64,000 bases of DNA from Mesodorylaimus sp. YZB2_4. Its lineage: Eukaryota; Nematoda; Enoplea; Dorylaimida; Dorylaimidae. The stretch spans positions 558,001 to 622,000 of the forward strand of contig JASANH010001061.1 in the NCBI GenBank assembly GCA_030248295.1, in the 5' to 3' direction. Positions 1-64,000 of this stretch are shown here, in pieces (the stretch's first letter is position 1; each line of letters begins with the position of its first letter). The translations under genes and the position numbers were made by a program. The notes below the pieces were generated by a model. The model was not told the origin of the DNA, searched no databases, and saw nothing but the letters and a program-made list of their open reading frames with translations.

Positions 1-2637
1 CCTCCGCCCTGCCCCGCGAAAGATGCGTCGAAGAGGCCATCAGGTGAGGGGGTTCGAATTTATTCAGCCTGTTCTTAGGTCAAGGAAAAACTGAAACTTG
101 AAATCTATTGAGCAATTTTGTGTGGCAGCTACAGTAAAACAGCGGGAATTTAAAAATTCCAGCTGCAAAGCAAAATGAGGATTTTTAACTCAAAGTAAGG
201 GCAGGGAAATTCAAATGATTATGTCCACCTTGATCGAACCAGTGCAAGTGGCCATTTCTAGTCCAGTCGAGTCGACAGGCGTCGCTGACCCGCCTTTGAC
301 TGGAGTATATAGCGTAAATAAGTTGATACTGTAAACACGAAACTGTCAAGTCGCGCTTGCCGAAAAGATCAAAAGCTAGTCTAGTACAAACGATCCGTGT
401 CCATTCGTGCCATGACCAGACGACACATTGGCGTCCATGCCGAGTGCCAATAACAAGTCAAGTACAGAGCCGGCAGATTTGTGCCAAAAAACAAGCTATT
501 CCTACAAACTTGAAAGAAATCCAGCCAGACACTTATTATTTTATGCGAAAATGGTAACAGTCGGCATAAAATGAGGCATATGACAAATGCCTGCGTCAAA
601 CAGTCCCTGAGATGCCGAGTTCCACCCACAAAAGCCACAAAACTCTTACTCACAAGATGAAAATGGAAGCTGACATTTTTTCACCTCCACCAATCCTACT
701 CGCGGTGATGAAGACTAGTCCCCTTGAAAGAGCACGCTGACCCTGGAGCCAGGTGGGAATCGATAAAGAGCAGAAGCATCCCATCTCGCTGCACCAATGA
801 CGGGTCAAATTTCCAGGTTGACATTCTCTCATCGAATGTAGGCAAGGAAGGGACCATTTGTGTGGGTGGCCTAAGCTTAGCTAGGCACCCAGTGCACTAC
901 ATACCAGCAAGGGATCAGTTCAAATTGAAGAAATGAGTCAGTTCATGAATAAGGTCTAATGCGCCTACGTTGACTGCGTCACCTCGCTCGTCTCGCCTTA
1001 CCTCAGTCAACTGGCGAACTGCACCTCGTGTGCGCACGTAGTGTACATAAAGGGGGGCGTACGGGCAGTACACACGAGTAGTAGGTAAGCAAGTGGCTGC
1101 ACCGACTGGCAACAAGTAGACCAAGTAAGGCGCGCTTGAAATGGCATCCAGGTCTAGTACACTGGTAACAGTGGCGGGCAGGTGAGATGACTAATAATGG
1201 AATATTGACAAATTGGACATGCTCGCATGGCCGGACGCCTTCTTTGCCTGGAATATAATAAGCGCACCATCCACCCCCTCTCCCGATGGGACACTGTTCG
1301 CCGTGTGTTTTAAAGGAAGATGATGTTTTTCTAGTGCAGTGATGAAAAACGGATATTCTAGTGCACGAGCTGCTGGGATGAGTAAGAACCGTGAGATGAG
1401 ACGATTCACGAGCAAGGCGAGCAGTGACTCACTTACACGGGATTAGTCGGGTGGCCGGGAAAACGGGACTAAAGGCGGCTTTTTTCCACATTGATGCGCA
1501 AAACGGGTGTTAAATTGGGTGGAACACGGGGAATAGGTGACGAATGGGGAAGCTAGGTCTGCTCACGAGACTGATTGACTGATATGGGCAAGAATGGGAG
1601 GTGCAAAAAGACAGCTATTTGCGTGGGCTGGATGATAAGAGCAGCTACTAATACAGCCATAAATCACAGGTAAACATGTTTTAGTTGGTTCTTCTATTAG
1701 CCATGCACATGTGACAGAAGAACACGCGCTAGAAAACCCAGAGGAAAAGGACTTTAGATTTCACTAACCAGGAGCATGCGATTATTTTGGCATTTTTTCT
1801 CCCTGAGTCAGCACAGATTAAAAACAAATGCTCAAATGAGCGAAAATCTGATGGCACATGTGTTCTCCCCTCTGAATCACCATCTCGCCAGATTAGGCCC
1901 AGAGGAAGTTTCCATTTCTCCCAAACCTGTTTCTGCGCATTTCAGGTGTTTATTCGAATCGTCAGTGAATTGTAGGTGTGACAGCGCGACGACACAGGGA
2001 ACGAGAATGTTGCTTTCCTAGATTGCAAAATCTGTTCCACGCTGTGGCGGGGTAGCAAAATCTGAAAACCAGCAGTCAAGTTCTTCAGTTCAGCAATCTT
2101 GCAATCTAAGAATGTCATCGCTGCGGTTCAACGGGTCAGCAACAAAGTTATGACCCAATTCTTCGATTAATCCAATAAATTACCTGATGCTGAAAAAATG
2201 TCCTCGTTTTATCAATGAAAAAATGGCCACCACTCATTTCAGGCCTATTTCTTACAAATACTTCGGCGCCAAACTAGTTTGTGCGATAAACCGAGTTGCC
2301 AGTGAAATGGAAAATTGACAGTTTCGTTGACATCAAAAATGATTAGTGAACACACCGAAATGTGCTTTGAACTGTGTCTGTGCAGTGGGAAACACTGTGG
2401 GGATGAAAAGTGAAGACAGAAAAAGCATCCGTTGCACCCGCGAAACTTACGCTTGGACGCAGGGCAGTGTAACGTTGACACTGGGAAACTACAAGAGCGA
2501 GCAGTCGACTTCACACTAGTGTAAAGTAAGGCAAGGGGGCAGCTTTGAGGGTAGTGTAAGGTTAATGTGACCACTCCCACCGGTCAATGTTGCAATGACA
2601 GGGCGAAGCAAGGCAAGTAGGTGGTTAGTGCAAGTCA

Positions 2638-2960
2638 CAGCGACCCATACTGGGCACCGTAAAGTACACTGGGATTTTCCGCAGGACTGCCAGAAAGCGC
2701 GACTTAACACTGCCTAGCGCAAAATTAGGATTAGCTCTTGTAAGAAATCTCATTGTCAGTCAGTAAATAGCGACTTACACTGGAAATTTCGAAGTAAGAG
2801 TGATAGCGACCCATAATGGGTAGCGTAAAGTACACTACGCAGGACCGCATGATTATAGCGCGACTTGCGCTGCCTAGTGTAAAGTCGCGCCATAATCTGG
2901 ATCTGGATTATAGTTTTTGTAAAAAAGGCAGTCAGTCAGTGGATAGCTAATAACACTGCG
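2638..2960. repeat. two degenerate direct repeats of about 150-170 bp
   Basis: Both units begin with AGCGACCCATA, continue with GTAAAGTACACT, a GCAGGAC block, GCGCGACTT and a CTGCCTAG block, and end in GTCAGTCAGT followed by A/TAGC. The first unit starts near 2638 and the second near 2809. They differ by several substitutions and small indels, so the duplication is not recent. No coding frame is conserved between the units. Confidence 0.7.
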
Positions 2961-5539
2961 AAGTATAGTAGCTCGATTCACAGGTTTACACTGCAATGGG
3001 TGTAAAGCAAGGACAGAATGGTAGTCAGATAAGGCCTCACTGTCATGGCGGGGCCAGACGACAAAGTGAGGAAGGGACCACCGAAAATGGCAGCTCTCTT
3101 TCAGTCTGACTGAAATCTGCCTGCTGCAGGAGGCGAATGAGGAACAAGCAAATATATCGCGGCAGAATTATACTCGCCTCGGGAACTATTCTCGCTAAGC
3201 AACCCATCCAAGAAAATATCAAAACATCCAAAAATATCCAAATCGGATTTTAAAAGTTGAAAATTTCAAAATTGGGCATCTAAAATTAGCTACTCGTCAA
3301 AGCAAGGATAGGCTCAGCCAAACGTTCACTTCCGCTCCCTTTCCGCCCGCCTACTAATACAACTTATGGGCCAAATCTGATCACCCTGGACCGTCGAAAA
3401 CGAACACACAAACGTTGACCTTCCTTCGAGCTTTTCTTTGAGCGTACAAATAATATTGTCCACGCATGCGCACCCTGTTCTTTATTGACTAAACCCATCG
3501 ACCGGGGCCACTTTGGTGCTTAGGCATATATTATACAGCTTGGCCAGCCCTGTACCCTGGCATGGTATACGTATAGCTTCCGTGAACACGGGTCTGTCAC
3601 ACCTTGCCAAATTCACACACACGCACCAGGTCCGACGGGCAGCACCCTTTGGAAAATTTGTTCTCGCCAATAGGGAATCGAATGATGAAGAAAAGTCCAA
3701 ATACGCCATCGCCTACTAGCCTACTTTAATACCCTTTGTCCGCACCCCGGCGTGCAGTCGCAATGTGTACTCACTGCCTCGCCAATGACCACGTAGGCGG
3801 AACTCGTTCGACCAAACAGTCTCTGCTTCGCTTCTTAAATTTATTGAGTTAAAAAAGTTTGCACTGCTCAATAAATCGTGTCCTACCGAAAAATGATGTC
3901 ACGTGGAAAAGTTTTGTGAAAGTATTTATCGAATCGAACCTGGACCATGAAAAATTTTATGTCCACATTGACCAAGGTCTATAAAATATTTGAGTGGGTA
4001 TAAGGAACGAGAGCGGAAGTGAAATTTTCGGGTGAACTACCTAACGCTGTGATACTTCAGGTACCAACAGTACAGCAGACTATTGCGCAGGTCGAAGGCA
4101 AAGGACGCCATCATCCTCCATTTTACTGTAATCTGGGCTTACTTTACCGTGCTCAGCTATTGTTTCTCAGTTAGCCGTGCATATCAGATCCAATAATAAG
4201 GACACGGCTAAAAGGAAAACACAATCACCATAGACGCAGTCGTGTGCAAATACATTCGCGATGAAATCCATAATAGGCTCACCCAATGCCAAAACGAATA
4301 TTTTTCAAAAAAATGCATTTTAGAGAAAGGCAAAACTTAAAAACTCCCTCTCACCAGCGGCATCAAATAGGAAAACCCCCGAAAATCAAGCCACAAACCA
4401 CATGTGATTTTTAACCCAGCTTACAAGTCGTATTCAATAGGACCACCAGACACAATGGTGCAAGGGCGTTCGACTTTTGATGCAAGCTTGAAAAAGAGCA
4501 CAAACAGGACATTACGTAAACACATAGTTATTCTGAGGGTGAGCTGGGGTGTAAGTGTTCGAAAAAAGAAATGTCAACGTTTACTCTGTTCACCATGGGT
4601 GTTAGATTCGGGCAGGACTGGGCTGAACTGGTCGAATGTGGACACTGCAATTAAAGCCCAGTTGCATCCAAGGTCTAGTAGACTGGTCAGATAAGTAGGG
4701 GATACTCGACTGACGAGAAAAGAACTGGGCATTTCAAGGAGCAGATTTATAGAAAGTCTTTTATTTATACCCGACCTGCGAAAGAATTCACTACAAATTG
4801 CTTAATACTTGAATAAATAAAATGACTGAGTCGATGTCAATGTATTTTTGTGAGTTTGAAAAGTAAAAAAAATGAAGGCTGAAGAGTACTTAAAGAATCG
4901 AGTCAGGACATCTTTTTGCAGGATAATTTGAAATAATGATTGAAAAAACGACTAAAGGTAAAGAAACCTAGATAGCATACTGCATAGTCGATACAAAGCA
5001 GCGACTGTTCACTTTGCAATTTTTACTGTTTTCATCCAGATCTGAAATTAATTTTGTACACGCTCGCGCAATATTGATTCATGCTGGCCATAGCGAAATG
5101 CGAGACAAGATGAACTTGAAAATGTTAAATGCAATGGCATTTTCACAAGCGTACTTTTGGTAAAATTTGCTAGATCTAGCTCATAACCCGTCTGAAATTA
5201 TGTTTTACGCAGATGCAGAAATTATGTGCCTGTGCCGTCTGCTTAATCTGGAGCTAACTTGTTAGCATTGCACTTTTTCTCCAGAGACAGCTCTTAATAC
5301 ACGTCTGAGCAGTTTTGTAATTCTGTTAGAAGAGACTAACAATAAGACCAGAAAATTGCGTCTGGCCTGGTAGAATTCATTGCTTGGAACAAAAGGCTAA
5401 ATCGCACCCTTTGGTCACTGACCTTTGCAATCAGAATATGTACTTATCATTCGGGCTGTTTGTCTTTGGGCCGAATTTCTGCTCAAACTTTCCTGTCCCG
5501 CCCCCAGCCTGGCCTCGCCAGCACCCTTTGCCAGTGATT

Positions 5540-6060
5540 TAACTCGTTTGTTACCCTTCCCCCCTCTTCCCCCCCCTCCTTTCTTTTTCTTCTTTCTAGT
5601 TTCCTTAAATTTTTTTCTCACGGACCTTCTTCTTCTATTGCTCTTTTTTTTGAACCCTCAGACACGGGTTAAACACGCGAGACGTTCTTTTTATAAACGA
5701 CTCAAGCGGCCCGTTTTTCCTTTCTTTTTTTTTTTTTGTTTTCCCTTTTTTTTTATCTCTTTTCCCCTTGGTGCGGTTTTTTCCTCCCCCCCCCCCCCAC
5801 AACTTTTTTTTTCTGCTTCTCTCTCGGAAGAACTATATATTTTTCGCATTTTTAATAAATCTCTTTCTCTCGCCTCGCATCCTATGATTCACAATATTTC
5901 TTTCTTTTTTTTTAAGAAAGAACCCCGCCACATAAAAAAATAAAAATAAGGGTTTTTTTTTTTTATTAAAATATATAAAAATTATTTTTTTATTTAATTT
6001 TTTTTTTCTTCTTTTTTTTTTTATTAATATAACATAAATAATATATAATACTTTTCTAAT
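5540..6060. repeat. pyrimidine-rich then A/T-rich homopolymer block
   Basis: The + strand is almost pure C/T from about 5550 to 5830, with runs of T and a run of 11 or more C near 5790. From 5890 to 6060 it becomes A/T-rich with long T runs. Composition changes abruptly compared with the flanks. The 172-residue open frame across it is made of Phe, Pro and Leu only because of the base bias, so I do not treat it as a gene. It is either a real low-complexity tract or poor consensus sequence. Confidence 0.7.
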
Positions 6061-6981
6061 AACAAGGAGAAACCCACACCAACCACAACTTATCAATTTC
6101 CCATTTTTTGCCCCTTTTCCTCTTCTGAAGCGGTCATACACCTACTGTACGCTATTGCGCACTTTTAGCTTTGCAGAGTGACGGGTAAAAATTAAATTTT
6201 GCATTGCAGTGTCCCGTATTGCTCTGTGGATCGTATCACTAAAAAAAAGTACCCATCTACTGGAAAAATGTGAGTGTGCTTTCGCATATTTACGTCTTTA
6301 CTATCGAGGATGACCTCTTTTTAGTTTGATCACACGTTGTGAAGTCTGAACTACTGAATGCGTTCGATTTCTGACAGATATCTCTGCTAACATTGCAGGT
6401 TTTGGGGAAAAAGTAACAAATAGCCTTTTTGTGCTAGCGAAACCCATAAGACCGCATGCAAAGCATTTATCCTTGACTAAGAATACCTTACACCAAAGCT
6501 TGCAAGTTACAAAGCTACTGCCTAAAAAATTTAACTCTGACAATAAGCAAGTCACAGACTGAAAATTTCATCCGCCGTCGATATGTGCAGTTGATTATTG
6601 GCGAAACTATTTAGCGGACATTCTTTTATGACTCACTCGAATCAACGACTCATCACAACATTATCGGGATTCGAATTGAAAAAGCTTAATTTATTTTTCC
6701 TGTCACTATGATGATTCAGAGAGAGATAATATGCCGAATGGATATGTCAGCATTTGTTACCTACCTTTATCAGCAGGAGTTCGAGAGAGAAAGTTGGGTG
6801 CAACTACAGTGCACTGTAGTGTGGTTGTAAAACACACGTGTGCCTCGTCTGCCAACTGGCTGCACTTGCGCACTGCTCGCCCGATTATCTTGTGTTATAT
6901 AGACGGAAAACTTACAATCAGATAAATTTTTTGGTGTTCCAAAATGCATAGAGTTATCTCTTTCAGGTCGGAAACCGAAGA

Positions 6982-8250
6982 ATGTCATCAACTGTTCGCA
7001 GTTCATGTTATGTCTTCATCGACAATTCAAATCTGTGGGTCCAAGGTCAAAAGGTGGCCGCAGGGAAACATAAACTAAATGTCGAATTTGATGATCGCTT
7101 CAGACTTGATCTGGGCAAACTTGTCACAAAAATTCTCAGTGGTCGAGAAAGAGCCATGAAACCTATTTTGTATGGTTCTGAGCCCCCCGCTCAAGATTCC
7201 TTGTGGGATGCTATACGAAAATGTCAAATTGAAGTCAAGGTGTATCGGCGCAATTTCAAGGGCAAAGAAAAAGAAGTCGACACGGCCCTCACAGCCGATG
7301 CCATCCAAGCGGCATGCAAAAATGAAGAGCGAGCCAGAGATGGCACTTTCATAGTAATGGCTGGCAATCGCGATTACAAGGCGTGCTTAGAAAAAATCAA
7401 CGATGCCGGTTTTGCAGTCGAGGTGTATGCATGGAAACGAGCGATTTCTGCCGAGCTTAAAAGGATGGCTGAAGGTAAATCCATGTTTCGCATATTGTAT
7501 TTGGATGAAATTGTCTTCGAGGAAACAATTTGCTACTACATCAACTGGCAATTTGATACCTACAAAAATAAAATTCCACGAGATCGAAGTATTATGCACA
7601 AATTCAAACAGCGCAACGAGTCCATGTTGGAGTCCCTGATCAAAAAGGCGACCGAATTTTTCAAGCTTCCCTGTCGAGGATGCTGGTTGACAAAGAGAAA
7701 AATAGCAGTGGTCGTGTTGCCAGAGTCATCGTCATCCGACGCTGCCGCATCCTCATCCACTTCCACGAAGTACGATTTTACGAAACTGTTTCAATTTTGG
7801 AAGGAATCAAGTGCGATTAAAGAATTTGCAGTCGAAAGACTGATCACTGCAACTGAATATTTTGGACCAGATCGGGACGACTATTACTTGGTCGAAGGGC
7901 AGGATGCGGATGCGGATGATCAGGGTAACTGGGAGGTGGCGGGAAGCGGTAAGAAAAAGCCGAGAAAACAGAAGTCATCTGATCCCTGCATTTATGGCTT
8001 CCAATGCCTAAATGGCACAAACTGTGGCTGGAAGCACAGCGACGACGAAAAGCGATTTTTTAAAGAACACGGCAACAGGGGAGTGCCAGGCTACAAAACA
8101 AAACCGTGTTGCCATGACACCAAATGCAGGTACCGAACCGACACCGTCCTGTGCAGTTACTCGCATAATGATCGTGAAGCTCGTTGCTCTGTGCCTGGAT
8201 GTAGAGCAGTCGGTCATTATGCTTTCGACTGTCCCAAGGCGCCGATATAA
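6982..8250 (+). CDS. NYN-domain RNase with CCCH fingers and zinc knuckle (copy 1)
   Basis: Intact single-exon frame of 422 residues. Residues 9-165 fit a NYN (PIN-like) metal-dependent RNase fold: CYVFIDNSNL with Asp14, EKEVDTALTAD with Asp100 and Asp106, and FIVMAGNRDY with Asp131, which correspond to the acidic active-site positions of this fold. A second conserved block of unknown function (ICYYINWQF ... FFKLPCRGCW) follows, then an acidic linker. The last ~90 residues carry two CCCH-type fingers (CIYGFQCLNGTNCGWKH, then a C-C-C-H ending CSYSH) and a Cys/His knuckle (CSVPGCRAVGHYAFDC). The likely role is cleaving or binding RNA, as in other NYN-CCCH proteins; the target is unknown. Unlike copy 3, it has no intron in the coding part and lacks the extra middle exon. 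The start is the first ATG after a TTTCAG acceptor 15 nt upstream, implying a 5' UTR intron or trans-splicing. Confidence 0.9.
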   Translation: MSSTVRSSCYVFIDNSNLWVQGQKVAAGKHKLNVEFDDRFRLDLGKLVTKILSGRERAMKPILYGSEPPAQDSLWDAIRKCQIEVKVYRRNFKGKEKEVDTALTADAIQAACKNEERARDGTFIVMAGNRDYKACLEKINDAGFAVEVYAWKRAISAELKRMAEGKSMFRILYLDEIVFEETICYYINWQFDTYKNKIPRDRSIMHKFKQRNESMLESLIKKATEFFKLPCRGCWLTKRKIAVVVLPESSSSDAAASSSTSTKYDFTKLFQFWKESSAIKEFAVERLITATEYFGPDRDDYYLVEGQDADADDQGNWEVAGSGKKKPRKQKSSDPCIYGFQCLNGTNCGWKHSDDEKRFFKEHGNRGVPGYKTKPCCHDTKCRYRTDTVLCSYSHNDREARCSVPGCRAVGHYAFDCPKAPI

Positions 8251-10014
8251 GCATTGGTGAATATCAGGGAAAAGGTGGAGGATCTTTTGCGATTGGGCGA
8301 TCTGATGAAAACAAGTTACAACTGATAGAGCCGCCTTCGATGCAGTTTCGTGAAAACTTGATAAAAATGATGATTGCATTAAAAAATCACGGTAGAGGGC
8401 CATCGATGGTCATCAGTGAATGTGGGATGGGGGACAATAGATCCCGTCAGCAATCAGCAAGGGATAACTGACTGATTGCTTATGGAATCCCAACAAAACA
8501 TTAGACTATGTGTGCATAACATTGAAACTTTACCGACGCAGCACTCGCTCCACCAATGTCAGCAATTTCTGGCAGTTCCTGTTTGCATGGGCCTGTTGCA
8601 CCAGTTTCGGTCTTGTCCAGCTCTCTTAACATATATTTCTGTAACAATGACGCCTTCAAACAAACATCATCCGAATCAAAAACAGAGTGAAAGTGGCCCT
8701 AATTTCCGTTCTTGTCAACTTATTCCTCCAGTGCCACTAAGTTCTCATTCCGCACTACTGTAGTTTCTCGACCCAGGATGAGGCAGAGGTCTTTGGGTAG
8801 GAGTGCATTATTCTTTTGACTCTCATCTGAGCATTTACAACGCAAAGTGCTACAGTACTGTACCCTTAGCAGTTCAGCGTGTGTCAATGTTCACAATCAC
8901 ATGATGGAAGGGCCAACCTGTGGCAAATACGCTGCGACCTGACGAAGCCATCGTCATCGCTCTTGATGTTCCAGTATCTTTGCGAACGCTTTCTCCTGGG
9001 GTTTTTCAAATTGACAACAAGCTTTCCAGTTGCTGGCATGTGAACCAAAAAGCAAGCAAAGCTGGGATTGCGGCTTTCGACGGAGATGAAAAATGATGAC
9101 TGGCTGATGACATCATCTTAGTCGCTCTGCTCCCAGATACACCTGCGTAATATACTAAATTTCCATTTTTAAAGATCACCGCCTTGCGTAGATCTCGAAG
9201 GGCAGATAGGCACTGATCGTAGAGATTGTGTCAAGATTTCAATTCTTCACAAGATTTCTTCATTGTGAGCACCCGCATTCTGCGATAAGCCTTTTTTAAA
9301 AATGGAGGCTGGAGCCCCTCAAAGACGACCAAGCTAACCAGTACCATGTTGAGCTTGGTGTGAAGGTAGGCGAGGTGCAAGTGCTCGCGCGAACTTTATT
9401 GGCAACAGCGCCGCCACGCCTGGTTTGTTTTTGCGGCATCCCATTTCTCATATCGGGTAGTCGGTGCGGATCTTTAGGTAGCCTCTTCAGTAGATATTCT
9501 TATGATTATAACGTACGGAACAAATAGATACACTATTCTGGCCCATCATCTCGAGAAATAAACTCAGCGCGATCAGTCGGCGTTTTTCCAACCAGAAGAT
9601 CGATGCGCTCGTTGTGGTTGCGCATCGATATTTTGGTTGAAAAAAAGTTGTCTTATTTCCGCACTGACCTTCACAACGAGTCGATCTTGCAGGAGAAGGT
9701 AAGCGGTTGGTAAAAGCGCCATCAGTTCGTGTTACCCGACCGATCTCTGGAAAGGACTAGGCATCCGCCTCTAACGCTGGATCGCAAGGAATGATAAAAC
9801 ATGAGACCTTTCGTTCATGAGATCACATTCGATTCGTCCTCTCCATCATTAAATGTTTCAGCAGAAGCTACAAAACTGCAAGTCTTCTGCTATTCTTTCC
9901 ATGAAAATCATCATAATAAGCCGAGTTCGGTGCGAGAAATCAGCCCCAATAATACCTTTTAGTTGAGCATACCTTCACGTTCTGCCAACCATCTTTGCGT
10001 ACTTTTCAGGTTTT
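8251..10014. other. intergenic, no gene supported
   Basis: No frame with recognisable motifs was found. On the minus strand between about 9230 and 9030 there is an open stretch of roughly 60 codons without an ATG and without similarity that I can name. A strong hairpin lies at 9578-9648. Confidence 0.5.
9578..9648. repeat. short perfect-stem hairpin
   Basis: The arms CCAACCAGAAGATCGATGCGC and GCGCATCGATATTTTGGTTG are reverse complements with few mismatches, separated by an 11-base loop. This gives a stem of more than 20 bp. It could be a small foldback element or a structured RNA; nothing in the context decides. Confidence 0.6.
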
Positions 10015-10520
10015 TCCTTTCAGGTCAAACATTCGCTAAGTGTGATCCTTTCTCGATCCAATAGACTTCACCAATTTCTCTCGAACGCCTGCATAAAAGA
10101 GAAAGCTGTGCAAAATGGTCAGTCTGTTGGGACTATTCTTGGGTCCCTACGCGGTCATATGATAGCACTAAATATTTGTGGACCCTCCTCACCAGGTCGC
10201 AAGACGACAACGACTACGGTTTCCTCTTTTAAATAGCATAATTGACATGGAAGTTTAAAAAAAACAAGTGGCCTTTTCAGTCAAGGACTATATCATGCTG
10301 CAGCTTATTCTTACTTCCTTAGTCAATATGTGCGCGATAGCTGAGGGCAAAGTTTCCAAAACTTTCAAAGAAGAATTTTTTCCAAATAATAATGCTCCAT
10401 TTTTTGCGCATTTTGACCCACGCCTACAATATGTGTCATGTCTGGTATAAAAACAGGCCAGAGGAGAAATTATGCTCTCTGCCTTTAGTGTGAGAGAGTT
10501 ATTTACTTCATACTGTTGCG
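10015..10520 (-). pseudogene. decayed copy of the NYN gene, closest to copy 2
   Basis: Read on the minus strand, the sequence encodes a FFKLPCQLCYLKEE block with a hydrophobic VVVVVL strand. This matches copy 2 (FFKLPCQWCYLKEE then VVVIIL) nearly residue for residue. Upstream of it is an IAHILTKEVRIS stretch like copy 2 IAHVLPKKAEIS. Downstream comes SREIGEVYWIEK, matching SREIGEVSWIEN. The frame is broken by a frameshift just before the FFKLPC block and by a stop soon after the hydrophobic strand. No NYN active-site part or zinc finger remains next to it, so it is a fragment. Confidence 0.85.
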
Positions 10521-10744
10521 CCAACCGCTTTTCATGAGGTCTTACAATATGCGTCGTGCCAAACAGGAAGGTAAATTTTCAGTTACCCCATCCGAGAAGC
10601 ATGCAGTCATAGAAAGGTTATTTATATCGCGTTCTCTCTTTTACAGATACAGATTAGTAATTACTTTCACTGTGCTTATTCCAAGTCTTAGCAGCCTGAA
10701 AAATGCATTTTTTAGCACAGACATCAACGAAGATAGCACGCTTA

Positions 10745-11105
10745 TGCTTCTCCGCTGCCTTCCCCAAACTAGATATAGGCACTCCCTTGTTGCTATGCTC
10801 TTAAAGGATCACTTTTCGTCGTCGCTGTGCTTCCAATCGCGACGCTGTGCTTAGATATAGGCACTCCCTTGTTGTTATGCTCTTCTCGGAGGGATCTCTT
10901 TAGGATCACTTTTCGTCGTCGCTGTGCTTCCAACCGCGTTTGGTGCCATTTAGACGTTGGAGGCCATAAATGCAGGAATCAGATGACTTCTGTTTTCTCT
11001 GCTTTTTCCTATCGCTTTCTACAACCTCATACTTAGACTGATCATCCTCGTAAGCATCCTGCCCTTCAACCGAGTAATACTCGTCCCAATCTGGTCCGGA
11101 ATATA
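10745..11105 (-). pseudogene. decayed zinc-finger end of NYN copy 1, with internal duplication
   Basis: The minus strand matches the 3' part of copy 1: the EGQDA region, the Lys-rich RKKQRKQKSSD linker and the start of the first CCCH finger (CIYGLQ...). Two of the finger cysteines are altered to arginine codons. The part matching the end of the finger and its following ACGACGAAAAG run occurs twice in tandem (about 10780-10850 and 10860-10930), which destroys the frame. It lies upstream, in minus-strand order, of the other decayed fragment, so the two are separate or rearranged pieces rather than one collinear pseudogene. Confidence 0.85.
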
Positions 11106-11981
11106 AAACTCAATTTTGCAAAGCAACCATGCAGAATATCAGAGCAGCTCTTCATAAATAAACTAACTAAACAACCTGTCGACCAAATGCGATTAAACGT
11201 GCAGAAACACAGTCAACCGGTTGCATAAAATAAAAAGCTGCTGCAGCCACCACCAGATTATCTAATGCCCCATGTACATTAAGTTGTTGCCCACATACGA
11301 ATAGGAATGAACTTACTTAGCTTGAGCAGCAACAAGGTCATCTAATGTCTCGCTACATGTGGCTGGTACTTTACAAAAAGTAGGCTCAGTATTTTTATTT
11401 CACATATTTGCTATAGTCGATGCACTGAACGTAAGTTTTTACGTGACATCGAAAAATACTTAGAACCATCCAACTACTCTCGTAGCGATGAAATTGGCAG
11501 GCCATGATTCGCCAATCATGTCAACTTTTCTGGATTCCAGTCGCTTTTAAAATATTCCAGGCAACAAATACTGTAATATGACGCAACAATGGACATTTTC
11601 CATCAGCATTTGATAACGCTGCTGACAAAGTGTTGCGCCGGTTACATTACTTGAATGATTTGTGTTCTGTGAATCACCATCTCAATCTGATAGCGCATGA
11701 AAAATGCGATTTGCTGGCGCTCGAAGCTCAAGATATCCAACTACAAGCAAGAAAGTTTTGAAGCTAAACTGTTTTCTTCATCAAGTTATTTTTTGACACA
11801 CCACACTTACTGCGCCGTTACAAGGGTTAAATTTTGTTTCCTATGAACATCAATACCACATTGTATATTTTACTGTGGCTATAATGAACTTTCTTATATG
11901 ACCATTTTCACCCTTGCAATTTCATCTTGGTTTTCGAGATAAAAACCTGCAATTTATTTTCTTTCAGTTTATGACTGAAAA

Positions 11982-13815
11982 ATGGATGCAGATTCGGACG
12001 AGTACAATGATCGTACTAGACGGGATCAGTGCTATGTTTTTATTGATGCCGCAAGTTTATTAGATCCAGGCCAGCGCGTGGCCTCAAGAAACTTTAATCT
12101 ACACACCACAAGGGACCATCGCTTCAAGCTTGATTTGGGAAGCCTTGTGAAAAAAATCCTTCGTGATCGAAGAAAAGCCATAGTACCAATATTGTACTGC
12201 AATCCTTCAGTAAGACCCTTTATTGACATCGTGCTGGATGCATTTATGATACGAATGGTCGAAATCAAAACGCTTAAGCACTGCTGTGGCGATGAAAAAA
12301 CAGCCGTAGCGTGTCTGTCAGCTGATGTGTGGAAAGCGGCGCTCGAAAATCAAAACGGAGCCTCCCGCAGTGTATTCATTATAGTGGCTGGTTATCCAAA
12401 TATATGGCAGTTGAACGACATCATGAAACTTGGCTTTGCTCTCGAGATCTATTGTTGGGATAAAGAAGCAATTTCAGCTACGCGTGGACGGGACACATCA
12501 ACAAGCGGAAGGAACCTGGCAACATTCAGAAGGCACCCGTCAACACGTGGAAGGCACGCGTCAACACGCGGAAGGCATCCGTCAACACGCGGAAGGCACC
12601 TGGCATCACGTGGAAGGAGCCCGGAAAAGTTTGAAGCCTGTAAGAAAGTGTTCTATTTGGATAAGCTTGTCTTCAGTGAGCCCGTTTGCTATTCTATCAT
12701 TTGGCATTTTGGCGCCGACAAAAGTCAGATTCCAAAAGACCGTAGCATCGCGCACGTATTGCCCAAGAAAGCCGAAATAAGCTCCCATATGATGCAGTTA
12801 TTGGCTGAAAAAGCCACTGATTTTTTTAAACTTCCGTGTCAATGGTGCTATTTAAAAGAGGAAAGCGTAGTCGTGATCATCTTGCCGCCAGATGAGGATT
12901 CACAAGAATTGCCGTTCCGAGCGCGCGCATTGGCGCAAGAAAAGTGCCAACAGCAGGCTTGTTTTGCACAGCTTTTGCTGAACTGGAAGAGATCGAGAGA
13001 AATCGGTGAAGTATCTTGGATTGAAAACGTGCTCACACTAAGCGATTATTATTATCAAGCCCGCGCAAACGCAAACTCTAAAGAAGTACGCGAAGACGTT
13101 CAGCAGACCATGAAGGTATGCTCAAGTGAAAGGTAGTACTTTAGCTGGAAATGACTAGTGAGCGGGGGAGTCCTTCACCCTCGAGTTCTCAGTGCACATA
13201 CCTTTGTGTTTGATGATGACGTCGGAGAAACGCTAAAATAGGCGAGAATGCCCGACTGCAATTTTTCACAAATCTATGTTCTTGGAAACTGATTATCAGA
13301 AATCAATACTCAACAGTCATTTGCGTCGATCAAACACTCGCAAAATGCTCCACATTAACGCGGTGCAAAATGCTTTCTTCTTGCAGATCTCTGAAAAATA
13401 AAGCCTTTGCGCCTTGCGCTGCAAGCATATTATTTCGAAGTTGTATTGCCTCGGGCACTTATAATAGAAAGAGTTATTATACTAAGCGAATATATTTGAA
13501 AGAGGCACGCGAAAAAAGCAGAAAAAATTCACTTTTGGGCATAATAATTTGCGCAAGCATTGAAACTTTTAGGCTGTGGGCGGAATGACGTGGGAAATAT
13601 ACGACATCGCTGGCCACGTTTATTTATACAACAACAAATCAAAACTCCTCACATGGCTGCAGCTGGGCTCCGCTCCTTACGAAATTGGATGCTTCACGGC
13701 AGATGAGAACGAGTTGACTGAAGACAACAAAATAAACTGCGAGAATTTAATACCAGATTTATTACATCGCGGATACAGACTTGGTAAATGTCGAAATTTT
13801 TTAGTTGTAGGGTAG
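11982..13815 (+). CDS. degenerate NYN-domain paralogue without zinc fingers (copy 2)
   Basis: Exon 1 runs 11982-13115 and ends at a GTATGC donor in phase 0. Exon 2 starts at 13573 after TTTTAG and can be read to a TAG at 13815, giving about 458 residues. The NYN fold is recognisable (CYVFIDAASLL, FIIVAGYPNI, IYCW), but the usual FIDNSNL, EVD and AGDRD motifs read FIDAASL, TAVA and AGYPN. Only the first acidic residue is kept, so nuclease activity is doubtful. A stretch of seven-residue repeats (RHPSTRG type) is inserted after the domain. Exon 2 encodes the block beginning AVGGMTWEIYDIAG, almost the same as in copy 3. A phase-1 donor sits at 13784, but I find no downstream exon with the CCCH fingers, so the protein either ends by reading into the intron or the last exon is lost. 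It may be a pseudoenzyme or an early pseudogene. Confidence 0.75.
12485..12620 (+). repeat. 21-bp in-frame tandem repeat in NYN copy 2
   Basis: About six units of 21 bp (AAGGCACCCGTCAACACGTGG and variants) are in frame, so each adds seven residues of the type RHPSTRG. The four central units are nearly identical; the outer ones are degraded. The other three NYN paralogues have no such insert at this position, so the expansion is specific to this copy. Confidence 0.9.
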
Positions 13816-15224
13816 TTGGATCAAGCTGCTTACCATCCACGAGCAAATCCATGCAATAAAAAAACCAACATGGGTAATTAAAATCCAATAATTCTAGTGA
13901 AGTTAAAGAAAACGTGAATTGCATTGCGAGATGAAATTTGTGCACTGGACACGCACTGAAGCCAGAAGCTGAAGCCAGAGCATTCACTGAAGTCAGAGGC
14001 TTGGCGTGCCTACTGCCAAGGCTCTAACTTTGCTGAATTCGCACTTTCGGAGCTCCGAAACTTCAAGTAATACGAAGGGAGTTCAAAAGGTTCGTGCCTG
14101 AGCATCTTCCGCATGAGTTGCCGCGATGAAGTTTGCACTCTGCTTCACTATCCCACTAGAACCCATGCGAAAAATGACGCTTCGATTCAAGAGCTCTTGG
14201 AATATGGTCATCTGTGTGGAGGTAGTTTCCCTGAGTCCTTACTTGCATCGCAATACAGTATCCCCTCGCGGCAAGGTGGAACATGTTTGTAATCAGGCCT
14301 TTACCGCAAGGGAGGTGAACTCGCAATCGGAACAATGCGTGCGCGCTCTTGACGGTTCAGGTATTTTAACTGTACAAAGAACAATGGTAAAACAAACATT
14401 TAAAATACAACAATTTCAACTGTATTTTTCTACAACAAAGTATACATATTCTATCCGCTGTAATGCACAAACATTAAATGAGAGCAGTATCAGGTTTTAA
14501 AAGCTTGAACCCGGATTATATTCGCGAGGTCCAATCACAAGATAAACTGTAAATCATTATGAGTTGCCATTTAAAACTTTTGAAAAAATTGAGGAGTCCG
14601 CGTCAAGAGTGCGCACGCATAGTTCTGATTGCCAGTTAACCTTCCCAGGGTAAACGTTGTAAAGAGCGATAAATTTTTGAAGTTTTTCGTCAATAATTTT
14701 TGTTGGCAGGTTTGACTTTTTGATATTTCATTGCAACTTCCAAAATTCAAAGTTTTGTTATTTTTCAATATTGAATTAGTAAAGTAAAACAGCTTTGAAA
14801 ATTTTCGGGACTCGAGCTTTTTCCTTCTAGTAACTCTTTCAAAGAACTTCCTGCGAAAGACTGAGGGCACTGGCCTCCCTCGGGTCCCTGGCCCATTGGC
14901 CATGACCCTCAGGCCCCTGGTGCACCCGCCTGACCCGTGGAACAGCGCAAGTTGCCTATGGTGATATTGAAAAAAATAAAGACCTTGCCGACTGGTCTTC
15001 TACTTGTTTGCAGTTTTACCTTGAACGTACGCTGGGTCCTCGAGCCTACAGCAGTTGCCTTGCCTAAAGAAGGTGGATAGCACAGTGTTAAAAGCTGATT
15101 ATTTCCCTCGACCTGCTGGCAGCTGACTGATAATGAGCGCAAGGGCACTTGAAGAGGGCTAAGCGTGGAGCCAGGCATGAGAATCAGCCATTTTTGTAGT
15201 TCTTCCTTGAGTTATGAACAAGAT
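13816..15224. other. intergenic, no gene supported
   Basis: The open frames here are short and lack motifs; no zinc-finger exon for NYN copy 2 was found in any frame. The stretch around 14980-15130 (CCTTGAACGTACGCTGGGTC, then AAAGAAGGTGGATAG) is related to 29745-29880 and so belongs to a dispersed repeat. Confidence 0.5.
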
Positions 15225-15640
15225 CACATGGGGCCATCCATAGAGGTCGACCGCACAAAATCTCGATTTTTTGACCCACCCTCCCCCGACCGCATGCCGA
15301 CCACTTCTCGCGAACCCCCCTCAAAAATGGTCGACCACTTCACCCACAGCCCCGTTCTTTCCAAACGCAGTTTTGTGAAATGTTTCAGCTTATGCTTTCT
15401 TGAGCTTGACAAGGTGCCCTCTCCTTGGAAGACAAATCTTTTTTTGATTCATGGAGCGGACTTCTATTTTGTAAAAGCCTCCACAAACTTTTCCCACAAC
15501 TTTTCCCCATATTTTTTAAAAAGTTTTGCAGGTTGGGCCGCGTCGACCCAGTTCTCCATGGGACTCCCCATCATATTAGCTGGCCAGCAGTCATGATTTG
15601 ATAAGCGAGACTGTGAGGTGACCGCGGATAGGTGGGGATC
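15225..15640 (+). repeat. dispersed repeat with GGGCCATCCAT end, copy 1
   Basis: It starts with GGGGCCATCCATAGAGGTCG followed by ACCGCAC, and contains a TCGATTTTTTGACCC block and a CTCCACAAACTTTTCC block. The same blocks occur in reverse orientation at 36030-36395. No coding capacity is seen. The start motif is shared with three other copies in the window whose interiors differ, so this is a family with a conserved end and variable interior. Confidence 0.8.
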
Positions 15641-15715
15641 CCGATCCCAATCCTGATATTGAGGCATCGGGATTCTGCATATAATTATGATATGCATTGT
15701 TATGCATTATGATAT

Positions 15716-17120
15716 GCGTTTTGGGACTCCTTCGAGGCCACTTTCGACCGTAACAAGAGCTGCGATGACCGCACCAAGTTAGACTACCTCATGAAGTCGC
15801 TCAAAGGGGGAGCACTTGAAATGGTAAAAGGCTATGCAATCATCAACGAGAACTACGCTATCGTCGTTCGTCGTCTGAAACAACGCTATGATCAGCCAGA
15901 TCTTATCATCCGAGAACACGCCATCGGTATTAATGAACTCCCAGTCGCGCACACGATGAAATATGTCACAGTAATCTTGAACAAATTCGAAACACATTTG
16001 CGGTCAATGGAAGCCCTTGGAAGGGCCGTCGACAACGCTTGGGTCGACATCTTCTACTCCAAGTTGCCAGCCCGACTCATAATGACCGCTCACATGTCGA
16101 AAGAAAAGAAAAACCTCAAAGCGAAGATCAAAATCGCAAAGTCGAGAAATCTGCTCCTTATCGTCGTCCAATGGAGACGTTGCTGGTCCACTCGAAGAAA
16201 GTCCCAAACTGCGCCTTCTGCAAGGAAAAGCACTACTCGGATGAGTGCACAAAGTTCAAAACGGAAGATGAACGCCGAACCCGGTTGAAAAATCGCTGTT
16301 TCATATGTCTTCGGTCGAATCATCTCGCCAAGGATTGCAAAGAGAAGCAAAAACCCTGTCGCTACTGCAAATGGGAAAATCCAGAAATCCGAAAGCATCA
16401 TTCCGCCTTGTGCCCGGCCAAAGGCAAATCGACACCTCTTGAGGAAAACGCAAAACCAGAAGGAATCGCTCTATTTGCAAATACCAAACGGTCATTCTTG
16501 CAGACTGCGGTTGTAAACGCTTATCAGTTCCCAAGGAATAAAACGCCCAGGCAGAAGGTCAATCTTGTCATCGATCCAGGATCGACAGATACGTACATAC
16601 GCAAAGCCATCGCTGGCCAGTTACAATTGAAAGAGCTCAAACGCGAGAAGATTTGGGTTGGAAGGTTCCAATCGAAACCTGTCTGCATCACTACGCCTAT
16701 CGTAAAAGTCCATCTCGAAACGCGTGATGGGACTCGCATCAGTGTCCAAGCAAAGGTTCTGGACGAAATCACTACGCCGCTATATCGCCCGCAAGACGCA
16801 TATGAAGCTATCGCTGGAGAATTAGAAGAGTACGACATCGCAGACTCGACGCTGCATGAAGACAAACCATTCGGAGTCGATCTGCTATTAGGGAGCGACT
16901 ACTACCCGCTAGTCGCCATAGGCGCCCCTATCCGAATTCGAGATACAGTCAGCATCATCCCCACCAAGTTTGGCTACGTCATAGCTGGTCATTTGGAGGT
17001 ACGCTCAGATAACCATCAGCAACAAACGGCCATGCTCACAATCACGCAACCGTCAGTCTATGGAATCATGCCATTTGAAGAAACACTCGGCTCAGATCAA
17101 ATGCTGTGCGAACTTCAGGG
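15716..17120 (+). pseudogene. BEL/Pao gag and protease region, frame-broken
   Basis: The first frame (to about 16140) has the gag core typical of this family (LDYLMKSLKGGA, then RLKQRYDQPDLI). It continues in a second frame with two Cys-rich knuckles (CAFCKEKHYSDEC and CFICLRSNHLAKDC). Next comes a retropepsin-like segment VNLVIDPGSTDTYIR, where the usual DSG or DTG triad reads DPG. A further stretch (LLLGSDYYPLV) is the second half of the protease. The change of frame near 17115 separates it from pol; it may be mutation rather than programmed frameshifting, since another break lies only 1 kb upstream. Confidence 0.85.
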
Positions 17121-20100
17121 ATCTATGGGAACTCGAAAAGGTTGGTCTGAAACACGAGAAGAAGGAAGAAGAAGACGAGAAGGCACTCGATTATTTCAAT
17201 CGCACTATCGCGTACAGATATGGCCGATATGAGGTCAGGTGGCCCTGGAAGGACCCAGAGGTCAAACCGCCAGAAAATTATAAGCTCGCTCATGATCGCG
17301 TTATTTCGGTTTGCAAACGCTTGAAAGGTGAACCTGAACTCCTGAAGAAGTATGATGAAATCATTTGGGACCAATTAAAGAAAGGAATCATCGAAGAGGT
17401 TCCGGAAGCTGCAAAGGAACAGCCGCAAGGTCCAGTGCACTACTTGGCTCATCATCCAGTCATTACGCCGCAGAAAACAACTACAAAGGTTCGCATAGTA
17501 TATGATGGCTCCGCACGAAGCAAAACCACAGAACGAAGCTTGAATGAATGTCTTTACCGTGGTCCAGTCATCCTCGAAGATTTGGGCAAGTTACTGATTC
17601 GCTTCCGCTTACATAAAATCGCTCTCATTTCGGACATCGAGGAAGCATTCTTGCAAGTTGGCTTACAAGAAGAAGACCGTGATGTCACTCGCTTCATCTG
17701 GATCAAAGACATAACCAAATACGCATCGCCAGGCAACTTAATCGAATATCGTTTCACACCAGTGCCATTCGGGGTGGTCTCAAGTCCGTTCTTACTCGCA
17801 GCAACCATTTTGCATCATCTCAATCTGAAAGGTGGACCAGTTGCAGAAAAAATCGCCCAAAATATTTACGTCGACAACGTCATCACAGGCTGTCATACAA
17901 TCGAGCAAAGCCAGCAATTCTATGAGACGGCGAAAGGGCTCTTCGCCACCGCTTCAATGAACCTTCGTGAATGGACTACGAATGCCGAAGAGCTTCAGTC
18001 TTGGCTCCCCGAGAAGGACCGTGGACCATCGCAGAAAGTCAAAGTGCTCGGAATACATTGGGATGTGCAAGCAGACAGCATCAGCATCAATCAAGCCGAA
18101 CCCCTGAAACAGGATTTCATCACCAAACGAGCTATCCTCCGCTTCGTGCATCAAAGTTTTGACCCGCTTGGCATATTTTGTCCAATATACACCAAGGCAA
18201 AAGTGTTTCTGCAAAGCTTATGGGCAATCGACCTGCAGTGGGACCAACTGCTTCTGGCAGATCAATAACGATCATTCGAAATGATCCAAAAAGAAATATT
18301 GCAGTCAACGCCGCTCAACATCCCACGTTGGATTGGCACAAACGTCAAAGATGACATTTGGTTCGAACCTCACGCATTCTGTGACGCATCCGCACAAATG
18401 TACGCTACTGCAATCTATCTTCGTGAAATATCGTCAGATCGCATCAATGCCAACATCATCTTTGCAAAGTCAAGGTTGGCACCAGCCAGAACGATAACGA
18501 TACCTCGCTTAGAACTCCTCGGAGTCGACTTGGGCGTAAAGATAGTCGAATATGAGCAGCAAGCCTTCCCGGGCAAAATCGCTACCATCACGATCTGGAG
18601 TGATTCGCAATGCGTTCTCCATTGGATACGGTCAGTCAAGCCGCTCTCAGTCTTTGTCGAGAATCGAGTACGTGATATCAAGAAAAACCCACATCTGCGC
18701 TTCCGCTATGTGCCTACGAAAGACAATCCGGCAGACACAGCCACGAGAGGAAGGCCAAGCGCTGAACTGCAGAAAGATTCGCAATGGTGGCATGGCCCGA
18801 AATGGTTAATACATCCTGAATCGGATTGGCCAAGCAACGAATATATGTTGGATCAGACGACACAAGAAAACATCGAATCAACAGAGGCCAGAAAGAAAAC
18901 ACCGCTGTTTACAATGGTCGCCACAGCGAAGCCACCAGACCGGTTAGAAGTTCAGAACTTTTCAAACTATACACATCTGCTTCGAATCACGGCATTGTGT
19001 CAGAAATTTGGACGGAAATGCCTAAATCAAGACAGTGCTGAGGGACAACAACTCTCGGCGCATGACATAGAAATCGCAGAGTCATACTGGATCAAACGAG
19101 ATCAAGAAGAAGATCATGAAGAAGCGCACTTTGGAGAAGAACGACAACGTCTAGAATGTGGAGAATCAGTACACATCGGACAAATCCCGCTAGAACTGGA
19201 TGCCAAGGGTCTGATTCGAGGTCGAGGTCGGATCACGCACGCTCCTCTAAACGAAGAGGCAAAGAAACCAATCCTGCTATCGAGGAAATCTGAACTCGCG
19301 AAGTTGATAATCGCACACACTCACGCTCAACTGTGCCACGCTGGAACGGCACAGACGCTCGCTCATCTTCGCCAACGCTTTTGGATCACAGCAGGACGGC
19401 AGGTTGTGTTTAATGTCCTTCGGCGCTGCACTCAATGCAAGAAACTCGATGGAGGTCCATTTACTACGCCAGAATCTCCAAGCTTACCGCAAGAACGAGT
19501 CAATGTCTTCACACCGTTTGGGTCCATTGGCGTCGACTACCTTGGTCCACTCACTGTTAAAATCGGGAAGAACAAACTCGCAAAGCGTTGGATCTGCCTA
19601 TTCACATGCACCGCAACGAGGGCAGTCCATCTCGAGGTCGTCGAGGGCTTAAGCGCTGACGACTTTCTCAATGTTTTTCGCATCTATATCGCACGCCGAC
19701 AAAAGCCAAAAGTGGTCTGGTCGGACAACGCCGGTCAATTCACCGCAAAGCAGGTACAAAGGTTCGCTGCTGACCATGGAATTCAATGGAAACGTATGCC
19801 TGAACGGGCCCCCTGGATGGGTGGTTTCTACGAGCGACTTGTGGGAATGGTCAAGCGGGCGCTGCTCAAGACAGCCGGAAATGCACTACTCAACTCGCGA
19901 CAGCTGCAGGTGCTTACAGCAGAAATAGAAGCTGTAATCAGTGATCGCCCTCTCGTGCATGTGGGATCTGAAATCGGAGAGACTGTAATCACGCCAGCTC
20001 ATTTTATACATCCAGGAGAATCCCCTCGTGGAGAAAGCGTGGCCACCCCCAACGAACAGGCTGTTGAAGAATACTGGACACGTCTTCGCAATATATACAA

Positions 20101-20416
20101 TGCATTCGTTAGATTGTGGCAAACCGAATACCTGACATCTCTGCGGGAACGCCAAAGGGTTCAACTCAAACAAGGAAGGGCGAAGTCAGCATCCACACCG
20201 CAGATCGGAGAAATCGTTCAGATTAAATCAGAAGGCCCACGACATCGTTGGCGCACTGGCATCATCAAAGATTTCATAACATCAACCGATGGAAAAATTC
20301 GTGTAGCCATCATCAAGCTGACCAATGGACAAGAAATCAAACGCGCAATCGTGCAATTATACCCCTTAGAAATCGTCAGTGGGGAGTGTCGCGGATTGGA
20401 GAGCAACCGCGAGTGA
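17115..20416 (+). pseudogene. BEL/Pao pol: reverse transcriptase, RNase H, integrase
   Basis: One frame with a single TAA at 18266-18268. The reverse transcriptase shows VRIVYDGSAR, SDIEEAFLQVGL and the active-site box IYVDNVITG, with Asn in the place of the second Asp of YVDD. RNase H follows (FCDASAQMYATAIY, RLELLGVDLG, WSDSQCVLHW, RYVPTKDNPADTATRG). The integrase has the His-His-Cys-Cys zinc site (HAGTAQTL ... CTQCKKLDGG) and the DDE residues in GVDYLGPL, VWSDNAGQF and GGFYERLVG. A DUF5641-like end (GEIVQIKSEGPRHRWRTGII) closes it. Apart from the stop this part is well preserved, so the insertion is not very old. Confidence 0.9.
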
Positions 20417-20689
20417 TGTAAAGAAGGACGATAGCTAGATGACACTTTACACCCGCTAAGCCGGTTATCATGTTAGGACGTAAGAACGGGGCTTTTTCGC
20501 TTTACTGTCATAGTGTACAGTCGGTTCCAAAGAATTCTATCTATACAAACGCTAGTTTCCTAACGCATACGCCGCCAACAAGGCACGCGTCCGTCAACGG
20601 CTACCAATTAGCGTCATGCATGAGCATGGTACACTCTGATCCATCATATCTGCGATGAAGCAGTAGCGATGAAGGGACAACAGCAACAT

Positions 20690-21575
20690 CGGCTCAAATC
20701 GATAATGATAGCAACACTGATTTTACTTAGCCTAGGCTGACCTTGCCGGGACGCGTATCAGAACTACGCCTGTACTCATCAATTTCAGCTTATTTCTAAT
20801 GACTTAAACTCAACCTAATAAAAAGCTTAAAAAACCTGGATGACTAAAGTGTGCTTTAGTGAGGAAAACAGACCATTAGGCAAAAAGCAGGAAAATGCAA
20901 TAAATCCTGATCCCGATCAGGATTGCCCGCCGATCCTGGAAAAAGAAAAAGATCCCGATCCCGACCTATCCCCAGAGGTGACCAGCTCTCACGGCACCCT
21001 GTGTCTCCACCGGGAGCACCTCCACATGGGGGCATACTGGGTGAGAATTGGCTCAGGCTTGGCTTAGGGACCTCCCGACTGGTGTTCGAGGAGAGTTTCC
21101 CAATTCTCTGCCCCTTGGGTGGGCGTCCGCCATTTGACAGTAGCAGGGGTGTCGCCCAGAGCCAGGTGTCCAAAGCCAACGACAAGATACTAAACTGCCG
21201 TCCTCCGTCTATCAGAACCTCGGCCTCCCAGTCAGGGTTGCGGGCCAGCAATGCGGATCAACGCTTTAACCAGCTGAGCCATCGGCTCCCAACTTTTCCC
21301 TTCTGGATCAGATGCCATTCCAGCTAGGAATAAGAGTCCTGATAAACCCGAAATGGCATTATCGAGAATGAACGACCAAGGAGAAGAGAAGACAAAAGTT
21401 TTGAAGGTTTGAACGCGCGCTACTGGTGAAAATAAAAAGGTGTTTTTTGTCATCAAAAGTTTGAAAATTTGCTGCGGTCGACCAGGCCCCTCCCCCTCCT
21501 CCGACCGCACCTGACCACTTTTTGCTAACCCCCTTCCCCCCCCCCAGGCTGCGGTTATGGATGGCCCCATGCAAT
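20690..21575 (-). repeat. dispersed repeat family, copy 2 (inverted relative to 25185-26035)
   Basis: Read on the minus strand it starts at GGGGCCATCCATAACCGCAG, contains TTTTGATGACAAA, the GGAATGGCATCTGATCCAGA block, GGAGGCCGAGGTTCT and GGAGGACGGCAGTTTAGTA, and ends near 20690 with a GGTCAGCCTAGGCTAAGTAA-like tail. The same blocks appear on the + strand at 25185-26035 in the same order. No protein motif is seen; the open frames differ between copies. Confidence 0.85.
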
Positions 21576-21716
21576 GATTGCGGCTTGTCCGCCGATAACT
21601 GTTGTTTCCATTGCCTCCCATGGACGTCACGATACTAAGTCGCGCTGTGTAAAGCCCATGTGGCTTTAATCAGCGCGACATACGATCGTGACATGCATAA
21701 AAAAAGTAACTTTTAG

Positions 21717-22820
21717 CACCAAGCGCTAATATTGGTCAAATGTTCCATCCTGGCAGCGCTGGTCATATCGTGCCGACTGCCACGGCCCAGGCTGGACCGC
21801 GTGGATATTTGCCGAAAGAGGTTTTACCAGCGACTGCGGCGAACTTGCGGGCCACGCCTCGTTGGAATACGATGGCTGGCGTTGGAGTGGGCGGAGCTCT
21901 TCGTGCTCAAACGGCCCTGCAATCGGCGACTGGCGGGTTCATGCAAACTGCATACCCGCAGGCTGCGTCGAACATGGCGGCCCGTGCGCGAGTTCCAACG
22001 GCTGGTGCGGGAGTACGTCCTCAAGCTGGAAACGTGGGAGGCGCTCAGATGGCCAGACCGATCACAGGCAGCACGGCCCAAGTCATGCAGCAAGCCAGGA
22101 TTGCGGGTAGGATTTTATAAGTTGAAGATGTCTGGCTTGTGCAAATCGTGAATTTTAGGTGGAGTGATGCCCCTGGGCATGCAACAACGGCCGACGATGG
22201 GCGCCACTGGTCAACCGATGATGATGCAACAGCAACAGCAGCAAGTTCAGCAGCAACAAACGCAACGTTTCGGGCAGCCGGGCATTCAAGGCGGCGCTGT
22301 GGCTGGTAGCCAGCAGACGTTCAAGTACACGGCGAACACGAGGAACATGCCGCAACAGCAGCAGCCGCAATATCAGCAACAAATAATGCAACAACAGGTT
22401 GGTTCCAGGGGAGACAGTGTGTTGCGGGGTCGTGATATTGGCGTGTGTTTCAGATGGCTCCACAACAGTCGATCATGATTCACGGCCAAGAGCCATTGAC
22501 GGCGAGTATGCTGGCCGCGGCTATGCCGCAAGAGCAGAAACAAATGTTGGGCGAGCGCCTGTTCTTATTGATTCAACATTTGCATAGCGAATCGGCCGCA
22601 AAGATAACGGGCATGCTTTTGGCAATGGACAACAGCGAGTTGTTGATGATGTTGGAGAGCTCGGATCTGCTCAAGGCCAATGTGAGTGCAATGAGGATGG
22701 TCTGCGAGAGTGTGCTTATGGTAGATGCTTATGCGAGAGAGTGGTTATTTGTAGGTGGACGAGGCCGTGGCTGTGTTGCAAGCCCATCAGAAATCGGAAA
22801 AGAAAGAAGTTGGGCAGTAG
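21717..22820 (+). CDS. 3' fragment of a cytosolic poly(A)-binding protein gene (linker and MLLE domain)
   Basis: Four exons join in phase: 21717-22106, 22159-22397, 22454-22681 and 22755-22820. From the ATG at 21740 they give 299 residues. The product is the Pro/Gln-rich linker of PABPC (RATPRWNT, Gln-rich runs) followed by the C-terminal MLLE domain: [38 protein letters not shown] and a last exon [22 protein letters not shown] binds PAM2 peptides of translation and deadenylation factors. The first exon opens at a TTTTAG acceptor in phase 2 with the frame continuing from upstream, so it is an internal exon of a normal gene. No RRM exon is present upstream, where the BEL/Pao element and repeats lie. 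It may be a transposed fragment, or an RRM-free product if transcribed from the ATG. Splice sites and frame are all intact. Confidence 0.85.
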
Positions 22821-23904
22821 AGATCAAGGTGCGGTGAGAAAGAGTGGGAAAAATTTCAAAAAAAAATTGTTGCGACTTTTTTTTTTTGTTTTCTGGTCTG
22901 TGTCCATTTAGGTATTGTCTGAAAACGCATATGAGTGAACAAAAGGCTTGACGAACCCGCTCGTAGTTTGGTTTTTTTGACTTGGATTTTGACTATTGGC
23001 AGATGGTTTACATTTTTTGTTAAGAGCGGACGAGTCGTCGTTTTGTGTTTTCTTTACGCACATTTTGGGTTTGTAGGAAGGGGGCTTGCTTGCGTCTGGT
23101 TTTGTTAGGTACAGGAAAATGAAATGCATGATTGAGGGAGACGTCAAATGTCTTTGGCGTGGTTGGGATAATTACTTGAGAGCCCTTGTCGATGAAACTG
23201 TCGTGATTAGGGCATATGACTTCTCACGGATGCGGACGAAACCCCCAACAGTAGTCCATGGTTGCAGTATGATCGCCCTATGTCGCATGGGTGGGGCTAG
23301 GCTGAATTTCAAAAATTCGGCTAAATGCGGCGTTACTTGCATCGCTGGCACACTTCGGGTCGGGTTTGAGGCGGGCATAATTTTCTGATGGAGCGGGTCG
23401 AGGTGGGTCTATTGTACTTTTTCAGCCCCACGTTAGGCCTGGGTTTTGCTTGATCCTATTTTATGAGGCTAGCGCAAATGCATCCGCCCAAAACCTTACA
23501 AAAGCGCTCCGAATTTGAAGCTTTATTTAACCTCAAAAAACAACTTGGTGCCTTCTGTAGATGCGGGCAAGGCTCATAATACGACCAGCTGACCAAAGAA
23601 AGTATAATGGCGAATGAAGTTTAAGGGAAGCAGTAAAAAAGTGAAGAAGAAATTTGTGATTTATCAGGGTTTAGGAGGATTGAGTAAAGAGTGTGAATTT
23701 CGCAGTATATCATGAATATAGCGTAAGAAAATATCATTGAATTCCGGTTAATATGCAACGTCATCCTTGCTATGATTGTATCTAATTTTACAGGCTGATG
23801 CGGTTTTGCTTAAATTGACAGGTTCAAAATTATTAGATAAGTCGCAAATTTTTGTAATTGTTGGAAATCTAGTTTAAATCGCGAATATTTAGTTCATATC
23901 CTTT

Positions 23905-25080
23905 GAATCACTTTAATTCGCGGTAACTTTATTGCAAAATCGCGGTTTTCGCGGATGGCCTGGACCGCGAAAATTTCCTTCCGCGAAATTTTTATGTAGA
24001 AAACCTGGATTTTCAGATAGAGCATAAGTTCAGTTTTACCTTGTTTTCAACCACCTGCTCATAACATTAAGTTGAACTTCAACCTGGATTAGTTTCCATA
24101 AACGTTTAAAATCACCTCTTAAAAGAGTGCGGACATGAGTCACATTATCAATACAGGTCACTCTCCATCTGACAACCACACACAGTCTGTGTCCCTCCTA
24201 CCAGGCATCCAACTGGACTGGAACGGATCCACGATGGATTCTGATGAATTGGGGAGTCTGGGACGCCTTCAGAATCCATTGAGCATGATATGGCTTCATC
24301 ACTGACAGCCTGAGATCCACTTTTGGCAGTTGCTTACAGTTTTTTTATTTCTTCGGAATTTCTTCCAAGTACCAGTCAGTAATATGACTTTTGAATGCTT
24401 AGGCATATCCACTCGCAGCTCCTTTTTACATCAAATTTTTCGACCCATCCTGGCCTTGCAGAGAGATTCAATTTTCGCCCCTTTTCCCGCGGCCTGGGGG
24501 GCTTAGCTGACTTCATCTTGCCATCAACTAGGGTCCACCCGGGATGGCAAGAGCGCGTGTTGATCTTTACTCCGCGATGTCAGTGGCTACCCCATGCGGT
24601 AACTACCCAGCCCGCCCCCGTGAGAGGTCTGGGTTCGAGAGCCCCTCGCCCCATAAGACCCCGTTCATGGACACCGAATGGAGAAAGAGAGAGTCACCCA
24701 CCAACAGGCGTGCAAGGCGCAGTGAGAACTTGACCAAGTTCTCAGATGGCTAGAGTTGAATCCAGGCTGATAATATCCAGCTATGCCAAGCAAACTGTGA
24801 CACACGCCTTTCACCGCTACACCACCCAGGCGGCTCCTTTCACGCATCCAATGCTTGGAGCTGCTGCGCGCAGGAAAGCAGGTATAACGGAGCTGATTGT
24901 GTTCTTTAAAAAGATCAAACATTCCCACACAGTCTGGGGCATCAGCGGGAGATTCATCATATGCGTAATCAGTACTGATGACTGACTGTCAGCCAGAAAC
25001 CACGAAAATTTGTATCCGCGAAATTTTGCAAAAGTCAAGAGCCGCGAAAATTGTTTACCGCGAAATTAAAGTGATTTACA
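23905..25080. repeat. foldback element with CGCGAAAATT-rich inverted ends
   Basis: The left end (about 23905-24010: TCACTTTAATTCGCGGTAAC, then CCGCGAAAATTTCC and CCGCGAAATTTTTA) is the reverse complement of the right end (about 24990-25080: AATTTGTATCCGCGAAATTT, then GTTTACCGCGAAATTAAAGT). The inverted arms are about 90-100 bp and imperfect. The 1 kb interior has no coding capacity, so the element is non-autonomous. Confidence 0.75.
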
Positions 25081-25184
25081 GTACATCAAAAATTACGCGC
25101 GTGATCTTCCTGTTTTGGTTGTGCGATGCTAGGTTTAAAGTAAGAAATAATGGCAATGTGTGCGTATTTACTTTGCTTGGGGGC

Positions 25185-26035
25185 CATCCATTAAGGTCGA
25201 CCGCACCCTTTGGGGGGGGGGGGGGGGGGCGGGTTTTAGCAAAAAGTGGTCAGGGTGGTCATACTTTTGATGACAAAGAAACACCTTTTATCTTCACCAG
25301 TAGTGCGCTCTCAAACATTCAAAACTTTTTGTGTTCTCTTCTCCTCGGTCCTTCATTCTCGATAATGCAATTTCGGGTTCATCAGGACTCTTACCCCCAC
25401 CTGGAATGGCATCTGATCCAGAAGGTAAAAGTTGGGAGGCGATGGCTCAGCTGATCATGGGCGTTGATCCGCCTTGCTGGCCGGCAACCCTGACTGGGAG
25501 GCCGAGGTTCTATTCCGACGGAGGACGGCAGTTTAGTAGCTTGTCGCTGGCTTAGAACGCCTGGCTCTGGGCGACACCCCTGCTACTGTTAAATGATGGA
25601 CGCCCACCCAAGAAGTCCAGAATTGGCACACTGTCCCCCAACACCAGTCAGGAAGGTCCCTGAGCTAAGCCTAAGCCCATTCTCACCCAGTATGCCCTCG
25701 TGTGGAGGTGCTCCCAGTGAAGACACTGGGAACCTGCTGTGAGAGCTGGTCGGGATCACCTTTTTCCGGGATTGGAATAAGGGCGAGCCCGATCGGAATC
25801 CGGATTTTATGTTTCCGGTCGTACATTGTTTGCACCAACGAAGGAGATGAGTCTATTTTCCTCACTGAAGCACACTTAGTCATCCAAATTTTTTCAAGCT
25901 TTTTATCAGGTCGAGTTTCAGTCATCATAAATAGGCTAAAATAGATGAATACATTCGCAGTTCCGTTACGCATCCAGCAAGGTCAGCCTAGACTAAGTAA
26001 AATCAGTGCTTATCATTATCGGTTCGAGCTGTTGG
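25185..26035 (+). repeat. dispersed repeat family, copy 3
   Basis: It begins GGGGGCCATCCATTAAGGTC, then GACCGCACC and a run of about 20 G. It shares with the inverted copy at 20690-21575 the GATGGCTCAGCTG, CGCAACCCTGACTGGGAGG-like, GACGGAGGACGGCAGTTTAG and GGCGACACCCCTGCTACTGT blocks. Identity across the best 170 bp is high by eye, with scattered substitutions. Together the two inverted copies enclose the PABP fragment. Confidence 0.85.
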
Positions 26036-26219
26036 CTCTTAGCGAAAACCAGACCTCATACCAGGGTCGACCGCACCTCGAACCACCCTATTGGCCGTAC
26101 CGTACTGCCGTACCAGGGGGTGGTACAGTACAGTACTGACGCGGCACTGAAAGTAGGGCAGTACGGCAGCTCTGACTTTTTTATTGTTTTGCGTGATACT
26201 TTGGCTTTGAGATACACTT

Positions 26220-26340
26220 TTCCCTTCACAGGATGTCATGTCATGTCCTATTTGATCCGTGGCCAAGCACTGTACAGCGCACTCGAGGGCTAAGGAACAC
26301 ATATTTGACCTTTATTTTGTACCAAGGCTGGAGTCGAACC
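26220..26340 (-). repeat. tRNA-headed SINE, reverse copy
   Basis: On the minus strand the 3' part shows CCTTAGCCCTCGAGTGCGC, then CTTGGCCACGGATCAAATAG and a GACATGACATGACATC end. The tRNA-like head keeps GGGTTCGACTCCAGCCTTGG, a B-box match. The same order is seen in the copies at 40630, 42410 and 59560. Confidence 0.75.
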
Positions 26341-27133
26341 CTCCCCAGTTAGACGGAGTATCCAATTAGACGTATTTAAATTCGCAAATAGCTGGAATGA
26401 CATCATTCACTGTTAGAAAAAGCTTTTCGTGAAAATTTTTTAAGATTGAATATTTGGTTAAACGTGTGGAGTATAGGAAACGTCGTACCCGGCCTTCTCA
26501 TTGCGTTCTCTGAAAATGCACCAATATCTGAATTTCCATTAAAATTTGAAGCAAGTTACACGGCATTGCGCAACCCCCGCCGCAATCATTATCTGGCGAT
26601 GACTTTAATCCTAGGCGTTAAAAATCTTTTAAAATATAACGCTAAACAAAATTTTGCAATATCGCGCATTTGCGCTGGCTGCTTTTGATCATCCCACCTG
26701 CATTGGATTTCATAAATTATTATTCATTGCGCGATGATAGTTCGGTGAGTCACTCCGACAAAACTGACTGCGCATAAAAAGCTGATTAGCGTTTGCAGCT
26801 TTCAACTTTTCACAGACTCGCATGTACTTTGAAGAAGCGTTTCTTCGCGACTATCCAGCCGGTGTCTGCAGTTCTTCTGGCTTATTTGATCAGGTTAGTC
26901 TTGTGAAAAACAAACTCTGCCAGTGCCCCTGTGGCTAATTTGCGTCTGAAACATTGCTGCCACAAATTCTAGTTTTTCACGAATCAATATGATTTAGTGC
27001 AGATATAGGACAGCATAAATATTTTAATTTTTACTCGAATACCTCTTCAATCTAAAATCGCTTCACAAAAGAAGCTTGAAATTTCTCTAAAAAAAATGTT
27101 GCACTGTACTTTCTTTTAGGTCGCAACTAAAAA

Positions 27134-30100
27134 ATGCTACCGACACTTCGAAATCAATGTTACGTATTCATCGATTATTCAAATCTGTATATTGGGGGCC
27201 AAAGAGTAGCGGCGAAGAAAAACGGGCTTGTAACCCCTTCGGACGATCGCTTTAGGTTCGACTTGGGGAAACTAGTTACAAAAATTCTTGATGGTCGACA
27301 AAAAGCAATAAACCCAATAGTGTATTGTTCGGAGCCCCCCAAAAATGATTCGCTGTGGAATGCTATACGACGACACGAAATCGAAGTCAAGGTGTTTGCT
27401 CGCGATTTCGGCGGCAAAGAGAAAGAAGTCGACACGTCCTTGACGGCCGATTCCACCAAAATAGCCACTGAAAACAAAGGAAAATCTGCCATTGGTGTTT
27501 TCATTATAATGGCTGGCGATCGAGATTTCATGCCGTGTATAAGACACATAATCAATTTTGGTTTCGCTGTGGAGGTCTATGCGTGGGAGCGAGCTCTTTC
27601 GGGGTCATTCATGAAAACCCCAAATTGGACCCCCAATTTGAAAGTGACCCATTTGGATGATATCGTCTTCAAGGAGCCTGCTTGCTATTTTATCAGTTGG
27701 CAGTTCGAATCCGACAACCGTCAGATTCCGGAAGATCGCAGCATGGCGAACGTATTCAAGACCGCCCAAGGCGCGACCGTTTTGCAATCATTGATCGAGA
27801 CGGCCACTGGTTTTTTCAAACTTCCTTGTCGAGGACGCTGGTTGGAAGAGGGCAAAGTAGCCCTGGTCGTCCTGCCACCTGGTCCGAAATCGCAAAGATC
27901 ACAGTCATTTACGCGCGTGAGATTCAGAGATGAGGCTGCGGAAGAAAAAGGCCGTTATGCACAGCTTTTTCTGGAATGGAAGCAATCGAGAGAAATGCAG
28001 GGGTTTGGGATCGAAAAGGTGATCCCACCAAGCGAATACTTTGAATTGGCACGCAAAAAAGCGGAAGCTGACAAAGTACAGCAGCCTGTGAAGGTACGTA
28101 CTTTTAGTTGCATGCAAGGCAGACAGTGAAAATGGAACAGCAAGTTAGGAAATTAAGGGCGAAACTTGCACAGCGAGTATGTTTCTAATTGATTTCACTT
28201 GGGTTTACAAAAAAACTTGGCGAGGTTGCTGTAAGAGCTTAAGTTCATATCTCGCATGGCCTCAAAATGATTCTTGACACGATGGAGCGCATCAAAAAGT
28301 CTTGGCGGCTGGTGGCCAGATTGCCTCGTGGTCGCTTTCTTGGAGTGATCAGCAATGTCATATCCTGGACAGATTACAAGGGAACATCGTCAACTGTCAA
28401 GTAGGACTTTAGAAAACCAGAGATTGTATTTGTTCCTAGGTTCTAAAGAAAGGTCTGTGCAAAATATGAGGAGCGTATGGCCAATCGGTCAGCAGTGGTT
28501 CACCTTGTCCTGCCGAATTTTATAATTCTTCGGGTTTTAAAATAAAAAACCCAAAATCCAAGTGTTGAAAGCTGAAACTCGAAGCCTGAAAGCCAAAAAC
28601 CGAGTTCGAAATGAACCTTTCGTGTTTTTCCCAACACTTGGCTTCCTTACCGCACAAAAGCTCGAAAATCTGCAGGACCTTTAAACGCTGACCACTGCTG
28701 ACCAGTTGGCCAGACGCCTCTACTATTTTGCACAGAGGTTTCTTTATCACCTAGGAAACTACAATTTTTGGTTTTGCAAAATCCGACTTGACGGTTATCG
28801 ATTTTCGCCTCCTCTTTTCAGGGTCTATATTATTGTCTTGACCTCGCCATAGCGAGCAGAGCGAGGCGATCAGTGAGTGTCGCTTTTCAAAATTGCTGTA
28901 GTCTAGCTTCAGTGATTCTGATACTGCGGGAAGAAATCGTGGTTGGGCCTCGTTTTTGACAGTAAAGGGCCACTGAAATCAGTTTTTTGAGCTTAGCGTT
29001 GACTGCCCCTCTGACAAATCATTTGGGTGACTTCTCGACTCTCCAGTAGAAGTTCAAAATCTCTAAGTATTGAAACTTGTACCGCGCAACTTGTCGCTAC
29101 AATATTTGGCAGTGGGGACAGTTGATAATCACACTGCACCCACCCACCTCCAAAGTCTGCTGCCTAGTCATCATACTTTCTGCAAGAAATCAGGCTATTA
29201 TTGCTAGGCGAGCTATGAGCTTATTGCAAGATCGCGATGAAAGCGTTTTAGAATCACCTTTTAAATTAAGTTTCTGCCTTTGAATAACGCGCGCAATACT
29301 GACTGAATTTCTATTAAAAAATTTAGGGAGGCTTAGTTCATAAGAATTGCCAAATCTTTCACAGAAAATGATTCATGAGCATTCACGAACATGCTCCTTC
29401 AAATCGAACATTGAAGCTTCCGTCGCTTATTTCGACGTGATGGTCACGCTTTTTATGACGCATCTTTTCTGTCTGTCACTATAAAAAGTGCTATGCCTTG
29501 CGAACATGAATTTGCGCCTCGACTATTTCTGACTTTCTGCGCCATTGAAAAATTTTTAAAGACTTTCGTTGTTTTATGATTTTGCGCACCAATCCGAATT
29601 CGTTTCTGTTATTAAAAGTTCAATTGGGGCAGTGAAACATTCTCAAAATTTTCGCCCGCTGTACCCCGCCCGCCTAGTCCAGCCCGACAACGCTTGCTAG
29701 CAATGTTAGGTGAATTAATTAATTAATTGAAAAAATTAAGACCGCCAACAGGTCTTTGACTCGTTTGGAGTTTGCCCTTGAACGTACTCTGGGTCATCAA
29801 GCCCTTGTCTAAGAAAACTGGATAGGAACAATCTTAGTAGCTGATTGTGTACTCTTGACCTATTAGCTAAACTTACGATAAGAGCAAGAGCTTGGTATAA
29901 TCCTGTATGTGTATGGCAGTCATCTTGGTGCTTTGAGTAGAGTTGAGTTGACCAGCACCCCAGTGAGAACCCTTCCAAGTAACAGCTGGTATTCGTGATA
30001 TTCTGGATAGATTTGATGCTGACATCAGCACGCTGGACCTGTATGCCAGTGACCACACTATATGCGCCCCCCCCCCCCTGTCTGTGCCTTGGTTGCTTGC

Positions 30101-32308
30101 CGAGCCATCTTTTTGAGAATGTGCGACTGCGCGCCTTGGCGTCTTGAAGTCTTCTGTCTGCCATAACTGACATTTGGTGATTGCTAGCATTTTGTTGTCC
30201 TCTTTTTTTATTGGACAGCCTGCATCAAGCATCCACCTGATTTCGTCAGGTCAAGTACAAACTCTCTGTGCACCATTCACATATCACTTCACAACCACTA
30301 GCATGTGCATTTCTTGTACATAGGTTGTCGGCGGAATGGCCTGGGAAATGTACGACATCGCCGGTCACGTTTACTTGTACAACAACAAATCGAAACGCCT
30401 CTCACGACTGCAGCTGGGCTCCGCTCCTTACGAAATTGAATGCTTCACGGCAGATGAGGACAAGCTGACCGAAGACAACAAAATAAACTACGAAAATTTT
30501 TTGCCCGATTTGTTGAACCGTGGATACGGACTAGGTAAAGTTTGAAATTTTGAAAGATGCGGTTGCGGTTGATACCAGGGGGGTGGAGCTCTTTACCACT
30601 CACGACTAAATCGTGTGATTCAACGACTTAATCAAAATCTAAAAATTATTGACCGCTCGACGGGTGGTGGCCAAACAAACACAACACTAATTCACAAAAA
30701 ACGAAAGTTTAAAAGAAACTGGAGTGCACTAACCCCAGGCTGGACTTTCAGGCTAGCCAAACCCCATATTGAGGGTGGATCCAGCAGGAATTCCACCCAT
30801 CTGCTCTCTACGTTAAACTGGCGCTTTCAGCACCAGATTGATAGTTAGTCATATTTTACTATCCTAAAGCAGCCTAAGTGACGAGAAAACACCAAAAAGT
30901 TATAACATGAAATCAATTTTGGTCGACAAGATAAAGATATGCACGCCATAAATCCTCAATTGATTCCGCATCATTGCTCTGAACAAGCCCTCTTTGAAAT
31001 CCTTCAGCCCGAGCACGCCTAGCTCAAGGATTTATGCTCGCAAACTCAGACATTATGATGAATTCTCTTCCATATCACCTCACAATCTGCATTTCCTCGT
31101 GGCCTTTGATTTTTGCTCCTTGCGTGTGCAATACAAAATCTCACTTATCATTTTCATGCCAGTCTAAAGCAGTGATTTCAAGAGAAATCTTTCAATTTCA
31201 GTGCATCTCGGTGGTGAACTTGGCTTTTCGTCTTTGTCAACGGCGAATCAAGCAGGTTTGGCACTAGATTCGGCAATGGGCTATGGTAAGCCAAGGTCAC
31301 TTAAATAAGCGTACAAAACATATAATCCAAAAAGGTTGTAAGAGTGATTCTCAACCATTTCCTGCTACAGGCTGATGCAGACCCCATTTGCTGTTTTGAC
31401 ACTCCAGGCCACCGTGACTCGCCCATTCCCACAAGAGTCTTGATAATTACAAAATTTTAATGCATTGAATGCAAAAAGATTAATCAATCAATAGTCCTTT
31501 CCCGAATAATTGAATTATGAATCATTTCATGATGCCATCGAAAGTTTTAAAATTTGAATTTCCCGCTTTTAACTGCCTATGACAGCCTCAAAGATTAAAA
31601 GCCCATTACAGCAACTATTTTCAAGCCCGTTCGCGCCTTGTATTGGAAGAGTTTTTCTTATCAATATTGTATTTTTCCCATCTTATTAACTGTAATTCAT
31701 AGTTTTTCTTTGAACAAAAATTCCGGAGAGTTGTGGCATTTCACACGATTAGCGTGGGGGTTCATAAATGTTAAGCTGTCATAAGCGGCTCGCAGCGGGA
31801 AATTTAAATTTTACGTCGTGCGAATCTTGAGAAACGGCTTTGCACAAATTTTTCTGCAAATAGATCCAATCAATTACAGATTTCTGACGCGACCAAAACC
31901 GCGTTATTTGTCCTCTCAACAATTCTTCTTGTAATTGAGCACCCCTTCGAAAAGCCAGAATAGTGAGTCACAGCAATTCCTAACCTTATTGCAGATACAT
32001 CTCAAAAAACGACGTCCATTCTGAAGAAACAGAGATCGTGTGACCCGTGCATTTATGGCTTCAAGTGCCAAAATGGATTGGCCTGCAATTGGTCGCATAC
32101 GGACGACGAAAAACGGTTCTTCCTCGCTCACGACGGCAAAGGAATGAGGGGGTACAAAATCGAAAAGTGTCGTAATCCTAATTGCGAATACCGAAATGAC
32201 CCTGTCCTGTGCAGCTTCGCGCACAGCGACGAGGAAGCTCGTTGCGTGGTGCCTGGATGCGGCAAGAAAGGTCATTACAGAGCGGATTGTCCAAACTTGC
32301 CGAAGTGA
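27134..32308 (+). CDS. NYN-domain RNase with CCCH fingers and zinc knuckle (copy 3)
   Basis: Three exons join cleanly: 27134-28093 (phase 0 GTACGT donor), 30324-30534 (phase 1) and 31995-32308, giving 494 residues. The NYN domain has all acidic positions: CYVFIDYSNLYIGGQ, EKEVDTSLTAD and FIIMAGDRDF. The ACYFISWQF ... FFKLPCRGRW block follows. Exon 2 adds 70 residues (VVGGMAWEMYDIAG ... LLNRGYGLG) of a type I do not recognise; copies 1 and 4 lack it. Exon 3 carries two CCCH-type fingers (CIYGFKCQNGLACNWSH and CRNPNCEYRND ... CSFAH) and a knuckle (CVVPGCGKKGHYRADC). This is the most complete member and probably an active RNA-cleaving enzyme; the substrate is unknown. Introns 1 and 2 hold foldback elements. 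The ATG lies 14 nt after a TTTTAG acceptor. Confidence 0.92.
28378..28810. repeat. foldback MITE, older copy, in intron 1 of NYN copy 3
   Basis: The left arm (GGAACATCGTCAACTGTCAA, then AAAACCAGAGATTGTATT and TCTGTGCAAAATATGAGGAG) is mirrored by the right arm (CTATTTTGCACAGAGGTTTC, then CTACAATTTTTGGTTTTGCA and CTTGACGGTTATCGATTTTC). Arms are about 130 bp with many mismatches. A near-perfect copy lies at 37348-37792, which defines the family. Confidence 0.85.
31548..31815. repeat. foldback MITE (GCGGGAAATT ends) in intron 2 of NYN copy 3
   Basis: Left end AAAATTTGAATTTCCCGC with GCCTATGACAG; right end CTGTCATAAGCGGC with GCGGGAAATTTAAATTTT. The same ends occur at 40078-40343 and, as a single end, at 63940-64000. 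Confidence 0.8.
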
Positions 32309-32679
32309 CAAGCCGAGACTGTCGATGAAGAAAAACTACAGTGGAAAAATAACTGATTGCTCTGATTTCCAAAATTATTGCGTTTAAAAAGCGTAAAAGT
32401 GTATTGATTGCTTTCTAGATAGCTAAAAAACGCTGAATTTTGTAGGAAGATATCTTGTGCTTATCTTATCAGCAAAATGTCTTTTAGCATTCTAGACCTG
32501 GCACTGATAAGAGCGGGAAAATTCGCACATACAAATGGTATAACCAATTTTCTTGGGCTTCGTGGATGCCTAATCCCGTTCTGTCTATTCCTAGGCTTGG
32601 TTTAGCCCTCAGTAATTCATCACTGTCACATGCTGTACCCACGCTGAAAAGTGCTGCTTATAATCACTTTTTTTAATTG

Positions 32680-33705
32680 TGAGTCGACTCCCCCCCCCCC
32701 CCCCCCCCCCCCACTGAGTCGTTGCCCCCACCTTGTCTGGTGGGGGAGCGACTCGCTGAGACATGCGTCGTTTTCCCCACTGTGACGGTTTCCCCACCAT
32801 CAGTTTTGAGAAACTGCGGCTATTAAAATTTTGAGCCTTCCTCTAAGAATAAAGCACTCATGCACAAATCGTCATCATTAATCCTAGAAGATATGAAATA
32901 CGCCACAAATAGTTGACGATCTTGTTGTTTTATCATTCGATTGCCATGCTAATGCCATGCTGTAAAAGCGGCCTTACAATGTGTGCTCCTTGGGTCACTC
33001 TCGCCTGGTCCAAGGGCAGCATCGACCAATCCGATCCAGCTGGTCCGCTTCAAAAAATTTTAGATTGATGGGGATGACGTACTCGGCACTGCGTCCTCAC
33101 CAACCTGCTATGTTTCCTCGCTGTCACTCTCGGTCAGTCTACTTCAAAGGACACAGGTGAGGAGAGATAAGTAGAGCATAGAGAGGGATAATGCTGATTT
33201 GACAGGAAAAACGGGATTTTCTCATAGAATGCCACTCCTTATCATTCTTCAGCAGATACAGAGCGGAAAATTTTTGTTGCCAATCCTGCCGATCCAGCAG
33301 TCGGATCGGATCGGGAACGGATCCACCCCTCAGATCGGTGTTTTACATACATTTGCAATTAAAACCGTCTTGAATAGCAGAGAAAACTGGCCTGGTCTTA
33401 CATTCACTCGTATTGGCAGCGTGTCAAATGACCTTCCTGAAATACTCGGAGTTCAAAAAATTTGTAGCCTGAATACCTTGCACATGAGATGCAGCGCCGA
33501 AATTTTACTTTACACTTTTCACATTCTACAAGCCTATCACACTTGTACCGCCTGTTGCAACCCAAGTCGTGTCTGCACATCAGGCGAAAAATTATGGTGG
33601 GGAAACGACACGGTGGGGGAACCGGCACAGGAGGTGAAACGTCACATGCCTCAGTGAGTCGATTCCCTCACAAAGTGGGGGGAAACGTCAAGGGACCCTT
33701 TTTTA
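32680..33705. repeat. foldback element with C-rich inverted ends
   Basis: The left end (CGACTCGCTGAGACATGCGT, GTTTTCCCCACTG, GGTTTCCCCACC) and the right end (GGTGGGGAAACGACACGGTG, CATGCCTCAGTGAGTCGATT) are inverted copies about 100 bp long. A run of about 22 C lies at the outer left edge (32690-32712). No coding motif occurs inside. Confidence 0.65.
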
Positions 33706-34654
33706 CCGAGCAATAAGACCAACCCGTTGATGTGACCACAATTGCTGGCTGCCAAAGTCTCACGATCAGCTAAAAACTGCTTCATGACCTAATGCTGCTT
33801 TGTTAGAGTAGATTTCTCCTTCTCAAAATCAGTGCATTTAACCACCAAATAAAGACTAAAGATCGAAATTGTATGCGTCAACGATCACAAACTGAAGTTA
33901 GAGTCTGATTGGAGTCATCAAAAATTTGTCCTCAATCAGGCCATTTTTTAAATTTCCAATTGGAACCTATTTGACTTTGAGGCAGATTCCATCTCAATAC
34001 TGCTTGTTCGTTCCGCTAATTTTATAACATTTTAAAAACGCAACTTTTACATTCATAATTTATGATTTTTCTTGTTTTCATTTCAGAAAAGGCGCTTTTG
34101 CAATTGTTACTCGTTACGCTAGTGTCTGTAATTATGGAGGTTAGATATTCGAGACAGCTGAAAAATACCAAAACACGTTTCTAACTTGAATTTTTAAATG
34201 ACATTTTAGTCTAAAAATATTCATTTACAGTTAAAAAATTAGATATACCCCCAGACTTCCCTTCCCCCGCACAAGTTATCAATGCTTTTGCACTCTTATC
34301 GTTGCACCTAGCCGGAATGGAAGGATGATCCCCTTGCGAAAGTCTCAGAAAATAAGATGACATGAGTATTCACCGCATACTGTCTCTAGTCCGTTTAATA
34401 TCAAGAGCTCCGAACAAGAAGAAAATAACAATATCCAGACTGTGACAAACCGAAGTGCTCACTAAAATGGCCAAAACTTTACTTTCATGAGTTTTTCGCC
34501 ATTTCGGACCATTTTCGTGTATTCCTCACTGATTGAAAAACGCAACGGTTTTCAGAACTGTTTATTCCGCGTGTAACCGCTTCAGCGGCCTTCTGTAAGA
34601 TCATGGGACACGCATATTACAAAGCGACGCTGACAAGATTCTGTCAAAACATCA

Positions 34655-34815
34655 GTGCTCTATGTCCTGGTGGGTTAGGCGTCTGCCTCTCACGCCAGTT
34701 GCGCAGTTACGGGCGAGTGTTCGATTCGCGGGCCGGTAAATCATTTCGTGTAAAATGTGTCCCTTCACCCTCGAGTGCGCATAAGCGTTTGGTGATGTGG
34801 TAAAACATGAACATG
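34655..34815 (+). repeat. tRNA-headed SINE, forward copy
   Basis: Shows the A-box-like TGGTGGGTTAGGCGTCTGCC and B-box-like TGTTCGATTCGCGGGCCGG spaced as in a tRNA head, then CCCTTCACCCTCGAGTGCGC and a GGTGATGTGGTAAAACATGA tail. The family body matches the other copies in this window. Confidence 0.75.
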
Positions 34816-35324
34816 TCCACGTCAATTCAGGACTCACTCGATTTGTTCCATAAAATTATGGTCGAATGCTCCGAGCACTGCTTAAAAGCCTTGGTCCTAG
34901 TGCGATTTGCAGGTAAAAATAGTGAATGCTCTTTGTTCACTCTTTCACTCATCCTCCCACAAGGCTTCAATACATGTCTGAAACGAGCATTCGGCTAATC
35001 GTGCCTACCATGATAAAATTTGTGAAACTGGATTAGCTTCAGTTCCTGTCGCCTCCGAGCCAAAGGCTGCCATCCAACTGATAAAAAGTCGTCGCATTCA
35101 CTGAACCAATCGTTGATGATAAGACAAAGAGCGTATCTCTGGACGCGCCCCAAATCCCAATGCCTGCCTTCAAAATCGAACCCCATGCCTGACATGTGTA
35201 ATCCAGTTTGGATCGAAATTATGTGGCTCAGTCAAAGCAAAGCTGAAGCATAAGGTGCCACGCCCCTAAATACTGTATACGCGTTTTCTTGCGATAAATC
35301 CTAATTTTTGACGATTTTGCGCTT

Positions 35325-35860
35325 GAGAACCATCCATAAAGGTTGACGCAGCCTAGGGAGGGAGCCCAGCAGAAAGCGGTCAGCTGCGGTCGGGGGAGGG
35401 AGTGGGGTAGGCGGCTAGTGGTCGACCGCAGCAAGTTTTTAAACTTTTGATGACAAAAACCTTGCTGGAGTCAGCAACTCTGACTGGGATGCCGCACTTC
35501 TGTTCCCGCTTGAAGACGGCGCTTCGGTAAGCCCGTTCTCGCAAGAGAGAGAGAAACAGGTCTTCGAGGTAATGTGTTAGGTCTGTCGCTGGTCTTGAAA
35601 ACCTGGCCCTGGGAGATGGTGCCTTGTTGTGGTGGATGATGAACGAATGGAGAATCAGGAACCTGGTTCTCAAACACCAGTCAGGAAGGTACCCCCTCTC
35701 GCCAGTATCATCCTGGACCTTTGGTGCTGCAACAGGATGACCTTGGTGGAGGTGCTCCTTGGGGGACAAACAGAGGGAAGCTACCGTGAGAGCTGATCAC
35801 CTTGGCTCTCAGGACTTCGCTCAATTCCAACCAGGATCAGGACTCTGAAGGGTGTTCTTT
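35325..35860 (+). repeat. dispersed repeat family, copy 4
   Basis: Starts AACCATCCATAAAGGTTGAC and shares ACTTTTGATGACAAA, CTCTGACTGGGATGCCG, CACCAGTCAGGAAGGT and GGAGGTGCTCC with the copy at 25185-26035. More diverged than the other pair. Confidence 0.75.
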
Positions 35861-36029
35861 AGTCGCTGTAAATGACCAATACCCTACCCAGGGTAGCCAG
35901 CAAATATAGAGCCAAGTCCTTGGATAAATTTTGAGCTCGATATTCATCATTGTATTCAAAATCAGGCGAGCAAATAAGCGGAGAAGCAGCCACCAAATTA
36001 CTCAAAGCAAGCAAATCCCTCCATCATTG

Positions 36030-36395
36030 CTATGCTTATCATATCATGACTGCTGGCCAGCTATGGGCTAAAAAGACTGGAAATACCGTGACCAACTGAT
36101 ACAAAGTTTAAAAATAAGAAAGGCAAAGGTTGCTGCGGAAAGTTTGTGGAGGCTTTTACAAAATGAAAGTCCATTGTAGGGATAACAAAAACTGCTTCTT
36201 CCAAGGAGGAGGCAATTTGTCTAGCTCAAGAAAGCATAAGGTATAGCCCCCAAAACCGCGCCGGAAGGGGGGCGTATGACTGAAGTGGTCGACCAATTTT
36301 GAGGGGGATCAGGGGAAAATGGTCGGCATGCGGTCAGCGGGGTAAAAAATCGAGATTTTGTGCGGTCGACCTTTATGGATGGCCCCGTGTGTCAT
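36030..36395 (-). repeat. dispersed repeat family, copy 5 (inverted)
   Basis: On the minus strand it starts GGGGCCATCCATAAAGGTCG, followed by ACCGCAC and AAAATCTCGATTTTTTACCC. It matches the copy at 15225-15640, including the CCTCCACAAACTTTCCG-like block. Confidence 0.8.
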
Positions 36396-36973
36396 CGTGA
36401 CTGGCAAGAGCATAAATGTGATGCTTTTTGTACTTCTCCCGCTTGGCCAAGAAATTTATACTACAGTAAGTGAATTGGGCCAAATTCAGAGGATATTTTA
36501 GCGAACGCTAAATACGCATGAAGTATAGGGAAAAAATTTGGGGATTTGAAAACGTGTGATAATAACCAGACTTTGACGTTATCCCGTGTGACTATGAGTC
36601 GACTCGACTGTATTTGTTATTTTTAGAGGCGGTGGGGCTATGGCACATTTAAAAAGCGTACCTACTCTTTTCCTAGACTAATGCAGTCATATGTATCGCA
36701 GTTCCGCCCCTAATAAAGGACGCCACGCAGCTAGCCCAGACGAGACGATTTGAGTCCAGTCGCTAGCAACTTAGCAACGAGTCGATCCTGAGAGTTGTCT
36801 GCAGCGGGCGCATTTTCGTTGCCGAAATTGGAAAAGCATTTTTCGCGAAGTTTTTATCGCATTAGCAACCCTCAAATACGAACAATATTGAGCGAATTTT
36901 GATCCTTACCAATTTCGCAATCGTGCCTACTCGAATCAACAATCGCGCTGAGCATTGATCAGTCAATCAGATC

Positions 36974-39156
36974 ATGTCTTGGTAAGTGAATGACTGATAG
37001 ATTGGTGGCTCATAAGCTTTATGACCAGCCCTTTCTTGTGTATAGCATACTGGAAATCTCTTAACCGCAAGCTCCCGTTTTTCAGGTCTTTGAAGCACTC
37101 TTAAAATGCAATTTTCGCAAATTAAATCCCGAGTGATTATATAATGCGATTTGTTGCACCCTGTTGTGCCAAAAAGTTAGCAAAAACCAGCAAAGAAGCC
37201 TAGCCAACAGTCTTACGATTAGCAAGTTTGGCAGCGCCGAATGAGCAGGTTCTATCATTTTACCTGGCTGAAAAAGCGAACAGTAGATACAACTCAAAAT
37301 TTTATGCTAACTTTAGCCGGAAGTTTAGCATCTACAGTCTGCACTCACAAGGGAACATCGCCAACCGTTAAGTCGAATTTTGAGAAACCAAAAATTGTAA
37401 TATGTTGCCAGGTGCAAAAGAAAGCTCTGTGCAAAATATTAGAGGCGTCTGGCCAGCTGGTCAGTTGTGGTTAGCGCGTAAAGTACAGTGAAATTTTTAA
37501 ATTCTGCTGGATTTTTTGGGTTCTTTCAGGAAAAAAACGCCAAACCCGAGCGTAGGAAGCTCAAACTCGAAACTCCGAACCCAAAAATCTAGTTTGGAAG
37601 GAGCTCTACGTGTTTTTCTCAACGCTCAGCTTCGTTAACACACAAAAATTCGGGACTTTAGACGCTGACCAGTGCTGAGCAGTTGGCCAGACGCATCTCA
37701 TATTTTGCACAGAGCTTTCTTTTACACCCAGAAACATGTTACAATTTTTGGTTTCTCAAAATTCGACTTAACGGTTGGCGATGTTCCCTTGTCAGAACAG
37801 ATCGCAAAAAAGTTCAGAATTAAAAACTTTGTATATTTTAGCACGCCTCCAGTTCGAGACGAATGTTACATATTTATCGATAACAGCAATTTGTACATCG
37901 GTGGCCAAGCAGCATGGGCGATAAACCAACAACTATTGACCCAGTTCGATGAACGATTTCGATTAGATTACGGGCAACTCAAGAAGAAAATTCTAAATAA
38001 AAGAATCGAAGCGATAAAGCCGAAAGTTTACGTTTCGGAAGCGATTGATCGGTCAACCGCTTCTTGTTGGGAAGAAATCAAATCGCACGGTTTCGATGTG
38101 ATTTCTTCAAAACGCAATCGTCAAGATAAAGAAAAGAATGTCGATCAGAGTTTAGGCAATGATGCAGTTGACGAAATGTGGAAATGCAAAGATCGAGCTG
38201 ATAAAGCTGTCTTCATTTTGGTGACCGGCGATAAAGATATGAAATCGACGGTTGAGAAGGCACTGGAAAAAGGGTTTCATGTGGAAATTTACGCATGGCG
38301 TCATTCGACCACAGATTCGTTCAGAGAAATAAGACGTATGGATCCGACTTCAGTGCAGATTATGTATTTGGATGATATCGTGTTCCAAAGCGGAGAGAAA
38401 ATTGTTCAAATCAGTAGATTTTTTATCAGCAAGTACCGACACAAAGTTCCTTACGATCGTGCGATCGGACATGAATTCGTTGAACCGAAGCAGAAGCCAA
38501 GCAATACTAAAATTTTGATCGACTTGGTGGATACTTTGACCAATTTTTCCAAGGTTCCGTGTCGTGGATTTTGGTCAAAAAAAGGCGAAATAGCTTTTAT
38601 CGTTTTAATGGTCACCGAATCGAAATTGAAAGCCTCTGAATCGTCGTATTCTTTCGACGAAACATTTCAGCGATGGAAAGAATCGAAAGAAATCAAGAAA
38701 TTCGGTCTAAAAGATGTTTTTGTTGGACGTGGTTCAACGACCCAAGAAGACGAACCTTCAGCGAGGGCTAGCAAAACACACAGTTCGGAAAATGACGATG
38801 AGTCTGTTCCTGACGACGAAAGCGCTCCAACAAGTCCAACTCAATGCAAATACAATTTCGGGTGTCAGTTCGGGATAAAATGTCGAAACGAGCACAGCGA
38901 AGAGGAGAAACGATTTTTCGAACGCCCCAACGGAAAAGGAGTCGGAGATCGAAATTATAAAGTGGAGGAATGCAAATACGTAGCAACATGCAAGAATAAA
39001 GCAGACCCGGTCTTATGCCGCTTTGCCCACAGCGATGACGAAGCTCATTGCTCGAAATGCCACAAGGTTGGCCATTTCTATTACAAGTGTCCCGTGAAAA
39101 GACAGGATTCGGATCATCAAAAGTCGGAAAGCAGTTCGAACGAAAAAGAAAACTAA
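36974..39156 (+). CDS. NYN-domain RNase with CCCH fingers and zinc knuckle (copy 4)
   Basis: I read this as two coding exons: a tiny exon 36974-36981 (ATGTCTTG, then a GTAAGTG donor) and 37842-39156 after TATTTTAG. They join in frame as MSCTPPVRDECYIFIDNSNL, giving 440 residues. This N-terminus resembles those of the other copies (short, then the first strand). The long frame can also be read from further upstream, but that part lies in the arm of a mobile element (37348-37792), so I reject that start. The NYN active-site residues are all kept (FIDNSNLYIGGQ, EKNVDQSLGND, VTGDKD). The middle block (RFFISKYR ... FSKVPCRGFW), a Ser/acid-rich linker, two CCCH-type fingers (CKYNFGCQFGIKCRNEH, then CRFAH) and a canonical CX2CX4HX4C knuckle (CSKCHKVGHFYYKC) follow. 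It is the most diverged member and lacks the exon-2 block of copies 2 and 3. Confidence 0.9.
37348..37792. repeat. young foldback MITE in intron 1 of NYN copy 4
   Basis: The two arms of about 130 bp are near-perfect reverse complements. The outer ~52 bp (from ACAAGGGAACATCGCCAACC inwards) match base for base by eye, and the inner part (GAAAGCTCTGTGCAAAATAT) differs at only a few sites. It is the same family as 28378-28810 but much less decayed. The spacer is about 180 bp with no coding motif. Transcribed as intron it would form a long hairpin. Confidence 0.9.
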
Positions 39157-39544
39157 TGGTCCGAATTTATCTTTCGTCAAATCTACGACCCCTTTCCTTA
39201 TTTGCGATTAAAAGGCGCCAAACTATTCTGCGTTCTGATTGGTCGGCTTTCTACAGGGGTAAAAGTAAGTTTCAGTAAAATTTTATGCTGTTAGATCTTT
39301 TTTGGTAGGCTTTACGCACGGGAAAAAGTATTTGTTTTACTGTTTTTGGAGCATGTTTCACCCCATGCAGTGTTGCTTTAGATCTCCTGATCTTATTTTT
39401 TGCATGTTACCGCATATATTTGTGGTTTTTTTAGCGTATTGTCAGTTTTTTAGGCTCGTTTCTCTTCATAATCTGAGTTTCTGAATCATCTGCACTGGGT
39501 CACTGTTAACTTGGTCTCCTACATACTTATTATGCATTGGAGTA

Positions 39545-39645
39545 GGAAAGACAATGAAAAATATGTACAGCCCTGAGAGGGAATCGAACTCGCATTGAGG
39601 GACTTCAAGTCCCGCTTGGTCCTTATGCTTTTCATTGTCTTAATA
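39545..39645 (-). repeat. tRNA-like hairpin element
   Basis: The outer ends AAAGACAATGAAAA and TTTTCATTGTCTT are inverted. Between them the minus strand reads GGGACTTGAAGTCCC, which can fold as an anticodon-like arm, and GAGTTCGATTCCCTC, which resembles a T arm or B box. A D arm and acceptor stem do not pair convincingly, so this is a tRNA-derived element rather than a functional tRNA gene. Confidence 0.45.
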
Positions 39646-40077
39646 TAAAATGGTCTAAAATGTGACTTTTTGCATATAATGTATTTAAATGCATGGTTTT
39701 GTGTTGGTGACTGCCGTATATTCCGAACTTTGCATTTACTGTAATTTTTAGCACTTTTGCTTTAAAATACTCTGGATGTCTAACAATGCGTTAGTGCTGC
39801 TTAAGATCCTTTTTACTGTCTCGAATCAGTATATGCATCCGAAACTATATTTCACACATCGCAGAGCGGGACGGGGACGTGCCCAAGCTTTGAAGTGAGG
39901 AACTTTTTATCTTTGAGATTGTCATTAGTGACTTGCAGCTCGACAGTGGGGTTGTGAGTCAAGGCTTTATGGCCAGGGCAAAGGCATATGGGCCATGTTC
40001 CTGTTAGGTAGGGCCCTTCAAAACGCTATCATAACTTCAAAACCCTGTTAACCTTCATTTTACAGGCTTCATTCACT

Positions 40078-40343
40078 GAAAATTTAAATTTCCCGCTTCA
40101 AGCCACTTATGACAGTTTTCATGGACGGAAAGCCCCTCACTTTAAAGCCTGTGCGCAGACGTGTTGAGTTTCCTCGTTTTATGTCTTTAATTGGGTTGCT
40201 TTTCAAAAAGTGGCCAGACTTTGTTTATATTCTTTAATACAAGCTTTTTAAGAGCGGGACGCGCACAGGCTTTAAAATGGGGAACTTTTCATCTGTGTGA
40301 AACTGTCATAAGCGGCTTGCGGCGGGAAATTCAAATTTTGCGT
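40078..40343. repeat. foldback MITE with about 95-bp inverted ends
   Basis: Left arm AAATTTAAATTTCCCGCTTC, CACTTATGACAGTTTTCAT, then AAAGCCTGTGCGC. Right arm GCGCACAGGCTTTAAAATGG, AAACTGTCATAAGCGGCTTG, GCGGGAAATTCAAATTTTG. The arms pair along almost their whole length. A partial relative lies just upstream at about 39865-39950. Confidence 0.85.
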
Positions 40344-40629
40344 TTTGCGAGATCTGTAAAGTGGTTTATATTAGAAAGAGTATAAACGCAATTTCGATCT
40401 GGCAGTTATGCCCTTGATATAATGCCAGATCAAACATCTGCCTGTGAGTCGATGAGATAAAAGCGACAAGTGCCACCTTCTTGCCACTGCGTAAAATATA
40501 ATTTAGATAATGGTTTCCTCAACCACAGAATCAAGGCCTCGTTACAAATGTTTCTGGCCTCTGGTAAACGCTTTCACCCTTCACTGATAAGTAGGGTGAG
40601 GCAGATCTCATGTTCACAGAGGCAGATTT

Positions 40630-40795
40630 AATTTCCTTCATGCCACGTCATGTCATACTTTGTCCACAGCCAAGCACTCGAGGGCTAAGGAACAGATATT
40701 TGACAAACATTTTTTGCCCGGGTGGGAGTTACCCCCCGCACAGAGTGAGAGGCAGACGCCTTAACCCCTTGGCCGCGATCCTACCCAATAGGGGA
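40630..40795 (-). repeat. tRNA-headed SINE, reverse copy
   Basis: On the minus strand: ATCGCGGCCAAGGGGTTAAG, GCGTCTGCCTCTCACTCTGT, then the B-box region ending in CCCACCCGGGC, followed by CCTTAGCCCTCGAGTGCTTG and a GACATGACGTGGCATG tail. The order is the same as in the forward copies at 42410 and 59560. Confidence 0.8.
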
Positions 40796-41028
40796 CAGAT
40801 ATGCTGTGGTGGAGTACCACACCCAACATCAACTTGCATTCTATGACCAGATTACCGATCACAAGAGAACAGCATCGATCATACTTGATCTACTATGTGT
40901 TTTCTACATTAGAGCTGTACACGCAAAGACCTAGCGGAGCACTATCAACGAGCATGTCGAACAAGAAATGACCAAAGTTCCAGTCCTATAATTCTAACAA
41001 GAAATTATTTTTCCTAATCTCCAAATGC

Positions 41029-42828
41029 TCAGCTCTGTTTTTGCCTTAGTTCAGGAATATCGATTGTTTTCACACTGTCGTCTTCCTTGGATATGTCATC
41101 ACCTTTCAATCGATATTCTTTCCTTCTTCGCAAGAACTTGTCTGTGCATTGTTGAATCAAAGTTGGATCGTTTTGCCTGAAAAGGAGCAAAATTCTTAGC
41201 CAGCATCGACTGTAAGTTGCTTGTGCAAAGTATAGCTTACCATTGTTCCACACATTTGTTCAAAGCTTTTCTTGATTTGTTACAAAGGAACAAGCCAGCC
41301 ACTCCGTATTTGACCATGCAGCGATTTCGAACTGAAAACAGGCAGTCAGACACGGAAAATGCCTAGTGTCCACAGTGGCTAGCAAGTGCCATGTCAGCAA
41401 ATATAGATCCTACCAAGAAAAATTCAGAGAAAGCAAAACGCAGGTGTCTTGCGCGCACACGGGTCAGCAAAATGGAAGAAAGGATAACTTGGGCCTTCTT
41501 GTGGAGTGGAACTGAGATATGAGAATAAACCACACATAGGGGGTCGCACACTAAACCCACTACATCACGCCTAGCTCGTGTCAGTGACCAGCCTAATGCG
41601 GGCATATTCGGCTGTAGACAAAGTTGTAGCAAAATATGGACTGAAAATGCGAGCAGGCATTCTCTGCCGGTAGAGAGACAAGTCGTCCTCGCACTCGCTT
41701 TGCGTGCTGAGCCCACGGGAAGTTTGAAAGGGCAACCAAGGGCAGAGTTCTAGCCAACCAACCAAGTCAATCTGCCATCCCATCGCTTTGAGCATGTGAC
41801 TACAAGACAGGGGTCTGTCGGCCAGTCGAGCTTATACACAAATATATGGGGTGCCCTGAAGGTACTGTAGTGCGCCGCGTGCCAAGACTGCTGGTAGTCT
41901 ATTCCTTACCATCCTCTTCCGCCTGGCACTTTTCTCTTGCCACTTGCAAGAAATATGGAGCGAGGTAAATAGTCCGCTCGACATTGCTGATGGTCGTATC
42001 GTCCGGATCGCCTGGAAGGAAATGCATTCAAAATAAGTGTAGAATGCGTAGTGTTTCTTAAATGAATGGACGAGAAACCCATAACAACATAGCCACCAAA
42101 AGTGGAAGTTGCAGCCACCCCTGGCAGACGTTGGAGAGAATGCAGCCGACCGAAATCGGCGGAACAGAAACTCCGACTGGAGCAGGCAAGTCTTGCGACT
42201 ATACTGCGGCTGAAACATCAACCCAAGAGGCTGACGTCTCCCAGCCAGGTGAGGCTATCGATCACTCCGACTCGCCAAGGCCCGCCAGGCACGAGGGCTG
42301 CACAATAATAATGCTGATTATGCCAACCACTCAGTGGCACTGGTCACTCGTGGCATTGCATTGAAAGGGCATAGTACCGCAGAAAAATTGACAGCTCAAA
42401 GGTTGCACTGTGGCCTACCGGGGTCGTGGCCTAGGCGGGTTAAGGCGTCTGCCTCTCACTCAGGGTGCGCACTTCCGGAGGAAGGTTCGACTCCCGCCTC
42501 GGTACAAAATGATTGTCAAATATATGTTTCTTAATCGTCGATTGCGTCGATTGCGCAGTGTTTGGCTATATATAAAGTATGACATGACTATAGACCTGGT
42601 TGGCATGATCCCTGGTCCTCGTAAATCCAAACCAAAGCTGACTACGTTTTGGCTGTAGTGATAAGACAAAGCGCTGTTGCCCTTTAATTATTACGCAAAG
42701 CTCCAGACAGCGGCAGAATAATCTAATCAGATATAAATGCACAGAAATCCACACTTACCCAGTCCAAGCGGACCCATGTACTTTTCTTCCTTCGAAGTCG
42801 TTTGTGACGCCTTCGAATCCTTCGACAT
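41029..42828 (-). CDS. CMC1: COX assembly mitochondrial protein CMC1-like (twin CX9C)
   Basis: Four exons join in phase on the minus strand: 42828-42759, 42011-41910, 41331-41241 and 41176-41029, giving 136 residues. After assembly the protein has two exact CX9C motifs, CQAEEDVRNRC and CNKSRKALNKC. The first is created across an exon junction, which supports the splicing. A short N-terminus (MSKDSKASQTTSKEEKYMGP) precedes it, and the tail QQCTDKFLRRRKEYRLKG matches the CMC1 family C-terminal helix. CMC1 proteins are imported into the mitochondrial intermembrane space, form two disulfides through the MIA40 pathway and take part in early cytochrome c oxidase (COX1) assembly. The gene is divergent from the HMG-CoA lyase start, with 237 bp between start codons. 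CMC2 is less likely given the length and tail. Confidence 0.85.
42410..42590 (+). repeat. tRNA-headed SINE, forward copy, in CMC1 intron 1
   Basis: Head GTCGTGGCCTAGGCGGGTTA with an A-box, GCGTCTGCCTCTCACTCAGG, B-box GGTTCGACTCCCGCCTCGG, then a TTGGCTATATATAAAGTATG and GACATGACTATAG tail. It is almost collinear with the copy at 59560-59720. Confidence 0.85.
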
Positions 42829-43065
42829 CCTCCACGAACAATGAAAACCGATGCACTAAAAAAGAACAACAGAAACCAATTGCTGTTTCTGCAACTACTT
42901 GATTGATCAACTATGACCTATCGATTTAATCCTCGAGCGAACTCACTAAATCTGTGATTTCCCGCTCTTTTGCAGACAACCACTGAATGGTGTCTGCTAG
43001 TAGCGCGAATATACTATTTACTGATGATATGATTTTATGGAAGTAGAGGCAAGGAGGGAAGGAAT
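42829..43065. promoter_or_regulatory. bidirectional promoter region CMC1 / HMG-CoA lyase
   Basis: Only 237 bp separate the two divergent start codons, so one shared regulatory region must serve both mitochondrial genes (inference from the spacing). I do not see a TATA box that I would defend. Confidence 0.55.
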
Positions 43066-43296
43066 ATGCTTAGAGCGTTTGTGCACACAAGAATTTCGTT
43101 GCGTACCGTAACGAGATCATGCTTTTTCGTTTTTTGGTATGGTTTTTATAATTAACTTCTTGTTTTTTAGTGCAATGTGATTGCATTTCAGAGTACAGCA
43201 GCTAGTCGAGGGGTGAATTCGAACTTTCTCGAATCACTACCCAAACGAGTCAAAATCGTGGAAGTGGGTCCTCGCGATGGTCTTCAAAATGAGATT
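43066..43296 (+). CDS. HMGCL: hydroxymethylglutaryl-CoA lyase, first two exons only
   Basis: Exon 1 (43066-43107) encodes [14 protein letters not shown], an Arg-rich and acid-free stretch typical of a mitochondrial targeting sequence; it ends at a GTAACG donor in phase 0. Exon 2 (43192-43296) encodes [15 protein letters not shown] then [20 protein letters not shown], the start of the HMG-CoA lyase TIM barrel with the metal and substrate motif [10 protein letters not shown]. It ends at a GTGAGT donor. The enzyme cleaves HMG-CoA to acetoacetate and acetyl-CoA in ketone and leucine metabolism. I cannot find the next exons (the SFVSPKWVPQ region and beyond) on the + strand up to 51 kb; instead there are repeats and minus-strand genes. 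The gene is either broken here or has an exceptionally long intron. Confidence 0.8.
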
Positions 43297-44565
43297 GTGA
43301 GTACTGCTGGTGTTGACAAATTGTGCTGATTATGATTGATCTGGATCCCGATTCGGAGACTCAGACTAGACTGCAAGGCTCGGCTGGCTGCCCTGAGTGT
43401 TTTGCATGGTTTAAAAGCAGGTGTCATAAGGGGTGACCAAGACTGGGTCCGCCGCCGCGCCAGTGTAATACGACTGGGTCCGTACTACTGAAGGGAGTGA
43501 CTGGTAGAGTTATTGCGCCAGGCCAAAACCTCAGGGCAGCCAACCAAGTCTTCCGATGTAGTCAATTGCTGAAACATCAACCTGACAAGTGATGTGCCCA
43601 GCTGCCGGCTCCGTGCAGAGTATCGACTTTCAGCCTAGCCTCCACGCCAGGACGCGGATTGTTTATGCATATTGGCAGTGGGCATGCAGTGAAGTCGGGT
43701 TCATTGACCATGCAGGTTCTATTCACTGCCCTGCACGCGTCCTGCTCATGTTTCAAGAGACTAGGTAGTCAAGCGGGGGACACAGTGATATGCCTTATTC
43801 AGGTTGTTACTGTAACCTCGATGACCTTTGGGAGTGAAGCAGTGCTGTACTAGTGATCGTTACATCTCACTGGGTAAAGACGAAGTACACCCTAGACTCG
43901 ATGTCGGAATATTGAAAAAACAGTATTATACTCGGGTTCAGCACCCAGGATTTAGTGGGGTAGCCAAATTTCTGGAGTGCCATCTTAATTACTTAAGATG
44001 TTGGAAATTCTCATTTCCCAATGGCCCTCCTTTGCAATCAATAGTTTCGACCTTTTCACGTAAGTGCTGGAGGTCCACAGTTTTTGTTAGCCCACTAAAA
44101 CGCGAGCACTGAATCTGAATATCATGCTTTTTTCAATATTCAGACATCGATTCTAAAAGCATTTGGTCTTTGAGGAGCCGGCTCCAGAGAGTGTATCGGG
44201 CAAACATTTTCTGATCTACGAAATAATTGTATCTATTTAAGGGCGTTAATTTGGACGAACTGCTTCACGTCAGTCATTGGATATCATACGAGATTTTGAA
44301 ACGAAAACCCAATTCCAGAGTGGCATTGGCAAAGTCTGCGCGCAAAGTCAGTTTTAAAGCAGGTCCGTAATTCGTGCCCGGAATATGCTCTTTTGTGAAT
44401 GCGCTTGTACTTTTTGAATTCGAGACGGATGCCTGCCACAGAACTAAAGTACGTATGCAATTTATTAATGATATCCCATAATCCCACCAAAATCATTGAT
44501 GCAAATTCGAAAAAATCAATTATCCAGCTTATAATCATCCCACAACCAAAAATAGAAATAGGCCG
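43297..44565. other. no coding exon found
   Basis: The expected continuation of HMG-CoA lyase is absent. The part at about 43440-43640 (GACTGGGTCC, GGGCAGCCAACCAAGTCTTC, CCGTGCAGAGTATCGACT) is related to 60990-61180 within EDEM3, so it is a dispersed repeat. Confidence 0.6.
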
Positions 44566-47500
44566 CTACAGGACCAGGGAGACTCCATCGGACCTGGGGT
44601 CGCATGCAGCCCACACCACTTGGTCATCATCGGCGAACTGACCCGTCTTGTCCCACCATGCACCACGCGTGATTACTGACCCGCGTCCAACCATGTTCCG
44701 TTCGAAGTACCTGAGCGGACCGTGTTTGGATATGTTGTGACCCTTGGATCGAAGACTATCGATGACGCTGTCCGGAATGCCTTCCTCGTAATTCAGCTTG
44801 GATGCGAAGGTCTCGAAATCGAAATCGATCATGACTCGAGGACGATTCAAGGCTTGTTGAGGAGTGTAGCCGAATTCAAGCAGGTTCAGAAGGACCTGGA
44901 AATTGTGACTCGTTGGCCTGATATCTGCTACTGCGGTGTTCAGTCCACTCCTTGTAAAGCGACTTTACAATGTCCTCCCAGCTCCGATCGATATATCGGC
45001 CAATAATTGTGGGCAGCACTCTCCTGACAACTGCACTGATCGGCCTGTGCAGGGGTTACCATTGTCTCAGCGTACTGTAGCGCTCGCTTGCGAGGTGCCA
45101 AGCAGCATTGAAACAGTATGACTGCCAGCGCTATGCTGTGTAAAGTGATACAGAGCATCGCTGTCGATCTGCAGTGCATTGCTGATTAGGCAACCCGCAG
45201 GGTTCCCATCACCCTTTAAATCCTCTAAATCCTCTAAAACCTCCTTTGAATTCACCCTGTCAAGCTGGTAGGAACCCTGAACCCAGTCCTGCAGCACTTC
45301 CCTGCTCTGACTTTCTGCAATAGCCTCACGATCAGTGGAAAATGCCCAGCTCTTGCAACTGGCGGTATAGCTGTACGTTGGAGAAGATACCGGGAGGGGG
45401 GGGAGCGGATGGCCTCAAAATATTCCAGGCAGGTCTCCTAGACGTGGGAGACCGATGCTTCAACCCGACAGGCTTCAGCCTCACCTGAAGGGGGTGTGTT
45501 GCAGCCAACGAAGGCAAGCCAATACACTGTCCTGTGTATAAGGCAACCAAATACAGAACCTTGCCCACAGGCCCAACACGCCTATTACACACTCCCAATA
45601 CAGTACAAACAGGGCAGTGCAAAGTGCTGATTGTGCCATCTTACGCAGGAGAACTGCACAGTTGCAGCGCAGCCTCCTGCAGCAGGAGACTGCTATGCAA
45701 CTTGGTAACAGTGATGTTCAGTCCTTTTGGAGCGACTTTACAATGTCCTCTCAGCTCCGGTCGATATATCAGTCAATAAATATGGGAGGGCACTGATCGA
45801 CCAGTGCAGGGTGTCGCCCATGTTTGCTGTACTGGGCGCTGGCAGTGGTCGATCAGCGCAGTCGTCTGCAACATCGACCCTGCTGACTCACCTGCAGATG
45901 ACCCTGCGGCTGGTTAGGTCCGCCCATGATGCCGAACAGAGCAGCCAGCTCGCCCGTTTCGGCCTTGGTCATCAGGCCAGCCATGAGTGTGCTGAATGGT
46001 CTGACCGAGGGAGTGAATTTGCGATGTTGGAATTCCCACACGTGATAGGCACGATTGCTCAACGTGAAGCCGCACCCGTCGGGCACATAGCCCGTGCCGA
46101 AGTAGGCGTAGGTCGAGTACACCACCGAGCACCCGTTGCCGTGCTGGTCGAGCACGGAGAAGTAAGTGGTGTCCGCTGGTTTGTCACGTCCATCATCGAA
46201 ATATGTGGATTTGCTGAGAATCGATGCCTTTTCGGGATCAAATAATTTTACTCTTTCCATTGCGTGCGCTTCGCTGAGTAAATAGTCGTAGGCTGGTGGC
46301 AGGCCATTTTCGGCACGACGCCACAGAGCGGACAAATCGGCGAAACTGTATTTCAAACTTTCGATCAAAGCGTGGTAATAGTGATCCAATGATTTAGAAT
46401 ACTTTTCAAAATGATCAATTTGTGACAATAATTGCAAGGCTTCCAATGTGACCAATCCTTGTGACCCGGGTGGCGTTTCGTACAAATCGAACGTCTGACC
46501 ATCAAGATTCTTCGATTTGTATCGAAGTTTGACAGGTTCCACGAAATCTGGTTTATGCGCGGCTAAATCCTCCAATGTTAGCAGGCCGCCGTGGCGCTGT
46601 TGGCACTGCACGATGGCCCGCGCGATACGGCTATCTTTATAGAACGCGTCCGGACCATGATCGCCGATCTCTTCCAGTGTTCGAGCTAAATCGGGTAGAC
46701 GAAAAATTTGGCCAGCTTTTGGTGTTGTACGACGATCGGGGTTCAAAAAAACGGGATCCAAATCGAATTTGGCTGGTGCACCGCCTGGACGATAAGGTGT
46801 CAGGGAGTCGAGGGATGCCTGACCACAACGCCACACGTGGGCACTCAACTCGGACACAGCGAACCCATCGCGAGCCAGTCGAATGGCTGGATCGAATAGA
46901 CGGCGTAGGCTCAGTTTGTCATTGCCGAAACGATCGTGCAAATGGCAAAACGCGGCTGGCGCACCCGGCACGGCGGTGCAGACGGCGTGGTGCAATGGCA
47001 CGTGCTCTGCGAACCCTAAACGTTCCAAATTGGCACGTGTGAAGGCGGCTGCTGTGCGACCGTGACCATTCAGGCAATACACGCGTTTCGTGTCGGCCTC
47101 GTAGTACAAGATCCACGTGTCACCGCCTGAAAAGGAGCCAATGCTTGCGGCCTGCAGTTGCGTGGGTCGTAATTGCACTGCTGGGAAATGTGCCGTGGCA
47201 CTTCCAGGGCTGTTCTGCCAAACTCGATGGCATGAGGACACCCTTCATGCTGGGCCTACTTGACGAGCTGTTGCAAGTGCACTCCCCTTTGCACTTTGCA
47301 CTGGACAGTGTAAAGAGCTGGCTGGCACTGTCTAGTGCTATAAATATGGGCGCTTTACACTGCACCCGTACTCTACCGTGTTTGCATATTGTGCAAGGCA
47401 TACTGCATTCTGCACTGATCGCAAGGTCGCTGCAGGCAGTCAGCATATTGCATTGTAAAGTGCCAACCAGCAAGCAGGCCCTGACCAGTGTAAAGGGCTA

Positions 47501-47962
47501 ATGAACACTTCCTGTCAGGCAGTGGTGGTGAACACATACGCGCACTAGCCAGTGCTGCAGACCCTGTGCACTGTCCAGGACAGTGCTAGGTTGCACTTTA
47601 CACTATGCAGTGCTGATTGCCTGCCAGCAGTGGCCTTCCTAGCAGCGCTGAATGCATGTATGCCAGCACCGTAGAGTGTTGGAATGGGTGTCCTCATTTC
47701 TGTTCTCTGTGGACAACACGCAATGCACGCACTCCTTACCTAACCCACACGATGCTGGTTGCACAACACTCAGAGTGGTCGCAACGCTGACGGCGGCATC
47801 GGCCGCAGTGCCTCCTTCTTCCAATACTTTCAGGCCAGCCTGTGCAGCCAACACTTGATCGCAGGACACGGCCGCTTTTGTGCCCAACGCATTGGGTCGA
47901 CGACTGTTCCAAGTGTTCATACTTCGACGAAACACTAACAGGCCCAACTGGCGAAGATGCAT
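44566..47962 (-). CDS. gamma-glutamyltransferase-like proenzyme (YwrD type)
   Basis: Three exons on the minus strand (to 47740, 47126-45892, 44895-44566) join in phase and give about 595 residues from the ATG at 47962; an ATG at 47920 is an alternative. The protein is an Ntn-hydrolase of the gamma-glutamyltransferase family. It has the N-terminal AAVSCDQVLAAQAGLKVLEE and TAADAAVSVA block, an autoprocessing site with nucleophile Thr in ADTTYFSVLDQHGN, TPPGSQGLVTLEAL, and the GGPNQPQGHLQ signature followed by the last exon ALNRPRVMIDFDFET. The order and the YFGTGYVPDGCGFTLSNRA region match the YwrD-like branch rather than the membrane-bound mammalian GGT1. I see no signal peptide or N-terminal membrane helix, so a cytosolic or differently targeted enzyme is likely. 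Glutathione or gamma-glutamyl compounds are the expected substrates. An acceptor lies just upstream of the first ATG (47985), so a non-coding or short first exon may exist further right. Confidence 0.85.
44935..45845. repeat. direct repeats in intron 2 of the GGT-like gene
   Basis: Two direct copies of about 110 bp begin GTTCAGTCC near 44939 and 45717. They share GCGACTTTACAATGTCCTC, CAGCTCCG, TCGATATATC and GGCACTGATCG-like segments. Intron 1 (47127-47739) has many short repeats of the TTTACACTG / TGCAAAGTG kind. These are non-coding. Confidence 0.75.
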
Positions 47963-47984
47963 AGACAGGGCGGGCACGAGGGAT

Positions 47985-49453
47985 CTGAAATCAGAGACTG
48001 GCGCAATTGGGTCTCATCAGGCCACAGGGAACAGACAAGCAGTTGCAGGCCAGGGCCCGTAAAAACGTCAAAAGGAAAGTGGATGACAGACTGAGGTTTT
48101 ACTAAGCGCATGCAAATCATACGGAAAATGATGGATATTGGTAAAGACCTGATCGATGGCTGTGATCAATCGATAACCAATATCAGCCACGTTATCATTA
48201 TGATTGTGGTTGGACGATCAGGGGCATACTGATGAGGCGATCATGAGCCTTTCCATCAAATTCTGCGTGGGCAATCCACTCAGGCAGGTCCATGACGACA
48301 GTCAGCCCGATCACTGATCAGATCAATCAGGAACACCAGTAATCACATCAGCTTCTGTCTGCTCAGTCCAATCAGTGTTCTGGCGACGTCCGCAGTAGCT
48401 GAATCAGCCGAATCCAATCCGCCATCGTGGTTTTGCTGTACACTTTCACAGTCTGCAATGTTGATCAGAACCAATCGATATCGGACCACTACCCTAGAAA
48501 ATCGATGTGCGAGTCATCTCCAGGATCACTCCGAGTTTGGGTGGTCAGGAGGATGATAACATCTCGAATGATATTGCACACGTCGTCACCACCCTCGCCA
48601 CATACAGACGAGCATGGTAATTGCATGTGCATGGGTGCAGGGGCACTCGAGTATCATTCGTCATCGAGCAGGGGTCAGTGATCGGAGGTGAGCAGGACAA
48701 GAGCCTTACTTTGGAGAAAGGTGAGCTCGCAGAAGTTCTTGGTTATTTTGAGCGTCCATACATGCTGGCATTGATCAGTGCAATGGTTGAAAGTCGAGGG
48801 AAAATTCACACGAACCAGAGCAGGCTACCAGAACACAGTCCAGGCTTGAGGCACTCAAACATGGCGGTACATTCCCACAAAATAGTAAGTCACCTTTCTT
48901 CGTGCTCGCTGGGTGTCCATTCGCCTACACCCTCTTGCCCGGCCTCTGTGCACCTACCTATTCTGCACTCACTTCTTTCGCACAGCGACAGACGCCAACC
49001 CGTCCTTATCTCGCTGCCAAAGGTAAACACTCCAAACACAAACAGGCTCCTCAAAGTTTATGCTGGTCATGTGGTGTTTTGTCCACAGCAGCCTGCGCTC
49101 TACGAGTGATGCCCCTACAATGGACTTCGCCAAAGCACAGCAAAGTGTGGACGCTATCCTCCCTCGATCCCTGAAAGGCGATCCTCGACGGATCGCCTAA
49201 AGCATGCGCATTGCACAGGGTACAGTTAGTCAACAGTAAACAGACAAATCATGCAGCGGGCGACGGCCTGACATTCATTCCGCCCTGTTTCCTTCTAGTC
49301 TACACTACATCACATGATACACAGCAGAGCAGCACAGCACAGCGTCCATCGAGACACGTCTGCTAGCAGACTACAGCAGAAATGTGTGCGAGTGCACATG
49401 ACTTACTGACTAGTGAGATCACAGCAAGGTGTCAAGCAGGCACTGACCACTGG
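47985..49453. other. intergenic, no gene supported
   Basis: The 162-residue open frame at 48621-49109 has no motif, no splice context and a composition like its surroundings, so I do not call it. The stretch is rich in TGATCA-type words between 48130 and 48480. Confidence 0.5.
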
Positions 49454-50727
49454 TCATTGTCTCTTCTCCTTCTCGCTGGCCGTACTCATCCTTCGCATCT
49501 GATCCATCGCTTCCTCGGCTCGCTCACGAAACAAAACCACGGACACCCAGATGCCTGAAAAATGTGGTCCGGATCTGATTGGACGCAGAAAGTAGTTTCA
49601 GTTTGGTGCCTGTCATTTGTGCATCTTGTCAGTCCAAAAATGAGGGCCGCTGAAGCCTCACTCGGGTCAGCTGGTGGGTGAAACCCTGGTGACCTAATTT
49701 ACGTACTAACTCCCTCCCAGTGCAGACATCAGGGGCACATATTGTGAACCTGGGTTGCAACCACCAGCAAGCGTGTAGCTGACCCCAAAAGCCTTCAGCG
49801 GCGTCATTTTTTCACAGCAAAAATGACAGCCGCCAAACTGAAAATGCGCAAAGTTCGACGCGGTTCTGGCGCATGTTTTGCTATAATCTGCTCTTTCCTT
49901 TCGAGCGCCTGTACCCGCGTTTTAGAATGGCCTCCGATATGCCCCTTTTTTCGAATGTCTCATCATACACCGGAAAATTTATCATCCGAAGTCTCCGGAA
50001 AATTGACACCAAAGTGACCGCTTGATAAAAAAACACTCCTTCCTGACTCTGCAGCCTTTATACAAAGTGAGACGTCGAGCGTTCAACCTTCCACTTGGTA
50101 TAAAGGCTGCTGTGAGGTCTAGTATTCAGTACTTTTGCAGTAACCCTGTCGGGGCGAATTGTCCGTAGGAATGGTTCATGCTCTCGCCCACATTATTACA
50201 CAGGAACTAACACTGTGTGTGCTGTAAGCCGGAATTACATCACAAATTGATACCGCACACTTCAATATGGCCATTTTATGATCTTCTCAGCATGACCTCA
50301 TGCACACCTGACTTGTGTTTAGGCCATTGTAAGAGGCTCTTTTAAAATCTGGGATCAATTGTCCGGACTGGTGTGAATTTTCCGACAGTCTTTCCTTTCC
50401 CATAAGACTGGCAGCGAATAAGCAGTTTAGCATATTTCCAAGCTGCTTACAACTCTGTACCTAAGATTCCAACTCCGAACACCATAAATATACTCGGCAC
50501 AATAATGGCATATCGACGGGCTGGAAAATATTTTTGCAGACTGTGTTCCGCGTCCACAAATGGCTACAAAATGCATAAAACATAACACGATCAAAAAGCA
50601 CAACAAAACAATAATAACTCACCAAAACGACCACCCAAAAAGTATAATAAAATGCAATAATCGCCACTGAAACCATTAAAATACGACCTAATAATTTTTG
50701 AAAATTGACCATTTTTGGAAGTTGCAT
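49454..50727 (-). CDS. DPM2: dolichol-phosphate mannosyltransferase subunit 2
   Basis: Three small exons on the minus strand join exactly in phase: 50727-50623, 50563-50461 and 49554-49454, giving 102 residues. The product has the DPM2 layout: a first membrane helix (GRILMVSVAIIAFYYTFWVV), the conserved loop PFVDAEHSLQKYFPARRYAI, a second helix (IIVPSIFMVFGVGILGIWV) and a basic/acidic tail ending ASEKEKRQ. Human DPM2 has the matching YYTAWVILLPF and HKYFLPRAYA features. DPM2 is a small ER membrane protein that stabilises the DPM1 catalytic subunit, which makes dolichol-phosphate-mannose for N-glycans, GPI anchors and O-mannosylation. The start at 50727 (MQLPKMVNF) or 50712 (MVNF) cannot be decided. 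The gene is invisible as a single frame; splice joins and the two helices are the evidence. Confidence 0.85.
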
Positions 50728-51481
50728 TCGGAAAATATGACCAAAAAACGTGGAAGTTATCTATGCAATCTTTGCACTGTTGGAAGCTGGCAAGCCACCC
50801 GGCGGGGTCAAGGCAACAAGGGGTGCAAAACAACATCTCACTGAACTGGAACGTAAGATTTGAGTTTCGCGCCAAATTATGCAAGTATTTAGCTCTTTAT
50901 GACAAAAAGCGGGAGATACAAATTTGAACTCTGACCAATGCTGAGAAGACTAATGAGCATTGCACGCATTCCAGTCACAGTGCAAGATAGGTGCCTTGAA
51001 TCGATTGCTGATAAGTGATACAATTGGGTTGAGAAAACAATCGATAGTGCGAAATTGATGTTGGACACAGATAACTACTGTACAGACGTCATTGTCATTG
51101 TATGTGGTTGCAAAGAAAACCATCAAGCATGACCAGAAAAGCAATTGAAATTTATTGATATTCGGCAAACTAACTGATACTCTATTGGATAAAGCTCATT
51201 AAAACAAGAAAATCGATAATCATCAAGTTGATTGCGCGGTCGACTCATGGATACACTATCCATTGATCTATACAGTAGTATCCATGAGTCGATCAAAGAA
51301 ATGTGGAGACGTTCAATGTCCAGGGTTTCTATTCACCTTGCCAATCAGCTTTTTAGTTTTTAAACGTCCCAATTTTGTTTGATCGACCAAAACCATCCTG
51401 ATCACCATGAGAGTCCACCTGATCAGACTGATCAGCGTTATCGATATTATCTGATCAGATTAATCTGATACACAATTGGGG
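50728..51481. other. intergenic, contains a small palindrome
   Basis: No gene seen. At about 51240-51297 GTCGACTCATGGATAC and GTATCCATGAGTCGATC form inverted arms around a 24-base spacer. The region 51405-51475 is rich in CTGATCAGA-like words. Confidence 0.5.
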
Positions 51482-52537
51482 TCATAAAAATTCGTCGACA
51501 TTAGGCTCCTTGCAGTGCCTTAACAAATCACTGACAACCTCCTCGGCGTCGTCCATTATTGACCAGTGGTAGTGGGGTGACCTGGGCTGGGCTTTCCTCA
51601 CACAATCTATCCATTGCCGGGGCATTCTCGACGCCCCCACGCTGGCCCCCACCAGGGCCCCTGTGATGCACCCGTTCGTATCCGTGTCCCCGCCACGACG
51701 CACCACATTGATCAAGGACCGAACAAAGTCGTCCCCGTTGTGCCTCAGTTCGTAGAAGGCCCACTTGAGTGCCACCCCCAAGTACCCCATCATTTCATCA
51801 TCGCCTTTAATGCACTTGGAATCCTTCTCGTCTTCACTGCCCACAACGATCGGAATCGGCTGATCATCGTGATCAATTTCCAATAATCGACGAATTCGAT
51901 TAGTTTCGCAGGCAAGTATCGATTCTTCATAAGCCCTCTTCTGATCACCAGTATTGATCAGGATCGATATCGCCTGGGCATAAGTGGCCGCGGCATCTTG
52001 CGCGATTGGATTAGGATGAGTGAGACGGCAATCAGCTTTGGCCGCGGCGCGTAAAGTGGACACTGGCCATTTCGATCCAGCTATACCCAAAGGTGAAACG
52101 CGCATTAAACACCCGTTGCTCAGACTCGATCGATTGAACGTATCCGAGGCCATGAGCATCTTGCGCCGAACCACCTCGCTACTCAGACTCATCATCTCCT
52201 GTTCAGACTCTGGCATTCGACGGAACGCTTGGTAGGTGGTCGCCCCGATGTCTTCTGGTTGAGTATAGAACCATCGAGCGTACGAGCGAGCCACATCGCG
52301 CTGGTCGAACGAAGCGCGTCCACGTAGACTACGAGCCAAAGCCATGGCCATCTCAGTGTCGTCAGTCACTTGACCCGCACTCATACCACGTCCACCCGTA
52401 ATTGCTGGAAGGGCATCCATGGATGGGGACAAGGACAGGGGTCTCAATTCGTATGAAAAACCAAACGAATCACCAATGGCCTGTCCCAAAACACAGCCTA
52501 ATGCTCGATCAAACACCGCATCGTTATCAGTCATCAT
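51482..52537 (-). CDS. ADP-ribosylglycohydrolase (ARH/DraG family)
   Basis: Single exon, 351 residues. The N-terminus DRALGCVLGQAIGDSFGFSYE, the metal site GQVTDDTEMAMALA and the C-terminal metal site NVVRRGGDTDTNGCITGALVG are the three signatures of the ARH/DraG fold, which hydrolyses ADP-ribose from modified proteins or nucleic acids using two Mg ions. All acidic ligands (TDDTE, GGDTDT) are present, so it should be active. The length fits the family. I see no signal peptide or other domain, so a cytosolic or nuclear location is expected. The absence of introns contrasts with the intron-rich neighbours and might reflect retroposition or acquisition from bacteria, but ARH genes also occur naturally in animals. 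It is divergent from the NADAR gene with 329 bp between the start codons. Which ADP-ribose linkage it cleaves cannot be told from sequence. Confidence 0.93.
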   Translation of the reverse strand: MMTDNDAVFDRALGCVLGQAIGDSFGFSYELRPLSLSPSMDALPAITGGRGMSAGQVTDDTEMAMALARSLRGRASFDQRDVARSYARWFYTQPEDIGATTYQAFRRMPESEQEMMSLSSEVVRRKMLMASDTFNRSSLSNGCLMRVSPLGIAGSKWPVSTLRAAAKADCRLTHPNPIAQDAAATYAQAISILINTGDQKRAYEESILACETNRIRRLLEIDHDDQPIPIVVGSEDEKDSKCIKGDDEMMGYLGVALKWAFYELRHNGDDFVRSLINVVRRGGDTDTNGCITGALVGASVGASRMPRQWIDCVRKAQPRSPHYHWSIMDDAEEVVSDLLRHCKEPNVDEFL

Positions 52538-52866
52538 ATTCTACGAAAAGACACCAAAACAAAACCCAAAACTGAAATAAAAATACAGTTCAGCGCCCTA
52601 AAACCTATTCTTCCTGTCCTGTTGCATAACTCGAAGAAATCGGCATGAGTAAAATTCAGTTCCAGGTAGACGCAATAAACACCTGACCCGAAACCCACTT
52701 TTACGCCAGGCCCCCCCAATCGAAGAGCAGATATCGCGAAAAAAATCAAATTTCCCGAAGCAAAGAAAAGTTTGAAAATTTTCTGATGAATTCTCTAATC
52801 TGAAATCATATGAAGTGTTTGAAAATTTATAAACTTTTGCATTGAATTTGGGAGATATCATTAAAA
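52538..52866. promoter_or_regulatory. shared promoter region of ARH and NADAR genes
   Basis: The 329 bp between the divergent start codons must contain both promoters and 5' UTRs. It is AT-rich near the NADAR side. No acceptor site is obvious just before either ATG, in contrast to the NYN genes. Co-regulation is an inference from the arrangement. Confidence 0.6.
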
Positions 52867-54349
52867 ATGGCCCTTTTTGGACAATATCCCAGTTCCGCTC
52901 TCGGATCTCGTAATGGCGGGACAAATATGGCACGACCCGGCCATCAAGTCATGCCCATGCCAACTAATGTAGCCAGCAACGACAACGACGACGATGATGA
53001 CGACGACGTAATTATGAAAGGTGGATTAGTCAGTTTCGACAGCTCGCAAAGAAATTACATGCATCTTCAAGTTTTATCGAAAGAATTCGCTACGTTGAAA
53101 CAAGAAAACGATTCGTTCAAAAATGCTATTTCCGAATTGCAAACTGATCGAGATAAATTACGTATGGCTGTCAGGAAATTGAAGGTGGAGAACAGTCGAT
53201 TTAAGGTAAGTTAAAAAGTCTTATGCGATTTCGTTGATTTTAAGCCGGGGTTTTTGGGGAGGAAAATGAATTTGAAGTTCGTGCATGAGAGCAATATGTA
53301 TATATTTTATGTTTCAGGCCAAACTGAAACGTATGAGCACGGCCATTGCGTCGAAACGTAGCGTGCCCCCGGGCACTGAAGGAGCTGATGCGGCTATGGC
53401 GGGCGATGATGATCATATGGCCGATGATTTGGAGGACGATTTCGATTATGAAGATATCGGCGAATTTTTATTGATCGGTGGCTCAAATGATCCGTTATCA
53501 GTTCAATATCGCGCACCGTTTCGGGACTCGGATGGAAAAGAGCACAAGGATATAGAACGATATTTGTGGTACAAAATGGCCGAAACATTCAACGATCAAG
53601 AAAATATGTCGAAAATTTTAAGCGCGCAAAGTCCATCGGCTGCTGAGGAAGCTATGAAAAGCATAAAAGTACGATTTTTACAATGTTCACGAATTTTTCT
53701 GTTTTACATTTTTATTTTACCTTTTTAGAATTTTGACCAAAAAACGTGGGATGCTGTGAAAATGCGTCATTGGGAAGATGGTCATCGCGCTAAATTCGAG
53801 CAATATCGTTCGTTGAAATGTCTACTTATCAAAACTGGTAAGAATTATTTGGCTATCGCTTGTCAAGACAAATTTTTTGGCACTGGTTGGCGTAAGCAAC
53901 GCGAAGAATCTGCTCGTCCACATTTATGGGATGGCGAAAATCGAGGTGGCAAATTATTGATGAAATTACGGACCGAATACTTGGCTAATCATACTTGGAC
54001 AACGCCCGAAGAAGAATCCGAGGCGCAGAATAAATTTTACGAAAATCGGCGAAACGTGTGGCGTAGAATTATGAAACGTGATGTCGATACCGCCTTCGGA
54101 ACTCGAGGACGTGGACGCGGTCGAGGTGGTGGGTCAGCCATTAATGCCAGGAATATGGCCGGTGGTCATTCAGGCAACTACGCCTGGTCTAACGATCATT
54201 TCAATCAACCAAATTATCCTCCTGCTACGTACATGGCTTTTGGCGGATCGAATATGGAAGCCATGCCGTTCGCTCCCAACTTCCCACAACGAGCTACGGC
54301 TGGGGGCCGCGGTCGCGGTTCAACGCTTAATAAACGAGGCCGTTTCTGA
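52867..54349 (+). CDS. NADAR-domain protein with coiled coil and RGG-type tail
   Basis: Three exons join in phase: 52867-53205, 53318-53668 and 53729-54349, giving 436 residues. Residues ~30-45 are an acidic run (NDNDDDDDDD). Residues ~55-120 form a probable coiled coil (LQVLSKEFATLKQENDSFKN and on). A second acidic patch precedes the NADAR (YbiA-like, DUF1768) domain at about residues 165-335: YRAPFRDSDGKEHKDIERYL with its Glu, WDAVKMRHWEDGHRAKFEQY, CLLIKTGKNYLAIACQDKFF then GTGW, and GGKLLMKLRTEYL. NADAR enzymes cleave N-glycosidic bonds of riboflavin intermediates or remove ADP-ribose from guanine. The usual SNF in the first motif reads SND. The C-terminus is rich in Arg-Gly (GTRGRGRGRGGG and GGRGRG), typical of RNA- or nucleic-acid-binding tails. 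Coiled coil plus RGG tail is unusual for NADAR and suggests targeting to nucleic acid or RNP. It pairs with the ARH gene. Confidence 0.9.
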
Positions 54350-54941
54350 TCTGGTACAGGAATGCGTCAATTGACCATTCGTTTTTCAGGTTTCCAAATT
54401 CATCAAAGAGTTGAAAAGTTATTCCAGTTTGTTTATGTTTTTCAATTTTCCTGTACCATGTACAAAACTTTGTCGAGAAGGCTCGAGTGTGCGAGAGAAA
54501 TCGATCTTTGTTTCCTTTTATTATGCATTTCAGTCGATAATGAATGAGAAGTAGTTTAAGCTGAAAAGTATATTGTACTTCTGATATGCTGACCCGGTCA
54601 CTAGCTGGAGCACCAACCACAACACACCACATGCAGAGCAGCAGAAACGAAATTTTTATTCCCAAACCATCAATGACGAAAAAGGAATGCTGAATTCTAA
54701 AAGCTGTTTTGCTAACAAAACAAAGAAGCTGCATCAATTAGATTGTCCCATCCAAATACAGTGGCAAACAAGAAGATACAACCTAATTTTGCTCAAATTA
54801 TAAAACCCACTAGTTCCAAAACCACAAATTTATAACCATCAGAAAATCCTAACCATTCCTAGCAAATCTTGAGTAGGACGTTTTAACTTCAATTCATAGT
54901 CCCCTATCAGGTTTTGAAGGGCAAGTAACTTGCTCAGTCTC
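54350..54941. other. tail-to-tail spacer between NADAR and EDEM3
   Basis: Contains the 3' UTRs of two convergent genes. No open frame with motifs. The 136-residue minus-strand frame across it runs into the NADAR 3' end and has no family features. Confidence 0.6.
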
Positions 54942-57900
54942 CTATGGACCAACTGGAACACGCTTTTGTCCATTCTCACCAGTTTTCTCCTTCACCAACT
55001 CCGTCATTCGATCAGCCAATGTCCTCAGCATTTCTCGTTCTTCCAACGAAAAAATACGATGCAATCGTTCTTCCGTGTCTCCACTTTCCAAAATACCCGT
55101 TGGATCTGCAGGCGACTTCACACTATCGCTAGCCAATCGCCACAATTTCTCAATGACGTCGGCATACCGTTTATCCTTATTCAATTGTCGAAATGTCTCA
55201 TCGCGAAGAATTCCATTTCTAAATTCATTGATCATATTTAACGAGTCCGACGATTCCATCGATTTGCTCGCATCGATCAACTCATCCAAATCATCCAAGT
55301 TGTTCACCGAATCATCGTTCTGAATTTCGAATTCGATCGTCGTAGTCACATCGGTGTTCTGATCACTCGACGCGACTGGTGGTGGCGAAACTGATGTCTT
55401 AAATTGATTTTTCGTTTGTAACTGTTGAATCAAATTATCCATTCCCTCTGATTTATCATCCGATATCGAGTCGATTCTTTCGCATCTGATCGTATTATCA
55501 TCCAATTCATAGCATAACGTATCGCCCAAGCGTAACGATCGCTTCAATCCTGTACCACCAAAGAAATAACTATCCATCTTCGATCGATCAGAAACGATTT
55601 TCCGAAAATATCGATTATCGTTTGGTTTTTTTAGAAATCGGGTGAATATCGTCCCTAAAATAAAATCAATGTACCTATCCCCAAAATCCAACTTCAAAAT
55701 TGTAAAGCAGAAATTAAATTTTACAAAATCTATAAACTCTCCAAAAGTACCTACTTGGATTCATGGCTTTCTCGCCTATGCGCACATTCATTGACGGCAA
55801 TCGCTTGAGACGTTCTCGTATTCGATTACCATCGCGATTAAAAACGAAAACGGCTGGAATAGTCACATCTGATGAGCCATCGCCAGACATGGCGAAAACT
55901 GGTGATTTTGTGAACTCGCTATCTTTTTTGTTATCTAAACAAAAATTCACACAGCTTGTACAAAGTGAGCTAGAGCTCGCGTTTGCGAGGAAAGGATGGT
56001 ACAATCTTCTGTTGGGCAGACACCACATTTTGACGTTCCAACTTGAAACCTCCTTCTGAAACCATATTTTACATATCTTGCCAGAATGCAATGCGGCTTT
56101 TCCAGCACATTTGGCGATTCTTCTCTTGTCGAACCCCTGGTTCATTAGCTGATCCTCTGTCAGTCGGTTGATCAGCTTTCTTTTAAGAAACCTTAAAATC
56201 CAAGGTTTTCATACAAATTCAAGAATGTTTAAACCCAATGTATAAGAATACGCTATGGCAGTTTCAGTTTCATCGGCACATCTTGAGTCGATAGGCAGGA
56301 AGTGTCAGATTAGACCCCGCCCAGACTTGTGCTGGCTCGCGGCACTTATGTCCACCGCCCAGCACTGTCACATGACTGCACTTTGTAATATGGTTTCAGG
56401 TGGAGGCTAGCTCAAAACGGTGAGTGCAAGAGATCACCTACTGCAAATTGGCTGGCGGTTCGCACCCACAACCGCCAGCCATACAGTTAGCCCCTAGCTC
56501 TCATCTTCAACCCATAACTACTTTCCAGACTGTTTCTTACCCACGATAATCACACCGATCGCTCCAGCATTCTGAGCCCTTCGACATTTCTCGACAAACA
56601 TACAATCACCTCGCTCGATCAACACGATTTTGCCTTTCAATTGTTTGTCGTTGTTGAGAGTCGAACACGCCTTGTATGGCTGAGCAACCATCAATTCGCC
56701 CACCACCTGTCATCAAAGCGCATGATTATCTTGCAGGCCAGCACTGATCAAGGCATCCTCGTCCATTGCATTCCTGTCTCGGCCTACAGCATGCTTTGCT
56801 GTAAAGTGCCTCCCTGCTCGTTAATGCAAGCAGACTTCACCAGCCCTTGATCCGTGCCCTCCCGGACTTGTTACTGCACTCACGATCAGCCAGTTTTACA
56901 CGCACTCACTCATCCCGTTGGCAACCAGTTTTGTCGGCTGTTGAGGAGTTAGGAAGAAGAAGAGAAAAAGCGTTACCCCAGGCCAATATCCCGTCAAATC
57001 GCGACCAAATTGAGCCGGCGATGCCAAAACTGAGAATCGTCCGAAATAGGGTTGGGCAACGATTTGTACAACTCGAGGTGGATGGTAAAACACTAAAAAC
57101 GAAGAAAAACGACAAACATTCGCCAAAGGGAAAATAAGCAAGCTAATTAGTCCAGTCATCAAGCCGAGGATAGATTGGACCAAAACGGGCAACTCAAACG
57201 CGTCAACATGATAGAGCGCATAAGATTTACTCATTCTATTTCACCACGGCCAAAAAGGAGAAAGTAAATCAATATTTTAAAAGCCGCCGGCCACTTACTC
57301 AGTCAAAGATAAAAATAAAAAACTTTCAAAACTTTTCGAAGAAAAAACAAAAAACCCAAAACTTGATCGAAGTGAAAAGTGATATAGATAGGCTTAAAAA
57401 TATTTTACAGCATAGTACAATAAACTGCTGCATAAGATGGCAGCAAATAAGGAGGCACCGAAAATCCTTTTCAACAATTCAAAACCAAATTCCGTTGCGC
57501 TTAAATATTGAAAATTATTTTTACGCTCTTCATGTTTACGCGTTTGAGTGTCCAACATGCGAGACATCAACGACGTCCTCATACTTTGCGATTGATCCGA
57601 TTGCTGAGCCGCTTGTATCATTTCCTGCATAAATACCAATCCTTCCTCCGCCTCTTTGCTCGATGCCGCCTTAAGCAAATGCAATCCATTCAATTCGTCC
57701 TTCCGTCGAGACCACACGCCGACCTCGTCCTCAGTCCTTGCATATCCTACTCTACCACCCTTCATCCCCCCGCACTCACCGCATTGGCCGAATGCACCAA
57801 CTGCATTTTACCATCCGCTTGCGTCACCAACGTGATACCCATCTTCTTTAAATGGTAAATATGCTCCGGATTCAATGGATCAAAGTCTGATGCCTTCATT

Positions 57901-60900
57901 CGTTTCTTTTCACTGGAAAATTAAGGCAAACCTCGTCCAATCCTCTCCTTTCTAGACATGTCCTTTCAACCAAGGCCACCCCTCGACCCACGACCCATCC
58001 CATTCCATCCACTCACCACGTTCCAGGACTTTGATTCAACACGAAATCTTTCAGGCGACTTCTGATCAAGTTGGCGTAGGATGTTAACTCGCCTTCGAAA
58101 TCTCGTCGTGCATTCGGACACGATCTGGCGTGTGTTCGATCGATATCTTCATTGGCATCATAAAATGGCGCGTTCGATGAAGAACCCTAAAACAGCCACT
58201 TTCGCTTTCCCCCACTTAATACTAACCAAAATGCACTCACTGGTTTCTCGCCGTAATAATTCGAATATGAGGAAATGGACAAAGGCAAGAAATGAGCCTC
58301 GGTTGTGAATATGTAATCATCGGGATCAAATATTAGATCGTCCCGCTCGGCAAATAATAAATACAAATATTTGAATGTTTCCGCCAATACGAACGAGTCC
58401 ATCCTGCAAGTACCAAAATATTCCTCTTCTGCCAGTTCAGCTACTGCTGGTACAATGACCCCATCCCGGGCGGCACTGCCCTCGATGACACTTCGCGACA
58501 GCCAACATGGCCACTAGCCAATCGTACCTGTCCTCGTGCGTCATCGCCCTCACGTCCTTGACGCCAGCAAATCCGCACTTGACACGCACGTGTCGATTCA
58601 AACTATCGATCACTTGTTTGCCAACTTCCAAATAATGCGGGTCTCTTGTAGCCTGCAATAACCACATTACAATCCCATCAGTTGCCACAAATCAACTTTC
58701 CTCTTACCTTATATAAGAAATATGTACTTTCGATAAACTCTGGTCGAAGCGGATGCTCGCCCCAGTGGACTTGAAAATCGTGCGTGAAGGCCTCTGGCAA
58801 GAAGTTATGCCTTTGTATAACCTGATACAGTAATTCGTGCGTTTCAATCGCTGGTTTCAAGTCGCCTTTGAGCACCTGAAAAAGACATAAAGACATATTT
58901 CAATAAGTTTCCATAATTCCCCATAATCGATTAAAAAATACATTACTCACCTGCAATCCTGGCCAGAAGGCCAGTAAAGCGTCCATGAACGATTTCGATA
59001 CCACCGTCGGTTTATGCATGTGCACGTCGACCAGCAACGGCCCTTGACTAACGTATTTCATCACAGCGGCATAATGCTAGAAAGATCACATTCCATTACA
59101 CTAACCGATCGATTTTTCCAGTGATCAACGAGTGATTGGCGATCCGTAATCACTCATTGATCAGCCAATCAATAATAAGCGCCTTGATTGATCAGTCAAT
59201 CAATAATCAGCGCCTTGATTGATAAGTCAATCAATAATCAGCGCCTTGGTTGATCAGTCAATCAATATTGATTGATTGATTGATCGATTTCTGTATTTGC
59301 GCCTACAATAGTCCTACACCGCTCGAAAGAACCAGACATACCTTATTGAACCGATGTAGATACGCCTCGTCGCCGAGAAGGATGTATGCTTTTAAACAAT
59401 ACTCGTAATACGAATCGATTCCGGCCCCGACTCCACTATCTGAAATCCATATCCAATTCAGCCAACTAAAATTCACGTGGTTCGCTAAAAACCTTAATCC
59501 AAAACCATTTTTTACCGCCTTCAATAATGTAGTACTACTGCCACTGCCGTCAACTGCTAGGGCCTGGGTCGTGGTCTAGCGGTTAAGGCATCTGCCTGTC
59601 ACGCTGGGTGCGCACTTAGACGGGAGTCCCGCCTGGGTAAAAAAGGATTGTCCAAAAAAGTGCTCCTTAGCCCTCGAATGCGCTGTATGGTGCTTGGCTA
59701 TGGAAAATTAAGACATGACATGACGGCCGTTTTCCACCGACATGGCGAGGTGTGTAAAATATCAGATTTGCGAGGCAAGGCGAGGCGGTTCAGATTCGTT
59801 TGCTGCAGCGTCTTACCTCTGCGAACCCAATCACCGTTATGTACATTGAGTACAGTGCCCATCAAGTCGCTGCCTCTGTGTCGTTGTTGCCAAAGGAAGT
59901 CCATGGCTCGTCTGGCTTTCTCTTCGAACACGCCCACTCCACTCAAACGCGACAGAGCGGCGAATTCGAGTATCATCGTACCGGCGCACGCTGTGCACGT
60001 ATCGTGTTGATCACGCAAATATGTCGCACGCCCTTTCAGTCCGTATTTCAAGTTTACCTAAAATGGGAATCAGTCGATCAGTCGCTTAGTAACCAACAAT
60101 CGAGTCAGACTAGCCCTCAGCTGGCAGCCAGGCCAATAAGCAACTGATGACGGGCTGACTAGACTAGCCTTTTGTCAGCTATTTTCAAATGTTTCTTTGA
60201 AATCCCCTGTTATGCAGCGTATGGTCCCTGTTTACAGCCTTGTTTATACCCCCACGGGTACAGTACATTGCCCGCTATCTAAGAAAACTAAGCACTTTCA
60301 TATCAGCTTACGATAAGATCTGGACCTGAACCTGAACCCGTTTTTACACCGCATGCGAAAATACTGGAGCGCACTATGTCAGCCAGTCCTAGTCTAAGGC
60401 ACTGTTAACTGTTCTTGTGCTCAGTGCTTTAGCTCCCTGACTGTCTGACCGATTTTGACACTGTCCAAACGATCAGTGTCCGGAATCACATCTATTCTCC
60501 TCAGTGGTCCTGGCAGATGCAACAGCTTACTCTCGGGAAAGGCATGCCAGTGGTTGTATTAAAAGCGGGTAAAAGACGATAGCCGACATCGAGCGCCATC
60601 CGCAACAGCTCGTCTTTGTACCAGGGCAGTCGGTCGTCCAGCGTGTTCTGCAATACTTTGGCCATTAAATGCCCACTTAACAATCCGCCCACGATCCGAA
60701 TGTTCGTCTCGAATACGGAAACCACCACGTCCTGATCGAACGACACGTCGTTCACGATCAGTTGCACTGCACGTTCGAATTCGTCGTACTCGCCGACAAC
60801 CTTAAAGACGAGAGTATGAATCAAGAATACAAGCCATAAATGGTCAGAACCAGGCAACGACCACAACGCGGACAGAATCAGAAAACTACTCGAGCCCGTG

Positions 60901-61886
60901 GGGTGTAAGCTCTACATGGAAAGGGTCAGGGGACCGCCCACACTTAGCTAGCAGTAGGACACGTCCCGGACGGTCATATCACTAGCAGTGTAGGATACGA
61001 TAGGCTGCGCCTTGGCCAACCACTGGGTCCCCACACTGGAGGATGTGGCAGGCGCCAAAACCCAGGGCAGCTGACCAAATCTTTCAACCTATTCCATGGC
61101 TGAAGCATCACCCTGACGGGTGACGCATTCAACTGCCGGATCCGTGCAGAGTATCGACTGCCAGGCGGGCCTCTATTGTACAACTGTGCAAGTGCCCCGC
61201 GGTCATCAGAAATGGAGGCTGAGCCTCTCAAAACACCTACCAGTCCAACACAGCAGGAACTTACCAGCAGCGTATCCAAACTATCAACCAATGTCAAGGC
61301 GAAACTAAAAGAAATTTGAATGAAGTTTAAGCAAGAGGGCAGGCCAGATTGGCTTACTTTCCCAGAGCATCGTCCACATCACCACGGCTGGGTGTGACGC
61401 CACGAAACCGTCCTGCGCATGAGAGCGGCATAAGCTCGTCGGCTGGATAGGCGTAGTTCTGAAAATGAAAGATTCGTTGTGGGAATGCGAGGGCAGTTCA
61501 GCTGACCTATAAGGGGCGCATAGACAAAAAGACCATATCCATGGCACGGCATAGAAGTCAACAAAACTCAGTAACTTACCATATAAGACCAGTAGGCATG
61601 ACGAAACATTTCTAATGTTTGCTCTCTAAAATTAAAAGAAGAAAAGTTTGACAAATCACAAATTATAGTCGCACTTTTTCATGGAAACAAGGTCCATGAA
61701 TTAGAAAACCATTTTTGACAAGAATCTTTTATGAAACGTGAGAAATGCAGATTACAAGAAAAAACAGGAACAAAAATCGCGAGCTTACTTCAATGCAGTT
61801 TTGTTGAGGCAAGTGCTTAGAGCAGGAAAGCAAACAAATATGATACAAAACGACACCGCATTGACTTCCGCTCGTCCTTTGGCCAT
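54942..61886 (-). CDS. EDEM3: ER degradation-enhancing alpha-mannosidase-like protein 3
   Basis: Eighteen exons on the minus strand join in consistent phase and give 1027 residues (human EDEM3 is 932). Exon 1 (61886-61789) encodes a signal peptide (hydrophobic [16 protein letters not shown]). The GH47 domain follows: [110 protein letters not shown] and [16 protein letters not shown]. After a linker ([13 protein letters not shown]) come [14 protein letters not shown] and a protease-associated domain ([50 protein letters not shown]). The acidic tail of the last exon (55654-54942) has no known domain and ends KRVPVGP, not a KDEL signal. EDEM3 trims mannose from misfolded glycoproteins in the ER so that they enter ERAD. 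Exon borders used: 61625-61580, 61458-61358, 61304-61265, 60800-60531, 60057-59817, 59439-59342, 59076-58951, 58875-58708, 58652-58528, 58403-58241, 58186-58017, 57912-57780, 57669-57540, 57092-56977, 56706-56541, 55934-55755. Confidence 0.95.
59150..59275. repeat. tandem repeat of about 33 bp in an EDEM3 intron
   Basis: Three to four units of TCAGTCAATCAATAATCAGC followed by GCCTTGATTGA lie head to tail, with TTGATTGATTGATCGATTT closing the array. It lies within the intron between exons 7 and 8. There are no unique spacers, so it is a simple tandem array. Confidence 0.85.
59560..59720 (+). repeat. tRNA-headed SINE, forward copy, in an EDEM3 intron
   Basis: Head GGGTCGTGGTCTAGCGGTTA (A-box TGGTCTAGCGG), GCATCTGCCTGTCACGCTGG, B-box-like GACGGGAGTCCCGCC, then CCTTAGCCCTCGAATGCGCT, GGTGCTTGGCTATGGAAAAT and a GACATGACATGAC tail. 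This is the copy with the clearest tRNA head in the window. Confidence 0.85.
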
Positions 61887-62685
61887 AATTTACAAGAAAA
61901 GTCGACGAAAAAAATATTTGAGGAAGCCCGTGCGTGACGAATAAACAACGATGTATTTCAGCCGAGGTGATTGCCTTTTATTACAGTTGCTATATTTTTC
62001 TAAACATGTTTATCCATAATCAAGGAATGATAATACAAAAATACAATTCGCATAGAAACTAATTGAAAAGATTTTTCAAGAAGTCAAAGAAAAAACGATG
62101 CAGCATTCTTACGAGAAAATAATTGTGGCAAATTCATTGATGCGTTGAGGATAAAAACTACACGGAATTTCCGGTTTTGTTTCACGGCCGGAAGGAGAAT
62201 AGAGAAAAGAAAAGAATGGACAGAAAAACGTTGCTGCACATCGCACGTGGCACTGAATTGTACCTGGCCATCACAAAAAGGCGGGAATTCAAAACTATGT
62301 AAGAAATTGGATGTTTATACGTATTGCAGTTTTTCAAATACTGTATGATCAGGGGCGTTTCACGATTTCCACTACAGCGCAAAGTGCCATTGAGTGCTTT
62401 CAGTCACCTTTTTTGGTGGCGGGGCTGCAGCATACCAACAGCCAATCAGAATGGAGTATTGTTGATATCAGCTGCTCAAGATGTCAAAGAAGTGAAAGAA
62501 ATTATTTGCAGTCGTTTCTTTCTTGGAACCACGGATTTTCGAAGCACAGTACACCTATCGAGCAAGAAACATGTACTATATTTGATTTTTTGCACATGCA
62601 AAAAGGCGCGAAATTCAAATTTTATGCATAGTCAACGAAATATTTTTTGAAGGGGTAAAACTCTTTGAATATTCATCTCTGCGCA
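61887..62685. other. intergenic, no gene supported
   Basis: Upstream region of EDEM3 and downstream region of the SleB-like gene. The 108-residue + frame near 62324-62650 has no motif I recognise. Two GGCGGGAATTC / GGCGCGAAATTCAAATTTT words at about 62280 and 62605 resemble ends of the GCGGGAAATT foldback family. Confidence 0.5.
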
Positions 62686-63408
62686 TTATAGCTCCTCATA
62701 AAATCGATATCTTCCAATATCACCCAATCGCATGCAATGGTAAGTCCAAGCTGGTTTTTGTCCTTGACCATCCAAATTCGTTGGACAGTAAAAGTGATCA
62801 GCATCTTGGACCCAGTCGACGGCTTGGACTTGGTTGGCATAGATCTGCTCAGCCAATTGGAGGATTTCGCCGTAGACCATGTGGTCATCGACTGGTATGT
62901 CGCCGTGTCGCCAGCACTCGAACTCGTACACATAGTCGCCAGTGTCCAGTGGCGTCCTGTGGGTGACGACTCCTCGCACCGTGCCTCCACCCCACTGCTC
63001 TCGATCGGCCACCACACGATTCATGATCACCTGACCAATGGCTATCTGACCTTGGATAGGCTCGTTCTTGGCTGCACCATAAATGGTCTTGGCCAAGTAC
63101 TCGATTTCAGGATCCACCATTTCTGCAATCTACCAAAAATGAAATACTTGCGGGCTTAGATAGAGCATAGAGCACACGAAATGACAGGTGCCAGGCGGGT
63201 CTTGGCTTACGCAACGTTTACTCACAAGCACAGCTCGAGCCACACAATCGAGTCCAGGAAGGAAATCAGTCGAACTAGTCACTGGTGCTGACAGACTGTC
63301 ACATTCGATGATGCACGTTGGCCTACACAGTCCGGGAGCGTGCTTTGGGGCTTCGTCGCGGCTGATTGAGAAAACGCTAAAAATTGATGAGTAACACATG
63401 GAATGCAT
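62686..63408 (-). CDS. SleB-like cell-wall hydrolase domain protein
   Basis: Two exons on the minus strand: 63408-63226 (phase 0, GTGAGT donor) and 63129-62686 (after a GGTAG acceptor), giving 208 residues if the ATG at 63408 is used; a longer 5' part is possible. The second exon has the Hydrolase_2 (SleB) layout: LAKTIYGAAKNEPIQGQIAI, then GQVIMNRVV, a middle loop, DADHFYCPTN and a closing IGRYRFYEEL. In bacterial SleB and related lytic enzymes this fold cleaves peptidoglycan. The first motif usually reads YxEAxxEP with a catalytic Glu; here it reads YGAAKNEP, so that Glu is Ala while the second Glu is kept, and activity is uncertain. The first exon is Cys-rich (CRPTCIIECDS) and shows no clear signal peptide. 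The gene has an intron and sits beside EDEM3, so it is part of the animal genome, not bacterial contamination. Confidence 0.75.
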
Positions 63409-63879
63409 ATTGCTCTTGGTGCTAGCGCGAAATGGATGCTTGCCAACCTTTCTCTGATTTCACTATCAAATGAATAAACAGAATTGGGTAAAATATGGTT
63501 TCAGATGCAGATTTTTGTCGCCAGTTTCAGCAGCATTTTCAAAATTCTTTAACGGATTTTGTTTTGTTGTTCATCTTTTAGTTCTAACCCGACTTGACCA
63601 GAGTCAGGTTTCTATGCTTTCTGCTGTAGCTGTGCACTGAACATGATTTACCCCTTAGTTATGATCCAGTATGCTCTAAAGTTTCTATGCAAAAGCCAGT
63701 GAAAAAAAGCCTTGCTATCCCTTATTTTTAATCCTTGCACTCTAAATCTGCCGGACTGTGAGCCCGCGAGTCAGGCGGCTCACAAGACTGCCCGGCTAGA
63801 ATGTGAAATAGCAGATACAATCCGGTACAAGGAGAATTTTATGACTTTTTTAACTCATCCTTTTCTTTTCGAAGAACTC

Positions 63880-64000
63880 AGGGTTGCTCCTTTTCTGTAT
63901 GAAATGGGATGCTCACTGGCTTTGAAATGAGGGACTTTTCATCTATTTAAGATTTTTATACAAGACTTACAGCGGGAAATTCAAAATTTGCATTTTCTTG
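63880..64000. repeat. one end of a GCGGGAAATT foldback MITE, cut by the window edge
   Basis: CTTTGAAATGAGGGACTTTTCATCT and GCGGGAAATTCAAAATTTGC match the right arm of the element at 40078-40343. The rest would lie beyond the window or is lost. Confidence 0.6.

Follow-up and report, generated by a model that had tools for sequence, protein, structure and literature searches.

A divergent ARH and NADAR gene pair in a Mesodorylaimus genome: catalytic residues replaced in the NADAR partner, and NADAR domains carried by L1-like LINEs

NADAR and ARH proteins in described systems

In a published comparison, ADP-ribose attached to the guanosine base is reversed by NADARs and by none of the ARH-like or human enzymes tested; ADP-ribose on phosphate ends is reversed by ARH-like and macrodomain enzymes, and not by NADARs (PMC11833690). 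The residues described for guanine de-ADP-ribosylation are Glu43, Lys50 and Glu125 of the P. nicotianae NADAR, equivalent to E88, K95 and D171 of the E. coli C7 protein, and in the latter the Lys and the Glu/Asp were reported to matter (PMC11543638). In nematodes, SNA-3 is an essential SL1 trans-splicing protein with three NADARs; the first of these is reported to lack key residues, and the other two to be needed (PMC9303266). According to that source, therefore, nematode NADARs can serve RNA machinery. In PMC3527274, C. elegans irg-1 (C07G3.2) is counted among the DUF1768 (NADAR) proteins, a hint that other nematode NADARs may answer pathogens. NADARs in retrotransposons have also been described, in ORF1 of a Tx1 LINE of the oyster C. 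gigas and in an Ectocarpus Gypsy element (PMC12477816). Among the matches listed in our literature searches, no description of a NADAR in a nematode retrotransposon was found.

The divergent ARH and NADAR genes

The window analyzed here is a 64-kb stretch of contig C38, part of a 145-Mb Mesodorylaimus genome in 1067 contigs. As listed in Table 1, an ARH gene and a NADAR gene are divergently arranged, with their start codons 329 bp apart, exactly as the sequence-only reading had placed them, the ARH with its GQVTDDTE and GGDTDTN motifs and the NADAR gene on the opposite strand. No inverted repeat was found between 52400 and 53000, a region that does contain a short family of direct repeats, and no Rfam family reached the gathering score in the window. 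Other features of the window are also given in Table 1. One of them, a Cell Wall Hydrolase domain, belongs to a family known from bacteria; it lies on a nematode contig and is a possible transfer.

Table 1. Coordinates of features in the window and of NADAR-bearing loci elsewhere in the genome
Feature	Location	Strand	Remarks
ARH/DraG-type ADP-ribosylglycohydrolase gene	51482..52537	-	351 aa, single frame; metal motifs intact
Intergenic region between start codons	52538..52866	none	329 bp
17-base direct repeat family	52765-52837		3 copies, at least 74% alike (searched 52400-53000)
NADAR gene	52867..54349	+	three exons, GT..AG introns, ATG at 52867; 436-aa protein
NADAR gene exon 1	52867..53205	+	acidic stretch and coiled coil
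NADAR gene exon 2	53318..53668	+	first NADAR part; Glu kept, catalytic Lys replaced by Met
NADAR gene exon 3	53729..54349	+	second NADAR part, catalytic Glu replaced by Ile; Arg/Gly-rich tail; includes stop
Three NYN-domain genes	6952-8247, 27131-28126, 37669-39153	+	
Fourth frame, resembling the NYN genes by eye	11979-13133	+	no Pfam match
Pao-type retrotransposon piece	18269-20413, probably from about 15150	+	peptidase A17, integrase zinc-binding, integrase core
Gamma-glutamyltranspeptidase	45856-47244	-	one long frame; PF01019, 4.5e-77
Cell Wall Hydrolase domain	62689-63129	-	PF07486, 2.9e-12
NADAR-bearing L1-like LINE	contigs C51, C110, C171, C118, C37 and others; loci L011-L021, L025-L029		
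Gene with two NADARs (L024)	G000:C18:333500-340500		
Second repeated NADAR type (L030)	G000:C289:6000-12000		97-100-aa frames, profile about 2-103; similar on C929, C491, C936, C765, C134

The ARH protein matches PF03747 (ADP_ribosyl_GH) with an E value of 8.9e-55 over profile positions 1-286 of 287, and both metal-site motifs (TDDTE and GGDTDT) are present. It retains 51 of the 54 columns that are invariant across 13 other ARHs of the nematode set (the ARH of contig C53, P0001 and 11 named nematode proteins, with four rows, including Plectus, left out). The earlier view of this protein as a likely hydrolase is supported by the intact motifs and the retained columns, and these residues make it most likely a functional metal-dependent hydrolase of ADP-ribose with the DraG/ARH fold. 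Among the best 120 of 526 ARH matches, 18 name an organism: 15 are nematodes, one is Gregarina and two are giant viruses. This homology, with the Parascaris match of the NADAR protein, marks the host as a nematode.

Only one other ARH match was found in the genome, on contig C53. A 60-row tree was built from 58 of the best 120 of the 526 matches together with both ARHs of the genome. In it, the window copy branches as sister to the pair formed by the C53 ARH and P0001 (100/80), inside a 100/99 clade. These three group with 14 nematode-side rows at 94/92, which is below the starred level, and Plectus, another nematode, is not part of this group. The end branch of the window copy measures 0.66, against 0.25 and 0.23 in the C53 ARH and P0001 pair; the window copy is therefore a faster-evolving duplicate. 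Between the two ARHs of the genome pN is 0.33 and pS is 0.74, so the window copy is probably under purifying selection. The stretch from YE to GQVTDD has 23 residues in the window ARH and 34 in the C53 ARH. The GC3 of the window ARH is high, at 0.57, and those of the C53 ARH and the NADAR gene are 0.41 and 0.42, respectively. The genome-wide profile search (E<=0.001) gave no NADAR match on contig C53, and no NADAR was seen by eye among the open frames fetched around the C53 ARH (L001, 3.9 kb; L062, 3.7 kb; L063, 4.4 kb).

The NADAR protein consists of a coiled coil followed by the NADAR domain and an Arg/Gly-rich tail; PF08719 matches residues 183-313 (E=1e-25), and the protein is continuous over both exon joins, like the proteins of its relatives. 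Eleven relatives were found, only one of which names its organism, Parascaris univalens; 10 of the 11 are on contigs shorter than 2 kb or, in the case of Parascaris, have no listed contig. No name for this coiled-coil NADAR family was found among the listed matches and text passages searched. In a 28-row tree the family forms a separate clade (100/99) with a stem of 1.19. The predicted model of one relative, P0125, has a mean pLDDT of 66, with values of 83-95 across most of the NADAR domain; it is weak at residues 261-280 (62-71), directly after the E125 site, and shows a long helix (54-113) ahead of the domain. The only PDB matches to this model below 0.001 were 8bau (5.9e-8) and 2b3w (1.9e-5). 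A search of a viral structure library yielded 42 matches to it below 0.001, many of them named phage or giant-virus NADARs or pieces of nidovirus polyproteins, and these add only that the predicted P0125 fold is that of a NADAR. From the P0125 model, the NADAR fold appears to be retained in the window family.

The catalytic positions were read, in P. nicotianae numbering, after aligning the window protein and its 11 relatives. The Glu43 equivalent is Glu in all 12 sequences. The Lys50 equivalent is Met in all of them, and at the Glu125 equivalent, the placement of which requires a one-residue gap, every sequence has Ile, Val or Phe (Ile in the window protein). No acidic residue occurs in any of the 12 within the seven residues preceding the Asp/Asn-Lys pair at this site. 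Similarly, the K75 equivalent is Glu or Gln throughout. The Gln of YbiA in the Lys50 column is a gap artefact in a fragment, and its Lys lies seven places after its Glu, as in 8bau. The sequence-only reading had described the two genes as encoding two ADP-ribose-removing enzymes. This holds for the ARH, which keeps its motifs; the replacement of two of the three needed residues, in the window protein and in all 11 relatives, argues against a hydrolase in the case of the NADAR protein. On sequence grounds NADAR activity is probably lost, but another residue could substitute: the family has an invariant Lys directly preceding the Met, as well as an invariant GTGWRK stretch.

NADAR domains and ADP-ribosylation enzymes elsewhere in the genome

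The NADAR family gave 75 exon-level matches genome-wide at E<=0.001, a substantial share of which contain internal stops, and by our tally 55 of the 75 fall in the stretches that were fetched. Many of the 75 correspond to the terminal part of ORF1 in an L1-like LINE. LINE ORF2-like sequence was present in 16 of 20 fetched stretches of 5-9.5 kb, which were chosen by hand and not at random, and was absent from the other four. At L016, and at 14 loci outside this ORF2 comparison, the domains resemble the NADARs of LINEs (47-99% identity) more closely than any of the non-LINE domains compared. A Pfam zinc knuckle was detected in two of four long ORF1 frames, in one of them above the curated cut-off, and another is in a broken copy; its C-C-H-C residues are invariant in a five-sequence alignment. 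Both ORF2 sequences scanned carry an endonuclease/exonuclease/phosphatase domain and a reverse transcriptase. The best match of the L014 ORF2 is the LINE-1 ORF2 protein (1.1e-68), with R2 far weaker (1.6e-8). L015 and L016 each have ~5.5 kb in common with L014, at 99.5% identity. The LINE tails are A-rich. Flanking repeats were compared at six copies: one has a 14-base repeat, two have words of 8-9 bases, and three have none of at least 7. Recent activity is suggested by the almost identical copies in which both ORFs are open. No relatives of the LINE ORF1 were found at E<=0.001 among the 7877 candidates of a word-limited search, or among 143 pattern matches in viral contigs.

Among 26 LINE-type NADAR domains readable at all three catalytic sites (a count that leaves out 19 partial pieces, refetched duplicates and non-LINE domains), 22 have retained Glu, Lys/Arg and Glu. 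Of the four exceptions, one has Gly and two have Asp at the last site, and in one the Lys site is damaged. Because the LINE NADAR, endonuclease and reverse transcriptase are saturated at synonymous sites, dN values were compared and no dN/dS ratios taken. Between LINE subfamilies, dN is 0.22-0.35 for NADAR, 0.19-0.27 for the endonuclease, 0.20-0.25 for the reverse transcriptase and 0.42-1.10 for the remaining ORF1; in pairwise comparisons NADAR changes somewhat more quickly than the domains of ORF2. Its dN is low relative to the remaining ORF1, and thus, as judged by substitution, the LINE NADAR is under clear purifying selection, nearly as strong as that on the endonuclease and reverse transcriptase.

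Non-LINE NADARs are also present. All three catalytic residues are retained in both domains of the C18 gene and in that of C621, so the host is not devoid of intact NADARs; the C22 domain and two aligned C230 domains have neither Lys50 nor Glu125. The C18 gene, a host gene whose two NADARs are both intact at these sites, looks like a better candidate SNA-3 homologue than the window gene. In a second repeated NADAR type, no LINE ORF2-like neighbour was found at the fetched C289 copy.

The PARP profile gave 10 exon-level matches on six contigs, and the macrodomain profile three matches on two contigs. DarT (PF14487) had no match in the genome at E<=0.001, in a search whose control matched in one of 14 genomes; the ART family PF01129 had none either, but there no control matched at all, so that this result carries no weight. 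Neither PARP nor DarT matched anywhere on contig C38 in these genome-wide searches, in keeping with the earlier statement that no ADP-ribosyltransferase is seen in the window. The accompanying suggestion of a transferase made elsewhere agrees with the PARP-type genes and finds no counterpart in DarT. ADP-ribosylation enzymes are present in the host, and nothing ties them to the ARH-NADAR locus.

Readings of the locus and its relation to known systems

It is probable that the locus holds genes of two families, placed back to back in a fairly compact nematode genome with no shown functional link: a working ARH, and a non-catalytic NADAR that binds RNA or a nucleotide. The ARH would be a duplicated, faster-evolving hydrolase acting on ADP-ribosylated protein or phosphate ends, as the substrates of its family suggest. 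The NADAR protein, conserved at least to Parascaris, would most likely have a non-catalytic role within an RNP, binding either RNA or ADP-ribose/nucleotide, and in this would resemble the degenerate first NADAR domain of SNA-3; the RG tail is the only pointer to RNA binding. That an ARH should lie beside one of the few host NADAR genes by pure chance looks unlikely by our own, uncomputed estimate, and it is possible that an ARH-NADAR link is confined to the Mesodorylaimus lineage.

The sequence-only reading proposed instead a co-regulated hydrolase pair, driven by a shared promoter and jointly clearing ADP-ribose from nucleic acid or RNP. Both domains do come from ADP-ribose-removing families, they start within a few hundred bp of each other, and PARP-type transferases exist in the genome. 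No evidence for such a joint pathway was found, however: the catalytic Lys and Glu of the NADAR are gone in all 12 family sequences read, the ARH is a fast, long-branch duplicate whose C53 counterpart lies on a contig without a NADAR match, and DarT is not matched in the genome. We consider this pair improbable. The domain name alone had suggested it, and the residues correct that misreading.

A different possibility is that the window NADAR has kept enzymatic activity, but on another substrate and through a rebuilt active site that uses Lys177, Arg263/Lys264 (P0125 numbering) or similar invariants. The predicted NADAR fold is kept, and Lys177-Met178, GTGWRK (259-264) and W275 D276 G277 - N279 - G281 G282 are invariant in all 11 relatives, but a binding surface accounts equally well for this invariance, and the Lys and the Glu/Asp that matter in the E. 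coli C7 NADAR (PMC11543638) are both gone; we regard a rebuilt enzyme as unlikely. Given the many LINE-borne NADARs in the genome, the window NADAR could also be a domesticated piece of such an element. In the 28-row tree, however, eight LINE NADARs form a single clade (100/100) apart from the window family, which speaks against a LINE offshoot; furthermore, the window gene has introns, a different architecture and a Parascaris relative, and domestication is thus highly improbable.

The LINE-borne NADAR is a more surprising result than the ARH-NADAR locus itself. With a constrained ORF1 NADAR in a nematode LINE, a possible retrotransposon fight against nucleic-acid ADP-ribosylation becomes directly testable. 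A speculative extension, which we think has a rather small chance of being right, treats NADAR as an arms-race domain: the intact LINE ORF1 NADAR would strip host-made guanine ADP-ribose off its own RNA or cDNA, and the window NADAR would be a non-catalytic reader that binds the marks or RNA.

Compared with known systems, the window ARH shares the whole domain and the metal, NG-MR and TH motifs with the DraG/ARH family (PDB 2woc; ARH3 entries, e.g. 5zqy). Its closest PDB entry is 2woc, an ADP-ribosyl-dinitrogen-reductase glycohydrolase (6.4e-27), and it is nearer to this than to the ARH3 entries (~2e-15), although UniRef labels several of its relatives ARH3. The C. gigas Tx1 LINE has its NADAR in ORF1 (PMC12477816), as do the LINE copies here, the host in our case being a nematode; this comparison does not extend to the window gene. 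With the DarT1-NADAR toxin-antitoxin systems the locus has the NADAR domain in common, but the catalytic set is missing and the neighbour is an ARH instead of DarT. The NADAR guanine-ADP-ribose hydrolases of P. nicotianae (8bau) and E. coli (YbiA, 2b3w) belong to the same domain family and fold as the window NADAR, which is without their catalytic Lys and Glu. SNA-3 is, like the window product, a nematode NADAR protein, and its NADAR1 is likewise reported without key residues (PMC9303266); it has three NADARs in about 940 aa, whereas the window protein combines a single NADAR with a coiled coil and an RG tail in 436 aa.
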